From contig NZ_LWHM01000033.1 of the NCBI RefSeq assembly GCF_001642735.1, positions 62,001-126,000 of the forward strand: 64,000 bases of DNA. Direction: 5' to 3'. A program made the translations under genes and the position numbers. Shown here one piece after another: positions 1-64,000 of this stretch; position 1 is the first letter of the stretch, and every line of letters begins with the position of its first letter. A model generated the notes under the pieces. That model was not told where the DNA came from and ran no database searches. It saw nothing but the letters and a program-made list of their open reading frames with translations. The stretch is from Pseudohongiella nitratireducens. GTDB lineage: Bacteria; Pseudomonadota; Gammaproteobacteria; Pseudomonadales; Pseudohongiellaceae.

Positions 1-1
1 G

Positions 2-508
2 TTCAGTGATCAGCACCGGTTGAGTCACGAGCAATGCTACCGCCTATGCGATGGCGTGACCTATACCCGCACGGTGGACGAATCGAAGGCGATTGCCGGA
101 CAGGCTTTCCCCCATATTGTTATCGCTGGCAGCGGCATGGCTACCGGGGGTCGTATTCTCCACCACTTCAAACGCCTGTTAGGCAGTTCTAAAACCACGG
201 TACTGTTTACCGGTTATCAGGCGGGCGGCACTCGCGGCGCAAAAATGCTGGAGGGTGTTGATGGGGTTAAAATCCACGGAGGCTGGGTACCGTTGAGAGC
301 CACTGTCAAAGTCATCTCCGGTTTGTCGGGGCACGCAGACTACCTCGAACTGACCCAGTGGTTACAGCAGTCAGCGCTGACCGATACTACTCGAATTCAA
401 CTGATTCACGGTGACCCGGAAGCCCTTGAAGGTATGCGGGTGCACTTGCAGGAGCACACCGCGTTTGCGGTGAATGTCGCGGGCTATCGTGACATTTTGC
501 GCCTGTAA
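2..508 (+). CDS. Beta-CASP metallo-beta-lactamase RNA hydrolase, C-terminal part (5' end outside window)
   Basis: The reading frame is open from the left edge, so the gene starts upstream of the window. What is visible is the end of the beta-CASP cap and the C-terminal metal-binding segment of an MBL-fold nuclease of the RNase J/CPSF73 superfamily. Recognisable motifs are IAGSGMATGGRI, the GTRG element, GLSGHADYLEL (beta-CASP motif B histidine) and LIHGDPEA (motif C). Family knowledge: such enzymes cut or degrade RNA using two zinc ions in the cytoplasm. It leads a tight co-directional run with a small helical protein, a DUF5676 protein, acetate kinase and phosphoketolase, a grouping seen in fermentation or stress gene clusters of other proteobacteria. 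The RNA target is unknown. The N-terminal HxHxDH zinc motif cannot be checked here. Confidence 0.85.
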   Translation, partial: FSDQHRLSHEQCYRLCDGVTYTRTVDESKAIAGQAFPHIVIAGSGMATGGRILHHFKRLLGSSKTTVLFTGYQAGGTRGAKMLEGVDGVKIHGGWVPLRATVKVISGLSGHADYLELTQWLQQSALTDTTRIQLIHGDPEALEGMRVHLQEHTAFAVNVAGYRDILRL

Positions 509-530
509 TCGAAGAGATAATCCGCAAATC

Positions 531-698
531 ATGGAGGTGATAGTCGATCAACACCAGCAGGTGATTGAACTGTATCGCTATCTCGCCTCCAGGGCGGAGA
601 TCTCCTCTGCCAAAGAGTTGATGGAATCACTCCGATCGCTGGAGGAGCACGAAATGATGCGTATGGCGCAGTCTGCCAACCGGTTCGGGGATTTGTAG
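531..698 (+). CDS. Small helical protein of the acetate kinase/phosphoketolase cluster
   Basis: This is a 55-residue protein if it starts at the ATG at 531, which lies 22 bases after the preceding stop. A longer frame beginning at 474 would overlap the upstream gene and looks less natural. The sequence is highly charged and almost entirely helical (for example SSAKELMESLRSLEEHEMMR), with a spacing of acidic and histidine residues that recalls a single ferritin/rubrerythrin-like helical hairpin. That resemblance is weak and no metal site can be proven. The position between the beta-CASP gene and the DUF5676 gene, in one direction with short gaps, suggests co-transcription and a role tied to the same metabolic module. 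The function is not known. Confidence 0.6.
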   Translation: MEVIVDQHQQVIELYRYLASRAEISSAKELMESLRSLEEHEMMRMAQSANRFGDL

Positions 699-745
699 AG
701 ACACTAATTTCTCACAGATACACCACCATAAACGGAGGAATAATC

Positions 746-1009
746 ATGACACTTAATGCGTTCAAATTCGGGATGGCCAGCGCGATTACCGCGGCGATAC
801 TGTGGCTGGCTTGCAGTCTGCTGGTGATGTTAATGCCTTCCATGATGTTGTCCATGTCCGGAGAAATGGTGCATATGCAACTGAATGAGATGGGTTGGCA
901 CTTGACTCTCACTGGTGTCGTTATCGGGCTGGTGGCCTGGTTCGTGGTAGCGGGTATCGCCGGGTGGTTGCTGGCGGCCATTTATAACCGCTTGCAGTCA
1001 TCCGACTGA
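746..1009 (+). CDS. DUF5676 family two-helix membrane protein
   Basis: An 87-residue protein with two strong hydrophobic segments (about residues 13-36 and 54-79), separated by a methionine-rich stretch. It fits the DUF5676 family of small inner-membrane proteins. A good ribosome binding site (cGGAGGaataatc) precedes the ATG at 746, which fixes the start. It ends 11 bases before the acetate kinase start, so the two are likely co-transcribed. Family function is undescribed. DUF5676 genes are often seen next to metal, phosphoketolase or redox stress genes, which is the only clue to its job. Confidence 0.8.
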   Translation: MTLNAFKFGMASAITAAILWLACSLLVMLMPSMMLSMSGEMVHMQLNEMGWHLTLTGVVIGLVAWFVVAGIAGWLLAAIYNRLQSSD

Positions 1010-1020
1010 TTATCCAGCTG

Positions 1021-2163
1021 ATGAGCAGTTTGCCGCGCTATGACAAACCGGTTCTGTTGGTGTTGAATCCGGGTAGTTCATCCATCAAGTGGAGCACGCA
1101 TAACGTCTCGGCGCTTGAATATGCGGGTGCAACGGAGCCTGTTGCTATTGGGCAAGCAGGTGTCGGCCAATCAGCTGCGCAGACTTATCCTGGCGCGCCC
1201 CCTTGGCTGATCGATGTGCTGACAAATCATGCTGTTCGCGCGGTGATTATCAGAGTCGTACACGGGGGCTCTGAATATCATAAACCTATACCCATCAACG
1301 ACGATAATTTTCGGCAACTGCAAACCCTGATACCACTGGCGCCACTGCACAATAAGGCGGCCATTGAACTGATTGAGCAGCTTCGGAATACCCGATTTTC
1401 CATTCCCGTTTTTGCGATTTTCGATAGTGAGTTTTTCAGCGACCTGCCGGTGCTGTCACAGATTTATGGACTATCCGTCGCACTCACTGAGAAATATCGA
1501 TTACGCCGTTACGGGTTTCACGGTTTTGCTCATGAGTCCATGGTCAAACAGTGGGAGACAGTGAATCCCGATATCGAACACTACACCCTGGTGACTGCGC
1601 AACTGGGAAGCGGCTGTTCCATGGCTGCCATCCGCGATGGCAAACCAGTCGATACCACCATGGGCTTTACGCCCAATGAAGGGTTGTTGATGCGCACGCG
1701 CAGCGGAGATATCGATCCCGGATTGCTGACTTGGTTGCAGCGGCAGGAGGGTTGGACGCCCGAGGATACCGACAGGGTTCTCAATTGCGAATCCGGCTGG
1801 CGGGGTTTGTCCGGCGGAATCGATAACATGGCGGATTTGTTTGCGAGCGAACAGTTTCAACACCAGCTGGCGTTTGATTTTTTCCGTTATCGATTCCAGA
1901 AAACACTGGGCGCGTATTTCGCCATTCTGGGCGGGCTGGACGGTATCGTGCTTAGCGGCGGTATTGCGGAAAACAACGTCGATATTTGCTGCCGCTTGTT
2001 GTCCGGTCTTTCCCACTTGGGTATTGCATTAAAAGAGCCTCTGGTTCAGTCTGCTTTACCACTGATTTTATCGCAACCAGCATCACCAGTGCAGTGTTGG
2101 GTGGTGGCCGCCGATGAGGCGGATTCTATGTTGCGCTCCATACAACACCACTTTTCTTTTTAG
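1021..2163 (+). CDS. ackA: Acetate kinase family protein
   Basis: A 380-residue member of the acetate/propionate kinase family, which converts acetyl phosphate and ADP to acetate and ATP in the cytoplasm. Visible motifs are the N-terminal phosphate loop NPGSSSIKWS, the substrate-binding RVVHGG, the RRYGFHGFAHES segment, the IFDSEFF segment carrying the catalytic aspartate, and MRTRSGDIDPGLL. The C-terminal ASKHA nucleotide-binding element appears as LSGGIAENN. It is slightly shorter than typical AckA (about 400 residues), and the usual GFHGTSH is GFHGFAH, so it is a divergent branch. It sits directly before the phosphoketolase gene, whose product is acetyl phosphate. The pair therefore makes a complete short route from pentose or fructose phosphate to acetate plus ATP. 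Confidence 0.92.
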   Translation: MSSLPRYDKPVLLVLNPGSSSIKWSTHNVSALEYAGATEPVAIGQAGVGQSAAQTYPGAPPWLIDVLTNHAVRAVIIRVVHGGSEYHKPIPINDDNFRQLQTLIPLAPLHNKAAIELIEQLRNTRFSIPVFAIFDSEFFSDLPVLSQIYGLSVALTEKYRLRRYGFHGFAHESMVKQWETVNPDIEHYTLVTAQLGSGCSMAAIRDGKPVDTTMGFTPNEGLLMRTRSGDIDPGLLTWLQRQEGWTPEDTDRVLNCESGWRGLSGGIDNMADLFASEQFQHQLAFDFFRYRFQKTLGAYFAILGGLDGIVLSGGIAENNVDICCRLLSGLSHLGIALKEPLVQSALPLILSQPASPVQCWVVAADEADSMLRSIQHHFSF

Positions 2164-2199
2164 AATGAATTTCAGTCGTTGACTGATTGAGGAAATTCC

Positions 2200-4560
2200 A
2201 TGTATGCCATAGATCAACAAAACGATCATCGGACACAACAGCGGGCAAAGTTATATCGAGATACCTATCCCTCCTTTGCGCGCTGGGCGGAAGGTTATGG
2301 TGTGATCCAACACCGGGACGAAACGCAGGTGAGAGTGTTCGATCTTTGCCAGCAACTGCTGTGTACAGGACGGTTTAAACAGATCGATGAAGTGCTGGAT
2401 ATATTGTCTGCCGCAGATCGCCTTGCCAGCGCGTCCATGTGGTTGGTGGTGCATATGACCTATAGCAACAGAGTGGATTTCAGCGGCAGCGCACTCGGGC
2501 CATCAGATTTTAAAACTAACCCTCAGGGGCATACCGGCGGCTCCCTGAATATGGTGCCTGCCTATGTGGGCTATATGGCTGCCAATCGCCTGGCCGGTAT
2601 CACCCGCAGTTGGTTGATGGGACAAGGGCACTGTGTGGCCGCCATCGATTCGGTCAACGTGCTGTTGCAAAACCTCTATCCGGAGCAGTCTGAACGCTAT
2701 CCGTTGAGTGAACAGGGGCTGACACAGCTAGCGCAGGATTTTTACAGCTACGCCATAACGGATGATGGTCGCCCCGGCGTTCCTCTGGGTAGCCATGTGA
2801 GTCCTCACACCGCCGGTGGCCTGATTGAGGGCGGCTATTTGGGCTTCGCTGAACTGCAATACGTGCATATGCCCTTATCCGGCGAAAGGCTAGTGGCGTT
2901 TTTAAGTGACGGTGCCTTTGAAGAACAGCGCGGTAGCGACTGGGCCAGCCGCTGGTGGCGCGCCGAGGATTGCGGGCTGGTGACACCGGTGATGATTGCC
3001 AATGGCAGGCGCATTGACCAGCGTTCCACAATGTATCAGCAAGGTGGTTTGTCCTGGTTTTACGAACATCTGGAACACAATGATTTTCACCCCATCGCCA
3101 TCGACGGGCGTGATCCGGCGGCGTTTGTCTGGGGTATTTTTGAATCCGAAGCGCGGCTGGAAGCCTGCAGCGCGCACATCCGTGAAGGCCATATGCACTA
3201 TCCGGTGAAGCTGCCTTACCTAATAGCGGAAACAGAAAAAGGCTACGGCTTTTACGGTGCCGGTACCAATGCCGCCCACGGCACGCCCCTACCGGGTAAC
3301 CCCAGTATTGATGAACACTCCCGCAACTTGTTTAACGAACATGCGGCCAAATTATTTCTTCCGCGAAGTGAGCTGGAACTGGCTATCTCACAAATTGCGC
3401 AGCATGAGGCCGATAATCGCGTATCAGAAAAACATCATGCCCTGTGTATGCGCAACGTCATGCTTCAATCTCCCACAGAACCACAATGGCAAACCGAGGG
3501 CGACCCGATATCGCCGATGGCAGCGGTGGACGCGCGATTCTGCGAATGGCACCTTGGTAATCCCGATAGGCGGGTCCGTATCGGCAACCCGGATGAGCTG
3601 AGTAGCAACCGGATGGGCAAGACACTGGATTTGCTCAAGCACCGGGTGCTGAAGCCAGAACAGGGTGTGGCCGAATCCATTCACGGCTCGGTGATTACCG
3701 CACTCAATGAAGAGGCGGTCGTAAACGCGGCGCTGGGAAACAAAGGCGGTCTGAACCTGGTGGTGAGCTATGAAGCCTTCGCCATGAAAATGATCGGTGC
3801 ACTGCGCCAGGAAATCATTTTTGCGCGCCATCAAAAAGCGCTGGGGCGACCGCCGGGCTGGCTGTCGGTGCCGGTGATTGCCACCTCGCATCTATGGGAG
3901 AACGGAAAGAATGAACAATCCCATCAGGATTCCGCCTTTGGCGAGGTACTGCTGGGGGAAATGAGCGATATGGCGAGAGTTGTGTATCCCGCCGATGCCA
4001 ATAGTGCTGTCGCCTGCCTCGATGCCTGTTACCAGACCCAGGGTCAAATCTGGGGGATGACGATTCCCAAAAATGACGTTGTTACAGTATTCACACCCAA
4101 GCAGGCAGCCCAGTTGGCAGAGCAGGGCGCATTGACGTTGGATAAGACTGACGGTGCACCGGTACAACTGGTCGCGGTAGGCGCCTATCAATTAGGCGTT
4201 TGTCAGGAGGTAAAACGCACTTTGTCTAAACAAGGTATTCAATGCCGCATAACGTACCTGTTGGAACCGGGTCGCTTTCGCCAACCGCGAGACCTTTATG
4301 AGCAGACTTATGTCAGCGATGTGGCTGCCCACACGAGCCTGTTTCCCGATGACATTCGTTTGCGAATTTTTGTATCACACCTGCGACCGGAAATATTGCT
4401 GGGTGTCTGCCGCCCTCTGGATCTTGGCGTTGATCGATGTATCGCTTTTGGATACTGCAATCAAGGCGGCACTTTGGATACGTCAGGTTTATTACGAGCG
4501 AATCAGTCTGATGCGCAGTCCATTGCCACAGTGGTAAGGCAGCAAATAAACAGAGGATAG
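2200..4560 (+). CDS. Phosphoketolase family protein (XFP-like)
   Basis: A 786-residue thiamine diphosphate enzyme of the xylulose-5-phosphate/fructose-6-phosphate phosphoketolase family. The full-length fold is visible: GGSLNMVPAYVGYMAANRL and SHVSPHTAGG in the N-terminal domain, GYGFYGAGTNAAHGTPLPG, then the middle pyrimidine domain with NEEAVVNAALGNKGGLNLV and ATSHLWENGKNEQSHQD, then a C-terminal domain. Known chemistry is phosphorolytic cleavage of ketose phosphates to acetyl phosphate. The canonical GDGEAETGP element that binds the cofactor diphosphate is replaced by SDGAFEEQRGSDW, so this is a divergent clade; related entries are sometimes named xylulose-5-phosphate 3-epimerase. A TGAGGAAA ribosome site precedes the ATG. 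Its placement 36 bases after acetate kinase supports an acetyl phosphate to ATP module. Confidence 0.88.
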   Translation: MYAIDQQNDHRTQQRAKLYRDTYPSFARWAEGYGVIQHRDETQVRVFDLCQQLLCTGRFKQIDEVLDILSAADRLASASMWLVVHMTYSNRVDFSGSALGPSDFKTNPQGHTGGSLNMVPAYVGYMAANRLAGITRSWLMGQGHCVAAIDSVNVLLQNLYPEQSERYPLSEQGLTQLAQDFYSYAITDDGRPGVPLGSHVSPHTAGGLIEGGYLGFAELQYVHMPLSGERLVAFLSDGAFEEQRGSDWASRWWRAEDCGLVTPVMIANGRRIDQRSTMYQQGGLSWFYEHLEHNDFHPIAIDGRDPAAFVWGIFESEARLEACSAHIREGHMHYPVKLPYLIAETEKGYGFYGAGTNAAHGTPLPGNPSIDEHSRNLFNEHAAKLFLPRSELELAISQIAQHEADNRVSEKHHALCMRNVMLQSPTEPQWQTEGDPISPMAAVDARFCEWHLGNPDRRVRIGNPDELSSNRMGKTLDLLKHRVLKPEQGVAESIHGSVITALNEEAVVNAALGNKGGLNLVVSYEAFAMKMIGALRQEIIFARHQKALGRPPGWLSVPVIATSHLWENGKNEQSHQDSAFGEVLLGEMSDMARVVYPADANSAVACLDACYQTQGQIWGMTIPKNDVVTVFTPKQAAQLAEQGALTLDKTDGAPVQLVAVGAYQLGVCQEVKRTLSKQGIQCRITYLLEPGRFRQPRDLYEQTYVSDVAAHTSLFPDDIRLRIFVSHLRPEILLGVCRPLDLGVDRCIAFGYCNQGGTLDTSGLLRANQSDAQSIATVVRQQINRG

Positions 4561-4567
4561 GCATGAA

Positions 4568-4678
4568 ATGACTGAAGAGAATGAGCCTCGGCGCCGGTTC
4601 CTGATAGGAGCCACCTCCGTTGTTGCAGGTGCGGGTGTGGTCGAAATCGCCGAACCCTTTTCTCTATCTAGGCTCTAG
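4568..4678 (+). pseudogene. petA: Rieske iron-sulfur subunit, N-terminal remnant only
   Basis: The frame encodes 36 residues with the twin-arginine anchor typical of the bc1 Rieske protein (EPRRRFLIGATSVVAGAGVV), then diverges and stops at TAG (4676-4678). The 2Fe-2S domain with its CTHLGC and CPCHGS boxes is absent downstream in all frames. It starts 8 bases after the phosphoketolase stop. The likely explanation is an old recombination joint that cut petA after its Tat segment, leaving only the export signal. Without the rest it cannot act in the bc1 complex. Another Tat substrate with a similar anchor is possible but less likely. Confidence 0.65.
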
Positions 4679-4860
4679 CTGTCAAACACGATTCGACACG
4701 ATCTACACAGGCAGCCTATCGAGTCCTCAATTAAGGGATATTTACGCCCCGCTTGATGGTTCTATTGTAAACGGGGGAATTAACGTGTTGTTCAAGGTAG
4801 TGCTCATCATAGAAGCACGTAAAAATGTCCAACGTGATAATTTTTAAGCTGAAGAATGCG

Positions 4861-5397
4861 TCAGGCACCGTTTAATACGATGAAACCAATAATAAAACCA
4901 ATCACCATGTCTGGATAACTCGATACTGGCCAGACCAACACACCGGCGAGAATGGCGCCATAGTTGGCGATAAAGTCATTGGGCGAGAAAATCCAGTTGG
5001 CATTCATATGTGAGCCGCTGATTTTTTCGCGATGGATTATTGTGAGACAAGCGATGTTGGCTGTTAACGCTTGCACCCGAAAGCCTGTCATCAATCCGGA
5101 AACATCCTCACTACACAAAAAGAAACGTCGCACGACCTCACTAAGTTCGCTCAACGCGAGCAGCATCTGTAAAAGGCCCGGCAGATGGGCTGCACGTAAC
5201 TTCAAGCTGCTGGCGCGCCCCACTGCATATAGTGCCAGCCCGTAAACTGCGGCATCTGCGAACATATCTAACGAATCTACGATCAAGCCAGTAGACTACG
5301 CTATCCAGACGACTGCTAACTCTAGAGCAAACTTAGCCGCGTTGATACCTAACAACCATTTGAGTGCTCGCGATTCTCGTGCATGATCTACATGAGT
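4861..5397 (-). pseudogene. Cation diffusion facilitator-type metal transporter, degraded
   Basis: Read on the minus strand, the frame matches the cation transporter family with the usual helices: ALKWLLGINAAKFALELAV, then STGLIVDSLDMFADAAVYGL (metal-site D-x-x-x-D), then SHMNANWIFSPNDFIANYGA and VLVWPVSSYPDMVIGFIIG. The family exports Zn, Co or Cd across the inner membrane. An in-frame TAG (complement of 5296-5298) interrupts the WIAESTGLI region, and both the N-terminus and the last residues are shortened, with a stop in frame at 5398-5400. It is therefore almost surely non-functional. It diverges from the CzcI-like gene at 5562, which suggests a decayed metal-resistance locus. Confidence 0.75.
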
Positions 5398-5561
5398 TCA
5401 ACCCTTATTCATTATAAACAGAAATGTGTCGTCGTCGACGACCTTATTACCAGCACTCAAGGCTGGGTCAAAACCCGCCTGCAGGAATCGTGTAGAATTT
5501 GGAGGTCTTTCTTTAGTATTGTGGTTCTGGTAAATTTATTGACGAACTCTAGGTAGATTTT

Positions 5562-5906
5562 ATGATCAAACGCTGTTTCATTTTAGCGGTAGCGCTCATG
5601 GTTGCTTTGCAGTCAGTGACTTCTATTGCCTATGAAGAGCAGCTTCACCACGCGTCAGCAACGCACCATGAACATTCATTGGCGTCGGCTGACATCGAAA
5701 GAGAAGTGCATAAAAGCAATCCCTCTCAGAATGAGTCTCATCACTCCAGCGCTGATTGTCATCACAACCATAACTGTTTTCATATGGGTTTGGTGATACC
5801 ACAGACATCTCTTCCCGCTACTGCCGAAACTTCAGTTGTACTGGTTTATCGAGCCAGCTTGCTGAAAGGCATCCACCCCCCACTACTGCGCCCTCCGATC
5901 GCCTGA
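5562..5906 (+). CDS. CzcI-like histidine-rich exported protein
   Basis: A 114-residue protein with a clear signal peptide (residues 1-23, hydrophobic LAVALMVALQSV) followed by many histidines: HHASATHHEHS and SHHSSADCHHNHNCFHMG. The layout, including the C-terminal proline-rich LRPPIA end, resembles CzcI, the small periplasmic metal-binding regulator encoded upstream of czcCBA efflux operons. It would bind zinc, cobalt or cadmium in the periplasm. The divergently placed broken CDF transporter supports a metal context. No intact czcC, czcB or czcA follows: within 350 bases the sequence runs into an IS element, so this gene may be an orphan of a lost operon. Confidence 0.6.
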   Translation: MIKRCFILAVALMVALQSVTSIAYEEQLHHASATHHEHSLASADIEREVHKSNPSQNESHHSSADCHHNHNCFHMGLVIPQTSLPATAETSVVLVYRASLLKGIHPPLLRPPIA

Positions 5907-5969
5907 CTCTGCTTATATCTTCCCTGATCAGGGAATAGCTGTTTTTCAGACTTTCGTAGGAGCATTCTC

Positions 5970-6074
5970 ATGCCTTCCATATTGCCCGTGTATGCGGGGA
6001 GATGCGCATTGCCGTATCGCATTTTTTACCTATTGTTGTGGGCGGCTATTGTATATCCGCTCAATGTCATTTGA
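5970..6074 (+). pseudogene. Short signal-peptide-like ORF, possible truncated outer-membrane efflux gene
   Basis: An ATG at 5970 with an upstream AGGAG (5960-5964) opens a 34-residue frame rich in hydrophobics (IFYLLLWAAIVYPLNVI) that stops at TGA (6072-6074). The position directly after a czcI-like gene and the signal-like sequence fit the start of a czcC-type outer-membrane gene cut short. This is inference, as no CzcC body is present. Confidence 0.25.
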
Positions 6075-6213
6075 GGGAATATATAGTGGCGGATAACAAA
6101 CCAGTTGAGCTTGCATATCATTGGGTTCCAACAGAGCAGCGACCTCTGTACGATGCTGCTGTTGATAGTCTGTCACTAGATTACTGCCTTAAAGAAATTG
6201 AGCAGTGTTCTAG

Positions 6214-7501
6214 CAGGCCGTTGAAAAATTAACGTATTTGCCCGGTTTCGACGCCGAACACATTTTATTGATCATCAATTTTTTCATAGCCATATTAATT
6301 TGTACTGTTCATTTATGATGCGTTTTTTGTCACTTTATCGGGTCCAGTGGTCATTATTCGACCTCTGTAGCCACGTTTCCGGCCTCTCAAGCCATCAACC
6401 GCTTCATGCGGGTGATATTGTACGCCGCAGCCGTAAAGCGGAAGATCCAGGACACCTTGTCCCGACCACAGTGGCGAAGTTTTCGCATCAACCCTATGTC
6501 TTTCATCCAGCCAAAACATTCTTCAATCTGTTTGCGTTTTACCTGGCTGATCTGATAACCCGTTGTACCCGTCGTGCGTTTGTCAATCTGACTGCGACTG
6601 CTTTTGGCAGCCACGTGTGGTGTAATCTTCAGCGCCCTGCAACCTTGCACAAATTCTCCTGTGTCATAACCCTTGTCGGCACCAACTGTCATTCCAGGTC
6701 GAGTACCCAGCTGCGCCAGGATATTGATGTCCGCATCCCACTCTTTGCTGGTTCCTGCTTCAGTCACCTCAGTGCCAACGATCAACCCGTTGCGGTTCTC
6801 GGTCACAATGTGACCCATGTGACACAGTTTGCTCTCTTTCCCTTTGGACTTGCGAAACTGCTTCGCATCCGGGTCAGTCTTCGATTCATGCGTCTTGTTG
6901 CTGCGCGTTTGACCATGAAAGTCATCACCAGAATCATCGTCGTCACTGCTATCTTTAGGTCGAAACGACTTCATCGATGCGCAGGCTTCCAGCAATGTGC
7001 CGTCAACACTGAAATGCTCACGCGACATCAGCTTTTTGGCATACGCTTGTTTCTTGATAGCATCAAAAAACAGCGCGTCAATCTCATGCACCATCAACCT
7101 GTCCCGGTTTTTGGAAAAGGTCGAATGGTTCCAGACCTCATCATCCATGCCCAAGCCGACAAACCAGCGGAACATCAGGTCATAATCCAATCGCTCAACC
7201 AGCTGACGCTCGGAGCGGATTGTGAACAATACCTGCAACAACATCGCTCTGATCAGCTGTTCTGGCGGAATCGACGGACGCCCCACACTGGAATACATAT
7301 CATCGAAGGTGGGTGCCAGCTCTTTCAGAGCCTGATCAACAACCTTACGCACCTTTCTGATCGGATGATCGGCTGGAATCCGCGATTCCAGTGTGCGATA
7401 ACTGAACAAAACGTCCTGGGGAGAAATTTCACCGCGCATCGGATTGACCCTGTTAATTCGATGACGCTATTTTCTCATAATTCGGGTTTTTCAACAGCCT
7501 G
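6214..7501 (-). mobile_element. IS5-family insertion sequence, 1288 bp, with 4-bp CTAG duplication
   Basis: The element is flanked on both sides by CTAG (6210-6213 and 7502-7505), the target duplication typical of the IS5 subgroup (YTAR). Its terminal inverted repeats match at 14 of 15 positions: left CAGGCCGTTGAAAAA (6214-6228), right read inward CAGGCTGTTGAAAAA (7487-7501). One intact transposase gene fills most of it. Intact ends, an intact duplication and an undamaged reading frame indicate a recent insertion that may still be active. Confidence 0.93.
6387..7439 (-). CDS. IS5 family DDE transposase
   Basis: A 350-residue transposase with the N-terminal DUF772-type domain (ADHPIRKVRKVVDQAL, RPSIPPEQLIRAMLLQVL, RSERQLVERLDYDLMFRWF) and the DDE catalytic core: HFSVDGTLLEA (first D), VGADKGYDTGEF (second D) and KQIEECFGWMK (E). 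The central acidic linker SSDDDDSGDDFHG is typical of the group. It catalyses cut-and-paste movement of the surrounding element. It has a normal start at 7439, about 60 bases inside the right inverted repeat, and no frameshift. Confidence 0.95.
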   Translation of the reverse strand: MRGEISPQDVLFSYRTLESRIPADHPIRKVRKVVDQALKELAPTFDDMYSSVGRPSIPPEQLIRAMLLQVLFTIRSERQLVERLDYDLMFRWFVGLGMDDEVWNHSTFSKNRDRLMVHEIDALFFDAIKKQAYAKKLMSREHFSVDGTLLEACASMKSFRPKDSSDDDDSGDDFHGQTRSNKTHESKTDPDAKQFRKSKGKESKLCHMGHIVTENRNGLIVGTEVTEAGTSKEWDADINILAQLGTRPGMTVGADKGYDTGEFVQGCRALKITPHVAAKSSRSQIDKRTTGTTGYQISQVKRKQIEECFGWMKDIGLMRKLRHCGRDKVSWIFRFTAAAYNITRMKRLMA

Positions 7502-7680
7502 CTAGCCATCAGGTGCACGATGTCTGTGTGTTTGGATAGTAGCGACATGGTGTCCGTATAAAATGAATAAACACCAAATTTGCCTCCCGCCTCGAATTTT
7601 CTGAGGCAGGCGAGGTTATTTAAGAAATAGTGTTAGCTGAGTGATTCTTACCTCTAAAAATCGATTTGGGAGAAAATCGA

Positions 7681-7980
7681 TTAGCTATCGCTTTCAGATC
7701 GATTTTTATTTAGTTCGTTGAAATAATTTCCAAGCATCTCAACCATCAACTTGTCATCAATTACTTTTGCGTTGCGAAGCGCAATGATCAATCTTTCGGT
7801 CTCGTCAGGAATTACATCATCACCCGATAGCCTAGTGATAATTCTAGCTAGACTGGAGTGATTCGATGTCTCGATTTGAACGTTGCGCTCTATTGCTAAT
7901 CTAGCTACGAAAGACTTTAGACCACTTTTGGGAATTTCTGTCATTACACCTGCAACTATAACCACTGTCTGATTCGCCAC
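7681..7980 (-). CDS. Hypothetical small protein
   Basis: A 99-residue frame starting at GTG (7980) without a clear ribosome site. An internal ATG at 7944 has a better one (GCAGGTG), which would give an 87-residue protein. The C-terminal half is charged and helical, ending ELNKNRSESDS. I recognise no family. It lies between the IS element and the vapBC pair, on the same strand as vapBC and downstream of it. The region around it is AT-rich and accessory in character. Confidence 0.5.
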   Translation of the reverse strand: MANQTVVIVAGVMTEIPKSGLKSFVARLAIERNVQIETSNHSSLARIITRLSGDDVIPDETERLIIALRNAKVIDDKLMVEMLGNYFNELNKNRSESDS

Positions 7981-8028
7981 AATTTTAATAGACGCGCTGA
8001 GTGTTCGAAGGAACTGGTGCAGCTCGGA

Positions 8029-8433
8029 CTATCTGTCTACCCAGTTTGCCAGCCTGACTCCCGGCGCATGTTTAAACTGCTTGGTGTTGTTGGTGACGAT
8101 CACCAGTCCCTGAGATCGAGCATGGCCGGCAATCATTTCGTCATAGGGCCCTATCGGGCGTCCAATCTTTTTTAACTCTGCCCTGAGCTGACCGGTATGA
8201 ATTGCCGCATCGGTATCATAAGGCAGTATCTCAAGGCGGGCCGCGAACCCTTCGATGTCACGCAGATTTCGCTCGACAGCGGCAGAGGCTTCGGCGCCGT
8301 AGATCAGCTCCAGGAGTGTGATTGAAGAAATACACATCTGGCCATCATGGGCCTTGAATGCCTGACGTACCTCGTCCGGTTTGTTCTTTATGGTATAAAT
8401 CGCGATATTTGTGTCAAGCATGTACTTCAGCAT
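8029..8433 (-). CDS. vapC: VapC-type PIN-domain toxin ribonuclease
   Basis: A 134-residue PIN-domain protein. The family motifs are complete: N-terminal MLDTNIAIY with the first catalytic aspartate (D7), SSITLLELIYGAE with the conserved glutamate, GPYDEMIAGHA with the third acidic residue, and VTNNTKQF near the end. VapC toxins of this type cleave tRNA-fMet or other tRNAs when freed from their antitoxin. The ATG overlaps the vapB stop by one base (TAATG), the usual translational coupling. It sits near the edge of the putative island, where such pairs often stabilise integrated DNA. Confidence 0.92.
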   Translation of the reverse strand: MLKYMLDTNIAIYTIKNKPDEVRQAFKAHDGQMCISSITLLELIYGAEASAAVERNLRDIEGFAARLEILPYDTDAAIHTGQLRAELKKIGRPIGPYDEMIAGHARSQGLVIVTNNTKQFKHAPGVRLANWVDR

Positions 8434-8663
8434 TAAAGTGACTCACGCTCTTGGTGGGCTGGCTGCTTGCGCTCTTCCATAAAGTCTTCGGACACACCCT
8501 CAGCGTCAAACCAGGTATCCCAGGACTCACCCGCAGGGGTAATGATGCGTGTGCGGCCTATCATTACAATATCTACCTGTTTGACGTTGTCAGGGTAGGC
8601 AATGGGTTTAGGAAGACGCAGCGCTTGGCTTTTGTTGCTCTTGAACAGGTTTGCTCGCTCCAT
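8433..8663 (-). CDS. vapB: VapB-type antitoxin
   Basis: A 76-residue protein beginning MERANLFKSNKSQALRLPK, the AbrB/MazE-type swapped-hairpin DNA-binding domain of VapB antitoxins, followed by a toxin-binding tail (ESWDTWFDAEGVSEDFMEER). The ATG at 8663 is preferred over a TTG six bases upstream because AAAGGA lies at the right distance. It neutralises VapC and normally represses its own promoter. The promoter should lie between 8664 and 8760. It is the first gene of the two-gene operon. Confidence 0.9.
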   Translation of the reverse strand: MERANLFKSNKSQALRLPKPIAYPDNVKQVDIVMIGRTRIITPAGESWDTWFDAEGVSEDFMEERKQPAHQERESL

Positions 8664-8954
8664 TCTCAATCCTTTAACTGGCTCGGTTTTGTTTTGTGGC
8701 GAGGGTAGCTACTCCAAGATAAATTTAGTTCAGGTATATGTCAATAGTATATCCTGCGCTGGTGGGCCGCTGTCCGTCGAATTACCCTGTACAGCGAGCA
8801 TCTTGTTTAAGGGTCCGGGAGTGAGGTAAATGGGTTAAATTCCTTTCCGAATATAGAATCTTGGGCTGTTTTAAGTTGTTGATTATATTGAATAAAAAAC
8901 TTAGGCCTTATTCGGAAAAATTAGGTTAAGCTATTGAAATATAAGTAAAAAAGG
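8664..8954. other. AT-rich gap between vapB and the tRNA remnant
   Basis: About 290 bases with no supported gene. The segment 8820-8954 is strongly AT-rich, unlike its surroundings, and contains no 5' half of a tRNA. It should hold the vapB promoter reading left. Otherwise I see nothing in it. Confidence 0.5.
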
Positions 8955-9004
8955 CATGACTACGAATCAGGTGGTCGCACGTTCGAATCGTGCCGGGTGC
9001 GCCA
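8955..9004 (+). tRNA. Partial tRNA-Arg(ACG): 3' half only, probable attachment site
   Basis: From the anticodon arm onward this is a perfect tRNA end. The anticodon loop CTACGAA (8960-8966, anticodon ACG) is followed by the variable loop, then the T arm GCACG-TTCGAAT-CGTGC (8977-8993), the acceptor strand CGGGTGC, discriminator G and an encoded CCA (9002-9004). The 5' acceptor strand, which would read GCACCCG, and the D arm are missing; the sequence before 8955 is unrelated AT-rich DNA. Even the 5' anticodon stem pairs imperfectly. A strong terminator follows at once. This is the pattern left when an integrative element inserts into a tRNA 3' end, with the whole gene at the other, unseen end. 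Confidence 0.85.
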
Positions 9005-9013
9005 TACTTATTC

Positions 9014-9042
9014 AAAAAAGCCCGCTTCTAGCGGGCTTTTTT
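9014..9042 (+). terminator. Rho-independent terminator after the tRNA-Arg end
   Basis: Hairpin AGCCCGC-ttct-aGCGGGCT flanked by A and T runs. It probably terminates the original tRNA-Arg transcript, and its A-rich left side makes it bidirectional for the convergent gene at 9067. Confidence 0.85.
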
Positions 9043-9066
9043 ATGTCTCCAATTTCTCCCCGGGGG

Positions 9067-9345
9067 TTACTTAAAAAACCTCCGGAATGAAGTCTCCAAA
9101 TCATCTGACAGCGTTTTGAAGCGATCAGAGAGGTCGCTGGCATTATCTTCGGTAGACTTCGACAGCTCAGACAGTTTCTGGCGGGCAACCTGCAGGTCGG
9201 CTTCCATCTGGTCAGCATGTTTTTGCGCTTCGATCTTCTCGTCAGCCTGCTTGCTTTTGGCCTGAGCCCTGAGTTGATCCAGCTTGGCTGAATATTCTTC
9301 GATCTTGGCCTGGGCTTTCTCGATGTATGCGTCTTTATTGCTCAT
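9067..9345 (-). CDS. Coiled-coil stress-response protein (sll1863-type)
   Basis: A 92-residue, almost fully helical protein with heptad repeats throughout (AYIEKAQAKIEEYSAKLDQL and KLSELSKSTEDNASDLSD), no cysteine and no signal peptide. The pattern agrees with the small coiled-coil proteins annotated as the sll1863 stress-response family. The ATG at 9345 is preceded by GGGAGG. The stop lies 25 bases from the tRNA terminator. The partner of the coiled coil is unknown. Confidence 0.75.
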   Translation of the reverse strand: MSNKDAYIEKAQAKIEEYSAKLDQLRAQAKSKQADEKIEAQKHADQMEADLQVARQKLSELSKSTEDNASDLSDRFKTLSDDLETSFRRFFK

Positions 9346-9460
9346 TGATGTAGCCTCCCTGGTTGCTGTTGAAACGAATTAATCATCCTACATGAATAAC
9401 TGACGAACCGGGTAGCGTTGTATTCCTGCACAGAATTTTTGACAGACCTGTATGCCTGAA

Positions 9461-11015
9461 TCAGGGTGCAGCATTAGCGCTGGTCAATGAGAAGGTCAGA
9501 TTCTCTGCATTGCTTAACCCGAACCCGGTATCAAACACCTGGCCGTCAACCATGATCAAGTCTGAATAGACGTTTGTGTTCAGATCAAATTGCCCACTAC
9601 AGTCCGGTAGCTCAAAATTCTCATTAAGTGCACCAGCCGTATTGAATGCTCTGATGTCTGCTACCTGGATCAAACCGGTGGCCAAATCCAATACTGAGAA
9701 GTTGATGTCAAAGCGTTCGATACCGTCCAGGTTGTCGGGCATACCGTTTTTCACGATCCGGACGCAGGAGTGGAGGGTTGTATTGCTTGTATCCAGAACG
9801 GCGATGTTGTTTATGTGCATATTGGCGCTATTCGGTGGAGTAACACCGTTATAGGGAGCCGGCCAGCTGCTGCTGGGTTCATAAACAGGACTGTTTGAAC
9901 GATAAAAGGTCAGTAGCTTTGTGGCTGAGCCATGATATGAATTCAGGTTGGATGAAGTCACCTTGATCATGTTATCGCCCCGGAAGGAGGGTGTGACGTC
10001 CAGGCGAAGCAGGGTGCGAAAGCCTTCACCGGCGGATGTGGTGGATCCTGACCCTGGGTAGCGAGTGCTGTCATCATTGATTTCGATGAAAAAGGAATGG
10101 GTTCCGGAGTGAGTCAGGTATAAAGTTTTCCAGCCTGAAATACCGTCATCTGGTAATATCTCAGGTGCCTCCTGAGGCGACCAGAGAACACTGATTCTGT
10201 CGTTCTCCGCATCATTCGCCACAACTTTAACCTGTATACGGTTTGCAGTTCCGGTTCGGGCCACAGCAATTCTTGCAGTAGGTGGCTGGTTAAACTCCGG
10301 GTATGTGTCTACCGTGAAACTCAGTGTCTGCCAGCGCTGTTTACTGTCACTGTCATTGATATGAATTTGCCAGTTACCAGGCAAATGTTTTAGCACATCC
10401 AATTGAATCAAACCTGTCCAGTCTCAGCCATCCATCCTCACGGGTTGATTCTGTGATCGTGTTGTTATTCAACGCGCTGTCTTCAGCAGTAATACTGCTT
10501 TTTGCCAGGAAAGAGCGACTTGCCAGGGGGAGTGGCTGGTACAGCCATTCTGATTTCGGCTGCGAAGCAGAAATGGCAACTGAAGGTGGACCGTACAGTG
10601 CCTGAACTGCACGGATGTCATCTTCAGTTGGGTATTGCAGCGTATTATAGGGGTTGGCAAACATCATTGAGTTGGGGTTGTCCGAATGACCGAGCCCGAG
10701 CAGGTGATCCATTTCATGAGTCAGTGTGCGCATGGCTTTAGTCTGGTTGTCCCATCTGCTGGAGCGGCTGTTCAGCGTAATTGAACCATCCAGGTAAGGG
10801 TAATAGCGTAAGTCCGGGTCATAATTACCACGCCTTGGTGCAACCCGGGCTGAGAAGTTCTCTGCTGAACTGACCCAGGTGACACTGACGACTCGGTCCA
10901 GTCGTGATACAGAGGCAGTGATGTCATCACGGTAATTGCCAGCTTGCAGGATTTCTATCTTGATACCACTGACTTTTTCCCATCGCCCTGCAGCCTCTCT
11001 CAATAACGTCAGCAT
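9461..11015 (-). pseudogene. Matrixin-like zinc metalloprotease, frameshifted and 5' truncated
   Basis: Two frames together make one protein. The first (11015 to 10374) holds the metzincin zinc site HEMDHLLGLGH followed by NSMMFANPY (Met-turn) and DDIRAVQALYG, as in matrixin M10A peptidases. The second (10411 to 9461) continues as a beta-rich C-terminal region (PGNWQIHINDSD onward). The join needs loss of one T in the run at 10410-10412, giving a sequence like RLDRLIQLDVLKHLPG. Upstream of the ATG at 11015 the frame stays open for only a few codons (HFNNGNE) before a stop, so the signal peptide is missing too. The product would have been an exported protease. Two independent faults argue for a real pseudogene. 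Confidence 0.75.
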
Positions 11016-11141
11016 TTCGTTGCCATTGTTGAAATGAGCTGGGGAGAGTTACGTAAAGTTGCTAGCGCAGACCGGGAGCTATACGAGCCAGGCTATGGCG
11101 TGGATCAACTTGTCTATCGGACATTTGCAAGGGTTCTTGCG

Positions 11142-11188
11142 TATAATCGGAGAAAAGCAAAGCAAAGCAAAGCAAAGGAAGCTTCACT
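11142..11188 (+). repeat. Promoter box and AGCAA pentamer repeat before the serine protease gene
   Basis: A TATAAT box (11142-11147) is followed by four perfect AGCAA units (11156-11175), bordered by the near-copies AGAAA and AGGAA. The last near-copy forms the ribosome binding site (AAAGGAAG), 7 bases before the ATG at 11189. The -35 element is poor. Change in copy number by slippage would alter the 5' leader of the protease mRNA. Confidence 0.6.
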
Positions 11189-13354
11189 ATGTGTTCTGAC
11201 AGGTTTCATAAAGTCTCGGTAATTGCCGTTATGGTTTCACTCCTGTTTGGCATCAGTTTGAGCCATTCAGTCGTAGCGCAAGGGTTCGATGTTGACGCGC
11301 TGGCACCAGCAATTGCCCAGGTGCGCACGCCCACAGGAACCGGGTCAGGGTCGCTAATCGTTGAGGGAGACAGGGTGACGCTGCTAACCAACCGGCATGT
11401 TGTGGTTGGTTATGAGGAGGTCGAAGTCGCGGTGTTGCTGGACGTTAATGAACCAGCAGTGCCAACGTTTAAAGCGCGGTTGTTGTCATTTTCACCTGAT
11501 TATGACATGGCATTATACCATGTTTATGAAGATTTGAACGGAGCAGCGGTGAGAGCTTCAGACCTGCTTGCTGGCAACCACCCTTCCGGATTTACCTTGC
11601 CCATGATCAGTCTTGCCTCAGAACAGGAAATTCTGGGTCGTGGCGAGAGCATCGCCATTCTGGGATACCCTGGTCTGGCTGATGATGAACTGGTTTACAC
11701 AACCGGCATTATTTCTTCTGTGCAAATGCAAGAAATCGATAGCGCCAATGATACCAGTGTCGTGGGCTGGTATCGCACCAATGCTGAGATGTCACCAGGC
11801 AACAGTGGCGGTGTGGCCGTCAATCAGGATGGTGACATTATCGGTATTCCAACGGCTGTATACATGGAACAGACAACCGGTGGTCGCCTGGGCAGTATTC
11901 TGGCGACTCCACTGGTTCGTAACACCATGGCAAATGACGCCGAACTGCTGACGGCATGGTCAGATTACGAAAATGGCAACGGCCTTATTGCTTCTGCATT
12001 CGCCGCCTCAGGTAGTCATGAGCTGGACAGGGCCTCTTTCTCTGAAGATTTTGAAACCTACCTCTATGCCGGTGGTAACCGGGATGTCAATTACCTGGGG
12101 GGAGAGTGTGTTGGACAAGCGGCTGCCGAGCCCGATTTTCAGTTTGATGTCAAAGAGCCGCTCGGTGAAATGCTGCTGGCCTTTGCTGCTGAGGATGATG
12201 GTGATGATGCTGTACTCGTCGTCAATGACCCTTCAGGTAACTGGTACTGTAATGATGATGCTTATGACGGCAGCATGAATCCGGCGCTGTTGATGGATCT
12301 TGCTGAAAGTGGGACTTACCGGGTCTGGGTTGGCAGCTACCAGACGGGCGCTGTGTTTGGCGGTACGTTGCTGGCCAGACAGGGGAGTGATTTGTTTGAT
12401 GGCGCCGGTGTGGCCCAGCCAAATAGTGGCGAGGGCAATTTTGATCTGTCTCTGGACTGGCAGGGTGAACCTCACTATGGTTCTGTTTCACTGGAAGAAG
12501 GCTTCATCCCAGATCCGCATGCAGTGAGCATCCAGGCCGGTGGCCAGGTTGATGTTGGCGCCCAGGGTTATGGCAGCAGTTGTACTGGCTATGCATCACA
12601 GAGCCCGGACTTCCAGTTTAACTGGTCAGGCGGTACAGAGGATTTACGGGTATATTTTGAATCCGATGATGGTCAGGATGCAACGCTTATCATCAATACA
12701 TCAAGTGGTGAATGGCTATGCAATGATGACGCTAATAGCGATACGCTGAATCCTGAAGTGGCATTAAGCGGGCAGGCGGAAGGCCGTTTTGATGTCTGGG
12801 TAGGGCGTTATTCGCAAAGTGGTTTGATCCCTGGCACCTTGTATATATCCGAACTGGGCGGCGGGTCAGATAGTGGTAGTGCTGATGATTTTATTGCGTC
12901 ACTATTTGACGATTCCGTTGAAGGTGGTCTGGACTGGTCTGCCACAGCCAATTTTGGTGAGATCGAGTTGACAGAATACTTTGTACCGGACCCTCATGAG
13001 GTGAGTGTCATCGCCGGAGGCAGTGTCGATGTGGCGGCACAGGATTATGGCAGCGAATGCATGGGGTATGCGTCGAGATCACCAGATGTCACACTAAGAT
13101 GGAATGGCTCCACTGATGATTTGAATGTGTACTTTGTTGCGGATGATGGTGACGAGGATGCGACGCTGATTGTCAATACTTCGACTGGTGGGTGGGTATG
13201 TAATGATGATGCCCATGCACTGACACTGAACCCGCAGGTGTATCTAACGGACAGTTCAGAAGGTCGGTTCGATATCTGGCTCGGTACCTATGATGAGAAC
13301 GGGGCTGTATCCGGAACCCTGTATATATCAGAGCTTGAAAAACTTATTCCCTGA
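11189..13354 (+). CDS. Exported trypsin-like serine protease with three C-terminal beta repeats
   Basis: A 721-residue protein with a signal peptide (cleavage near VVAQ-GF, residue 31). The S1 protease domain spans about residues 35-250 with the triad His70 (LLTNRHVV), Asp106 (SPDYDMALY) and Ser206 (MSPGNSGG). The rest contains three related repeats of about 130-150 residues with DATLIINTSSGEWLCNDDA-type cores, paired cysteines and acidic DD motifs (at CNDDA positions around residues 350, 510 and 670). Such repeats resemble the secreted PPC-like or calcium-binding modules seen beside S1 proteases and could bind substrate or the cell surface. It acts in the periplasm or outside the cell. Start and ribosome site are clear. 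Its 3' end overlaps that of lpoP on the other strand by 11 bases. Confidence 0.85.
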   Translation: MCSDRFHKVSVIAVMVSLLFGISLSHSVVAQGFDVDALAPAIAQVRTPTGTGSGSLIVEGDRVTLLTNRHVVVGYEEVEVAVLLDVNEPAVPTFKARLLSFSPDYDMALYHVYEDLNGAAVRASDLLAGNHPSGFTLPMISLASEQEILGRGESIAILGYPGLADDELVYTTGIISSVQMQEIDSANDTSVVGWYRTNAEMSPGNSGGVAVNQDGDIIGIPTAVYMEQTTGGRLGSILATPLVRNTMANDAELLTAWSDYENGNGLIASAFAASGSHELDRASFSEDFETYLYAGGNRDVNYLGGECVGQAAAEPDFQFDVKEPLGEMLLAFAAEDDGDDAVLVVNDPSGNWYCNDDAYDGSMNPALLMDLAESGTYRVWVGSYQTGAVFGGTLLARQGSDLFDGAGVAQPNSGEGNFDLSLDWQGEPHYGSVSLEEGFIPDPHAVSIQAGGQVDVGAQGYGSSCTGYASQSPDFQFNWSGGTEDLRVYFESDDGQDATLIINTSSGEWLCNDDANSDTLNPEVALSGQAEGRFDVWVGRYSQSGLIPGTLYISELGGGSDSGSADDFIASLFDDSVEGGLDWSATANFGEIELTEYFVPDPHEVSVIAGGSVDVAAQDYGSECMGYASRSPDVTLRWNGSTDDLNVYFVADDGDEDATLIVNTSTGGWVCNDDAHALTLNPQVYLTDSSEGRFDIWLGTYDENGAVSGTLYISELEKLIP

Positions 13355-13895
13355 GTCTTGCAATGGAGTCGAGCAGCGACTCGATTTCCCGGCGTAGCCC
13401 CCGGTCAGCGCCAGTCATGCTGAGGGCACGTCGTGCCAGGCCATCAGCTTCGCCATAGCGTTGTTGCAGGCTGCGTATGCGTGCCAACTCGTACCAGACC
13501 ACGGGGTCACGAGGAGATATGCTCAGGGCGCGTTCAGTGATTGCGGCGGCTCTTTCCAGTTCACCCGCTTGTGCGGCACTGCGTGCAGAGGTCAGCAGTG
13601 AACCAGTGGGTGATGTATCACGAGGGTTAGCCAGTGGACTATCCTGTGGTGGCTGAGAGTTCCTGGTCTCGTCGATAGCTCCGGTATCTGCAGACGGGCT
13701 GGCAACTCCTGTAGCTGTACTTTCATAGACCTGTCGTTCACTGCTGCTGTTTGAGCCATTATCAGACACGATAGCGGGCTGGCTGCGCTCGACTGGCGCA
13801 GGTCCCTGGGAGCCTGGCCCATAAACTCGATCATAAGTGGCGCAGGCAGACAGCAAAGCCATTAATGAAACGATTAATGGTTTGATCAATATCAT
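13344..13895 (-). CDS. lpoP: TPR-containing outer-membrane lipoprotein, LpoP-type activator of PBP1B
   Basis: A 183-residue lipoprotein. I take the ATG at 13895, because it begins a lipoprotein signal (LIVSLMALLSAC, lipobox LSAC) and overlaps the mrcB stop by four bases. After a long Ser/Pro/Thr-rich linker (about residues 30-110), which could span the periplasm, the C-terminal part has tetratricopeptide helices (AGELERAAAITERALSISP, PVVWYELARIRSLQQRYGEA). In Pseudomonas aeruginosa the TPR lipoprotein LpoP, encoded in an operon with ponB, activates PBP1b. Gene order, lipobox, linker and TPR here all match. The functional assignment is inferred from this context. Confidence 0.75.
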   Translation of the reverse strand: MILIKPLIVSLMALLSACATYDRVYGPGSQGPAPVERSQPAIVSDNGSNSSSERQVYESTATGVASPSADTGAIDETRNSQPPQDSPLANPRDTSPTGSLLTSARSAAQAGELERAAAITERALSISPRDPVVWYELARIRSLQQRYGEADGLARRALSMTGADRGLRREIESLLDSIARLRE

Positions 13896-16228
13896 CGGGT
13901 AATACTCCTTACCTGGCCAAAGAACCTGTCCAGCAATGATCCGGATGACTCGCAATCCACAGAGGGTTGAGGTAATACCGAAGGCGAAAAAGGCAGCGAT
14001 TGAGCCTGGCTGCAGTCCTGATTGATACGGTCCTGGGTTGGCACCGGCGCGACCCGGTGCCAGACAATACTTTCCGGTGCCGGTGTGTATCGGGGTTGTA
14101 TGTTTAATCCAGCCATCAGATCGGTCCAAACTGGAAGAGCGCCTGTCGCGCCACTTAGACCTGTATCAACGTTCTCGTCATGGCCCAGCCAGACCACACC
14201 CATCAGGTTGCTGCCATAGCCGACAAACCAGCTATCTCTTAAATCATTGGTGGTTCCTGTTTTGCCTGCTAACGGGAGCTGGTTGCCCAGCTTTTTCTTG
14301 GCACTTTCAGCGGTGCCTTGATAGAACACCGACTGCATGGTGTGTTCGAGCAGGAACATCGTTTCCGGGTCGGTTATCGGTGTTGATTCGACACCGTATC
14401 GTTGCAGGGGCTGTCCCTCACCGGAGGTCACTGCAACCACGGCTCGCAAGGGTGAGTAGTACCCCCCGCTGGTTAAACTTTGATACACCTGTGCGACTTC
14501 CAGTGGAGACATTTCCAGTGCACCCAGCAGTACCGAAGGGTAGGGGTTGGCATCACCTTTATAGCCGGCTCGTTCCAGCATCCGTATAACACGGTGTACA
14601 CCCAGTTCCATGCCCAGGTCGACTGTTGCCAGGTTTAATGACCGGTAAAGGGCTTCATGTAAATAGACATTACCGTCATATTCGCGGTTGTAGTTTGAAG
14701 GGGACCAGATGTCACCATTATCGAGTTCAATCTCGACAGGGCGGTCATCCAGAATCGACGCCAGGGAATACCGCCCAGAGTCCAGCGCGGCCAGATAAAC
14801 GAATGGCTTGATCAGTGAGCCGATTTGCCTTTTGGCGTTGAGTGCCCGGTTAAAGCCTCTGTCGTCAGGGTCGCGACCGCCGCTTATGGCCCTGACCTCA
14901 CCAGTGCTGGCATCAGTGATAATGGTAGCAGCCTGAAGCTGGTCAGCTGTGGCTGAGTCGATTTCTACTGAGTCGACGGCACGCTGGATACGTTGCTCGA
15001 CCTGTTCCTGGATGCCTACATCAAGCGTGGTAAAGATGCGTAACCCGGAACGGCGCAGTGACTCAATGTCATACTCACGGGCCAGGTTGTCCTGTACCAG
15101 TGCCATAAAGGCAGGGTAGGCGTTGCTGCGTGACCGGGGGCGCTCAATGACATCCAGAGAAGCACGCGCAGCAAGTTCCCGCTCCCGTTCGGTAATGAGA
15201 CCTTGGGTGGCCATTTGTGACAGTACCGTATTGCGACGCTCGATTGCCCGTTGTGGATTTCGACGCGGATTATAGAGTGAAGGTGCTTGCGGCATTCCGG
15301 CCAGAAGTGCAAATTCTGACAAAGAGAGCTGGTCAAGCCGACGACCGAAGTAGAATTCAGCCGCTAAGGAAAAACCGTGGATGGCACGGTTGCCTTGTTG
15401 CCCCAAAAACACCTCGTTCATATAACCTTCGAGGATTTGCGCTTTGCTGAAATGGATTTCCAGGGCAATGGCCATTATGGCTTCTTCTGCTTTCCGGGCC
15501 AGCGTCTGGTCACGGTGCAGGTAGAGGTTCTTGACTAACTGCTGGGTCAGGGTGCTGCCACCCTGGACAATGCCTCCGGCTCGGATATTGGCCAGCATGG
15601 CTCTGGCGATGCCTTGCAGGTCGACACCGAAATGGGAGTAGAAGCGGCGGTCTTCAATAGCAACCACGGCATCGATCAGCTGTTGAGGCACGTCTTCCAG
15701 GCTCATCGGCAGGCGGTCCTGGCCGGTTTCCGGGTTGATCTGGGCTATTTCCAAAGGCTCCAGTCTCATCAGAGGTACCGGGTCGCCACGACTGTCAGTC
15801 AGCCGGCTGATGGAATTTCCGGCATATTGCAAATTGACCAGCCGCTCGGGCTCAGGGCCATCCCAGAACTGAAAGCCACGTGTATAAAGTTCAAATTGAT
15901 TGCCTAACTCCCTGAATTCACCCGGGTTGTTAGGAACGTCACTTTCCCGGTACCCCAGATCGATCAGCGTTGACCTTAGCTGCTCTGGCGGCAGGGACAT
16001 GCCAGGGTACAACTCGTGTGCTTTGGCATAAATACGCGCAGGTAATTCCCATTGCAGCTGACCAAAACTGGTACGGATCTGGTAATCAGTCCAAAGGAGC
16101 CAGCCTGCGGCGACAAGCACAGCAGGCAGAGCAATCCATTTGAATAGCCAGCGTTTAAAAGAAAACTGCTTTTTGGCTTTCCGAGTGTTTCTGGTTGGTT
16201 TTTTCGAGCGGGTACGTCGTTTGGTCAT
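13892..16228 (-). CDS. mrcB: Bifunctional penicillin-binding protein 1B
   Basis: A 778-residue class A PBP that polymerises lipid II and cross-links peptidoglycan. Layout: basic cytoplasmic tail (residues 1-27), one membrane helix (about 30-47), UB2H region (about 60-145), glycosyltransferase domain with catalytic Glu192 (AIEDRRFYSHFGVD) and GGSTLTQQLVKN, then transpeptidase with Ser471 (SLIK), SLN (530-532) and KTGT (656-659). Length and order match Gammaproteobacterial PBP1B. The ATG at 16228 begins MTKRRTRSKK. The four-base overlap with the downstream lipoprotein gene implies coupled translation with its presumed activator. Confidence 0.96.
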   Translation of the reverse strand: MTKRRTRSKKPTRNTRKAKKQFSFKRWLFKWIALPAVLVAAGWLLWTDYQIRTSFGQLQWELPARIYAKAHELYPGMSLPPEQLRSTLIDLGYRESDVPNNPGEFRELGNQFELYTRGFQFWDGPEPERLVNLQYAGNSISRLTDSRGDPVPLMRLEPLEIAQINPETGQDRLPMSLEDVPQQLIDAVVAIEDRRFYSHFGVDLQGIARAMLANIRAGGIVQGGSTLTQQLVKNLYLHRDQTLARKAEEAIMAIALEIHFSKAQILEGYMNEVFLGQQGNRAIHGFSLAAEFYFGRRLDQLSLSEFALLAGMPQAPSLYNPRRNPQRAIERRNTVLSQMATQGLITERERELAARASLDVIERPRSRSNAYPAFMALVQDNLAREYDIESLRRSGLRIFTTLDVGIQEQVEQRIQRAVDSVEIDSATADQLQAATIITDASTGEVRAISGGRDPDDRGFNRALNAKRQIGSLIKPFVYLAALDSGRYSLASILDDRPVEIELDNGDIWSPSNYNREYDGNVYLHEALYRSLNLATVDLGMELGVHRVIRMLERAGYKGDANPYPSVLLGALEMSPLEVAQVYQSLTSGGYYSPLRAVVAVTSGEGQPLQRYGVESTPITDPETMFLLEHTMQSVFYQGTAESAKKKLGNQLPLAGKTGTTNDLRDSWFVGYGSNLMGVVWLGHDENVDTGLSGATGALPVWTDLMAGLNIQPRYTPAPESIVWHRVAPVPTQDRINQDCSQAQSLPFSPSVLPQPSVDCESSGSLLDRFFGQVRSITR

Positions 16229-16369
16229 GAGCTCAGCTTAATGGGTATATCGGTGGCATTGTATCAGTAACGTGGTTGCTTGCTGAAAAATTCCTCAAAA
16301 AATACTGCAGTTGTAAATGTTCTCTGATAGAGTTTTTTCAATTATTCCAACCTGATGAGGTTATTTGAT

Positions 16370-17188
16370 ATGCAGATTCGTTACCTGGGTTTGACTGCCG
16401 CTATTGCCGGTATGAGTTTGTCGTCGCCATTACTGGCTGATGATACGGAAAAACTGGAGTCCCTGATTGCTGCGGATCACCGTAGCGAGGCTAACATTGC
16501 CCGTAATGAATACCGCCACCCTGTTGAAACACTAGAGTTTTTGGGGCTGGAGTCGGGGATGACTGTGGTTGAGATATTGCCCGGTGGTGGATGGTATACA
16601 GAAATTTTGGCTCCTTTCCTCAAGAGCAATGGTCAATATTATGCGGCGCACTTTTCACCTAACGGTACGTTGTCGTATCAGCCTCCCGCGCTAATGCGAT
16701 TCCAGGACAAGTTGGCTGAAAACCCCGAAGTCTATGGTGAAACCACTATCACCCATCTGAACCCTCCCTATGCAACGTATATAGCACCGCCAGGGTCGGC
16801 AGATCTGGCCCTGACTTTCCGCAATGTGCATAACTGGATCATGGCTGGCACACAGCATGAACATTTTGAGACCTTTTACAAAGCTGTCAAACCCGGCGGT
16901 GTATTGGGTGTGGTCGAGCATCGCGCGCCTGAGGGTAGCAGCATGGAATTCATGAGCACGTCCGGTTATGTGACTCAGGATTATGTCATTGAACTGGCAG
17001 AAGCTGCTGGATTCGAGTTTGTTGACAGTGCTGAAATTAACGCCAATCCCAGCGACACAAAAGATTATGCACGCGGCGTGTGGACCCTGCCACCGACACT
17101 GCAATTGGGCGATCAGGATCGTGAGGACTACCTGGCAATCGGCGAAAGTGACCGCATGACACTGAAATTCCGCAAACCGGAGATGTAA
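16370..17188 (+). CDS. Exported class I SAM-dependent methyltransferase-like protein
   Basis: A 272-residue protein with a signal peptide (LGLTAAIAGMSLSSPLLA) followed by a Rossmann methyltransferase fold. Motif I is present as GMTVVEILPGGGWYTEILAP, with the acidic residue and glycine-rich loop, and motif IV lies in the DLALTFRNVHNWI segment. I prefer the ATG at 16370, because TGAGG lies 9 bases upstream; an ATG at 16355 has no ribosome site. Exported methyltransferase-like proteins of this group are widespread in proteobacteria, but S-adenosylmethionine is not known in the periplasm, so substrate and even activity are unclear. It stands alone, divergent from mrcB. Confidence 0.8.
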   Translation: MQIRYLGLTAAIAGMSLSSPLLADDTEKLESLIAADHRSEANIARNEYRHPVETLEFLGLESGMTVVEILPGGGWYTEILAPFLKSNGQYYAAHFSPNGTLSYQPPALMRFQDKLAENPEVYGETTITHLNPPYATYIAPPGSADLALTFRNVHNWIMAGTQHEHFETFYKAVKPGGVLGVVEHRAPEGSSMEFMSTSGYVTQDYVIELAEAAGFEFVDSAEINANPSDTKDYARGVWTLPPTLQLGDQDREDYLAIGESDRMTLKFRKPEM

Positions 17189-17343
17189 TCGCATCGCGAT
17201 GAAATACCACAAGGCAGAGAGGTACCAACGTCACCAATCAAAGCAAAGGGTGCGCTGATTTGTCGCATTCTTTTGTATGCCAGTCTGTGAAATGATACTG
17301 GCACTGGATACAACGTGGACCTCCCCCCGTCTCTGGGTGGATT

Positions 17344-17375
17344 AAGGCTGGCGCCTTCGCGCCAGCCTTTTTTTT
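17344..17375 (+). terminator. Strong Rho-independent terminator
   Basis: Perfect stem AAGGCTGGCGC / GCGCCAGCCTT followed by eight T residues. It lies 155 bases after the methyltransferase-like gene and just before the repeat array. Confidence 0.9.
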
Positions 17376-17416
17376 AGCCAACAAACCCCAGACACAACGA
17401 ACACAGCACAAGGGAA

Positions 17417-17773
17417 GGGCATCACACCACGCATCGCAGCCAGTGAGACCACGCTTTGCCTGGCACCCTTCACCCGAAAGAGCAGCCGAACTGTTTGAGC
17501 CGTCAGGCGAGTTTTCGGCTGCCGGGTGAAGGGTGCCAGGCAGTGGTCGGTTGCGATGCGTGGTGTGATGCCCTGACCGCTGTTCGAAAGTGCAGGCGGA
17601 CTGTCTGAAGCCGTCAGGCTGAGTTTCTGCCCGCCGAGCGACAAGCGGTATGCTGTGGTCGTCTGCCATCTGAGCTATGATGCCCTGACCGCTCTCAACC
17701 GAGTTTTCGGCTGCCGGGTGAATGGTGCCAGGCAGTGGTCGGTTGCGATGCGTGGTGTGATGCCCTGACCGCT
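17417..17773. repeat. Long palindromic repeat array, locus 1
   Basis: The first 157 bases (17417-17573) form a giant imperfect palindrome. Outer arms 17417-17441 and 17549-17573 pair at 24 of 25 positions. There is then a 5-base bulge (AGTGA), a 6-bp stem GACCAC/GTGGTC (17447-17452 with 17543-17548), a 4-base bulge (GCTT), a 20-bp perfect inner stem (17457-17476 with 17523-17542) and a terminal hairpin with GCAGCCGAA/TTTTCGGCTGC. The right arm then recurs once more at 17701-17773 with one mismatch over about 72 bases, offset 191. Between the two copies lies a second arm type (GCTGTGGTCGTCTGCC, 17653-17668). The same arm types occur at 38545-38985. No protein is supported here; minus-strand frames crossing it are chance. 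Confidence 0.9.
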
Positions 17774-18054
17774 CCCACCCAATGTAACCATACTGTCACG
17801 ATGTAGTGTTACCTTTCTTCTTGCTTTCAAGATCTACCTAATACCTGAGAAGCACTGATATTGGGCGTTACAGTCACTATGTGGTGATATGTATCACTAG
17901 AGTGTCGGTAAGTGACATTCAATTGTTACTATTTTAAACAATCCTTGATTCCCCCTTTTCGATACCTAAAATACCGCGCTTCGGTCAGAAGACGGGCATG
18001 TGTCTTTTTGCTTTTTAATGCCTGCACGACCGGTACATACCATCAGGGGGTTTC
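17774..18054 (+). promoter_or_regulatory. Leader region of the first TonB receptor gene
   Basis: About 280 bases between the repeat array and the receptor. It contains short inverted and repeated GTGATATGTATCAC-like and TGTCACGATGTAGTG-like sequences (17805-17895) that could be regulator sites, and a GGGGG ribosome-site region before the ATG. No promoter can be placed with confidence. Confidence 0.35.
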
Positions 18055-20937
18055 ATGAAAACGTTTAACAATAATTTTAAACGCAGCAAGAAAGCGATGA
18101 TTCGTTCATTCGTTGCTGCTTGTGTTGCATCTTCTGCCACGCTGCCAGCTATGGTTGTGGCTCAGTCAGATACACCGGAAGTTGAAGAAGTCGTTGTTAC
18201 CGGCTCTTACATTAGAAATTCTGCATTTGCAGGTGCTTCTCCCGTAGACTCAGTGACACAGTCTGACCTGCTAGAGTCTGGCGCACCGGCAATGGGTCAA
18301 TACATCCGTGACCTGCCTTACACGCAAAACACTGACGTTGTTGCTAACGTAAACTCAACTCAAAACGGCCAGCAGGACTCAAACGCTGCCCGCTTCAATT
18401 TGCGCGGTCTGGGTACCAACAGCACGCTGACACTGGTTGACGGTGTTCGCTCTGTGAATGATGGCGCGGTTGCTTCGTTGCTGCCAGAAATCGCCATGGA
18501 GCGTCTGGAAGTGGTTCTGGATGGTGGTTCAGCCCTGTACGGCTCCGATGCTGTTGCAGGTGTGGTGAATTTGCTGCCGGTTAAAGAATTCGACGGGTTC
18601 CGCGTCCGTACTTATTACCAGACCGATGAAGAAACCAGCTTTGACGAGCCAAAAATCGGTTTACTCTGGGGTCGTTCTTTTGACAATGATGTGAACTGGG
18701 TAGCATCTTTCCAGGCTTCCAAAAAGACACCTGTACTGCGTACAGAGCGTCCTGAGTACCTTGAGTTTGATATCTCCGAATCATCATCAGGTAACCCAGG
18801 CAATTTCCAGGCAGCCGCTGGCGGACTGGGCGATGGTGGTACTGGTGCACTGATGCGTGATCCTTCTTGTGGTACGTTCAATGAAGGTAACGAAGATAAA
18901 ACAGAGTCTGGCGCTTTCCCAAGCGGTCAACCTTATGGTTCGACAACTTGCCTGTTTCACTACGGTACGCAACACGACTACGCGCGCGGTAATGTAGATT
19001 ATACGTTCTACAATAACGTTACCTGGGAACCAACCAACTGACTGCAGTTTGAGTTGCAATCCAACTACAACTACCGTGAGTCGCGTTACAACACATCAGC
19101 CAGCCTGAGCAACTCGACCAATAATCAGTTTGCTTTGTTTATTCCAGAAGCGCATCCAGCCAATCCATTCGGTGAAGCTGTTGTGCCTCGTAACTGGCGC
19201 CCATTCAATGGTATTTCTGGCACGAACCCGTCTTTCCTCAAAGACGATGGCCGTGATGTGCAGGACTACCGTTACTACACCAATGCCAACCGTCTGAATG
19301 CCCGTTACGATATCTCTGATACCTGGACAGGCTACTCTTACTACACCGTGCAGGAAATGCGTCGTTCTGTTGATACACGCACTCTGATTCTGCCGCGTCT
19401 GCAGGCAGCGCTGATGGGCGAAGGTGGCGTAAGCGGTGATCAGTGGTTTAACCCATTTGGTTCATCTGATTCACGTTCTCCATTCTACGAAGCAGGTGTC
19501 ACAGACAACAGTCAGGAACTGGTTGACTGGATGTTTGAAGAAGAGAATCAGCGCGAAGTGAGCCGTCGCAACCTGGAAGTATTCGAAACCATGGCAACGG
19601 GTGAAGTGTTTGATACGCCATTTGGGCCTTCTCAGATCGCTCTGGGTTTGCAACATCGTGACGCACGTGTACGTGAGACTCCAAACGTATATGCAGTCAT
19701 GGGGCAAAGTTACAATACTTCTATCACTGATGCGCCACCCTTTGCGACCGATTACACCGATCGTGTCAATGCTGCATTCGTAGAGTTTGAAGTACCTCTC
19801 TACGACACTGTTTCGGCACAGATCGCAGCTCGTCACGAGAATTTCATCGACCAGAATATTGATACCACGACGCCTAAAGTGGCACTGCGTTGGGAAGCAC
19901 TGCCTGAGCTGGCTCTGCGAGCGTCCTGGGGCGAAAGCTTCCTGGCACCAGATCCTGGTACGAACCGTCCTTTCAATGCCAACGAAGGTTGCGGTGAAGT
20001 GTTTGCCGGACTGGATCCGTTGACTGGCAACAGCCTGGCTGGTTCACAGTCTTGTTCATCAGGTAACCCTGATATCAAGCCAGAGACTTCTGAAATCATG
20101 AACATTGGTTTCACCTGGGAGCCACTGGATGAGTTAAGCTTGAGCGTTGATTATCAAACTATCGATTACAGTGATCGTATTCGTTCTTTGAGCACAGTGG
20201 ATTCAGTAGAGCTGCAATTCGCACGTATGCTGGAAGCCACTGGCATCTCTGAAGCTGATTACGATGCAACGCCTGGTTCCGATACTCGTGAAGCGGCCAA
20301 TGCATGGTTAGCTTCGCAGCCAAGCGGTGAATTGACTGCGCCTGGTATTCAGCGTGATCCAACGGACCAGTCTGTCGTTAAGACAGTGCGCAACCCGGCA
20401 AACATTGCTGAAGTGATGATTGACCTGATTGATGTGAAAAGTCGCTACCGCATCCCAACTAATAACTGGGGTACGTTTGTAACAACGTTGACTGCGTCTT
20501 ACTTCACGAAATACGAGTATGTTGACCTGTCCGGTGAGACTTCTGATGCGCGTGGCAAACAGAACGGTGACAGCGGTATCGTACCGCCACTGCCTAAGCT
20601 GAAAGCTAACCTGCGTCTGAACTGGTTCAAAAATGCGCACAGTGCTTCTGTGTCTGCAAACTACCAGCATCACGTAGTCACTGATGGTTCATTCTTTGCG
20701 TTTACAACAGGTATTAAGCCTGCTCGTACAATTCAGGCGCAAACACTGGTTAACGCACAGTACTCATACATCTTCGACGATCTCTTTGATAGCGAAGTGA
20801 CTTTAAGTGCTGGTGTTAACAACATGTTTGACCAGCGCGCACAGCGCCTCCCGCAACTGGGTGGTATGGAAACACGACTGCAAACACCGTTTGGTCGTCA
20901 ATTTTGGGTAAGCGTCGACTGGACGCCAGGCTTCTGA
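18055..20937 (+). pseudogene. TonB-dependent outer-membrane receptor interrupted by an in-frame TGA
   Basis: Two open frames (18055-19041 and 19054-20937) lie in the same phase, separated only by TGA at 19039-19041. Read through, they give about 960 residues: a signal peptide ending VVAQ, a TonB-box-like EVEEVVVTGS, a plug domain with FNLRGLGTNSTLTLVDGV and VVLDGGSALYGSDAVAGVV, then a 22-strand barrel ending WVSVDWTPGF with C-terminal phenylalanine. Alignment with the paralogue at 56686 puts the stop at a glycine, so one G-to-T change of GGA would explain it. The ligand is unknown. A terminator follows at 20972. It is either a true pseudogene, a sequencing fault, or rarely read through. Confidence 0.85.
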
Positions 20938-20971
20938 TCACGTCACTGACGTAGATATAGAGGTATTGCTC

Positions 20972-21005
20972 TGCCCCGGTGCGAAAGTGCCGGGGCATTT
21001 TTTTT
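20972..21005 (+). terminator. Terminator after the first TonB receptor
   Basis: Stem TGCCCCGG / CCGGGGCA with a 10-base loop and a run of eight T residues after it. Confidence 0.9.
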
Positions 21006-21007
21006 GT

Positions 21008-22381
21008 CTAAAGATTGCCTTGCCAGGGTGAATCTATCCGAATGAATTCATCGCGCTTGCGCTGTTTTGGCCAGTCGATGCGATTGACTTCGGCAATGTG
21101 AAAAGGAAAACAGTCCAGACCGTTTTTGTTCACAATTCGGGTCAACTGCTGGATGTCAGATGTTGTTAGCTTTTGAGTGACCTCCAGCTCGAGAACAATA
21201 TCCTTTTTCGCATATTGCCGAAACCGGAAAGCTCGTATTGATTTTAATTGCCCGATTTCATCGCCCAGGAACGGCATTGGAATCTGTTTACCATCAGGTC
21301 GTTTTATCAAATGACGCTCACGTCCCCAGATTTTCTTGAGAACGGGCATGGGCCTGCCGCAAGAACAGGGTTCTCCCCATTCAGCCAGATCACCCAGTTC
21401 ATATCTGATTAATGGCATGGCAAATGATTGCAGCGCAGTCACTAATACGCGCCCGGTTTGACCGGGTGGACAGGGCTGGTTGTTATTATCGACAATTTCA
21501 AGCAGGACCGTAGGGCTACAGACATGCAAATGCTGCTGTGGACAGCTGATTGCCAGCCAACCTAACTCTTCACAGGAGTAGCGGTTAATAATTGGCGCTG
21601 CAAAAGCACACTTTACCCAGTACTGGTGTGCTGGAGCAATTCGCTCCCAGTGTGAAATCACCTGATCAAATGTAATGGTGCGCTTTTGTTCGATGGCACG
21701 CCGTGCCAGTTCCATGGCCAGAACAGGGCTGCATTTCAGGTATGCGGGTTTAAGTGCTGCCAGCCAGTCCAGATGATCGTCGAGTGTGCCTGACTCAGCT
21801 GCACGTATTTCGCTCCTGCCAAACATGCCTAACATCTCATACACCTTGCCCCAGCTGTCCCGCTTGGCTGGTGTCATTCCAATGCCTAAGATAGCAATGG
21901 TTTTACGGGGGTTACGCTGTTGCCATTCATGTTCAAGTAAAGAAGTGGCCGTGTAATAACACATGTAACGATTGACTTCTTTCTCAACACGAACCGGTTC
22001 GCCTGTCGAACCTGAGCTCTTTGCGGTGATAATTTGTTTTTCTTCCAGGCTCTTCCACCTGGCTTTAAGCGAATCAAAATGTTGCTGCAGATTATTTCGG
22101 CTCAAGACAGGAAGAGCGCTTAACACCTTGAACGGATCATCCTTTATTAGTTGGTAATCGATGCTGTTCAGTCGGTTCTGCCAAAATTGCGAGTACTGGT
22201 GAGCATGCCTGAAAAGAGCTGCCAGCTGTTTCTCCTGCACCTGCCTGATATTGTTCGGGCTGCTGTGCTCATAATTATTGATTTGCTGTTTAAGGAGCAG
22301 TAACTGGGCCAATTCAGGTGGATACATGGTTGGCACCTGGAGTGGACTGGCTGATTCTGCCGTGAATTTATGATGTGACAT
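21008..22381 (-). CDS. PaaK-like AMP-forming ligase (phenylacetate-CoA ligase family)
   Basis: A 457-residue adenylate-forming enzyme if started at the ATG at 22381 (MSHHKFTAES), which has AGGAAAG upstream. The frame is open to 22423. Family motifs: the P-loop AKSSGSTGEPVRV, YSCEELGWLA with the aromatic-Glu adenine site, LIRYELGDLAEW with the ribose-binding aspartate, and a four-cysteine-like CSCGRP turn. PaaK relatives activate aryl or acyl acids, or build polysaccharide and antibiotic precursors (CapK type). The true substrate cannot be told here. There is no neighbouring phenylacetate gene. It converges on the terminator of the TonB receptor. Confidence 0.8.
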   Translation of the reverse strand: MSHHKFTAESASPLQVPTMYPPELAQLLLLKQQINNYEHSSPNNIRQVQEKQLAALFRHAHQYSQFWQNRLNSIDYQLIKDDPFKVLSALPVLSRNNLQQHFDSLKARWKSLEEKQIITAKSSGSTGEPVRVEKEVNRYMCYYTATSLLEHEWQQRNPRKTIAILGIGMTPAKRDSWGKVYEMLGMFGRSEIRAAESGTLDDHLDWLAALKPAYLKCSPVLAMELARRAIEQKRTITFDQVISHWERIAPAHQYWVKCAFAAPIINRYSCEELGWLAISCPQQHLHVCSPTVLLEIVDNNNQPCPPGQTGRVLVTALQSFAMPLIRYELGDLAEWGEPCSCGRPMPVLKKIWGRERHLIKRPDGKQIPMPFLGDEIGQLKSIRAFRFRQYAKKDIVLELEVTQKLTTSDIQQLTRIVNKNGLDCFPFHIAEVNRIDWPKQRKRDEFIRIDSPWQGNL

Positions 22382-22541
22382 ATTGAGTCGCTTTCCTGAT
22401 TCAAACCAATATCCGAAACACATTCAGCGCAGATAGCTTACAACTTATCTGATTGTGGAAGCATTGGCTGTCGACTGTAATGCAAGATGTGAAATGTAGC
22501 AGGTAATCCAGGGATAACCAATTTGGGTACAGGGAGGGGGC

Positions 22542-24392
22542 ATGACAGATAACAGGAAGAAAAAGGTAATGCTGAAAATGCAGGTTGCATCAATCACGCT
22601 GGTTGCTGCATTCATCTTGAGTGCCTGTCAGCCAGGCTCTGACACTTCAGTCACTGGATCAGTTGCGGTTAATAGTGGGTCTTCTGCAACGGCACAGAGC
22701 ACCATGCAGTCCTTTCCGGGGCATTACCAGGGGTACAGTGAGGCGGAATATGATGGGTATGAGCTGTCTTCCCGCTACATTCCAATGCGTGATGGGACGC
22801 AGATTGCCATTGATGTATTCCGCCCGACTGATAATGGCGAAGTCGTTACCGAACCTTTGCCTGTTTTATGGATGCATACCCCGTACCATCGAAGAAATTA
22901 TGGTGGTGGATTAACCGCTGAAAATTATCCAGGTAAAGCGCTACGCTTGCTTCCTCATGGTTATGTTGTTGCGGTGGCAGACTTCCGCGGCCTTTTTGCC
23001 AGCTTTGGTACCAATGAGGGTGATAATCGCGGCGAGTGGCAGGAGCATGCCAGGTGGGACTCTTACGACATAACGGAATGGCTGGCTGCTCAGCCCTGGA
23101 GCACAGGCAATATAGGGATGTGGGGCTGCTCTGCTACAGGTGGTAGCCAGATGCAGGCACTGACCGTAGCACCGCCAAGTCTGAAAGCCGTTTTTCCGAT
23201 GAGTTGTGAGTGGGACATTTACCCGTTTGCCAGCTTTGGCGGCATGGCTCCACCCCAGGGTGTGCCGACGCGCTTAATGAGAGGAGGCGACCGGGAAGCT
23301 CGCGACAGAATGTCTGTTCCTGTCGATGGTGATACAGAGAGAGTATTGCTTGATGCGGCGATTGATGAACATACAGATAATATTGAAACAGCTGGTTATA
23401 CCCCTTTTCGTGATAGTGTTGCCGAGAATTTCGGTAACCAGTGGTGGCTGCAAAGCAGCCCGCACCGTTACAAAGATACAATAGAAGCATCAGGGATCGC
23501 GATTTACAGCGCGGCCAACCTAGATGAAGAGGGGCCAGGTTATGGCCCAGCCTTTACTTTCAATAACCTCACAAACCCACGAAAATTTGTCATAGGGCCT
23601 GCAACCCATTGCGATTGGACAACCGTGATGAGTGAAACCGGCTTTGACATACTTATTGAGGAATTGCGTTTCTTCGATCACTGGCTAAAGGGTATTGATA
23701 ACGGCGTGATGGACGAAGCGCCAGTGACGTACTACACCTATAACCTGGACCGAAGTGATATAGGACTGCCTGGCTGGCAAACAGCCGAATCCTGGCCATT
23801 ACCTGATCAACAATTAACAGCATTTAATCTGATCCCTGATGGCCTGACCACTGAGTCAGCAGGGGAAGGAAGTGAAATTTCAACGCAAGTAGATTATGAA
23901 ATTAATAACGATAATTTCTGGGAAAAAGGCATTCAGTTTACAACTGACCTTTTAAGCCATGATATGCAGATAACCGGTCACCCGGTATTACACCTGTGGT
24001 TATCCAGTACCGCAAAGGATGCTGATGTTGTCGCCAGGATTGATGATATAGCGCCAGATGGCACGGCAACATATTACACAGTAGAGGGGCGACTGAGGGC
24101 TTCTCTACGCGCCACGGAGCCAGCACCCTATGACAATCTGGGTTTACCATATCATCCTTTTACAGAAGATTCGCAGGAAATGTTGCAGCCTGGTGAGCCG
24201 GTTGAACTGGCATTTGATTTTTATATGATGTCAAACGTGTTCAAGGCGGGGCACAGGATCAGGTTGACGCTGAATTTCGCTGATGAAAGAACGACGCCCC
24301 GAGTTTCGCCAACCCCTGAGAATACACTGCATTTTGGCGCAGAAACCCCTTCGCGCTTGATACTGCCGGTTATACCGGCAGCGCCGATGTGA
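22542..24392 (+). CDS. CocE/NonD (peptidase S15) family hydrolase, lipoprotein
   Basis: A 616-residue protein of the X-Pro dipeptidyl-peptidase S15/CocE family. It has a lipoprotein signal (VAAFILSACQ). The alpha/beta-hydrolase domain shows the nucleophile motif GCSATG (Ser within GxSxxG), MRDGTQIAIDVFRP near the start and the catalytic histidine in PATHCDW. The C-terminal jelly-roll domain ends ETPSRLILPVIP. Enzymes of the family hydrolyse acyl-proline peptides or esters. Anchoring to the envelope suggests action in the periplasm or at the surface. Its end overlaps that of the convergent Lrp-type gene by 23 bases. Confidence 0.88.
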   Translation: MTDNRKKKVMLKMQVASITLVAAFILSACQPGSDTSVTGSVAVNSGSSATAQSTMQSFPGHYQGYSEAEYDGYELSSRYIPMRDGTQIAIDVFRPTDNGEVVTEPLPVLWMHTPYHRRNYGGGLTAENYPGKALRLLPHGYVVAVADFRGLFASFGTNEGDNRGEWQEHARWDSYDITEWLAAQPWSTGNIGMWGCSATGGSQMQALTVAPPSLKAVFPMSCEWDIYPFASFGGMAPPQGVPTRLMRGGDREARDRMSVPVDGDTERVLLDAAIDEHTDNIETAGYTPFRDSVAENFGNQWWLQSSPHRYKDTIEASGIAIYSAANLDEEGPGYGPAFTFNNLTNPRKFVIGPATHCDWTTVMSETGFDILIEELRFFDHWLKGIDNGVMDEAPVTYYTYNLDRSDIGLPGWQTAESWPLPDQQLTAFNLIPDGLTTESAGEGSEISTQVDYEINNDNFWEKGIQFTTDLLSHDMQITGHPVLHLWLSSTAKDADVVARIDDIAPDGTATYYTVEGRLRASLRATEPAPYDNLGLPYHPFTEDSQEMLQPGEPVELAFDFYMMSNVFKAGHRIRLTLNFADERTTPRVSPTPENTLHFGAETPSRLILPVIPAAPM

Positions 24393-24822
24393 ATTTGATT
24401 TCTTCCATGACAAAACTGGCTGTAACATCAAACAGGTCGGCTGCTATTAATTGTTGATAAAGGCTGTCGTAGTCGTGCATGTCGGCGACGACGGCCTTCA
24501 TCAGGTAATCAATCTGACCGCCAAGTCTGTACACCTCCAGTACACCAGGTACATTCTGTACAACTTGATTGAATTTTTTTGCCCAGTCCGCATTATGCTG
24601 GTTGGTGCGGATACTTATCCAGACAGTCAGGCCCAGGTTCAGCTTGGCTGGATCCAGTAATGTGACTCGCTGCCTAATGACACCTTCCGCTTCAAGCTTC
24701 TGGATGCGTCTCCAGCATGCTGATTTGGACAGCGCGCACTGCTCTGCCAGATCAGCCACCGACGTGCTGGCATCGCTTTGTATGAGCCTGAGCAGTTTTC
24801 GGTCTGTTTTGTCCAGTTCCAA
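24370..24822 (-). CDS. Lrp/AsnC family transcriptional regulator
   Basis: A 150-residue regulator. The N-terminal winged helix (LDKTDRKLLRLIQSDASTSV, LSKSACWRRIQKLEAEGVI) is followed by the ligand-binding RAM/ActD domain (VPGVLEVYRLGGQIDYLM, DYDSLYQQLI). Lrp-type proteins sense amino acids and control nearby transport or catabolic genes. It is divergent from the class V PLP enzyme gene at 24986 across a 163-base AT-rich gap, which makes that gene its most likely target. Its 3' end overlaps the S15 hydrolase gene. Confidence 0.92.
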   Translation of the reverse strand: MELDKTDRKLLRLIQSDASTSVADLAEQCALSKSACWRRIQKLEAEGVIRQRVTLLDPAKLNLGLTVWISIRTNQHNADWAKKFNQVVQNVPGVLEVYRLGGQIDYLMKAVVADMHDYDSLYQQLIAADLFDVTASFVMEEIKFTSALPV

Positions 24823-24985
24823 GGAGGTTTCTCCGTTATCAATTGAATCGAAATATTCTTTCGTTCTGATGCTATATAAAAGAATAATATTCCACTTATT
24901 GGTTAATTTAAAGCACTAATAGGGATAATGTTTCGCGCAGTTTTGATTATGCTATGACCAGGTTTTTCAAATGGTTGAGGGATGT

Positions 24986-26665
24986 ATGGCAGTCACTGCA
25001 GAAGGTGGTTCGACAGTATTTCAATGGATTGCTGACAATGAAGTGGGAGCACTGGCCAGGATCAAAACGCCATTTGGCGTTAAACCGCTGATATATGCCG
25101 ATTACACAGCGTCCGGAAGATCGCTGGTCGCGGTTGAGAGTCTGTTGAATAATCAGGTCAGGCCGTTTTATGCCAATACTCACAGTGAGTCCAGTTACAC
25201 CGGTTCTCAAACCACTGGCTGGCGAGAAGCTGCTCGTGCCATGATCAAAAAGGCAGTGAATGCGAATGCCAGTGACAGGTTACTTTTTTGTGGGTCAGGT
25301 GCCACAGCAGCGATAAACCGGTTGATTCAGTTATTGGGGCTGGAGAAGGGCGGGCAGGCATGCACTGGCAAGGAGAGTGACAAGGGCGAGAACTGCCCGG
25401 TCGTGTTTATCGGGCCTTATGAACACCACTCTAACGAACTGCCATGGCGGGAATCAGTGGCCAAGGTCGTCACTATCCCACTGAATAGCAAAGGGCAGAT
25501 TGACTGTGACGTGCTGGAAGCGCAGCTCAAAAAATATGCCGATCGTCCGCTGTTAATTGGCAGTTTCTCGGCCGCATCTAATGTGACGGGTACCATTAGC
25601 GATGTGCCAGGTGTGACAAAAATACTGAAGCAGTACGGTGCACTTGCCTGCTGGGATTATGCCGCAGCGGCTGCCTACTGTCCCATTGACATGAACGGGG
25701 TTCATGCTCTGGACGCGGTTTTCATTTCCACCCACAAGCTCCCTGGCGGCCCGGGGACGCCAGGTCTGTTGATTGCCAAGGCATCATTGTTCCGAAACTC
25801 CCGTCCAGGTATGCCGGGAGGCGGCACAGTGTCATTTGTGTCACCGGATAACCATCATTATCTTGCCGATCTTGAGAGAAAAGAAGAAGGTGGTACGCCA
25901 GCCATTATTGAGTCAATCCGCGCCGGATTAGTCTTCTCTATTCGCTCGCAATTAGACATGACGCAAGTTAACGGTCTCGAGCTGAAGCTGGCCAGGCGTG
26001 TGATACAACGGCTTAGCCAACACCCTGATATTGAAATTATCGGCGATCACAGCAATCCCCGGCTGCCGATTATCTCAATGCGTCTATGGCACCAGGGGCG
26101 GCAGCTTCACTACGGTTATGTTGTGTCACTGCTGAATGATCTTTATGGGATCCAGGCCAGGGGAGGGTGTTCCTGTGCAGGACCTTATGCCCACCATTTG
26201 CTGGGTATTGATACAGAAGAAAGCCGGCAACTTTTACAGGCAATGCAGGATGGCGACACCGTACTTCGTCCAGGTTGGGTGCGCATCAATTTTACCTATT
26301 TCATGAACGAAGAAGTGATCGAGTATTTGCTTTCCGCCATTGAGGCCTTGGCAACTCACGCTATTAACTTGTTGCCTGATTACCATTACAACAAGGTTCG
26401 TGGCACCTGGGACCATGTTCAGGCAGTTCAGCCCGATTTGCCTGACCTATCTCAATTAGACTGGCTCAAACAGTCAGAAGAGAATGTAAAAAATACAACC
26501 AACGGGGCATTTCCCAGGACAGATTTAACCTCCTTCCTTCATGCTGCTCATAAAGCCCTGGATAAATCAAAGCCACGTAATAACAGAAGCACTCTCGGAT
26601 TATCTCCCGTTAGTAAACCGAATGAGAGGTTGCGTTGGTTCTGGGTTGCCAGCGATTTTGAATAA
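24986..26665 (+). CDS. Class V aminotransferase-fold PLP enzyme (cysteine desulfurase-like)
   Basis: About 559 residues from the ATG at 24986, which has TTGAGGGA before it; an ATG at 24971 in the same frame is possible. Family features: YADYTASGRSLVAVE at the start, FCGSGATAAINR for phosphate binding, GPYEHHSNELPWR, SAASNVTGT, DYAAAAAYCPIDM (cofactor Asp) and the PLP lysine in FISTHKLPGGPGTPG. A conserved cysteine lies in ARGGCSCAGPYAHH, where desulfurases carry the persulfide cysteine. It could be a desulfurase or a lyase/aminotransferase of amino acids. The last 60 residues (ENVKNTTNGAFPR onward) are an extra tail. The divergent Lrp regulator hints at amino acid control. Confidence 0.82.
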   Translation: MAVTAEGGSTVFQWIADNEVGALARIKTPFGVKPLIYADYTASGRSLVAVESLLNNQVRPFYANTHSESSYTGSQTTGWREAARAMIKKAVNANASDRLLFCGSGATAAINRLIQLLGLEKGGQACTGKESDKGENCPVVFIGPYEHHSNELPWRESVAKVVTIPLNSKGQIDCDVLEAQLKKYADRPLLIGSFSAASNVTGTISDVPGVTKILKQYGALACWDYAAAAAYCPIDMNGVHALDAVFISTHKLPGGPGTPGLLIAKASLFRNSRPGMPGGGTVSFVSPDNHHYLADLERKEEGGTPAIIESIRAGLVFSIRSQLDMTQVNGLELKLARRVIQRLSQHPDIEIIGDHSNPRLPIISMRLWHQGRQLHYGYVVSLLNDLYGIQARGGCSCAGPYAHHLLGIDTEESRQLLQAMQDGDTVLRPGWVRINFTYFMNEEVIEYLLSAIEALATHAINLLPDYHYNKVRGTWDHVQAVQPDLPDLSQLDWLKQSEENVKNTTNGAFPRTDLTSFLHAAHKALDKSKPRNNRSTLGLSPVSKPNERLRWFWVASDFE

Positions 26666-26846
26666 ACCGTCTGTTGTTACGAATTGTAGCGAACGCTCGC
26701 CTAAAGCTGACTGATGTGACTATAGTTCAATTTATTAAATAACAGCCATCAGAAAACCTGATCGGTTAATAAAACAATGATAATCACAATCAGGGGCTGG
26801 GCAGGTTCTCGGATTTGCAAGCGGCTTCGGCGGAGAGGGTACCCAG

Positions 26847-29275
26847 ATGGTATATACGTTGTCTCGCAAGTCGGGCGCTGTGCCTGCAAGAATCTATTCC
26901 TGTTGCTTGGCAACAGTGTTAATACCGATGTCTGTTTTGAGTACTGCGCAGGAGTCGCCGATACAGACGGCTACTCAAATGGCCAGGTTTGAAGAGTCGA
27001 ATCTGCAGTTTGAATTGGACGGAAACTTGTCCGAATCTGTCTGGCAACAGATTACACCTTACGATGGGATGCGTGTCATTACACCTGATACGCTGGCTGA
27101 AAGCGAATACACCACAGAAACTCGTATCTTTTACACCGAGCGAGGTATCTATGTTGGTGTCATGAATCACCAGCCGACTGACTCCCTGGTAGCTCGCATG
27201 ACTCCTAGAGATACGCGTTTGGAACGCGATGGCTTCGTGGTTGGGATCGACGCCTCAGGCGATGGTCGCTATGGCTATTTTATGCGAGTGAATCTGGGTG
27301 ATTCCAAAACCGATGGCACTATTCTCGCAGAAAAGCAGCTCAACATGCAGTGGGACGGCCCATGGGATGCCAGAACAGCTGTCGTCGATGGCGGCTGGAG
27401 CGCAGAATTCTTTATGCCCTGGTCGATGATGGCTCTGCCTCAGGCTGCGGCTGATAACAGACCGATTGGTGTCTATACAGAGCGCCAGGTCGGGCATTTA
27501 AATGAAACCTGGTCATCTCCGCCACTGCCATCTACGGCTAATGAGTATATCTCTTCTTTTCGTCGCTTTAACCTTCAGGACATAGAGCCACGCCGCCAAA
27601 TTACCTACTATCCTTATGTGTCAGCCACCCATGATGCGGTTCGCGATGATACTGAAATGCGTGTTGGTGCGGAAATTTTCTGGCGACCCTCTACCAACAC
27701 TCAGTTGTCTGCGAGCCTGAATCCTGATTTTGGTAACGTAGAGTCAGATGATGTGGTCGTTAACCTGACGGCCTATGAAGTTTTTTTCCCGGAAAAGCGC
27801 GCCTTTTTCCTGGAAGGTCAGGATGTGTTTTCGACTTCACCCAGGAATGTCAGTGCACGAGGTCCCGGTGGCCCGACGACTATGTTGAACACCCGCCGCA
27901 TAGGTAGTTCTGCGGTTTTTGATGTACCTGACGGGATCAGTACATTAGCGACAGATTTGAGTGCACCTTCTGACTTGCTAGGTGCCGCAAAATTGACTGG
28001 TCAGAACGGCAATTTACGCTATGGCACCCTGGTAGCGATGGAAGACGACATGGAAATCCGTGGCATCGATGCCAATGGCGAGAGTGTGGCATTACAAGCA
28101 ACCGGGCGGGATTTTCTGGTTGGGCGGTTACTTTACGAAGATGCCAGTAGTGCGGGACGCCGGTCAATTGGCTGGATGGGGACTGATGTTTCTCACCCGG
28201 ATGTGGATGCCAGTGTGAACGGGATTGATGTCCACTATTTTTCACCGAATGCACAGTGGATTTTCGATGGCCAGGTTATGCAAAGTGATGTCAACGGCGT
28301 CACCGGTAATGGCGCTATTGCAGATCTGATTTATCTGCCTCAACGCGGTCGCATGCACCGAGTGGCGGCGGGGTACCATGATGACAAACTGGATCTGAAC
28401 ACGCTGGGTTTTCTGACCCGTAATGACCTGATGCACCTGGATTACAACTATGTTCGTGATGAATCCAATGTGCCAGGACTGCGTACCCGGAATACCAGTA
28501 TTTTCTGGTTCAATCAGTGGAACAGTAATGACGACTTTGTTCGCCAGGGCGTGTTCGGTACTCGGGAATATACATTTCTGAACAATCATACCTACATGGC
28601 GAGTTTACGCTACTACCACCGGAGGGTTGATGACCGGCTGGGCCGTGGTAGTGGAGACTTCCATGTGCCGGGGCGCTGGCAATTTGTGACGGAGTGGGAA
28701 TCCAATCCGTCACAGGAGCTGGTTTACCGGCTTAAACTAGATGCTGATTCGGAGGTGCTGGGCGAAGCATGGACCAAGTCGCTGGCTGGCGTCAGTTATC
28801 GGCCTGTAGATAACTTTTCTTTCAACGCGGATATTGAATATACCGACCGGGAAGGGTTGATGGTTTATCGGGGAATGGCAATTACACCAAATACGAAGCT
28901 ACGCAATGGGCGCCCAAGCTGACGATGGATTATTTCGTTAATGCTTTTCAGCAACTTCGTATTGGCTTGCAGTGGACTGGCCTGAAGGCATCGGAAGACA
29001 GTTTCTATGAAGTGAACCCCAATCAGATTGAAGAGCTTCACCAGGTCGCCAAGCCCGATAACCTCAACCATAACTTCAGCATCAGCCGGATGACATTCCA
29101 GGCTCGCTATCGCTGGGAAATTGCGCCGCTGTCGGACCTGTTCATTGTGTACACACGTGGTGGCAACATTCCTGGCAATGTGATTGATGACTACACCGGT
29201 CTGTTACAGGAAGCCTGGTCTGAGCCTGTGGTTGATACCTTTGTCGTGAAACTGCGTTATCGGCTCGGTTCCTGA
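26847..29275 (+). pseudogene. CBM9-like/DUF5916 outer-membrane protein, frameshifted near the 3' end
   Basis: The first frame (26847-28922, 691 codons) has a signal-like start, a CBM9-type domain (ESVWQQITPYDGMR, FYTERGIYVGVMN, DRDGFVVGID-like) and then the DUF5916 barrel region (YEVFFPEKRAFFLEGQDVF). The barrel continues in a different phase from about 28874 as NYTKYEATQWAPKLTMDYF through to LRYRLGS at 29275. One missing G in the GGGG run at 28870-28873 explains the shift. Intact it would be about 809 residues. DUF5916 proteins are thought to be outer-membrane proteins with a sugar-binding-like head, of unknown function. A homopolymer shift could also be a sequencing error. Confidence 0.8.
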
Positions 29276-29456
29276 TCACGGATTTTCTGCGGTTGAACGG
29301 TGTATTCCACGCCGTTCACCGCAACGGCCTTGCCCCGGAGACTGTAAATCACAACACTCCTCGTGATGGTGATGTACGGGGCGAATTTTTCTAAGCACCA
29401 CAATCCCGAATTGCAGGTTACTGATACCAATAAAACGATAAGAACAGGATCACGGT

Positions 29457-31394
29457 ATGATGAAATGGGCGAACCGGCCAGCAGCTTTTGCACTGCTGTT
29501 ATTGTTCACAGTTTATCAGCCTGTGCAGTCTCAGGCTCCTACTCAAGAAAACGGTCAATCAACCAGCCAAACAACAACTCAAGCAGTCACTCAAACCTCG
29601 GCTGATAACGCAGGAGAGCAATTGTTTGCGCAACATTGCGCCGCCTGCCATGAAGGTGGTGATCCCCGTGCGCCGTCACTGGCATCATTAAACACCATGT
29701 CTGCTGATGATCTGCGCTTTGCACTGACAGGCGGTGTCATGTCGGCCCAGGGACAGTCCCTGAATGAATCCCAACTGGCGATACTGGTTGAACATCTTGC
29801 CCGTGACCCGGTGTCGGATAACTGGATTGCTGCCAACCGTTGCAGTGATGAGCGCATGGCTATCAGCCTGGACAAAGCTTCACTAGCCAGCCCGGGAGGA
29901 GGGTTGGAGTTTGGCAGGCAGTTGTCAGCCTCGCAAAGTGGTTTGCAGAAAAGCAATCTGAGCGCATTGGAAGTCGCCTGGTCGATAGTTTTCCCAGGTG
30001 TTGGCGGACTGCGTTCATCTCCTGTTATTACCGAAGATACGCTTTTTTATCCAGCAGCTTCCAGTACCCATGTTTTTGCCATTGATGTGGCATCAGGTTG
30101 TATTAAATGGTCCTACGATGCGGGTACTTCACTACGAGGATCAGCGGTGCTGGGTGAAACTGTTTCCGGTGAGCAGGCCAATAAGCAGGCGCTGCTCTAT
30201 GTCACTGACGAACGGGCCAGGCTGCACGCTATTAACCCAATTGACGGAGAGCCGGTATGGGTTCGTTCCGGAGTGCTAGATGATGGCATGCATACACGCC
30301 TGACGGGCGCACCGGTGGTGTTTGAATCACGATTGTATTTGCCGGTATCGGCTTCTGGTGTGCAGCGAGGTGCTCTGGATACGCATGAGTGCTGTGATGG
30401 GCGAGGCGGTGTGATAGCCCTGGATGCTATGAGCGGTGAAGAAATTTGGCGCTATGTCACTATGCCGCCAGCTGATTATACGGGGGAACGCAACCCGGCC
30501 GGTACCCGTTTACGGGGTCCTTCAGGCGCACCGGTATGGGCCAGTCCCTCGCTGGATACCGAGCGTCGACAACTTTATATCACCACCGGCGAGAATACAT
30601 CGTTGCCTGCGACAGATACCAGTAATGCGTTTATTGCACTGGATATAGATAGCGGTGAAGTGGTCTGGCAGTTTCAGGCCGTAGCCAATGATGTGTGGAA
30701 CATGGCCTGCACGGGAAGAGAGTATGGGGCCAACTGTCCCACTGAATCAGACAGCATTCGAAAAGATTGGGATTTTGGCAGTGCGCCGGCACTGGTGACA
30801 CTGGCATCAGGGGAGCAGCGGCTGCTGGCAGGTCAGAAATCAGGTCACCTCTGGGCACTGAACCCGGCTAACGGCGAGGTTCTCTGGCAGCAACGTGTTG
30901 GTGATGGCGGCGCCCTGGGCGGTAATCACTGGGGAATTGCGCATGACGGAGAGCGTGTGTTTTTGCCAATCAGTGATCCGGGGCCTTATCCGTCAACTGA
31001 TCGTTTTCCTGGGGTCTATGCATTTGATTTAATGAGTGGCGAACCTGTCTGGTCTTATTCGGCCAGCCCGGCCTGTGAGAGTGGCCGCCAAAGGCGCGTT
31101 GATAATTGTGATACCCGGTTCGGCTTCTCTGCCATGCCACTGGTTGTTGATGAAGTCGTGGTAGCCGGTGCGGTTGATGGCAGGCTGTATCTGTTTGATA
31201 GTGAAAATGGCAGTGTGCTTGGAGTATACGACACAGCCGTTCCTTTCCAGGGGGATAACGGTATCCCGGGACATGGTGGCTCACTGGATGCACATACCAT
31301 TTCTGCGGGCAGTGGTATGATTTTCGTAGGATCCGGTTACAACCGTTTCAGTCAGCGAGAAGGCAATGTGTTGATTGCTTACCGGCCACGATAG
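29457..31394 (+). CDS. Exported PQQ-dependent dehydrogenase with N-terminal cytochrome c domain
   Basis: A 645-residue protein with a signal peptide, a Gln/Thr-rich linker, a cytochrome c domain (QHCAACHEGGD, CxxCH haem site near residue 60) and a beta-propeller of PQQ quinoproteins with repeats ending in W (PVWVRSGVLDDG, EEIWRYVTMPP, GEVLWQQRVGDGG). Adjacent cysteines in HECCDGRGG recall the vicinal disulfide of PQQ alcohol dehydrogenases. The haem-first order resembles cytochrome-type polyvinyl alcohol dehydrogenase, which oxidises secondary alcohols in the periplasm and passes electrons to the respiratory chain. The substrate is not determined. Its end overlaps the convergent dehydrogenase gene by 16 bases. 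Confidence 0.85.
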   Translation: MMKWANRPAAFALLLLFTVYQPVQSQAPTQENGQSTSQTTTQAVTQTSADNAGEQLFAQHCAACHEGGDPRAPSLASLNTMSADDLRFALTGGVMSAQGQSLNESQLAILVEHLARDPVSDNWIAANRCSDERMAISLDKASLASPGGGLEFGRQLSASQSGLQKSNLSALEVAWSIVFPGVGGLRSSPVITEDTLFYPAASSTHVFAIDVASGCIKWSYDAGTSLRGSAVLGETVSGEQANKQALLYVTDERARLHAINPIDGEPVWVRSGVLDDGMHTRLTGAPVVFESRLYLPVSASGVQRGALDTHECCDGRGGVIALDAMSGEEIWRYVTMPPADYTGERNPAGTRLRGPSGAPVWASPSLDTERRQLYITTGENTSLPATDTSNAFIALDIDSGEVVWQFQAVANDVWNMACTGREYGANCPTESDSIRKDWDFGSAPALVTLASGEQRLLAGQKSGHLWALNPANGEVLWQQRVGDGGALGGNHWGIAHDGERVFLPISDPGPYPSTDRFPGVYAFDLMSGEPVWSYSASPACESGRQRRVDNCDTRFGFSAMPLVVDEVVVAGAVDGRLYLFDSENGSVLGVYDTAVPFQGDNGIPGHGGSLDAHTISAGSGMIFVGSGYNRFSQREGNVLIAYRPR

Positions 31395-32323
31395 GTCGCC
31401 AGAAACCGGGTGACATTCTCGGCCGTTTTCTGCACCACTGTTTGTCTGGCTTCAGGGCTGATCCAGGCGTGGTGGGGCGTAACAATAAGATTCAGGTCCT
31501 CCTGCATGGCGTCCAGAAAAATGTGACCGCCTCTGGGGGGCTCCTGATTCAGTACATCGACTGCCAGTCCTGCCAGAATACCTTCGCGTAACGCCTTCAG
31601 GGCATCTGCTTCATTGATCAGCCCGCCTCGCGCGCAGTTTACCAGGAGGCAGCCACGTTTAGTCTTGCTCAGCAGGGATGCATTAATGAGTTCATTTGTT
31701 TCTGCCGTCAGAGGGCAATGCAGGCTGATGACATCGGCTGACTGGACCAGTTTGTCGAGGGGTTGACGTTTGTCATCCGTTTTCCCAGGTCGTGCTGCAA
31801 AACTTACCTTCATGCCAAAGGCCTCATACAGACTGGCAACGCGCGTGCCGAGTTCGCCCTGACCGACAATGACAGCAGATTTGCCACTCAGTTGGAGTGT
31901 CGGGTACTGCATCAGGCAAAATTGAGGACTTTTCTGCCAGTGACCCTGCCTGATTTCGCGCTGGTATCTGGGTTGTTGTCCGGCCAGATAAAGGGTGAGC
32001 ATCAACGTGTGCTGGGCTACGCTGTCGCTACCATAGGCAACGACATTGCTGACTTCGATACCCTGTTCCGCGGCGGCTTTTCCATCCACATTATTGGTGC
32101 CTGTTGCCAGCACACAGATGAGTTTCAGGTCAGGCAGTTGAGCCAGCACGGCTTGGTCCAGCACTACCTTGTTACTGATGGCGATATCGGCACCCTGCAA
32201 ACGTGAGAGTACGTTTTCGGGTTCAGTTCGTGCATAACAGTGTAACCCTGTCAGCTGCGCCTCCAAAGGGGACAGGTCGACATCGGAACCAAGTGTTTCT
32301 GCATCCAGAATAACCGCTTTCAT
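31379..32323 (-). CDS. D-2-hydroxyacid dehydrogenase (glycerate dehydrogenase-like)
   Basis: A 314-residue NAD-dependent dehydrogenase. The ATG at 32323 has GAGGTGG before it and begins MKAVILDAETLG, which matches glycerate/hydroxypyruvate reductases (HprA type). Motifs: VLATGTNNVD, the Rossmann loop VIVGQGELGTRVA, the catalytic Arg in VNCARGGLINEAD, Glu in NQEPPRGGH and His in VTPHHAWISPE. It would reduce hydroxypyruvate or a related 2-oxo acid in the cytoplasm. It diverges from purT across about 150 bases. Confidence 0.9.
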   Translation of the reverse strand: MKAVILDAETLGSDVDLSPLEAQLTGLHCYARTEPENVLSRLQGADIAISNKVVLDQAVLAQLPDLKLICVLATGTNNVDGKAAAEQGIEVSNVVAYGSDSVAQHTLMLTLYLAGQQPRYQREIRQGHWQKSPQFCLMQYPTLQLSGKSAVIVGQGELGTRVASLYEAFGMKVSFAARPGKTDDKRQPLDKLVQSADVISLHCPLTAETNELINASLLSKTKRGCLLVNCARGGLINEADALKALREGILAGLAVDVLNQEPPRGGHIFLDAMQEDLNLIVTPHHAWISPEARQTVVQKTAENVTRFLATYRGR

Positions 32324-32473
32324 AAAAACCACCTCGTTACAGCCTGGTTGATCTCTCAGCACGTGATCTTTGCCTTGAGAGTTATCGCGATTGTAGCAAA
32401 TCTGGCTTCCAAGTCTGCTGCGGTTCTGAAAGAATAAAGTGATTCGTTTGGCTGTGACTGTTTAGGAGCGTTG

Positions 32474-33655
32474 ATGAGTACGATAGGAACCCCAGGTGCC
32501 AAAGGTGCGACAAAAGTGATGTTGCTGGGCAGTGGTGAGCTGGGCAAGGAAGTGGTCATCGAACTGATGCGCCTGGGTTGTGAAACCATCGCCGTGGATC
32601 GCTATGACAATGCACCTGCCATGCAGGTTGCACATCGCAGGCATGTGGTGAACATGCTCGATGGTGCTGCGATCCGTCAACTGGTCCAATCTGAGCAACC
32701 CGATTATATTGTGCCGGAAATTGAAGCCATTGCCACAGCGACCCTGGTAGAACTGGAAAGCGAGGGTTGGCATGTCATCCCTTCCGCCAAAGCTGCCCAT
32801 CTGACCATGAACCGCGAAGGTATCCGTCGTCTGGCAGCTGAAGAGCTGGGTCTTGAGACATCGCCTTTCCGTTTCGCCGAAACCTATGAAACGTTTCAGT
32901 CTGCTGTGGCAGAGATCGGTTTTCCCTGTGTGGTAAAACCGATTATGTCCTCTTCCGGTAAAGGACAGAGTACCTTGTCATCTGCAGAGGATGTGGAAGC
33001 GGCCTGGTCGTATGCCCAATCCGGGGGACGTAGTGGTGAAGGTAAAGTCATTGTCGAAGGGTTTGTCGACTTTGATTATGAGATTACCCTGCTGACAGTA
33101 CGCCATAAAAATGGCACCAGCTTCTGCGAACCGATTGGCCATCGCCAGGAAAAAGGGGATTACCGTGAATCCTGGCAGCCCCAGCCGATGACAGCAACAG
33201 CGCGGCAGCGTGCCGAGGATATCGCCTGTGCTGTGACTGAAGCGCTGGGAGGATGGGGCGTGTTTGGCGTGGAGTTGTTTATCAAAGGGGACAGGGTTTA
33301 CTTCAGTGAAGTTTCACCCAGGCCCCATGATACTGGCCTGGTGACGTTAATCTCGCAGGATCTGTCTGAGTTTGCCCTGCATGTCAGGGCGATACTGGGT
33401 CTGTCCGTACCGTTAATCCGTCAGTTTGGTCCTGCCGCGTCAGCCGTTTTGCTGCCTGAAGGTAAATCAACAGCGATGCAGTTTCACCATGTCAGTGAGG
33501 CATTGAATGAAGCGGATACATCGCTGCGTTTATTCGGCAAGCCGGAAATTGATGGCAGTCGTCGCCTGGGTGTTGCACTGGCCAGAGCCGACACGATTGA
33601 AGGTGCCGTCGAAAAAGCGAAACGGGTTGCTGCCAAAATTAAGGTTACTTTCTGA
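32474..33655 (+). CDS. purT: Formate-dependent phosphoribosylglycinamide formyltransferase
   Basis: A 393-residue ATP-grasp enzyme that makes formyl-GAR from GAR, formate and ATP in purine synthesis. The ATG at 32474 follows AGGAG. Motifs include [34 protein letters not shown], the ATP-grasp [25 protein letters not shown], and [14 protein letters not shown] near the metal site. Length and order match PurT throughout. The downstream transglutaminase-like gene begins 8 bases after its stop. Confidence 0.96.
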
Positions 33656-33663
33656 GAAGCATT

Positions 33664-35265
33664 ATGATCACTCGCTTGTTGTCAGCTGCTATCGGAATCA
33701 CGCTAGCCATGTCGGCGTCGGCTCAAACACCGATCCCGACAAATACGGCCTGGGCAGAGCAGTTTGAAGAACGTGACTTTGACCGACAGGGGTATGGTGA
33801 CAATACAGCCATCGCGTCGGCTTTGTGGACACCGTTAAGCACGTTTGAAACCAGCCTGATCAGCACAGTTCGTGAAGCAGTAGATGCTGAATTGACGGCA
33901 AACCAGTTGCTGCAACTGTATTTATTGGCGTCCGGCAATGTGCGTAGTGCAGAAAAAGCCACTAAGTTGTCCGCACGCGCCTGGCAATTCCTGGCTGCTC
34001 ATGACGATCTGCGTCATCTACAGCATGAGGAGGAACGTGGAGCTGCGCTTTTATTGGCATTACATGAAGATCTCTTCCAGCAATACGATGAAGCACAAAG
34101 TACGGTCAGTGGGGTTTTGGAGACAGGGACTTATAACTGCATCAGCTCGGCATTGATTTATATGGCACTGGCACGTGAACTCGGCCTGCAGGTACGAGGC
34201 GTGTTAATGCCAAGTCATGCATTTGTTGAAGTTGAACTCGCCGACGGTACGACACTGGATGTGGAGACCACATCTGAGGATGGTTTTGCTGTCGTTCGTG
34301 ATGAGCGCTTCTTTGCCAGGCAGGCAGAAGGCTGGTTTGAAGAGCGCGGTCTTGATGTGCCCAGCTTCGAAGATTATCAGCAGCGTCGCTCGGTATCTGC
34401 GCTGGCACTGGGGCTGGAAAATATGTGGAATCAGCACCTTAGTCCTTCACGTGCCAGTTACCCCATGCGTTTGCGAATCGCAGAAATACGTGGAGCCATG
34501 CAGCCTGATAACCTGGATGCCCAGCAGAACAGGCTAGTTTATTACTATCAGGAAAGTGACTATTTGCGACGTAGTAACAACCCGGCTTTGCGCTGGCAAC
34601 TATTGGGGTTGATTGAGCCTGTGCTAGAGAGATTTGAGGATGACATGGCAGGCGCTGCAGCTTTGAATGATAACCAGCGCATTCCCTTGTTATTGCTGCA
34701 GGCTGCCAGGGCGCAATGGCTGGCAGCAGGAGCAGAAACACCAGGGGAGCGTGAGGGTGAAAGGCAAGAGCGCTGGATCGCGGCTTTGCAACTCTCAGAC
34801 AGTGTGTTGCGAACACTCGACCCGGATCAGCGTGAGTATGAAAGTATCCGGCTTGATGCCACGATTGCGGTTAGCGATGTTATCCAGGGTATGACTGAGA
34901 AGTCTGTATTCGCGCCTTTGCCACCCATACTGTCAGAAAAGGCTGAGGAGCATTGTCTGCAGACAGTGGTATGTCATCAATCGCTGGATCAATTTCATGC
35001 TGCCTGGGCTACACACCACTGGCAACAGGAACAGTGGGCTGAAGCCATCAATGTTGCCAGGGAATACCTGGACTGGGCACCTCAGTCGCCGAATCGGGCC
35101 GTATTCGAACAAAATATGGAGTCAGCCTACCTGAATCAGTTTGCCACGCTATGGCAGCAGGAATTGCGTGATCAGGCCTGGGTCTGGTTGCAGAATTGCC
35201 TGCAACTGCCTGAGCCTGGCCGCTGCGAAGCACGCTATCAGGAAGTTGAATCGTATTTCCGCTAG
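33664..35265 (+). CDS. Exported transglutaminase-like domain protein
   Basis: A 533-residue protein with a signal peptide (cleavage near SASA-QT). A transglutaminase-like core is visible: the nucleophile cysteine in GTYNCISSALIYMALARELG, the histidine in MPSHAFVEVEL and the aspartate in TLDVETTSEDGF. The C-terminal half is helical with TPR-like repeats. In bacteria such proteins often act as envelope peptidases or amidases. The function is not known. The 8-base gap to purT suggests co-transcription, but the roles do not obviously connect. The gene ends 3 bases from the convergent gene at 35269. Confidence 0.75.
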   Translation: MITRLLSAAIGITLAMSASAQTPIPTNTAWAEQFEERDFDRQGYGDNTAIASALWTPLSTFETSLISTVREAVDAELTANQLLQLYLLASGNVRSAEKATKLSARAWQFLAAHDDLRHLQHEEERGAALLLALHEDLFQQYDEAQSTVSGVLETGTYNCISSALIYMALARELGLQVRGVLMPSHAFVEVELADGTTLDVETTSEDGFAVVRDERFFARQAEGWFEERGLDVPSFEDYQQRRSVSALALGLENMWNQHLSPSRASYPMRLRIAEIRGAMQPDNLDAQQNRLVYYYQESDYLRRSNNPALRWQLLGLIEPVLERFEDDMAGAAALNDNQRIPLLLLQAARAQWLAAGAETPGEREGERQERWIAALQLSDSVLRTLDPDQREYESIRLDATIAVSDVIQGMTEKSVFAPLPPILSEKAEEHCLQTVVCHQSLDQFHAAWATHHWQQEQWAEAINVAREYLDWAPQSPNRAVFEQNMESAYLNQFATLWQQELRDQAWVWLQNCLQLPEPGRCEARYQEVESYFR

Positions 35266-35268
35266 TGA

Positions 35269-36825
35269 TTATTGTGTTGGCTGCTCCAGCCAGACGCCAT
35301 CCCATTCAGCCAGAACAGTCTGCCCGGTTAAAGGGAAACCCGGAGGGCGAATGCTGTCCAGTCGCGGGTCTTTTTCAATGCGTGTGGAGAAGCGAGGCTC
35401 TGTTGCTGAAATACTGCCCGCTGCCAGGCTGCCGTAAATATGCAGTATTCCCTGGTGCATGTCATCAAAGCGCCGGACACTGAACCGGCGTGCAGCGTAA
35501 ATGGCAGCATCAATCCTAAGATTTCCGGATCCGGTCGTAAAACGGGAGGCAACTTCAACAGAGCGCCTGCTGACAAGCCCCAACAGCGGACTGCTTTTGG
35601 TTAGTTCGCCAACGGTGGGGTTAACATAATTGAGTGAGCCGGTGATCAGTATCTGGTGCGGCGAATAAACCAGAAAATGCCCGTTGATTTCACCGCTAAG
35701 CTCAAAACGGTTTCGCCCTTCATTAATGATCACCTGTGGTTGCTCACTGGCGGCAATTAGCCCTGCTACAGTTTCATCATCTATTGATTGCCATTTCACC
35801 GAACCATCGCGTTGAAACTGAAGAACAGTATCTCCCTGAAAATAATGCATACGGGTTTCATTCTGGCGGATGTCAGCGAGCATAGACAGTAGCGGTTCCC
35901 GATCCATAGGAATCATACCAACGCCACTTTGTACTCCCTGGAGAAATGCATTCTGATTCTGGAACTCACGCGTTAAAAACTGATTCACACCAATCGTCAA
36001 GCGACCATGAATTGTGGGTTGTTCATTGAATGAGCTGGCCAGTTTTATGCGGGAATTAACATGAAAATCTCCAATGATCTGATCTTTGGATAGGTAGACA
36101 TCATTGTCCCAACGATCAATGAAATGTGCATAGGTCGAAAAAGCTTTTTCTTTGATGATGGCATGACTATAAACCCGTTTGCCATCAATCTCGGTCTCCA
36201 GGCGGACAGTATGGCGGGGGAGTTGCATTGCCGCAGAAAGAGGGCGGGTGACGGTGCTGCTGTCAGAGGATGGAGTGGGGGAGCTTACTGTTTCTGTGAC
36301 CTCTATGGCCGTATTCTCCTGCGATGCGGTAGCGATAATATTCTGCACCAGCATATGTTCAAGAGTGCTGGCGGCTCTGACGGTGTTGCTTGTCGTTGCG
36401 TTGTCAGTTGCTTCAGTTGTTTCAGTTGCTACAGTGGATTCAATTGGTTCAGGTAGTTCAATTGGTTCAGGTGTTGGGAGTGATTCGATTGTATTGGAGG
36501 TAATTGCAATCTGACTGTCTCTCTCTCGGATTTGACTGACAGTTTTCGTTTGAGGTGTGCCCTGGGGTGATATGAGAGGGCGCTGTTTGGGTTGCTCACT
36601 GGATTCTGACTGAATGACCGTTGCTGATGTTGTGAGCTGCTGGTTGGTAGCTGGGACTATCAGGGAAAGTGTTGTGTTCAGCTCTGGCGTGCTTTTTGCC
36701 AACCAATAAACCACGCCTGCACTGCCTGCAGCACCGGTATGGAGCAGCAAGGACAGCAGTATTGCGATTACCACGCGCTTTCTTGCCGCGCGAGATACAG
36801 GCGCTTCAGAGTATTCGCTGAACAT
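35269..36825 (-). CDS. Unknown inner-membrane-anchored periplasmic protein with TonB-like N-terminus
   Basis: A 518-residue protein with a short basic cytoplasmic tail and one membrane helix (RKRVVIAILLSLLLHTGAAG), much as in TonB, where the helix carries SxxxH. A long linker rich in Ser, Thr, Glu and Pro follows (about residues 50-200, including ESLPTPEPIELPEPIES), then a C-terminal domain of beta repeats (GDFHVNSRIKLASS, GRLTIGVNQF, GHFLVYSPHQILITGSLNYV) resembling polymer-forming or right-handed beta folds. No known C-terminal TonB domain is seen. I do not recognise the family. Confidence 0.65.
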   Translation of the reverse strand: MFSEYSEAPVSRAARKRVVIAILLSLLLHTGAAGSAGVVYWLAKSTPELNTTLSLIVPATNQQLTTSATVIQSESSEQPKQRPLISPQGTPQTKTVSQIRERDSQIAITSNTIESLPTPEPIELPEPIESTVATETTEATDNATTSNTVRAASTLEHMLVQNIIATASQENTAIEVTETVSSPTPSSDSSTVTRPLSAAMQLPRHTVRLETEIDGKRVYSHAIIKEKAFSTYAHFIDRWDNDVYLSKDQIIGDFHVNSRIKLASSFNEQPTIHGRLTIGVNQFLTREFQNQNAFLQGVQSGVGMIPMDREPLLSMLADIRQNETRMHYFQGDTVLQFQRDGSVKWQSIDDETVAGLIAASEQPQVIINEGRNRFELSGEINGHFLVYSPHQILITGSLNYVNPTVGELTKSSPLLGLVSRRSVEVASRFTTGSGNLRIDAAIYAARRFSVRRFDDMHQGILHIYGSLAAGSISATEPRFSTRIEKDPRLDSIRPPGFPLTGQTVLAEWDGVWLEQPTQ

Positions 36826-36871
36826 GACGCATAACGCTACTCGCGGTTAGTCATGTCCGAAGTATATACCC

Positions 36872-37483
36872 TTAACCCATATTACGGAAAAACAGTCGCA
36901 TGAACCCAGCACCTTCAGTGTCCAGGTCAATGGCAGGATGGGATCGTATGAACTCAATAACAATACCGCTGATGTAAGCCAGCAGAGCGGCGCTAAGCGT
37001 CTGTGGGTTAATGTCATTAGGCAGGTGGCCGTGGAGTTTGGCACGTTTAAAATAACTTGAGAACAGGTTGATTGTTCTTTGCCGGTTTACATTCTGCTGT
37101 TCCAGAAATTGCCCCATTTCCCCTGAATAATCACAGCGTAAATACACAATGCTTAGCGCTTTGAATCGGTTCTGATCATGCTGAAGTTCGACTAACAATT
37201 CGGTACATAGACGCTCCAGCTGAAGTAATGGGTGTGGGTGGTCGTTCTGTAAATCTTTGAATATGGTATCAGCAAGGTAGGAGTGAAGCTGATCATGAAG
37301 TGCTGAGAAAATATGTAATTTATTCTTGAAATGCCAGTAAATGGCACCCCGGGTAACGTTTGCCTGTCGGGCTATGTCGTTCAGTGAAGAGCTGTTGACA
37401 CCTTTTTCAAAAAATACATCAATGGCAGCGTCAAGGATCGTGTTTCGGGTTTCAAGTGCTTCTGCTTTGGTTCGTCGGGGCAT
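36872..37483 (-). CDS. TetR/AcrR-family transcriptional regulator (TtgR/AcrR-like)
   Basis: A 203-residue repressor started at the ATG at 37483 (MPRRTKAEALETR). The N-terminal helix-turn-helix is typical: ILDAAIDVFFEKGVNSSSLN and VTRGAIYWHFKNK. The first residues and the C-terminal AcrR-C pattern (FKALSIVYLRCDYSGEM) match regulators of RND multidrug pumps. No pump is encoded next to it in this window. A palindromic operator lies 14 bases upstream, so autoregulation is likely. Confidence 0.92.
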   Translation of the reverse strand: MPRRTKAEALETRNTILDAAIDVFFEKGVNSSSLNDIARQANVTRGAIYWHFKNKLHIFSALHDQLHSYLADTIFKDLQNDHPHPLLQLERLCTELLVELQHDQNRFKALSIVYLRCDYSGEMGQFLEQQNVNRQRTINLFSSYFKRAKLHGHLPNDINPQTLSAALLAYISGIVIEFIRSHPAIDLDTEGAGFMRLFFRNMG

Positions 37484-37497
37484 AATAGTCAATAAGT

Positions 37498-37517
37498 TAC
37501 AAACAATATTGTATGTA
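37498..37517. promoter_or_regulatory. Operator palindrome for the AcrR-type regulator
   Basis: TACAAACAATATTGTATGTA is a 20-bp palindrome with one mismatched pair, close to the TACATACA-type half sites bound by AcrR/TtgR proteins. A TATAAT (37516-37521) overlaps its right end on the plus strand. Confidence 0.65.
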
Positions 37518-37628
37518 TAATACCATTGACTGAGTACTAGCAGAACGTTTGTTACATTTAGTTGAAATCTTGCTTTCGCAACAGATTTGTCAACCTGTAA
37601 AATTTTATATCAACCCACATCCCAAAAA

Positions 37629-37698
37629 TGCGGGGACTGCCGTAGCAGCCCCCGCAAACAGCCAGGCACCAACAGGAAGCAAGTTTTCTGGCGCCTGG
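37629..37698. other. Two adjacent hairpins in the TetR-ibpA gap
   Basis: A 12-bp hairpin with one mismatch (37629-37640 with 37645-37656, loop CGTA) is followed by a second (CCAGGC/GCCTGG, 37662-37667 with 37693-37698). They lack a clear T run. They may terminate or protect a transcript from the promoter at 37516. No gene is supported from 37522 to 37800. Confidence 0.4.
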
Positions 37699-37804
37699 GG
37701 TCCGTCCTCCCTGACAGATAAGTAACCGATCCCTGGTCACATTGAAGTTATAGCTGTTGCCAATACAGTTTGCAGGACAGAATCAAAAAAAATTATACGA
37801 AAGC

Positions 37805-37832
37805 CTTGAAATAGATTTTTGCTACCCCATCT
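37805..37832 (+). promoter_or_regulatory. Sigma-32 (RpoH) heat shock promoter for ibpA
   Basis: CTTGAAA (37805-37811) and CCCCATCT (37825-37832) match both boxes of the sigma-32 consensus. The spacing is 14 bases between CTTGAA and CCCCAT. It directs transcription towards the small heat shock gene, with a leader of about 165 bases. Confidence 0.85.
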
Positions 37833-37837
37833 TTGTT

Positions 37838-38003
37838 ATTAAGAGGCGATGCCCGGTAGGGGTCTCCTCCAGAGTTATCATGGTGATAACTCGCCTGCCT
37901 GATCTACTTGCTGGACCGCAAGGACTTAAGTTCGATGGTGGTCACAGGCAAGATAAAGATAGGTAGTTAATTAACATTTATATTGCTCGATGAGGATATG
38001 AAT
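37838..38003 (+). promoter_or_regulatory. ROSE-like RNA thermometer in the ibpA leader
   Basis: The last leader hairpin pairs TTGCTC (37983-37988) with GAGGAT (37992-37997), which contains the ribosome binding site of the ATG at 38004. The pairing includes the G-opposite-G and U-opposite-U positions diagnostic of ROSE elements (UYGCU motif). An upstream perfect hairpin (GAGTTATCA/TGATAACTC, 37872-37892) gives the multi-hairpin layout. At low temperature it should hide the ribosome site and open on heating. Confidence 0.7.
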
Positions 38004-38453
38004 ATGCGAACGTTAGATTTTGCACCACTGTACCGTTCAACTGTTGGTTTCGACCATTTAAGCCAACTTCTGGACTCCATTGTTCAACGAGAACAGAGCC
38101 AGCCCAGTTACCCGCCCTACAATATTGAGCGCCTGGATAAAGACCAGTACCGGATTACCATGGCCGTGGCAGGGTTCACTGAAGATGAACTGAGTATTCA
38201 GTCTGAGCAGCAAACACTGAAGGTGACAGGGAAGAAGCAGGCGGATGACAAGTCCCGGACTTATCTGCACCAGGGTATCGCTGCCAGAAACTTTGAGCGC
38301 GTTTTCCAACTCGCCGATCATGTGAAAGTGACTGATGCGCAAATGGAAAATGGCCTGCTGCACATCGAACTGGAACGCGAAGTACCAGAAGCCATGAAGC
38401 CCCGGCAAATCCCGATTGGACGCGCTGAAGACAAACTGATCCAGGGCAACTAA
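38004..38453 (+). CDS. ibpA: IbpA-type small heat shock protein (Hsp20)
   Basis: A 149-residue alpha-crystallin-domain chaperone that holds unfolding proteins. It begins MRTLDFAPLYRSTVGFDHL, which closely follows IbpA. The ATG at 38004 is chosen because GAGGA lies 7 bases upstream; an ATG at 37998 is too close. The core (YRITMAVAGFTEDELSIQSE, ENGLLHIELEREVPEAMKPR) ends with the IxI-like RQIPIG tail. It is controlled by a sigma-32 promoter and a thermometer-like leader, and followed by a terminator at 38484. Confidence 0.95.
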   Translation: MRTLDFAPLYRSTVGFDHLSQLLDSIVQREQSQPSYPPYNIERLDKDQYRITMAVAGFTEDELSIQSEQQTLKVTGKKQADDKSRTYLHQGIAARNFERVFQLADHVKVTDAQMENGLLHIELEREVPEAMKPRQIPIGRAEDKLIQGN

Positions 38454-38483
38454 CTCCCCCTGCTCAGTTCCAGATTGTTGCAC

Positions 38484-38515
38484 CAAAAACGGCCGCCCAA
38501 TGCGGCCGTTTTTTA
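38484..38515 (+). terminator. Terminator after ibpA
   Basis: AAAACGGCCGC-ccaat-GCGGCCGTTTTTT: an 11-bp stem with A and T runs, 31 bases after the ibpA stop. Confidence 0.92.
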
Positions 38516-38544
38516 TTGCCCGCCAAACAGCCGGTACACCACAA

Positions 38545-38985
38545 GGTCAGAACAGTATAGATTCGATGGCAGACACTAAGACCACGTTTAGCACTTAGGG
38601 CCTCGTTCGAAAAAGCGGGCGGACTGTTTGAAGCCACAGGCTGAGTTTTCGCCCGCCGAGCGGGGCCCTAAGTGCTGTGGTCGTCTGCCATCGAATCTAT
38701 ACTGTTCTGACCGTCCCCCGGCCGAGTTTTCGGCTGCCGGGTGAGCAGCGCCAGGCAGTGGTCGGCTGCGATATGTGGAATGATGGCCTTCCCTTCGCTC
38801 GAGAACAAAAGCGGACTGTTTGAAGCCACAGGCTGAGTTTTCGCCCGCCGAGCGGGGCCCTAAGTGCTGTGGTCGTCTGCCATCGAATCTATACTGTTCT
38901 GACCGTCCCCCGGCCGAGTTTTCGGCTGCCGGGTGAGCAGCGCCAGGCAGTGGTCGGCTGCGATATGTGGAATGATGGCCTTCCC
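38545..38985. repeat. Long palindromic repeat array, locus 2
   Basis: The first 168 bases (38545-38712) form a palindrome with a perfect 30-bp outer stem (38545-38574 with 38683-38712). A 5-base bulge (ACTAA) follows, then the 6-bp GACCAC/GTGGTC stem (38580-38585 with 38677-38682), a 4-base bulge (GTTT), a perfect 13-bp inner stem (38590-38602 with 38664-38676) and a terminal domain with GCGGGCG/CGCCCGC. A second arm type (GCCAGGCAGTGGTCGGC, 38750-38766) comes next. The 175-base block 38619-38793 is then repeated exactly at 38811-38985, offset 192. The plan is the same as at 17417-17773, although the outer stems differ in sequence. No gene is supported. Confidence 0.92.
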
Positions 38986-39051
38986 GTCTGACGACAACGA
39001 AAATCTACAGTATACTGCTGGCATCGTTTCACTTATTCAGATGGAATTGTT

Positions 39052-40059
39052 ATGCAGGCAATAGGTTATACAACAGGAAATCTTTATCAATTTGAATGCG
39101 ATACGCCAGTGCCAGAGGCACGGGATATTCTGGTAGAAGTATCAGCTATCGCCGTAAACCCGGTGGACACCAAGATACGTTCGCGTGTGACTCCGCCTGA
39201 GGGCCAGCCCAAAGTGCTGGGCTGGGATGCTGTCGGTACTGTTAAAGCTGTGGGAAGTGAGGTTTCTCTCTTTAACGTTGGAGACCGAGTCTGGTATGCC
39301 GGCGATGTCAGTCGCAGTGGCTGCAATGCCCAGTTCCAGTGTGTTGATGAGCGTATCTGTGCTAAAGCACCCGACACCCTTAATAATGCGGAAGCGGCGG
39401 CCATGCCGCTGACAACCATTACTGCCTGGGAAATGCTGTTTGATCGGCTTCAGGTGCCTTTTGGCGATGAGGCGAGCGACAGGCGCGTGCTTGTCCTGGG
39501 TGCGGGTGGTGGTGTTGGCTCCATGCTGGTTCAGCTGCTGCGCCAACTGACTTCGGCTACGATTGTGGCGACGGCCTCACGGGAAGAAAGTCGCCAGTGG
39601 GTCAAATCCCTGGGTGCGCACCATGTTCTTGACCATCGTGAACCGTTAGCACCGCAACTGGAGGCCCTCGATGGCATCGATAATGTGACTGATGTGGCTT
39701 CAGCTAACCGGACCGGCGAGCATTATGAAAATCTGATCCAGATGTTAAAACCTCAAGGTCGTTTGGTGCTGATTGATGATCCTTCCGAGCCGCTCGATAT
39801 TAAGTTGATGAAACAGAAATGCCTCTCCTTGCACTGGGAATTCATGTTTACCCGCGCCATGTTCAAAACCGATGATATGCAAAAGCAACATGAGTTGTTG
39901 AGCAAGGTGGCGGAACTGGTCGATGCAGGTAAATTGCGTTCTACCCTGGGTGAGCACTATGGCGCGATTACCGCTGACAACCTGGAACGGGCGCATACGG
40001 CTATGAAAACCGAGCATACCCGGGGTAAGGTCGTACTGGAAGGTTTTGAAGGAATATAA
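39052..40059 (+). CDS. Medium-chain (zinc-binding alcohol dehydrogenase family) NADPH oxidoreductase
   Basis: A 335-residue MDR-superfamily enzyme. The N-terminal GroES-like domain (ILVEVSAIAVNPVDTKIR, GWDAVGTVKAVGSEV) precedes the Rossmann fold with the AGGGVGSMLVQLL loop. The structural and catalytic zinc cysteines of classical alcohol dehydrogenases are not evident, so it behaves more like a quinone or enone reductase (TIGR02817-type). It is the first of three co-directional genes with gaps of 31 and 48 bases. The substrate is unknown. Confidence 0.87.
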   Translation: MQAIGYTTGNLYQFECDTPVPEARDILVEVSAIAVNPVDTKIRSRVTPPEGQPKVLGWDAVGTVKAVGSEVSLFNVGDRVWYAGDVSRSGCNAQFQCVDERICAKAPDTLNNAEAAAMPLTTITAWEMLFDRLQVPFGDEASDRRVLVLGAGGGVGSMLVQLLRQLTSATIVATASREESRQWVKSLGAHHVLDHREPLAPQLEALDGIDNVTDVASANRTGEHYENLIQMLKPQGRLVLIDDPSEPLDIKLMKQKCLSLHWEFMFTRAMFKTDDMQKQHELLSKVAELVDAGKLRSTLGEHYGAITADNLERAHTAMKTEHTRGKVVLEGFEGI

Positions 40060-40090
40060 GCTGGCGAGACGCCATATAGGGAGAAGCAGC

Positions 40091-41047
40091 ATGTCCAAAT
40101 TACCGCCTGTCCTTGCCAACCTGCCATTTCCGGTTGTCGGGGCACCATTATTCATTATCAGTAATCCGAAACTGGTGATCGCGCAATGCACTTCTGGTGT
40201 CGTGGGCTCGATGCCGGCGCTTAACGCCAGGCCAGCCGAGCAGTTAGAAGACTGGCTGGCGGAAATTACTGAGGCGCTGGCTGCACATAATGCCAAACAC
40301 CCGGACCGACCTGCGGCGCCGTTTGCGATCAACCAGATAGTGCATCGCAGCAATGACCGCCTGGAACATGATATGGCGCTGTGTGAGAAGTATAAGGTGC
40401 CAATCGTGATCACCAGTCTGGGTGCCCGCGAGGATGTGAATAAAGCCGTGCAAGGCTGGGGAGGCATAGTTTTGCATGATGTCATCAACAACCGCTTTGC
40501 TAACAAGGCGATTGAAAAAGGCGCTGATGGCCTGATTTGTGTGGCTGCAGGTGCTGGTGGTCATGCCAGTGTCAAAAGCCCTTTTGCAATGGTGCAGGAG
40601 GTCAGAGAGTGGTTCGACGGGCCACTGCTGCTGTCAGGGTCCATAGCCTCTGGCGGAGCTATTCTGGCCGCTCAGGCCATGGGGGCTGACCTGGCTTATA
40701 TCGGCTCACCCTTCATCGCCACGGATGAAGCTAGAGCCGTGGATGAATATAAACAAATGATAGTCGCCAGTAATTCTGATGATATTGTCTACAGCAACTT
40801 CTACACCGGTGTGCACGGCAATTACCTGAAAGGCAGTATCGAGAATGCCGGTATGGATCCGGATAACCTGCCAGAGGCTGACCCCAGCAAGATGAATTTT
40901 GGTGGAGGCGGTGAAAAGCGTGCCTGGCGAGATATTTGGGGCTGCGGGCAAGGAGTGGGATCGATTCGTGAAGTGGTTCCGGCAGCAGAGCTTATCGCCC
41001 GGTTCCGCTCGGAGTATGAAGAAGCGAAAACCAGGCTTTGCCGTTAA
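40091..41047 (+). CDS. Nitronate monooxygenase family FMN protein
   Basis: A 318-residue TIM-barrel flavoprotein from the ATG at 40091 (MSKLPPVLANLPFPVVGAP), preceded by GGGAGA. The 2-nitropropane dioxygenase/NMO pattern is clear: ISNPKLVIAQCTSGVVGSM at the start, the FMN-phosphate loops CVAAGAGGHAS and LLSGSIASGGAILAAQAMGA, and GSPFIATDEAR. Enzymes of this group oxidise nitronates such as propionate-3-nitronate, or serve as enoyl reductases. Clustering with an enone-reductase-like MDR protein leaves both options open. Confidence 0.88.
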   Translation: MSKLPPVLANLPFPVVGAPLFIISNPKLVIAQCTSGVVGSMPALNARPAEQLEDWLAEITEALAAHNAKHPDRPAAPFAINQIVHRSNDRLEHDMALCEKYKVPIVITSLGAREDVNKAVQGWGGIVLHDVINNRFANKAIEKGADGLICVAAGAGGHASVKSPFAMVQEVREWFDGPLLLSGSIASGGAILAAQAMGADLAYIGSPFIATDEARAVDEYKQMIVASNSDDIVYSNFYTGVHGNYLKGSIENAGMDPDNLPEADPSKMNFGGGGEKRAWRDIWGCGQGVGSIREVVPAAELIARFRSEYEEAKTRLCR

Positions 41048-41095
41048 TTCAGTGTGAACCGATAATTTAAGTCAATAAAGGAGTTTCGCCAGCAT

Positions 41096-42715
41096 ATGAC
41101 GCCAGCTGTCAGGTTTTACTGGATTTTCGTCGTCATTGCCTTGCCGCTAAGTACGTTCGCCATGCACAGTGCCACAGATGGCGTCTGGTACCCTCTTGCG
41201 CTGCAACACCCTGGATTACTCAGCGTTTTGCTACTGGTTCTGCTGTTTACCCTGGTGGGGCTGTTCGATCAGTTTATTGCAGATAGCAATCTTCGTAAAA
41301 ACTATCCGGTATTTGCCAATATCCGTTTTCTGTTTGAGCACTTCCGCCCGGAAATACGGCAATACTTTATTGCGGATAACCTGGAGGAAAGGCCATTCAA
41401 CCGTGAAACACGTGATCTTATCTACCGGCGTGCCAAGAAAATAGATGACACGATGCCTTTTGGTACAGAGCGTGATATCACTGCTGAGGGTTACTTATGC
41501 CTGTTTCATTCGTTAAATGCCAAACATGTGGATCCGGACAAGACCCGGGTCTTGATCGGCGGTCCTGATTGCAGACAGCCGTACAGCGCTTCCTTATTAA
41601 ATGTATCCGGCATGAGTTTTGGCGCATTAAGCAATAATGCGATCAGTGCCTTAAATAAAGCGGCTGCAGAAGGCGGGTTTTATCACAATACAGGTGAGGG
41701 CGGGATCAGTCCTTACCACCAAAGCCATGGCGGTGATCTAGTCTGGCAACTGGGAACTGGGTATTTTGGCTGCCGCACGCCGGAGGGGCGTTTTAACCCG
41801 GATGCTTTCCGTGAAGCTGCCTCTTTGGCACAGGTGAAAATGATTGAGATTAAGCTGTCTCAGGGTGCCAAACCGTCGCATGGAGGTGTACTGCCAGGAG
41901 CCAAGGTCAGCGAAGAAATTGCCCGTATCAGACTGGTAGAGGTGGGTAAAACCGTTTACTCACCGGCAAACCACCCTGAGTTTTCAACCCCGTTGGGTTT
42001 AATGTCCTTTATCAGTCAGTTGCGGCAGCTGTCTGATGGAAAGCCAATAGGCTTTAAACTGTGTATCGGGCGTAAATCAGAGTTTATGGGCATCGTTAAA
42101 GCGATGTTGGAAACCGGCATTACCCCGGACTTTATCACCATTGATGGTGCCGAAGGGGGCACTGGCGCGGCACCGGTAGAGTTCTCCAATCGTTTGGGGA
42201 TGCCATGTATTGAAGCCGGTTATTTCGTGGAACAGGTTCTGATAGGTGCCGGGCTAAGAGACAGGATTCGGTTAATATCGGCGGGTAAATCAGCCAGCGG
42301 CTTTGATCTTCTGTCCAAAGTTGCGCTTGGTGCAGATGTCGTCAACTCTGCCCGGGCAATGATGCTGGCATTAGGCTGCATCCAGTCAAAATCCTGTAAT
42401 ACCAATAAGTGTCCGACAGGCGTGGCAACCCAGGATCCGGCGCGTGCCAAGGCAATAAATGTGGACCTGCGCGCTCAGCGTGTTCGAAACTACCATCAAG
42501 CGACGGTCAATGTGTTTCTTGAGCTATGTGGGGCGCTCGGATATGACAATCCTGACGATCTGGGGCCAAGCGATTTATATCAGCGAACAGAATCAGGATT
42601 GAAGGACTTCAATGAAATTTATGTCCCGATACCGCCAGGAGCACTACTAAACAAAGCCGTACCGGAGAGCTATCTCAAAGACTGGGAGCGGGCTCGTGCG
42701 GATGCATTTTGCTAG
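41096..42715 (+). CDS. FMN-binding glutamate synthase-like protein, membrane-anchored
   Basis: A 539-residue protein with two N-terminal membrane helices (about residues 5-23 and 37-59) followed by the FMN-binding barrel of the GltS alpha subunit. Motifs are NVSGMSFGALSNNAISALN, HNTGEGGISPYHQ, KLSQGAKPSHGGVLPG, TIDGAEGGTGAAP and the cysteine cluster SCNTNKCPTGVATQDP, which in GltS binds a 3Fe-4S cluster. It lacks the amidotransferase domain, so it probably does not make glutamate from glutamine. Similar stand-alone proteins are common and their substrates uncertain. It is the last gene of the oxidoreductase operon. Confidence 0.9.
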   Translation: MTPAVRFYWIFVVIALPLSTFAMHSATDGVWYPLALQHPGLLSVLLLVLLFTLVGLFDQFIADSNLRKNYPVFANIRFLFEHFRPEIRQYFIADNLEERPFNRETRDLIYRRAKKIDDTMPFGTERDITAEGYLCLFHSLNAKHVDPDKTRVLIGGPDCRQPYSASLLNVSGMSFGALSNNAISALNKAAAEGGFYHNTGEGGISPYHQSHGGDLVWQLGTGYFGCRTPEGRFNPDAFREAASLAQVKMIEIKLSQGAKPSHGGVLPGAKVSEEIARIRLVEVGKTVYSPANHPEFSTPLGLMSFISQLRQLSDGKPIGFKLCIGRKSEFMGIVKAMLETGITPDFITIDGAEGGTGAAPVEFSNRLGMPCIEAGYFVEQVLIGAGLRDRIRLISAGKSASGFDLLSKVALGADVVNSARAMMLALGCIQSKSCNTNKCPTGVATQDPARAKAINVDLRAQRVRNYHQATVNVFLELCGALGYDNPDDLGPSDLYQRTESGLKDFNEIYVPIPPGALLNKAVPESYLKDWERARADAFC

Positions 42716-42743
42716 AACTCCTCAGCAGTAGGCATTCTGCAAG

Positions 42744-43328
42744 CTAAAGTGTTGTCAGCACGATCCAGTCAGCAATCAGTGCTGGCTTTTCCTGGCCTTC
42801 AATTTCAATAGTTGCTGCATGTCGCATTAAGATTTCGTGTGGGTTGCGCTCTTCCGCACTGAGCAGCGTAAACCGGCCACGAATACGGGCGCCGATGGGT
42901 ACCGGGTTTAAATACCGAACCCGGTCCATGCCATAAATGATGCATTGTTGGGTGCCGCGAATTTTCAGGGTCGCATAGGTTGCAAATGTTGGCAGCAGGG
43001 ACATGGTAAGCATGCCATGTGCAATAGTACCGGAGTAGCACGTCTCACGTGTTGTGCGCTCCTGATCAATATGCAGAAACTGATAGTCGCCGATCGATTC
43101 GGCAAAGCGGTTAACGCGTTTTTGTGTGATGGGGAACCATTTGGTAATGCCGACTTCCTGGCCGATGTAGGCGTGGGCTTCGTCAAGACCGACACGTATA
43201 GGATAACCTTCAGCTGCTAACGTACGGCTGGTGGTTTTAACGTAATTGCGCAACTGCGCATCTGTCGTAATAGTCGCGGACTGGCTGAGGTAATCCTTCA
43301 GGTCCTGTGCAATATCGGCTTGTGGCAT
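42744..43328 (-). CDS. MaoC family hotdog-fold hydratase
   Basis: A 194-residue protein. The (R)-specific enoyl-CoA hydratase signature is complete: FAESIGDYQFLHIDQERTTR with catalytic Asp and His, followed by GTIAHGMLTMSLLP. An N-terminal extension of about 60 residues precedes it. Such enzymes hydrate trans-2-enoyl-CoA to (R)-3-hydroxyacyl-CoA. It converges with the FMN protein gene and has no acyl-CoA partner directly beside it. Confidence 0.88.
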   Translation of the reverse strand: MPQADIAQDLKDYLSQSATITTDAQLRNYVKTTSRTLAAEGYPIRVGLDEAHAYIGQEVGITKWFPITQKRVNRFAESIGDYQFLHIDQERTTRETCYSGTIAHGMLTMSLLPTFATYATLKIRGTQQCIIYGMDRVRYLNPVPIGARIRGRFTLLSAEERNPHEILMRHAATIEIEGQEKPALIADWIVLTTL

Positions 43329-43454
43329 GAGCGTTCTTCAGTTTTTATAATTAATATGAGTACGTTCAACTGTAGGGATTATGAGATAAATTACATAGGT
43401 TGGCAATGGACAAAAGTCATTTTTCGTAGAACGGTTGTTCGGGTCTGAGCGCTC

Positions 43455-43495
43455 ACCGGCCATCAGTCGAGAGAGGGAGGCTGATGGCCGGTTTT
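43455..43495 (+). terminator. Hairpin with T run between two minus-strand genes
   Basis: Stem ACCGGCCATCAG / CTGATGGCCGGT (12 bp) with a 14-base loop. The T run (43492-43495) is on the plus strand, while both neighbouring genes are on the minus strand, so it may act weakly as the end of the cytochrome-RidA transcript or block reading from the left. Confidence 0.55.
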
Positions 43496-43517
43496 GCTCG
43501 TTTGAAATAGTCAGTAA

Positions 43518-44696
43518 TTAGCGGCGTTTCGCCGTGATGACTTCAACTTCGACAAACATCAAAGGTGCAACCAGGCCGGCCACCTGAACAGCAGAACGAG
43601 CAGGCAGGTTAGGCTGCTCGTCGGTTCCCCAGAACTGGGTATAAGCATTCATGAAGCCTGAGAAGTCCATTTGACCGTCAAGAGCAGGGTCACCCACCAG
43701 AAATACGGTCATTTTTACCACATCGCCCATGGACAGCCCTTTGGCTTCCAGGTCAGCCTTCATTTTGGTGAAAACACTCAGTGCCTGTGTCTCGGTATCA
43801 CCATAGTAAGCGGGTGTGCCACGCTCAGCGTTTGGGTTTGCTGGTGACGGTGTAACACCGCTATGGAAAATAATGGATGCTTCCGGACCGACTTCAACTG
43901 CATTAGCGATAGGGAAGGTGCCTGAGTTTGGGTGAATGATAACGTCCTGTGCACTGGCCTGAGTGGATGCCATTGCCATGCTGCCAGCCAGGGCGACTGA
44001 AGCTGCTGCCTGGCCTACTCGTGAAGTGATTCCCATATCTTCATTCTCCTCATTTGATTGTGCCGGACGACCCAGGGTGTTGATGTAGGCGACGAGGTCT
44101 TTCATTGCCTGCTCGTTCGGTATTGCCTGCGCCATCATGCGCATTTGTGAGCCGTACTGATCCTGTCTTTCATAACCACGATAGCCAGCTTTAAAATTCT
44201 TTAATTGAGTTAGCAGGTACCAGTCATTCTGCCCTGCCAGGGCGGGCGCACCCATCCCTTCGTTACCTTGCCCTTGTGCCCCATGACAGCTGGCACAGGT
44301 TTGATACAGTGTTCTGCCTCGCTCGGCATCACCGTCAGTGAGGGTGATTTCGGCAGGCTGGTATTCCCAGGTGCCGACCCAGTCAACGATATCATCGATA
44401 CTTTCGTCGGAAAGTATTTCAGCCATCGGCTGCATTTCCTGACCGGTTAAGTCTTCCGGGTGCGTGCCTCGTAAACCATCACGAAACAACTCCAGTTGAC
44501 GTCTCAAATACCAGGGCTCCATTCCGGCAAGTCTGGGCGCGTCGATACCAATATTGCCTTGCCCATCTGTGCCATGGCAGGTCAGGCAGAATCTGTCGGA
44601 TACTTCGACATTATCAATCTCTGCTGCCTGTGTGGAAGCACAAACGGCGGTGGCTAACGCTACCTGCAACCAGAATCCTGTTTTTTTCTTGATCAT
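43518..44696 (-). CDS. Diheme cytochrome c4-like protein fused to an exported RidA domain
   Basis: One uninterrupted 392-codon frame. Residues 1-24 are a signal peptide. Two cytochrome c domains follow with FCLTCHGTDGQGN (near residue 37) and TCASCHGAQGQGNEG (near 133), in the repeat form of cytochrome c4. After a short linker comes a second signal-like segment starting at Met221 (MGITSRVGQAAASVALAGSM, then STQASAQ) and a RidA domain that keeps the catalytic arginine in LPARSAVQVAGL (about residue 367). GAGGAG lies 9 bases before Met221, so a separate 172-residue exported RidA could also be made. RidA proteins hydrolyse enamine and imine intermediates. This suggests the cytochrome takes electrons from an imine-producing amine dehydrogenase; a flavin amine oxidase is encoded nearby (50412). 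Confidence 0.88.
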   Translation of the reverse strand: MIKKKTGFWLQVALATAVCASTQAAEIDNVEVSDRFCLTCHGTDGQGNIGIDAPRLAGMEPWYLRRQLELFRDGLRGTHPEDLTGQEMQPMAEILSDESIDDIVDWVGTWEYQPAEITLTDGDAERGRTLYQTCASCHGAQGQGNEGMGAPALAGQNDWYLLTQLKNFKAGYRGYERQDQYGSQMRMMAQAIPNEQAMKDLVAYINTLGRPAQSNEENEDMGITSRVGQAAASVALAGSMAMASTQASAQDVIIHPNSGTFPIANAVEVGPEASIIFHSGVTPSPANPNAERGTPAYYGDTETQALSVFTKMKADLEAKGLSMGDVVKMTVFLVGDPALDGQMDFSGFMNAYTQFWGTDEQPNLPARSAVQVAGLVAPLMFVEVEVITAKRR

Positions 44697-44726
44697 AGTA
44701 CCAAGGTTCCTTGATCTTTGGCTGAA

Positions 44727-44750
44727 GAGAGCGGGGTAAACCCCGCTCTC
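44727..44750 (-). terminator. Perfect 10-bp hairpin between the TonB receptor and cytochrome-RidA genes
   Basis: GAGAGCGGGG / CCCCGCTCTC with a 4-base loop. It lies between the stop of the TonB receptor (44766) and the start of the next gene on the same strand (44696). It has no T run, so partial termination or mRNA protection is as likely as full termination. Confidence 0.5.
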
Positions 44751-44765
44751 CCTAGCTCATTTGCC

Positions 44766-47303
44766 TTAGAAGTTCATTTGCACTCGACCATAGACGAATC
44801 GGCCGTTAGGGCTGAACGCGCCTGAAGTCAGGTACTCGTTACTTGAGTAGGGGAAGAAATCCACATCCCGTACTTTCTCTGGCATAGTGTCGAACAGGTT
44901 GTCTGCACCCAGAATGAAGGTGTAGCTATCATTGTAGGTATAGGCAATCTCACCAGAGAAGATAGTTTTGTCACCAACCCAGTAGTCCCGGCTTGGATCA
45001 GAGCTGCTAGGTACGGAGAAATACTCATCGTAGTAGTTCGCCTGCAGCGTGAAGCGCCAGTCCATTAGGCTGTGCGTTGTACGCAGGTTGATACGGTTAC
45101 GAGGAATACCATCTTCCAGGTCTGCTACGTTAGCACGGGTCAGCAGGCCAGGAGTAAAGTCTGTCAGCTCCTGCTTCTGGTAGGCCCAGGATGCGTTAAA
45201 GGCTGTGTTGCCGCCGTTATCCCAGTCCATGTCCCATGAACCGACAACTTCCACACCTTCGTTCACGGTTGACATGTCGTTGGTGTAATAGTTGAACGAT
45301 ACGATACTACGTGCGCCCGAGACACCGGAATCTTCCAGTTCCTGAGCAATTTCAGGTGTCAAGTCGAAAGTGGCAGAGTTCAGAATACGCTCGTCAATTT
45401 CAATGCGGAAGTAGTCGACAGACAGATCCAGGCCGCCGAATTCAGCAGTCCAGCCTAGCGCATAGTTAGTGGCTTCCTCTGGTCCCAGCTCTGAGCCGCC
45501 GAAACGCTGCGAGATTGGGTTGGTTGGAGGAATCTGACCCTGGTTCACAGGCACTGAGTCTACGACACCGGTAGAGATGTTGGAGATGTTAGCCTGCCCA
45601 GGTGAGGGTGCACGGAAACCGGTGCTGACGGTACCACGAATGTTCATGGTGTCAGTCAGGCGGTAACGCATGCTCAGCTTGCCGTTGGTGGTATCACCGA
45701 AGGTGTTGTAGAAATCCTCATAACGCAGAGCAGCACCCAGTAACAGTCGATCTGTAACATCGCTTTCCAGATCCACATAGAATGCCCAGTTCTTACGATC
45801 CCAGGAGCCGACCTGGTCAGGACCAAAGCCCTGGAAGCCGTCAGAACCTACACCGAAGCCCTGGTCTGCGTAAGGGCCAATGCGCCAGGAGTCCTGATCT
45901 TCAGAGCGCACCTTGAAGATCTCACGACGCCATTCAACACCGTATGCAACGTTCAGGTCAGAGTACAAGCCAACATCAAACCCTTTCACCAGATCGATGT
46001 TGAGGTTGTTTTCAATAGTGGTATAGATACCCGGCTCGAAATTGGTGGGTGAGTCTGGGCCCATGGACGGGTTGGTGGTGTTGTTAAGAAAATAAGTCAT
46101 CTCGGAGAAACCGTTACCGATACTGACGTCATAGCTAGTACCGTCATCAAGTTCACCACGAATACCCGTAACGTTTGATACATCTGTGTTCGCACCACCG
46201 AACTCAGGTGTGTAGCCGCCTGGATAGAACTCGTTGAAAGAGAAGCAGTTCGGGTTAGCCAGGCTGGCATCACGTGCTGCCAGAGAGCTGGTTTCGCCTG
46301 TGTTAGGGTTAACCCCTGTTGGGATAACAGGACAGTCATTACCGTCATTTGGGGTCAGGTCGGCAAATAACTGGTTGCCGCCGGAGGTGAATACACCGCC
46401 ACGGTTTTCAGGGTTACGGAAGAAGAAGCCCAGGAAGACCTCTTTCTCACTGTAGCCACCAAACGAGTACAATTCCTGATCAGGGCTCAGGTCAACAGCT
46501 GCGTTAACGAAGAAGTTCATCAGCTCTGTGTCTGGCAGACCCTGCTTCTGTGCAGGTACAGATACCGCATTGTTACCCGCGTCGATCAACGCTTGCGCAT
46601 CACCACGCTGGACCGCACGGTCACTTTTGCGCTGGTCGGTGTAATCAAAGCTTAAGCTGGCAAAACCATTGTCACCCAGAGGCAGACCGTAGTTACCCGC
46701 ATAGTAGTTCAACATACCGTCGTCAGTACGAGTCAGGCGACCATGCTTGGCTTCGAAAGTACCACCAGAGGAGTTCTCCTTCAGCCGGAAGTTGATCACA
46801 CCGGCAATGGCATCAGAACCGTATTGTGCAGAAGCACCGTCACGCAAAACTTCCACTTGTTGCAGGGCAATTGGTGGAATCTGGGCAATATCAGGGAAGT
46901 GGGTGCCCTGGCGGCCAAACTGAATAGCCGCTGACCGGTGACGTCGCTTGCCGTTAATCAGAACCAGCGTGTCGTCAGCTGGCAGGCCGCGCAATGTTGC
47001 AGGGCGGACCAGAGAGTTGGAGTCGTTGATGTCCTGGACGTCAACGTTGAAACTGGGCACCAGGTTACGAAGCAGATCGTTCATGTCGGCTGTGCCCTGA
47101 TCCTGGAAATCCTGGGCAGAGAACACATCGACAGGAGCTGCTGATTCAAGCGCAGTACGTGGGGCGCCACGCGAACCAGTTACAACCACTTCTTCAAGTT
47201 CAGGAGAGTCTTGCTGAGCAAATGCAGCAGGTGCTCCTGCTGTCATGGACCCCAGCAACACCAACGTAGATGAGAGTGTGCAGAGTTTTAGTGACTTGTT
47301 CAT
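44766..47303 (-). CDS. TonB-dependent outer-membrane receptor (intact)
   Basis: An 845-residue receptor with signal peptide (cleavage near AFA-QQ), TonB-box-like ELEEVVVTGSRG, plug domain (PATLRGLPADDTLVLINGKR, VEVLRDGASAQYGSDAIAGV) and a barrel ending in FVYGRVQMNF with C-terminal phenylalanine. Unlike the receptors at 18055 and 56686 it is unbroken and belongs to a different subgroup. It takes up a substrate using TonB energy. It lies between a CadC-like regulator gene and the cytochrome-RidA gene on the same strand, so a shared job in uptake and oxidation of an amine-type nutrient is plausible. Confidence 0.93.
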   Translation of the reverse strand: MNKSLKLCTLSSTLVLLGSMTAGAPAAFAQQDSPELEEVVVTGSRGAPRTALESAAPVDVFSAQDFQDQGTADMNDLLRNLVPSFNVDVQDINDSNSLVRPATLRGLPADDTLVLINGKRRHRSAAIQFGRQGTHFPDIAQIPPIALQQVEVLRDGASAQYGSDAIAGVINFRLKENSSGGTFEAKHGRLTRTDDGMLNYYAGNYGLPLGDNGFASLSFDYTDQRKSDRAVQRGDAQALIDAGNNAVSVPAQKQGLPDTELMNFFVNAAVDLSPDQELYSFGGYSEKEVFLGFFFRNPENRGGVFTSGGNQLFADLTPNDGNDCPVIPTGVNPNTGETSSLAARDASLANPNCFSFNEFYPGGYTPEFGGANTDVSNVTGIRGELDDGTSYDVSIGNGFSEMTYFLNNTTNPSMGPDSPTNFEPGIYTTIENNLNIDLVKGFDVGLYSDLNVAYGVEWRREIFKVRSEDQDSWRIGPYADQGFGVGSDGFQGFGPDQVGSWDRKNWAFYVDLESDVTDRLLLGAALRYEDFYNTFGDTTNGKLSMRYRLTDTMNIRGTVSTGFRAPSPGQANISNISTGVVDSVPVNQGQIPPTNPISQRFGGSELGPEEATNYALGWTAEFGGLDLSVDYFRIEIDERILNSATFDLTPEIAQELEDSGVSGARSIVSFNYYTNDMSTVNEGVEVVGSWDMDWDNGGNTAFNASWAYQKQELTDFTPGLLTRANVADLEDGIPRNRINLRTTHSLMDWRFTLQANYYDEYFSVPSSSDPSRDYWVGDKTIFSGEIAYTYNDSYTFILGADNLFDTMPEKVRDVDFFPYSSNEYLTSGAFSPNGRFVYGRVQMNF

Positions 47304-47505
47304 CGATTTTTCCTTTTTTGTAGTAAGTGCATCTTGTTCGTGAACCGATTAAGAGCCTGCCGCTATCTGATTCTTATTTATTTAAGTCAGCGGCGAATAT
47401 AATTATTATCCTGGGGGCACGCAAAGTCCTCCCCAAAACCTTCTCAATACCTACTAAAAGGCTCTTGAGCTCAGGAATGGCAAGGCTTTAGCGAAAAATA
47501 GCGTA

Positions 47506-49755
47506 TTAGTGAACGCGGGCAGCATTCAGGGTGGAAGTCTGTGTCAGACGCTTCTGGACCAGACGCTGATATTCAGACCATTCCTGCTCTGACCACAGGT
47601 TGTTGCGGGTCATCATGGTGTCTGAATCATAAGCCTGACGGGATTTGCGACTCAGTGCTACGCCGGTGATAGATTGCATGGAAATTACGCCTTCCATCAG
47701 ACGACGCTGCCAGGAGTGGCCAGCCCCAAGATCTTCCAGCACCTGTTGGTAGGCTGGGGATTCGACGACTTCGTCAGGGAAAAAGCGTTCGGCGCTGTGT
47801 GTCACGTTAAAGAGGCGGCGCAAGTGAACAGGTTGCAGGTTCTGCCAGTACTTAACGCCGGTTTCTATGTCACCGAGCATGAAGGCGAGGGCGCCGTTGT
47901 TAAAGAATTTGTCGGGGTTATCAGATAATGCATCCTGATAGGGTGTTGTGCCAGGTTGGAGGTTACCGCCAAGGTATTCAATCAGGTTTTCTGAGTAGTG
48001 GGCCAGGATGCCTTCTTCATCAACCTCCTGTTGTTGATTGAGGTAGATCTGCGATTGGCGAAAATCACCGAGCAGTGCCAGATTAATGGCGACGGTTCCC
48101 AGGTATGATACATGGTAGGGGCGTTGCTGCAGTTGTTCCTTTCTGGCAATGATTGACTCGTATGGCATCAGCACATTGTGTCTATAACTCCAGATCTCAT
48201 CAGGTGACAGGGCATACGGGCCGGCTTCTGATGCTTTATCCAGGAACTGAATCGCTTCTTCATACATTCGGGCACCGATGAGCATCAGGGCATAGTGAGC
48301 CATGGCAAATTGAGGGGGGTGACCTGACAGGATCTGTTCTCGCAATTGCACTTCTTGCTGGATGTAACTGGAGCCTCGCATCCGCAATTTAATCGCATGA
48401 ATGGAATCCAGTATTGGGCTCTCCGGGTCAATTCGCGATATCTCGCGGTGCACATTCAGAACGACCTGAAAGAGCTCTTCTATGCGATCTGCGCCGCTGT
48501 AGACAGCCAGGTTGTTGGCCGCCCGTGCCATGCCGTGGTAGGCATTCATGAAATTAGGATCGAGCTCGGTGGCCGCTTCAAAATAATCAATAGCACGCTG
48601 CCAGTCGGCCGGGTTGAACTGGTTATAATAGAATTCACCGCGCAGGAAACGCTCATAAGCCAGTGGATTGGTAGTGCCCCAATCCTGCATTTCGCGGCGT
48701 TCACTATCGTTAAGATAAACACGCAGAGCATTGACCACATTCTCTACAATTTGATCCTGAACGGCGAAGATGTCGTCCATTGGCAGGTCAAACTGATCGG
48801 AGTATTCTCGAAGGCCATCATCAGCACGAACCAGTTGCACGATAACGCGTATGTGGTCATCGGCTGTCATGACACTGCCTTGCAGGATATGATCTGCCTG
48901 ACGCAGATAGTTGCTGTCGGTTTGCAGTGAAGCGTTCATCAATTCAGGTTGGCGTGGCGGAGACATGACCTGGATCTGGTTTAGCTTGGACAGTCCGTGC
49001 GTCAATGCCTCACGAATGCCATCTGCCAGAATCTGGTTTTCGTCACTGAAATCACGCGAGGAGAAGGGCAGTACTACCAGGTTAACAATGCCCTCTGCTT
49101 CAGGCGTGGTATCCGGGTTTTCGACGAGAACAGGTGCAGCAATGACCACTGCGATCAATGCAGCGGCGGCGAGCAGGCGGTTAAAAACACTGAACCGGGC
49201 TGGTTTACGCTTTCCATCATTGGGCGTGCTGATGGCTTTGGCTGCTGGCTGGGCCGAGGCTGTCTCATGTTCCGCTAGAGATTTTTGCGAGCCCCCAGTC
49301 GCTTTGCTGACATCTGCCACTGGTTGAGATTGTGCAGTCGACGATGTGCTGCTGGTCGAGTCATCGGCAATTTCTTGTTTTATTTCAGAGACTTCTGCTA
49401 TCAGGGTATAGCCACGCTTGGGTATGGTCTTGATATATTGCGGTTTGCTGGCACGATCTTCCAGGGCATGACGTAACTCTGCAATCGCCTTATGCACCGC
49501 ATGGTCGGTAGCGATAGGGGATTGCCAGATGGCTTCCAGGAATTCTCCCGGACTTACAACCTGGCCCGCGCTATCAATCAGCATTCGCAACACATCCATG
49601 CTGCGTGGTGTGACCTTATTCTCGATCAGCGGTTCACTGGCCTGCTGATCCTGGCTTGCAATTTTGGAGACCGTACAAGTTCCCGGCGACACTTCCCAGT
49701 CGCCGATGCGTATCGATTGATACGAATGATTGGTAATCAAGCGTGATTTGGTCAT
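47506..49755 (-). CDS. CadC-like membrane-bound transcriptional regulator with TPR periplasmic domain
   Basis: A 749-residue protein from the ATG at 49755 (MTKSRLITNHSY, AGAAG upstream). It has an OmpR/CadC-type winged helix (VTPRSMDVLRMLIDSAGQVV, AVHKAIAELRHALED, IKTIPKRGYTLIAEV), a Ser/Gln-rich linker, one membrane helix (LLAAAALIAVVIAAPVLV, about residues 190-210), a TolB-N-like domain (VNLVVLPFSSRDFSDENQ) and TPR helices (AIDYFEAATELDPNFMNAYHG). Such one-component sensors detect periplasmic signals and bind DNA directly. It is upstream of the TonB receptor and divergent from the amine oxidase gene, the natural targets. Confidence 0.88.
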   Translation of the reverse strand: MTKSRLITNHSYQSIRIGDWEVSPGTCTVSKIASQDQQASEPLIENKVTPRSMDVLRMLIDSAGQVVSPGEFLEAIWQSPIATDHAVHKAIAELRHALEDRASKPQYIKTIPKRGYTLIAEVSEIKQEIADDSTSSTSSTAQSQPVADVSKATGGSQKSLAEHETASAQPAAKAISTPNDGKRKPARFSVFNRLLAAAALIAVVIAAPVLVENPDTTPEAEGIVNLVVLPFSSRDFSDENQILADGIREALTHGLSKLNQIQVMSPPRQPELMNASLQTDSNYLRQADHILQGSVMTADDHIRVIVQLVRADDGLREYSDQFDLPMDDIFAVQDQIVENVVNALRVYLNDSERREMQDWGTTNPLAYERFLRGEFYYNQFNPADWQRAIDYFEAATELDPNFMNAYHGMARAANNLAVYSGADRIEELFQVVLNVHREISRIDPESPILDSIHAIKLRMRGSSYIQQEVQLREQILSGHPPQFAMAHYALMLIGARMYEEAIQFLDKASEAGPYALSPDEIWSYRHNVLMPYESIIARKEQLQQRPYHVSYLGTVAINLALLGDFRQSQIYLNQQQEVDEEGILAHYSENLIEYLGGNLQPGTTPYQDALSDNPDKFFNNGALAFMLGDIETGVKYWQNLQPVHLRRLFNVTHSAERFFPDEVVESPAYQQVLEDLGAGHSWQRRLMEGVISMQSITGVALSRKSRQAYDSDTMMTRNNLWSEQEWSEYQRLVQKRLTQTSTLNAARVH

Positions 49756-50411
49756 TTTATTTCTTCTATTTTTCCTGTAATGCAATCAAAAATTGCTTCA
49801 TTCGTCAAGATCTTACATGTCACGGCTGGTGATAAATTGTTTAAGGTCAATAACGGTGATTTTATTACAAGCTCTGTTTGGTCTTGAATAGCTCGAAAAC
49901 AGCGATAAGACATGTCCCTTTGTCGCTACAATTGTTGGTGTTTTGTTCTGATCTTGTAGCGACTTTGCGTTCATGCAGTGTAGCAATGCAATTTGGAGGC
50001 CATCGTCAGGCTTCAGGCCTGGATATCGCAAACAGGGTGGGGGAAAGTGATGAAATGTCTTAATATGGCTACGAAAAAGTCGTTAATGTCTGTGAATCAT
50101 GTGATTAAGTTTTCAGTGTTATATACACTTTACTGCTCAGCAGTGATTACCGTTTTTCTCAAGTGCGCCGTCATGGTGCGGCTGTAGACTGGCGCACCTT
50201 TGTGGTGCGGCCATGTGTGTGCGAGATGGTATGGCGCTGCCATTAGTCACCGTGTTCAGGCAATGCATGATCAGAGGCCGTTAAACCGGCTGGAAGTGCC
50301 TGTTTTCCGGCTTCGGTAGGTTTTAAGTATATTTCGGGCAGGACTTTTTGAATTGTACTGCGCCATAATGCAAGCGTGTTTTAGAAGTCAGGCAAGTTTG
50401 GTAGGTCCAGC
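49756..50411. promoter_or_regulatory. Long divergent intergenic region between the regulator and amine oxidase genes
   Basis: About 650 bases without a supported gene; small frames here have no ribosome site or coding character. A stem GTGCGCC/GGCGCAC (50164-50170 with 50193-50199) and several GTGCG(G/C) repeats (50164-50210) stand out as possible control elements. The size fits two divergent promoters with regulator sites, but none can be placed with certainty. Confidence 0.4.
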
Positions 50412-52022
50412 ATGCCTAGTAATAAGAAAGATTGTCAGAGGAAGCATTCCGTGTCGAAACCTGTATCACGTCGAGAATTTCTGAACTTAATAGCCATGGC
50501 CGGTGGCACTGCAACAGTCATGGGGGTTGGTGGAGCCTTAGGCCTAATTCCGAGCGCCAGCGCCGCTACGGTCCCGAATTTAATGTCTTTAAACGGAACA
50601 CAGCGTAAGGTTGTTGTTCTGGGTGGTGGTATATCAGGTTTGACGACAGCCTACGAGCTGACGCGGGCAGGTTATGATGTCACAGTACTGGAAGCCTCGC
50701 ACCGCTGCGGTGGTCGTGTGATGACCGTTCGCAACGGTGACCTGATTGATGAAATCGGCAATCCGCAAGTCTGTAAATTCGACGCTGAACCCCACATGTA
50801 CTTCAACTGTGGTGCAGCGCGTATTCCCAGCCAGCACAAGCATGTACTGCATTACTGCCGTGAGCTTGGTGTTGAGCTGGAAATATTCATCAATGAGAAT
50901 AAGCATGCATTGGTACATGACCCCGACCTCAACGGTGGCAAACCCATGCGTAACCTGGATATCAGCACCAACCTGAAAGGTTTCATGGGTGAGCTGATGC
51001 ATAAAGGTTTCACAGAAGCCGAACTGGATATGCCGTTCACGGATGAAGAAGCCGAGAAAATGCTGCAGGTGATCAATGCTTTTGGTGATCTGAGTTCGGA
51101 AGGCAAGTATTCCGGCAGTTTCCGGGCAGGCTACCTGTCAGGCGGATACCTGGATCATTCTGTGCAGAAAGAGATGATTGATGTTCGTGATCTGCTTAAA
51201 GCGAACTTTTTCATGCTGCGCCAGACTTTCCTGGAAAATGAAGGCGAAACCGCACCGATGCTGATGCAACCCGTCGGTGGTATGGACAACATCATTAAGG
51301 GCTTTGTCCGTAAACTGCCTGGCAAGATTCACTATCATGCAATGGTGGCTGGGGTTCATGATCATGGTGATCGCGTAGAAATCGCCTATGATCAGAATGG
51401 ACAGCGTCATAAAATTGAAGCGGATTACGTGTTCAACTGTATTCCGAGTCATCTGATGGTGGGTATCGATAACAACTTGCCGGATGACTATATAAATGCC
51501 ATGAAAGGCATTCGACGTGGTGAAGCCTATAAAGGCGCTTTCCAGATGAAACGCCGTTTCTGGGAGGATCAGGATATTTATGGTGGCATTACCTGGACCA
51601 ATCAGGATATTCGCCAGATCTGGTATCCCTTCCATGGTTTGATGAAACCTAAAGGTGTGGTCCTGGCAGCCTATGACTATGGCGGCGGTATGGGCTTTAC
51701 CCGTATGACGCAGGAGCAGCGAATCGAAGCGATGCTGGCGTCGGGTGAGAAAGTCCACCCTGAATATCGTGACATGGCAGAGCACGGGATTACCATTGCC
51801 TGGCATCGCATGAATCACATGCTGGGCTGTTCTGCTCGCTGGGGGCAGATGACTCCTGAGAAAGAGCTTAATTATGAATTGCTGCGCAAACCTGCGGGTC
51901 GCCACTACTTCATCGGTGACCAGGTGACACGACATGCTGCCTGGATGCAAAGTGCAATTCTCTCCGCGCATTATGCGATGGAGCAACTGGATCAACGCGT
52001 TCGGGCGGAAGCCCGCGCTTGA
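50412..52022 (+). CDS. Tat-exported flavin amine oxidase/dehydrogenase
   Basis: A 536-residue FAD enzyme of the monoamine oxidase/L-amino-acid oxidase family. It has a twin-arginine signal (SRREFLNLIAMAGG, cleavage near SASA-AT), the dinucleotide site VVVLGGGISGLTTAYELT with EASHRCGGRV, and the C-terminal FAD segment YFIGDQVTRHAAWMQSA. A GTG at 50451 with GAGGAAG before it is an alternative start that keeps the Tat motif; the ATG at 50412 has a weak ribosome site. It would oxidise a primary or secondary amine to an imine in the periplasm. The related nicotine enzyme NicA2 is also Tat-exported and passes electrons to a cytochrome c rather than oxygen. The diheme cytochrome-RidA fusion encoded 6 kb away is a fitting partner. 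The substrate is unknown. Confidence 0.88.
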   Translation: MPSNKKDCQRKHSVSKPVSRREFLNLIAMAGGTATVMGVGGALGLIPSASAATVPNLMSLNGTQRKVVVLGGGISGLTTAYELTRAGYDVTVLEASHRCGGRVMTVRNGDLIDEIGNPQVCKFDAEPHMYFNCGAARIPSQHKHVLHYCRELGVELEIFINENKHALVHDPDLNGGKPMRNLDISTNLKGFMGELMHKGFTEAELDMPFTDEEAEKMLQVINAFGDLSSEGKYSGSFRAGYLSGGYLDHSVQKEMIDVRDLLKANFFMLRQTFLENEGETAPMLMQPVGGMDNIIKGFVRKLPGKIHYHAMVAGVHDHGDRVEIAYDQNGQRHKIEADYVFNCIPSHLMVGIDNNLPDDYINAMKGIRRGEAYKGAFQMKRRFWEDQDIYGGITWTNQDIRQIWYPFHGLMKPKGVVLAAYDYGGGMGFTRMTQEQRIEAMLASGEKVHPEYRDMAEHGITIAWHRMNHMLGCSARWGQMTPEKELNYELLRKPAGRHYFIGDQVTRHAAWMQSAILSAHYAMEQLDQRVRAEARA

Positions 52023-52086
52023 TAGTGAGGTGCGTAAGTGCCTCTTGTTAGTAGACCCTGAAAATTCCTCTTGATGGGTAGTCCTT

Positions 52087-52125
52087 AAGGCCACCTTGGC
52101 GTTTGCCAGGGTGGCCTTTCTTTTT
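52087..52125 (+). terminator. Terminator after the amine oxidase gene
   Basis: Stem AAGGCCACCTTGGC / GCCAGGGTGGCCTT (13 of 14 pairs), loop GTTT, followed by TCTTTTT. Confidence 0.9.
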
Positions 52126-52229
52126 ATCGTGTCAATGGTTTGATATGAATCAATACCCTCCGGCGGCTGATCGTCAATACTCTACATCACCCATTAAATA
52201 AACGATGTTTGAGTAAGAAGGTATATAAA

Positions 52230-52634
52230 ATGAAATTATCGTTTCCAGCAAAACAATCACTAGTTAAGGCATGTCTGGCCGCGGCATTAGTTGTGATACC
52301 TGGTGTTTCTTTGGCGCAAATAGAAGGTGTCTATCATTCTGATGCCGGGGACGACTGTGTTATGACTATCACAGAAATCAATATTCCGGCACCCAAGTTT
52401 GGTGATGGTTATTATCGGGTTGAGTCTCGTGGTAAAGCAGCCTGCATGTGGGATGGTGTCGGCATGGGACAGTCCACACACCTGGTAGGTGGTTACGTGA
52501 CTTTGCCACCGGTTTTTAATCGTGTGTATATTTCAGCTAACTGGATGTTCGGGCCAACCAGCCCCAAGGTTGAAATGATTCAAAAAAATGAAGCAGGTGA
52601 GATTCTTCTGCAATCGACATACACTCGTCAGTAA
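52230..52634 (+). CDS. Small exported protein of unknown function
   Basis: A 134-residue protein started at the ATG at 52230 (MKLSFPAKQSLVK), after AAGAAGGT. It has a signal peptide (ACLAAALVVIPGVSLA-QIEG) and a compact domain with two cysteines (DDCVMTI, KAACMWDG) that could pair. It has a beta-rich character. I recognise no family. It is flanked by terminators on both sides and is therefore probably transcribed alone. Confidence 0.7.
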   Translation: MKLSFPAKQSLVKACLAAALVVIPGVSLAQIEGVYHSDAGDDCVMTITEINIPAPKFGDGYYRVESRGKAACMWDGVGMGQSTHLVGGYVTLPPVFNRVYISANWMFGPTSPKVEMIQKNEAGEILLQSTYTRQ

Positions 52635-52655
52635 TTTATCCGCTCACCCTCCCGT

Positions 52656-52692
52656 AAAGGGCTGATTTTATCGAATTTCAGCCCTTTTTTAA
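52656..52692 (+). terminator. Terminator after the small exported protein gene
   Basis: Stem AAAGGGCTGA / TCAGCCCTTT, loop of about 14 bases, followed by TTTT. Confidence 0.85.
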
Positions 52693-52843
52693 TTGTCATT
52701 TTTATTCCCCTCTGAACTGCCTTTTTGGCAAGGTGAATGCATTCATCATCTATTGCTCTAAGTAGTGTAGCTGGTTTACGCTTCTGAGAACCTCGCTCGT
52801 TTGAGCGCAAATCATGGCAATGATGTCAGGAGAGCCAATAACA

Positions 52844-54484
52844 ATGACAATGCAACAGACTCCCTTACTAATGCACCGTCTCATGGATCGTGGTGCTGAT
52901 CTGCAACCTGAAGTCGAAGTGCTGACGGCAACAGAAACCGGTGTGCGCAGTCAGACCATGCTGGAGACCAGGAACCGTGCACATCAACTGGCCCATGCAC
53001 TGAACGATGCCGGTGTTGAGCTTGGTGATCGCGTTGCCACGCTGATGTGGAACGGTGCCAGACACCTGGAGGCCTACCATGGTGTGGCATGCATGGGCGC
53101 CGTTATTCATACCCTGAACTTGCGTCTGCCTCCTCCTGACCTGGAATACATCATTAATCATGCTGCAGATAAGGTCATCATCGTTGATGCTGATGTCCTG
53201 CCATTGCTTGAAAAGCTGGCGGGCAAGATGCCCACGGTACAGACAATTGTCGTGGCAGCTGAGCCCGGCTTTGAGAACTGGTCCACCAGTTTGCCCAATG
53301 TCATTGATTACGAAGATTTCATCGCTGATAAACCGGTTAAATACACCTGGCCAGAGATTGATGAGAATTCACCGATGGGGCTGTGTTATACCAGTGGGAC
53401 AACCGGTCGACCCAAAGGTGTCATGTACACACACCGGGCGAATTATCTGCATACACTTTCGATCGGTTTGACTGACGTCATGGGGTTGAGTGCGACCGAT
53501 ACACTGTTAGGTATCGTACCGCTTTTCCATGCCAATGCCTGGGGATTACCCTGGATTGCGACCACGTTAGGGATGCGCCAAGTCTATCCGCATCGTTTCA
53601 TGGTGCCTGAGCATCTTGCTCGGTTGATTCAGGATTGTGATGTCACCATTTCCGCCGGGGTACCCACGATCTGGCAGGGCATCAAAGGGATCATGGAGGC
53701 GGAACCAGGCAAGTATCAGTTCAAGAGCCTGTCCCGGCTGACCTGTGGTGGTTCAGCACCACCGCCGTCATTGATTGAGTGGTACTGGGATGAACTGGGC
53801 ATAGAGATGGTTCAGGGCTGGGGGATGACAGAGACCAGTCCGCTGGCGACCATCAGTCGCCGCACCGGCAAGCGTAAGCATCTGGAAATGTCAGATGCGG
53901 AGCGGGCGGTCAATCAGGCCAAGGCTGGGTTACCCATTCCTGGGCTGGAGATAGAAATCTTTGATGATTCCTGGCAGCCATTGCCGCATGATGGCAAAGT
54001 CTTTGGTGAGTTGCTCATCAAGGGGCCATGGATTTGCTCTGAATATTTTAATAACCCGCAACCGGATAAATTTCATGATGGTTGGTTGATCACCGGTGAT
54101 GTTGCCAAAATTGACCCTGAGGGTTACATCATTATTACGGATCGCTCAAAAGACCTGATTAAATCTGGTGGTGAGTGGATTTCTTCGGTCGACCTGGAAA
54201 ACCACATTGCGGGTATGGATGGCGTTGCACAGGCTTGTGTGGTTGCCCAGCCTCACCCCAAATGGGATGAGCGGCCAGTCGCACTGGTGATTACTAAACC
54301 GGGTGCCAGCCTGAGTCGTGAATCTGTGATAGCGCATTGCGAAAGCCGTTTTGCCAAGTGGCAATTACCTGATGATGTATTGTTCGTAGAAAGCATCCCG
54401 CTGACGGCGACTGGCAAGATGGATAAGAAGGTCGTCAGGGCGCAACTGGATAGCGATGGATATCAGTTACCAGATCTGGCGTAA
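52844..54484 (+). CDS. Acyl-CoA ligase, DmdB/long-chain fatty-acid type
   Basis: A 546-residue AMP-forming ligase. The ATG at 52844 (MTMQQTPLLMHRLM) has AGGAGA 10 bases upstream; earlier in-frame ATGs lack one. Motifs: the P-loop LCYTSGTTGRPKGVMYTH, GWGMTETSPLATIS, ITGDVAKIDPEGYI, RSKDLIKSGGEWIS and the catalytic lysine in LTATGKMDKKVVR. The sequence style (RHLEAYHGVACMGAVIHTLN, YIINHAADKVIIVD) is that of the DmdB/medium-chain group. It forms an operon with the acyl-CoA dehydrogenase 33 bases downstream. Substrates could be methylmercaptopropionate or medium-chain fatty acids. Confidence 0.92.
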   Translation: MTMQQTPLLMHRLMDRGADLQPEVEVLTATETGVRSQTMLETRNRAHQLAHALNDAGVELGDRVATLMWNGARHLEAYHGVACMGAVIHTLNLRLPPPDLEYIINHAADKVIIVDADVLPLLEKLAGKMPTVQTIVVAAEPGFENWSTSLPNVIDYEDFIADKPVKYTWPEIDENSPMGLCYTSGTTGRPKGVMYTHRANYLHTLSIGLTDVMGLSATDTLLGIVPLFHANAWGLPWIATTLGMRQVYPHRFMVPEHLARLIQDCDVTISAGVPTIWQGIKGIMEAEPGKYQFKSLSRLTCGGSAPPPSLIEWYWDELGIEMVQGWGMTETSPLATISRRTGKRKHLEMSDAERAVNQAKAGLPIPGLEIEIFDDSWQPLPHDGKVFGELLIKGPWICSEYFNNPQPDKFHDGWLITGDVAKIDPEGYIIITDRSKDLIKSGGEWISSVDLENHIAGMDGVAQACVVAQPHPKWDERPVALVITKPGASLSRESVIAHCESRFAKWQLPDDVLFVESIPLTATGKMDKKVVRAQLDSDGYQLPDLA

Positions 54485-54517
54485 AATAACCGGACGGATA
54501 AGGAAGGGATACCATAA

Positions 54518-56314
54518 ATGAGTCAGGAGCTGATACTCAATCGTCGTGATCTCGATTTCATGATGTATGAATGGCTGGATGCCGAAGCGTTAACCAGCCA
54601 TCCGCGTTTTTCAGATCATAGCCGCGAAACCTTTGACGCGGTAATGGATCTGTCTGCTCAGATAGCGAATGATCTGTTTGCCAACCATAATCGCAAAAAT
54701 GACCTGAATGAGCCCACATTCGATGGCGAGAAAGTACAGGTGATTCCTGAGGTCAAAACGGCGATTGATGCTTTTAATGAGGCTGGTCTCGTTGCTGCCG
54801 CGCAAGATTATGAATACGGTGGCATGCAGTTGCCTGCTCTGGTGGAAAAGGCTTGTATGGCCTGGTTCAAAGCGGCGAATGTCGGGTCATCGGCTTATCC
54901 ATTTTTAACCATGGCCAATGCCAATCTGTTGCTGGCTCACGGCAGCAAGGCGCAGATTGAGACCTGGGTTAAACCCATGTTTGAGGGGCGCTTCTTCGGT
55001 ACCATGTGCCTCTCTGAGCCACAGGCGGGGTCATCGCTGGCCGATATCAGGACCCGTGCCGAACCTCAGGGTGATGGCACTTACCGTTTGCACGGCAACA
55101 AAATGTGGATTTCGGCTGGCGATCATGAACTATCCGAGAACATCGTTCATCTGGTTCTCGCCAAAGTCCCAGGCAGTCCGCCAGGGGTTAAAGGTATCTC
55201 ACTCTTTATCGTGCCGCGCTGGCTTGTTAATGAGGACGGCACTCGAGGAGAACGCAACGATGTCGCCCTGGCCGGTCTGAATCATAAGATGGGCTATCGG
55301 GGCACCACTAACACCTTGCTCAACTTTGGTGAAGGAAAGTTTCAGCCAGGCGGGCAGGGAGGTGCTGTCGGGTATTGTGTCGGTGAGGTCAATAAAGGGC
55401 TGGCCTGCATGTTCCACATGATGAATGAGGCGCGGGTAGGTGTTGGCATGGGCGCTGTGGTGCTCGGTTACACGGGCTATCTGCATGCGGTGGAATATGC
55501 AAAAGAGCGGTTTCAAGGGCGCCGCTTGACCGACAAGGATCCGCAAAGCCCGCCAGTTCGCCTGATTGATCATACCGATGTCAAGCGCATGTTGCTGGCG
55601 CAAAAAAGTTATGTCGAAGGCGGACTCGCACTGGTGCTGTATTGTGCCCGGTTACTGGATGAGAAACGGGGTGCCGGCGTATGCGATGAAGATGATGCAG
55701 ATGTATTAATGGATCTGCTGACCCCAATCGTTAAAAGCTGGCCTTCACAGTGGTGTCTTGCCGCCAACGATCTGGCCATACAGGTTCATGGCGGTTACGG
55801 GTATACGCGCGATTATCAGGTCGAGCAATTTTATCGGGATAATCGGTTGAATCCGATTCATGAAGGCACGCACGGCATTCAGGGGCTGGATTTACTTGGG
55901 CGGCGCGTCCGGCAGCACGGTGGTGCAGGTATGCAGGCATTGCAGCGTCGTTTGCAGATGACAACCGCAAAAGCGGCGCAACGCTCAGATACCGCTGAGT
56001 TTGCCGCCAGCCTGGATGCTATCTGGTTTCGGCTGCAAGATGTGACACAGCTGTTGCTCCGCAACCCGAATGCAGAGGAATCCCTGTCAGATGCGACATT
56101 GTATCTGGAAGCGTTTGGGCATGTTGTGGTTGCCTGGATCTGGCTGGATCAATACCTGGCATGTCCCGAAAACAGCGATGATGCCTTCTATCTTGGCAAA
56201 CGTCAGGCCTGTCAGTATTTCTTTCGTCGTGAGTTAAGCCAGGTTGACGCCTGGCTGGATTTGCTTGGTGATGGGGATAGAACGTGTCTTGATATGTCAG
56301 AAGGCTGGTTTTGA
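54518..56314 (+). CDS. Acyl-CoA dehydrogenase with C-terminal extension, DmdC-like
   Basis: A 598-residue flavoprotein. The ATG follows AGGAAGGG. Features: CLSEPQAGSSLADIRTRAEP and KMWISAGDHELSE of the FAD/substrate site, NEARVGVGMGAVVLGYTGYL, IQVHGGYGYTRDYQVEQFYR and the end of the core NPIHEGTHGIQGLDLLGRRV, which is where DmdC-type enzymes have their catalytic region. A C-terminal helical domain (about residues 470-598) follows, as in DmdC and FadE-like long forms. With the upstream ligase it activates and desaturates an acyl-CoA. DMSP-derived methylmercaptopropionate is one candidate, but other acids are equally possible. Confidence 0.92.
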   Translation: MSQELILNRRDLDFMMYEWLDAEALTSHPRFSDHSRETFDAVMDLSAQIANDLFANHNRKNDLNEPTFDGEKVQVIPEVKTAIDAFNEAGLVAAAQDYEYGGMQLPALVEKACMAWFKAANVGSSAYPFLTMANANLLLAHGSKAQIETWVKPMFEGRFFGTMCLSEPQAGSSLADIRTRAEPQGDGTYRLHGNKMWISAGDHELSENIVHLVLAKVPGSPPGVKGISLFIVPRWLVNEDGTRGERNDVALAGLNHKMGYRGTTNTLLNFGEGKFQPGGQGGAVGYCVGEVNKGLACMFHMMNEARVGVGMGAVVLGYTGYLHAVEYAKERFQGRRLTDKDPQSPPVRLIDHTDVKRMLLAQKSYVEGGLALVLYCARLLDEKRGAGVCDEDDADVLMDLLTPIVKSWPSQWCLAANDLAIQVHGGYGYTRDYQVEQFYRDNRLNPIHEGTHGIQGLDLLGRRVRQHGGAGMQALQRRLQMTTAKAAQRSDTAEFAASLDAIWFRLQDVTQLLLRNPNAEESLSDATLYLEAFGHVVVAWIWLDQYLACPENSDDAFYLGKRQACQYFFRRELSQVDAWLDLLGDGDRTCLDMSEGWF

Positions 56315-56685
56315 TGCGATTTGTGTCAAAGTCTTGCTGAGAATTGTGACGGGGTGTAACAACTCCGCCATGATTTCGCCTTTATGTCGACGAAGTGAAT
56401 GTTTTTCGCGACGAAAAACCTCGGTTATTCTAGTGTTTTCCATAAATTTACCTTCCCAAAACCTACTTTATTGCTCCTTAAGTTGTGACAAAGATGTTAC
56501 GCAAATTGTGATTTTTCGTTGTGGCTATTGGACTTTAGCGTTCCTTCAGTAATAGTGGCAATCTGGAATAACTGGAGTAATTCGGTGATTCCGACCGGAT
56601 CGGTTTCTGCAAAATTCGAAAAACGATGTCAGATGCCCGGATTCGTCCCGATTAAAAAACAATGAAAAGTTAGAGAGAGGGAGTA
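56315..56685. promoter_or_regulatory. Leader region of the second TonB receptor gene
   Basis: About 370 bases without a supported gene. TTTTCGCGACGAAAA-type short palindrome (56403-56417) could be a regulator site, and GAGAGAGGGAG (56672-56682) is the ribosome site region for the ATG at 56686. No terminator for the acyl-CoA dehydrogenase is seen. Confidence 0.35.
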
Positions 56686-59547
56686 ATGCAAACAAATAAG
56701 AAGCAATACCTTCGCCGTATGATCAGTGCCTGCCTGGCAGGTGCGATGGCCGTGCCAGTGATCGCCTCAGCGCAGGATACCCCAGAAGTGGAAGAAGTGG
56801 TTGTTACCGGTTCCTTTATCCGTAACAGTGCTTTCGCTCAAAACAACCCAGTCGACACAGTAACACAATCCGACATTCTCGAATCAGGTGCCCCAAGCAT
56901 GGGTAACTATATTCGAGACCTTACCTACACACAGAACACCAATACAGTTGCAAACGTAAATGCTGGCGGCAGTGGTTCACAGTCCAGTGTTGGCACAACG
57001 TTCAACCTGCGTGGTCTGGGTGAAAACTCAACACTGACATTGATGGACGGTATGCGTTCCGTTGATGCCGGTATTAATACCTTGTTGCCAGAAATCGCAA
57101 TCGACCGTTTGGAAGTTGTACTGGACGGTGGTTCAGCACTGTACGGTTCTGACGCGGTAGCTGGTGTTGTCAACCTGATCCCTGTGAAAGATTTTGATGG
57201 CATTCGTGTGCGCGCTTACCACCAGCAGGATGATCCGGGTTCTTTTGAAGATAACAAGCTGGGCGTACTGTTCGGCCGAAACTTCAACAATGGTGTCAAC
57301 TGGGTAGTCGCTGCAGATTACGCCCGGACTACGCCTTTAATGACCTATGAGCGTCCTCGTCTGCTACGTGCTGACTACGGTTGGGCAACCTCGGGTAACC
57401 CAGGTGTATGGAAGGAATTGGACGGTGCTACGCCGAATATCGGCGGTACGCATGGTGGCTCTTTGGTAGGTGACAACCTGCCCGATCCGGATTGTGGTGT
57501 GTATGACGAACGCCTGGATCTTGGTCTGGCGCATAACAACCAGTCCGGTATTCCACAGCCCGGCGGCAACTGCTTCTTCCCGTATTCACAGCAGTGGCCA
57601 TTGGCCGAAGGCAAGGAAGAGTACAACATCTTCCAACACCTGACTTATGACCTGAGCAGTGGTGTGCAACTGAATGCGCAAATGTCTCTGGCTGGTCGTA
57701 AAAGTGAAAACCACAACACATTGAGCTATCAGTTGAATGCCAACAACCGTGGCGCGCTGGTTGTTCCAGAAAGCCATCCAGCCAATCCTTTCGGTGTAGA
57801 TGTGGGACCGAACCTGTGGCGTCCATTTGCGGATTGGGGCACCATGCCTTCGTACCGTGATGAAACTACCGGTGCTCGTAAGCAGGAATACGAAGATACG
57901 ATTCAGCGCTACAAAGTCGGTGCTGCATTTGATCTGACTGATACATGGACTGCCAACACGAATTACTCCTGGTAGCGTGTTCACCAGGATCAGAACTCTG
58001 ACATGATCAATCTGCCACGCTTGCAGCAGGCGTTGATCGGTCAGGGCGGTCCGAACGGCAATGAGTACCTGAACCCCTTCGGTTCTGCTGATGCTCGTTC
58101 ACCAAACTACGTAGCTGGCGTGACTGATAACAGTCAGGAACTGGTAGATTGGCTGGCACCTTCTATCGACTGGAGGGATTCTCAAACTGAACTGACTGTG
58201 TTCGAGATGAACGCTACCGGTGATGTGTTCCAGATGCCTGCAGGCATGGCGCGTATGGCGGTAGGTTACCAGATGCGTGATGTTGAAGAGTGGAATTATG
58301 CCAATCCACTATCCAAGTCAGGTGAGGACTACAATACATCAGTTATTGATTCCCCACCCATTGATCAAAACTACGGCAGCCGAGTTCAGGCCGCTTACGT
58401 AGAGTTTGAAGTTCCGCTGCTGGATACCTTGGATGCACAGATTGCAGTTCGTCATGAAAATTTCACAACGTTCGATCTGCAAACGACAACACCTAAGGTG
58501 GCACTGCGCTGGGAAGCGCTGCCAAGCCTGGCATTCCGTGCATCTGTTGGTGAGAGCTTCCTGGCTCCGACAGCAGCTGACGCCCGTCCGTTTGATCCAA
58601 ACGAGAACTGTGGTGAGATTTTCTTCGGTGCAGACCCGGTTACCGGTGGGGTACTGAACGGTGGTGCCAGCTGTTCTTCGGGTAACCCACGACTGAAGCC
58701 TGAGACGTCCGATATCTGGAACGTTGGCTTTACCTGGGAGCCTATCAATGACCTGAGCATCAGTCTGGATTACCAGTCTATCGAATACACAGACCGAATT
58801 CGTACCCTGGGTACAGAAGACGTAGTCGGTGAAGAATTCGATGCATTGTTGGCTGCCATTGGTTCGAATCGCGCATCCTACGATCCGACGCCTGGTTCAG
58901 CTACGCGCGAAGCGGCAAATGCCTGGATTGCGGCACAGGGTGATGAGCGTGTTACGCGTGATCCATCCACACAGCGTGTCGTTCGAGTGGTGCGTCAGTC
59001 ACAGAACGTGGCGACTGTATGGGTTGACCTGTTCGACGCCAATGCGCGCTGGACTTACGATACCAACAACTTGGGCTCATTCACGACGACACTGAGCGCA
59101 ACATACAACACCAAGTACGAGTATGCTGACGCCAGTGGTGATGTCATTGATGCATTGGGTAATCAGAATGCCCGTACCGGTATTGTTGCACCTGTACCTG
59201 AGCTGAAGTCACAAGTTAAACTGGCCTGGATCCGTGATAGCCACAGTGCGTCATTCACGTATAACTGGCAGGATGAAGTGGTCTTTGATGATGGCGTACG
59301 TAACACGCTGACAGGTGTTCAACCACCTTCAGACGGTATGATCCGTGCGTGGAAATCAGCCAATGCGCAGTACACGTACAACACCACTGACTACTTCGAC
59401 AGTGAGATCGGCATTAGTGTCGGTGTCAGCAACCTGTTCGATAACGTACCTCAGCGTTTGCCAGTGCTGGGTGGCTTCGAAAGCCGTCTGCACTCACCAT
59501 GGGGTCGTCAGTTCTGGTTATCTGTAGACTGGATGCCTGGTTTCTAA
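56686..59547 (+). pseudogene. TonB-dependent outer-membrane receptor interrupted by an in-frame TAG
   Basis: Two frames in the same phase (56686-57975 and 58003-59547) are separated only by TAG at 57973-57975 and a short stretch without a start. Read through they give about 953 residues: signal peptide (VIASA-QD), EVEEVVVTGSF, plug motifs FNLRGLGENSTLTLMDGM and VVLDGGSALYGSDAVAGVV, and a barrel ending WLSVDWMPGF. It is a close paralogue of the receptor at 18055. Alignment places the stop at a tyrosine (TAT or TAC to TAG, one base). Both copies are thus broken, at different sites and with different stop codons. A terminator follows. Confidence 0.85.
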
Positions 59548-59578
59548 ACTCAGACTCTCTGGTTTATTAGAGATCAAG

Positions 59579-59607
59579 AAAGCCCGCTTTAGAGCGGGCT
59601 TTTTTTA
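59579..59607 (+). terminator. Terminator after the second TonB receptor
   Basis: AAGCCCGC-tttaga-GCGGGCTT with seven T residues after it. It resembles the tRNA-Arg terminator at 9014. Confidence 0.92.
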
Positions 59608-59738
59608 TGGGCAAAGACTGGGGTATCATGCCAAGAGGTAAAAAAACAGAATGTGTTCAGTTTCAGACAGAATGCTGCAACAATAAGATCAGAAAACTCT
59701 GATTTATAGCAGAATAATAATACATATGGGGAAGGGGT

Positions 59739-61046
59739 ATGCGTAAGAACCGGATTCTATCAGGGCGACAATGGCTTGGGTCAATGACAATATCGCTGCT
59801 GGCAGCATCGTTGCAACTGGCCGCAACGACGGCATCTGCAGATAATCTGTCATATGCTGATCCGGAAGACGTTGGCATGTCCTCAGCTCGAATTGAACGT
59901 ATCATGCCTGTATTGCAATCCTATGTTGATGAAGGCGAGCTTGCCGGTGTGGTGAGCATGATTGCCCGTCGTGGCGAGGTGGTACATCTGGATCACTACG
60001 GAACCTTGAACAAAGAGACCGGCCAGGAAGTAGAGCAGGACAGTCTCTTCCGTATCTATTCCATGACAAAGCCCATTACCAGCCTTGCCATTATGATGCT
60101 GTATGAAGAAGGGAGATTGCAGCTGAATGACCCTGTCAGCAATTACCTTCCCGAATTCTCCGATCTTAAGGTTGCCAGTAACGGTGGTGCATTGCAGGAC
60201 GTAGATCGTGAAATGACCATACAAATGCTGCTAACCCATTCGGCAGGCCTGACTTATGGTGTGTTTGGCGACACGCTGGTAGATCGTCAGTACCGGGAAG
60301 CTGGTGTTATGGTCAGCCCGGATCTTGAAACGTTTGTTGACCGTGTTGGCAACATGCCGCTGCAATATCAACCTGGCACACGGTTCCATTACAGCATCGC
60401 CATTGATGTTCTGGGTGCCATCGTGGAACGTGTCTCAGGACAATCTTTTGGCAGTTTCCTGCAGGAACGCGTCTTTAACCCGTTGCAGATGGAAAACACT
60501 TTTTTCCAGGTACCTTCTGATAAGGTCGACCGTTTTGGTACTAACCACACATTTAATCCGGCCACCGGAGAGCTGGAGGTGAGTGACCGGCCGGAAAACA
60601 GTAATTTTGTGAACCGACGAACTTTCGAGTCCGGTGGTGGTGGCCTGATTTCAACGGCTGAGGATTACATGCGTTTTTCCCAGATGGTGCTTAATGGCGG
60701 TGAACTGGATGGGGCTCGAATAATCGGCAGCAAAACGCTGGAATACATGACGCAGAATCATTTGCCAGGCATTTTTGGGGATCATGGGCAGCATCCTGGG
60801 GACCAGTTACCAGGGTTTGCTAATGGTACGGGGTTTGGCCTTGGATTTGCCGTGGCAGAAGATCAGACAGCCGTTGGTGGCATCGGTTCAGATGGTGAGT
60901 ATTACTGGGGAGGTGCCGCAGGCACCATTTTCTGGATTGATCCAGAAGAAGAGTTGATTGGCATCGTCATGATTCAGCACATGAATGTGCAGATTCCCTT
61001 GCGAGCGACATTCAAGGCACTGACTTATGGTGCAATAATTGATTGA
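59739..61046 (+). CDS. Exported class C beta-lactamase-fold serine hydrolase
   Basis: A 435-residue protein with signal peptide (to about residue 34, TASA-DN). Active-site motifs: SMTK with Ser108 and Lys111 (YSMTKPITS), the Tyr218 motif YSI in place of YAN, and the third box as GGAAGTIFW instead of KTG. LLTHSAGLTYG is the usual marker of EstB-type esterases and D-aminopeptidases. It is thus more likely an esterase or peptidase than a true beta-lactamase. GGAAGGGG precedes the ATG. Confidence 0.88.
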   Translation: MRKNRILSGRQWLGSMTISLLAASLQLAATTASADNLSYADPEDVGMSSARIERIMPVLQSYVDEGELAGVVSMIARRGEVVHLDHYGTLNKETGQEVEQDSLFRIYSMTKPITSLAIMMLYEEGRLQLNDPVSNYLPEFSDLKVASNGGALQDVDREMTIQMLLTHSAGLTYGVFGDTLVDRQYREAGVMVSPDLETFVDRVGNMPLQYQPGTRFHYSIAIDVLGAIVERVSGQSFGSFLQERVFNPLQMENTFFQVPSDKVDRFGTNHTFNPATGELEVSDRPENSNFVNRRTFESGGGGLISTAEDYMRFSQMVLNGGELDGARIIGSKTLEYMTQNHLPGIFGDHGQHPGDQLPGFANGTGFGLGFAVAEDQTAVGGIGSDGEYYWGGAAGTIFWIDPEEELIGIVMIQHMNVQIPLRATFKALTYGAIID

Positions 61047-61097
61047 TTCGTTTTTAACACCGGTGCCACCCTGATTGAAAAGGTAACAGGAAACAAT

Positions 61098-62237
61098 ATG
61101 CAATTGCATCAACCTTGTGACAAGGTCGTAATAGGTGGCGCCGGACTCTGGACGCCAGAACATGTGGTGACAAATGAAGAACTGGTGACTTCATTGAATG
61201 CCTATGCTGATCAGTTCAATGACCGTTATGCCGATCAAATAGCCAGTGGTGAAAAAGAAGCCGTTCGTAAATCTGATGTCGACTTCATTGTGAAGGCCAG
61301 TGGCATTAAGCAACGGCATGTGTATATCAAGGATGGCATCCTGGATATTGATCGCATGAAACCACGGATACCGGAACGTAAAGACGATGAACTCAGCCAT
61401 CAGGCTGAAGTTGCATTACATGCCGCGCGCCGCGCACTTGAAGCGGCCAGAAAGTCACCAGACGATATCGATGCCGTTATTGTCAGCTGTGCCTACACCG
61501 AAAGGTACTATCCAGCGATTGCAATAGAAGTTCAGCATGCGCTAGGCATTGAAGGCTATGCATTCGATATGCTGGTGGCCTGTTCGGCTGCCACTTTTGC
61601 CTTGCATCGTGCCTGGGAAATGGTTCGAACAGGTTCTGCGCGATCTGTTCTGGTAATCAACCCCGAATTAGTCACGCCGCAAATCAATTTCTGCGATCGC
61701 GACAGCCATTTCATTTTTGGTGATGTGGCAACAGCCATGGTGGTTGAGCGCGCTGATGATGCCCGGGGCGAAGACCAGTTTGAAATACTCGGGGCACAGG
61801 CACATACCTTGTACTCCAATAATATCCGTTCGAACTTTGGTTATCTGTCGCGTGGCTATGATGCTGATCCCTTTGCCGTGGATAAACTTTTCCACCAGGA
61901 AGGCCGCTCTGTTTTCAAGGAAGTCTGCCCTATGGCTGCCCAGCATTTAACCGATCACCTGGCTTTGCATGGCTTCACGCCGGGCCAGGTGCGGCGCTGG
62001 TGGCTTCACCAGGCCAATATCAATATGAACCAACTGATTGCCAAGCGCCTGCTTGGCAGCCTGCCTGACAATGACGTGGCACCTACGGTGCTTGATCAGT
62101 ATGCCAATACGGCTTCAGCCGGCTCGATCATTGCTTTTAACCGCTATCACCGGGATATGAAAGCAGGCGATATTGGCATGCTTTGCTCATTTGGAGCCGG
62201 CTATTCAATTGGTAGTCTGTTACTCAGGAAAACATAA
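61098..62237 (+). CDS. Beta-ketoacyl-ACP synthase III family protein
   Basis: A 379-residue thiolase-fold condensing enzyme. The KAS III triad is visible: Cys162 in DMLVACSAATFAL, His304 in WWLHQANINMN and Asn337 in YANTASAGSIIAFN. AGGAAA precedes the ATG. It is longer than FabH (about 317 residues), with an N-terminal insertion (about residues 35-95, containing RKSDVDFIVKASGIKQRH), so it is a paralogue and not housekeeping FabH. Similar long KAS III proteins in pseudomonads use acyl-CoA from beta-oxidation as primers. This function is an inference. Confidence 0.87.
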   Translation: MQLHQPCDKVVIGGAGLWTPEHVVTNEELVTSLNAYADQFNDRYADQIASGEKEAVRKSDVDFIVKASGIKQRHVYIKDGILDIDRMKPRIPERKDDELSHQAEVALHAARRALEAARKSPDDIDAVIVSCAYTERYYPAIAIEVQHALGIEGYAFDMLVACSAATFALHRAWEMVRTGSARSVLVINPELVTPQINFCDRDSHFIFGDVATAMVVERADDARGEDQFEILGAQAHTLYSNNIRSNFGYLSRGYDADPFAVDKLFHQEGRSVFKEVCPMAAQHLTDHLALHGFTPGQVRRWWLHQANINMNQLIAKRLLGSLPDNDVAPTVLDQYANTASAGSIIAFNRYHRDMKAGDIGMLCSFGAGYSIGSLLLRKT

Positions 62238-62277
62238 CCTGCTGCTCAATAAGAATTTTACCTGCCGGAATAAAACC

Positions 62278-63443
62278 ATGATTATGACATCTGATACTGC
62301 TGGTGCAGACCAGCCGAAGCTCCGCCGCCATGCCTGCGGGAAAGCAATACTTGCAACAATGACAGTATCGTTGTTGAGTACAGCATTTTCAGCATCAGTC
62401 ACTGCTGCCACACCACAAGTGCGCGGACAATGGATGGGAGCACTGGGTGGCTCAGGTTTGCGGCGTTTCTATGCTTCCGGTAGTGATTTCGGTGAACTGG
62501 TTAATCGTGCGGTCAGTTACCAGACTGCCAAGCGTGTTTTTGATGGTGCCAGTCAACGCGACCCAAATCTGTCCCCGTCAGATCGGGAATCGCATTCTGA
62601 TACCTGGGTGATACAAAACGATTCGCTTATCCCTGTTGCCAGTAACAGTGAGCGTCCCGTGTTTCTGAGGGCACTATACCGGGCAGCGGGGCGTGATGAG
62701 CCCGGGTTAGTGCGAAGTCGTGCAGACCGGATTGATCTTGGTGTTATGTATGCCTATGCGTCGGACGCTTTTGTCAGTTTCGGTGTGGCGGCAGAGGAGA
62801 TACAAGCTGATATTTATTATGTTGAAGGCCGCTCCCGAGGACAGAGCTGGGGCCGAGGTTTGACGCCGGGTGGATTTTAGGCGACACATGGTCGTTGGGG
62901 CTTCGCTATGACTACCTGATGTATAGTGGTGACTCCCGTGTTTCCGTGCCTGCACAGGGACAGGTCATTCACATAGCCCGAGATAGCCATTATGACAGAC
63001 AGTATCTTCAGTTTGATGCACTGGCCCGTATTGATTCGTCTGACTGGGCTTTGCTGTCTGACAGTGTTTCCCTTAGCTGGCGGCATTCCTTTCAGTGGAT
63101 GAGAAATGCTTATGAAGCAGAAACTGATAGCCTGGGCCGACCGGTGGTTGAGCCGTTTGGTCGCAATGAGGAGCTCGGTTTGTTTCGTACCGGCTTGAAT
63201 GCCAGCATGCCTGTGGGGGATAGCGGAAATTGGAGTGCCTTCGCGAACCTGACACTGGACTATGAGTTTATCTCGGATTTTGATTATCCGATTGACGACA
63301 GAGCATCGCTAACGGCAAGTACAGGTATTGTCTATCAGATTGCCAGGACGAAGCGCGTGCAACTGGTATACGACCGTTATCAGCACACGCGCGGCAATCG
63401 CACCCGCAATAATTTTTCACTGATTTCTGTGATCGACTTTTGA
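62278..63443 (+). pseudogene. Outer-membrane beta-barrel protein of unknown function, frameshifted
   Basis: The first frame (from the ATG at 62278) has a signal peptide (MTVSLLSTAFSASVTA) and beta-strand sequence up to TPGGF, then stops at 62880. The reading continues one phase over as GDTWSLGLRYDYLMYSGDS and ends ...NNFSLISVIDF at 63443, with the C-terminal phenylalanine of barrel proteins. One extra T in the run at 62875-62878 would restore a single frame of about 388 residues. Alternating aromatic strands fill both halves. I cannot name the family. Confidence 0.7.
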
Positions 63444-63470
63444 GGCGGCCGTCACATCGTTTGAGAATTC

Positions 63471-64000
63471 TCAGGCAGTCGTCTCTGTCAGTTGTTTTTG
63501 GCGCTGCTTACCCAGCCATAATGCCAGGAAAAACCAGACAGCTGAGATCGGCAACATGGTAATGGCCAGTCCGGACAAGCCCAGTCCCATCCAGGCCATG
63601 GCGGTGTAGGACCAGGCACCTAACTGATCGCCAACCCGATAGACAAAGGTGTCATTGAAGTTTTTTGCCTTGTACTTGTCGGTACGTGAAACGACAGTAT
63701 AGAGTGACTCTCTGGCCGGGCGCTGCAAGGCAAAATTGCCTGCCCGGCGTAAGGTGTCAAAAATAATGACGACAGCCAGTATCGGTGATATTGCCAGCAG
63801 TGCGAATCCAATGAAGCTGATAACAGGCAGCAGAGCCAGGCCCAGCCCCGTTCCAAGCCACTTGAGAATACGACCGGTAAAGAACAGTTGGATAATCAGC
63901 GTCAGTGCATTGACCGCCAGGTCCCGCATGGCAAACAGTTGTGTTCGCCCCTGACTGTCGTCGCCGTACACTTCGTTAACGATAGCAATCTGCTGGAAAT
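63471..64000 (-). CDS. Multi-span membrane transporter, C-terminal part (5' end outside window)
   Basis: The frame is open to the right edge (…FQQIAIVNEVYGDDSQGR before the internal GTG at 63971), so the gene starts beyond the window. At least four hydrophobic helices are seen (ALTLIIQLFFTGRIL, LALLPVISFIGFALLAISP, and two near the end). The pattern, including RPARESLYTVVSRTDKYKAK, resembles MFS-like proteins related to Npt-type nucleotide (ATP/ADP) transporters. The substrate cannot be told from this part. Confidence 0.8.
   Translation of the reverse strand, partial: FQQIAIVNEVYGDDSQGRTQLFAMRDLAVNALTLIIQLFFTGRILKWLGTGLGLALLPVISFIGFALLAISPILAVVIIFDTLRRAGNFALQRPARESLYTVVSRTDKYKAKNFNDTFVYRVGDQLGAWSYTAMAWMGLGLSGLAITMLPISAVWFFLALWLGKQRQKQLTETTA

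Follow-up and report, generated by a model that had tools for sequence, protein, structure and literature searches.

Two loci in a 64,000-nt stretch of the Pseudohongiella nitratireducens genome (here called the window) can be folded into long hairpins that share the same order of stems and bulges while differing in stem sequence. This raises the questions of what kind of element keeps such a plan, which of its strands folds, and whether that strand does so as RNA or as single-stranded DNA (ssDNA).

Architecture of the two hairpin loci

Locus 1 (window 17416-17574) forms a near-perfect hairpin with a minimum free energy of -130 kcal/mol as RNA, compared with -60.1 ± 4.2 for shuffled sequences (z = -16.8; 0 of 200 shuffles were as stable), and the hairpin with a 5-nt and a 4-nt bulge on the left arm described in the original prediction was thus borne out. 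Locus 2 (window 38545-38712) is likewise near-perfect, with z = -14.7 when folded as DNA. As had also been claimed, its stem sequences are different, while the pairing, the bulges (here ACTAA and GTTT) and the GACCAC box are kept. The parts of both loci are listed in Table 1.

Table 1. Features of the two hairpin loci, in window coordinates
Feature	Position	Strand	Basis
Intrinsic terminator, 5′ of the 5′ end of element 1	17346..17375	+	sequence; terminator test
Element 1 (subtype A), conserved 5′ terminus CACAAGG	17407..17413	+	boundary scan
Element 1, outer left arm, 26 bp with one G-T	17416..17441	+	96% complementary to 17549-17574
Element 1, conserved 5-nt bulge AGTGA (family A[GA]T[CA]A)	17442..17446	+	parsed copies
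Element 1, left 6-bp box GACCAC	17447..17452	+	99.5% of cells paired, 31 copies
Element 1, conserved 4-nt bulge GCTT (family GYTT)	17453..17456	+	parsed copies
Element 1, inner left arm, 20 bp, perfect	17457..17476	+	100% complementary to 17523-17542
Element 1, A-rich 5-nt bulge, 5′ of apical core	17477..17481	+	folding
Element 1, apical core GCAGCCGAACTGTTTGAGCCGTCAGGCGAGTTTTCGGCTGC, P. nitratireducens variant of the cross-phylum motif	17482..17522	+	divergence; motif scan
Element 1, inner right arm	17523..17542	+	complementarity
Element 1, right box GTGGTC	17543..17548	+	folding
Element 1, outer right arm	17549..17574	+	complementarity
Element 1, conserved 3′ terminus GACCGC	17575..17580	+	boundary scan
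Extra right half, type B, without left arm	17581..17694	+	repeat comparison
Extra right half, type A	17695..17773	+	96% identical to 17503-17581
Intrinsic terminator of hsp20 gene, 5′ of element 2	38485..38515	+	sequence
Element 2 (subtype B), 5′ terminus CACAAGG	38540..38546	+	sequence; boundary scan
Element 2, outer left arm, 30 bp, perfect	38545..38574	+	100% complementary to 38683-38712
Element 2, 5-nt bulge ACTAA	38575..38579	+	folding
Element 2, box GACCAC	38580..38585	+	folding
Element 2, 4-nt bulge GTTT	38586..38589	+	folding
Element 2, inner left arm, 20 bp, 90% Watson-Crick	38590..38609	+	complementarity
Element 2, A-rich bulge AAAAA	38610..38614	+	folding
Element 2, apical core, type B	38615..38656	+	parsed and aligned copies
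Element 2, inner right arm, box GTGGTC and outer right arm	38657..38712	+	complementarity; folding
Tandem extra right halves A, B, A at locus 2	38713..38986	+	repeat comparison

The repeated right halves are of two types, A and B, which alternate in 11 of 14 chains and give a 192-bp period. At locus 2 the 192-bp dimer unit stands in tandem (38603-38794 and 38795-38986, 96% identity), and at locus 1 the offset between right-arm copies, originally put at 191 bases, measures 192 (17503/17695). Right-half copies with a 118-bp tandem repeat accompany hairpins of a third subtype, C, on another contig (L265 15950-17640, G000:C26), where a HigB-like toxin gene (PF05015) and its helix-turn-helix partner lie between hairpin copies. 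On the same contig, a HipA-like gene and its HTH partner are enclosed by hairpin remnants of both orientations (L265 1169-4867), as is a separate HTH_37 gene. As a further observation, the TonB-receptor-like genes at window positions 18055-20937 and 56686-59547 each consist of two consecutive ORFs, possibly through a frameshift, a split gene or an assembly error.

A dispersed family in the genome and the genus

A covariance model was built from 31 aligned intact hairpins, parsed with Watson-Crick pairing only. The original prediction had staked itself on such a search finding further copies, and these were found: 41 full-length copies in P. nitratireducens (one strand counted per copy) and, under strict filters, 5-29 in each of the 14 other genomes of the genus examined. 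Outside the genus, the model matched once or twice in three further genomes of the family and once in a different family. In the P. nitratireducens genome itself, a BLAST query with locus 1 gave 59 matches. Rather than two independent structures, the loci are members of one dispersed, probably mobile repeat family.

The element measures about 180-195 nt, with hairpins of 159-168 nt in P. nitratireducens and about 195 nt in its relatives. From the left, the general plan runs CACAAGG, an outer arm of 26-30 nt, a 5-nt bulge, a 6-bp box (GACCAC in P. nitratireducens, GGCCRC in relatives), a 4-nt bulge, an inner arm of 20 nt, an A-rich 5-nt bulge, the apical core, bulge-free right arms and GACCGC. 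Subtypes A (that of locus 1) and B (that of locus 2) are the main ones in the genome; subtype C is found on contig C26 (L265). In a joint scan of both boundaries, 20 of 35 P. nitratireducens copies passed with a CACAAGG-type end, and no target-site duplication was detected at these copies. The bulge AATCA is present in 33 of 43 copies from relatives, while the arms of these copies diverge by 53%. The relatives' hairpins often occur as divergent pairs with facing 5′ ends (for example, G009:C1:2071689-2074222 and G012:C41:13942-14398), and in the first of these genomes two such pairs flank a serine hydrolase-like gene. A search of the open-access journal literature with core strings and descriptions returned nothing relevant; the family may already have a name elsewhere.

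Pairing is kept while the arms change

Among the 31 genomic copies, both sides had changed in 48 of 67 pairs. Cells were paired in 97.4% of cases; shuffling lowered this to 78.7% and sliding the partners to 33-45%, and the covariation score was 0.545 compared with 0.07-0.13 after sliding; the copies had been preselected for pairing at a loose threshold, which trimmed the worst-paired ones. The shuffle test is inflated by the relatedness of the copies, and we therefore give more weight to the slide control and to the strand test below. Copies of one subtype diverge by 25-29% in the arms and by about 10% in the apical core. Non-Watson-Crick pairs make up 5.5% within a copy, and the same 5.5% was found in the relatives, with their 53% arm divergence.

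Double Watson-Crick changes outnumbered single ones 200 to 68, and 83 of the 200 were transversion pairs, for which no route through a G-T intermediate is possible. These counts fit both arms changing in one event, as would happen in a passive repeat under no structural selection, whose arms stay complementary only because one is corrected from the other as a template when the DNA replicates (quasipalindrome correction). Because templated correction can also give double changes, covariation alone is no proof of selection. Such correction, however, predicts the loss of bulges, and the bulges are kept in the parsed copies (the parser required the bulge spacing); the covariance model tolerates bulge loss, yet copies align to it at full length.

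The folding strand

A single transition that breaks a pair leaves either G-T or A-C on the bulged strand, and the two should be equally frequent without a strand-specific constraint; equal numbers are also what templated correction predicts. The count found was 111 G-T to 25 A-C (55:12 in P. nitratireducens, 56:13 in relatives), copies of shared ancestry not being independent, and a looser method gave 92:44 in distant phyla. Polarised against the subtype consensus, C>T exceeded G>A 31:8 and A>G exceeded T>C 10:2; cytosine deamination alone is insufficient, because the second pair of changes shows the excess too. The bulged (+) strand is the strand whose folding matters. As a sole cause, templated correction is largely refuted by the strand asymmetry and the conserved bulges, and we consider a purely passive repeat improbable; the process may be part of what makes paired changes fast. 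The claim that different sequence with preserved pairing is the product of selection on structure stands in part: the sequences do differ while pairing and bulges are kept, and the shuffle, slide and mismatch comparisons make the effect strand-specific, but the covariation on which the claim was based does not prove it.

Gaps between convergent genes hold 20 of 35 P. nitratireducens copies and 20 of 43 copies in relatives, and divergent gaps hold 2 and 5, respectively. Of the 35 P. nitratireducens copies, 18 have an intrinsic terminator no more than 150 nt upstream that is oriented toward the folding strand, compared with 3-5 of 35 on the other side of the copies and 5 of 183 background windows. 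In relatives this link is missing (2 of 42 copies), and in P. nitratireducens it may be a local insertion habit.

These data bear on the main rival to an ssDNA element, a structured RNA (a 3′-end or independent small RNA) from a dispersed repeat, whose (+) transcript would fold and become the target of a binding or processing protein such as RNase III or another RNA-binding protein. Tolerance of G-U on one strand combined with covariation is a classical sign of RNA structure, and the apical core kept over phyla and the copies at gene 3′ ends also speak for it. However, where a terminator stands ahead of the folding strand, transcription from the upstream gene would seldom reach that strand, and the neighbour on the opposite side, usually a convergent gene, transcribes the non-folding strand. 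The G-T excess persists at terminator-shielded copies (20:6), which argues against an mRNA-level cause. Moreover, Rfam 15 at its gathering score gave no match for the window or for any sampled copy from P. nitratireducens, its relatives or distant genomes. The terminator and convergent-placement evidence leans, indirectly, toward ssDNA over RNA, and we regard the structured RNA as rather unlikely.

Comparison with known elements

REPs are palindromes of 20-40 bp with a GTAG, CGTC or GTGG tag at the foot (PMC3733652, PMC6006769). REPs and REPINs with their TnpA-REP (RAYT) transposase resemble the present family in being dispersed intergenic palindromes that form bulged hairpins, in strand polarity, in a preference for gene 3′ ends and in the lack of target duplication. 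The present family differs from them in its size, its long unconstrained arms and its other conserved apical core. In place of a tag 0-2 nt 5′ of the foot, most copies have CACAAGG followed by the outer stem. A tnpA-REP gene would also be expected to have copies on both sides, but the 3.3-kb locus (L031) of the single Y1 gene in P. nitratireducens contains no hairpin copy.

ERIC, RU-1 and RU-2 are sequence-conserved families of enterobacteria. These MITE-like repeats (127 and 168 bp; PMC2759123) are similar in size class, palindromic, intergenic and without a cis-encoded enzyme; the present family is set apart by description, in that its arms vary while its plan is kept and its core spans phyla. 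Classic MITEs with inverted repeats and target duplications are likewise non-autonomous with terminal complementarity, whereas the P. nitratireducens hairpins show no target duplication.

Integron attC sites are also folded single strands, with structure-bound, sequence-free arms and extrahelical bases on one arm, and the hairpins could serve an integron integrase or a Xer recombinase as attC-like sites. An intact integron integrase in 4 of 15 genus genomes (L320-L323) and the toxin-antitoxin genes between copies in one region agree with this. In other genus genomes, however, the integrase is decayed or fragmentary, and P. nitratireducens, the genome richest in copies, has fragments only (G000:C23:206201, C30:6552). 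True attC sites are shorter, with R and L boxes and a GTT core, and lie in cassette arrays with intI. The attC boxes RYYYAAC and GTTRRRY were found in only some type A copies (GCCTAAC/GTTAGGC) and were absent from types B and C and from most relatives; most copies lack the GTT core and no array arrangement was seen. In the genus, the attC-like site that lies next to an intact intI, at about 3358-3422 of L322, has the ordinary form and a length of ~65 nt and is unrelated in sequence to the hairpins. We consider an attC-like origin very improbable.

Perfect arms of unrelated sequence and one-sided right-half repeats would fit fold-back copying, as in a retron- or group II-like retro-element whose arms arise by snap-back reverse transcription. 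The reverse transcriptase domain (PF00078), however, is absent from P. nitratireducens and from 9 of the 14 other genus genomes, and this origin is hardly credible.

Possible movement and the search for a partner enzyme

One hairpin copy in a relative (G023) lies within a roughly 400-bp insertion in the tilS-pyrG gap (L291). This insertion contains two hairpins, is bounded by terminal inverted repeats of 23 bp that match perfectly and has a direct repeat of 8 bp, a likeness to classic MITEs; it is missing from four congeners. At this site, the only one with empty relatives, derivation of the arms from the insertion target was unsupported. At the ortholog of the gene preceding locus 1, three relatives (G008, G010, G012) lack the element, and their downstream genes differ too; no clean empty site was resolved for any P. 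nitratireducens copy among the relatives compared. Comparison of skew with copy strands in the complete genome G009 gave no evident replication-strand bias.

No linked transposase, reverse transcriptase or integrase was found beside copies. An all-against-all comparison of ORFs around 121 distant loci yielded no common gene family, the clusters being spurious frames through the hairpins, and in Pfam searches of 130 neighbouring proteins the 25 commonest families were of the ordinary housekeeping kind, with no mobilisation enzyme recurring. DUF559 was rejected as a partner, being missing from P. nitratireducens and nearly all of the genus. A Y1/RAYT enzyme was rejected as an obligatory partner: it also occurs in relatives in which no hairpin was found, and in distant core-bearing genomes, many of them MAGs, it is present in 31 of 50 and absent from 19. 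The P. nitratireducens Y1 transposase-like protein (L031 892-1929) carries a Bac_DnaA_C domain, and its HuH motif looks altered, reading DQYH where NHYH is expected. Y1-matching open frames of about 326-345 aa recur across the genus.

The apical core across phyla

The apical core in relatives reads GCG.GAGGACTGTYTGAG..(small hairpin)..CGAGTTCCGCA.CGC. A scan of GTDB genomes with the pattern GGACTGTYTGAGN{2,32}CGAGTTCCGCA found the loop motif AGGACTGTYTGAG..CGAGTTCCGCA in at least 120 stretches from several phyla; the matches listed include Gallionella, Dechloromonas, Nitrospira, Lachnospiraceae, Eggerthellaceae, Bacteroidales, Patescibacteria and others. Among these listed matches, many cores are flanked by arms of clade-specific sequence, with a median aligned arm of 17 bp and arms of at least 15 bp in 73 of 126. 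Since bulge details vary in distant clades, the comparison there supports a shared core rather than common descent of the whole hairpin. On mobile carriers, the core was found on one viral contig in a phage and plasmid search, and the plasmids gave no convincing match. Several betaproteobacterial hairpins (L114, L121, L140 and others) carry a direct repeat, GAGCAACGCAG / GAGTAGCGCAGGG, in an internal loop and a conserved CTTTTCTTTGGTTACTT-like tail.

It is possible, although we think it somewhat doubtful, that a bacteria-wide class of elements exists in which an apical core of ~45 nt and a long bulged hairpin with sequence-free arms are moved as folded ssDNA by an enzyme of no known element. 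If so, an attC-like principle would operate without integrons.

Discussion

We tentatively favour, at a little below an even chance, the reading that the hairpins are non-autonomous mobile elements recognised as folded ssDNA by a trans-acting enzyme. It accounts for the dispersal, the covariation, the G-T asymmetry, the kept bulges and the conserved ends without target duplication. In this mechanism, the bulged (+) strand would fold and be read by an enzyme encoded elsewhere in the cell, through the apical core and the pair of left-arm bulges flanking the G-C box, with CACAAGG and GACCGC as conserved ends. As shape rather than arm sequence would be read, the arms could drift freely as long as pairing held. 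The elements would come to lie chiefly where two convergent genes meet, and tandem extra right halves would be what remains of incomplete events. The copies are dispersed and intergenic, mostly between convergent genes, and have no linked enzyme gene; their arms change in a coupled and strand-asymmetric way around fixed bulges, core and ends. The ssDNA route of spread, the protein acting in trans on the fold and the origin of the right-half arrays as by-products are what we infer from these observations.

Four points count against an ssDNA element. The gene searches returned no mobiliser, the Y1 gene being single, unlinked, apparently altered in its HuH motif and missing from 19 of the 50 distant genomes; no P. 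nitratireducens copy could be matched to a clean empty site in a relative; the complete genome G009 gave no evident replication-strand bias; and the long perfect outer arms seem to exceed the needs of protein contact.

The family seems to represent a small mobile (or structured) element of a kind not described before. Bacterial interspersed palindromes have been pictured as short units with a conserved sequence and an associated transposase; here the arms turn over, what persists across several phyla is a shape together with a small apical core, and the mismatches reveal which strand folds. With this family it becomes possible to test which protein recognises the fold and by what process the two arms change in concert, and it provides a natural system in which selection on structure can be told apart from templated correction of the arms.
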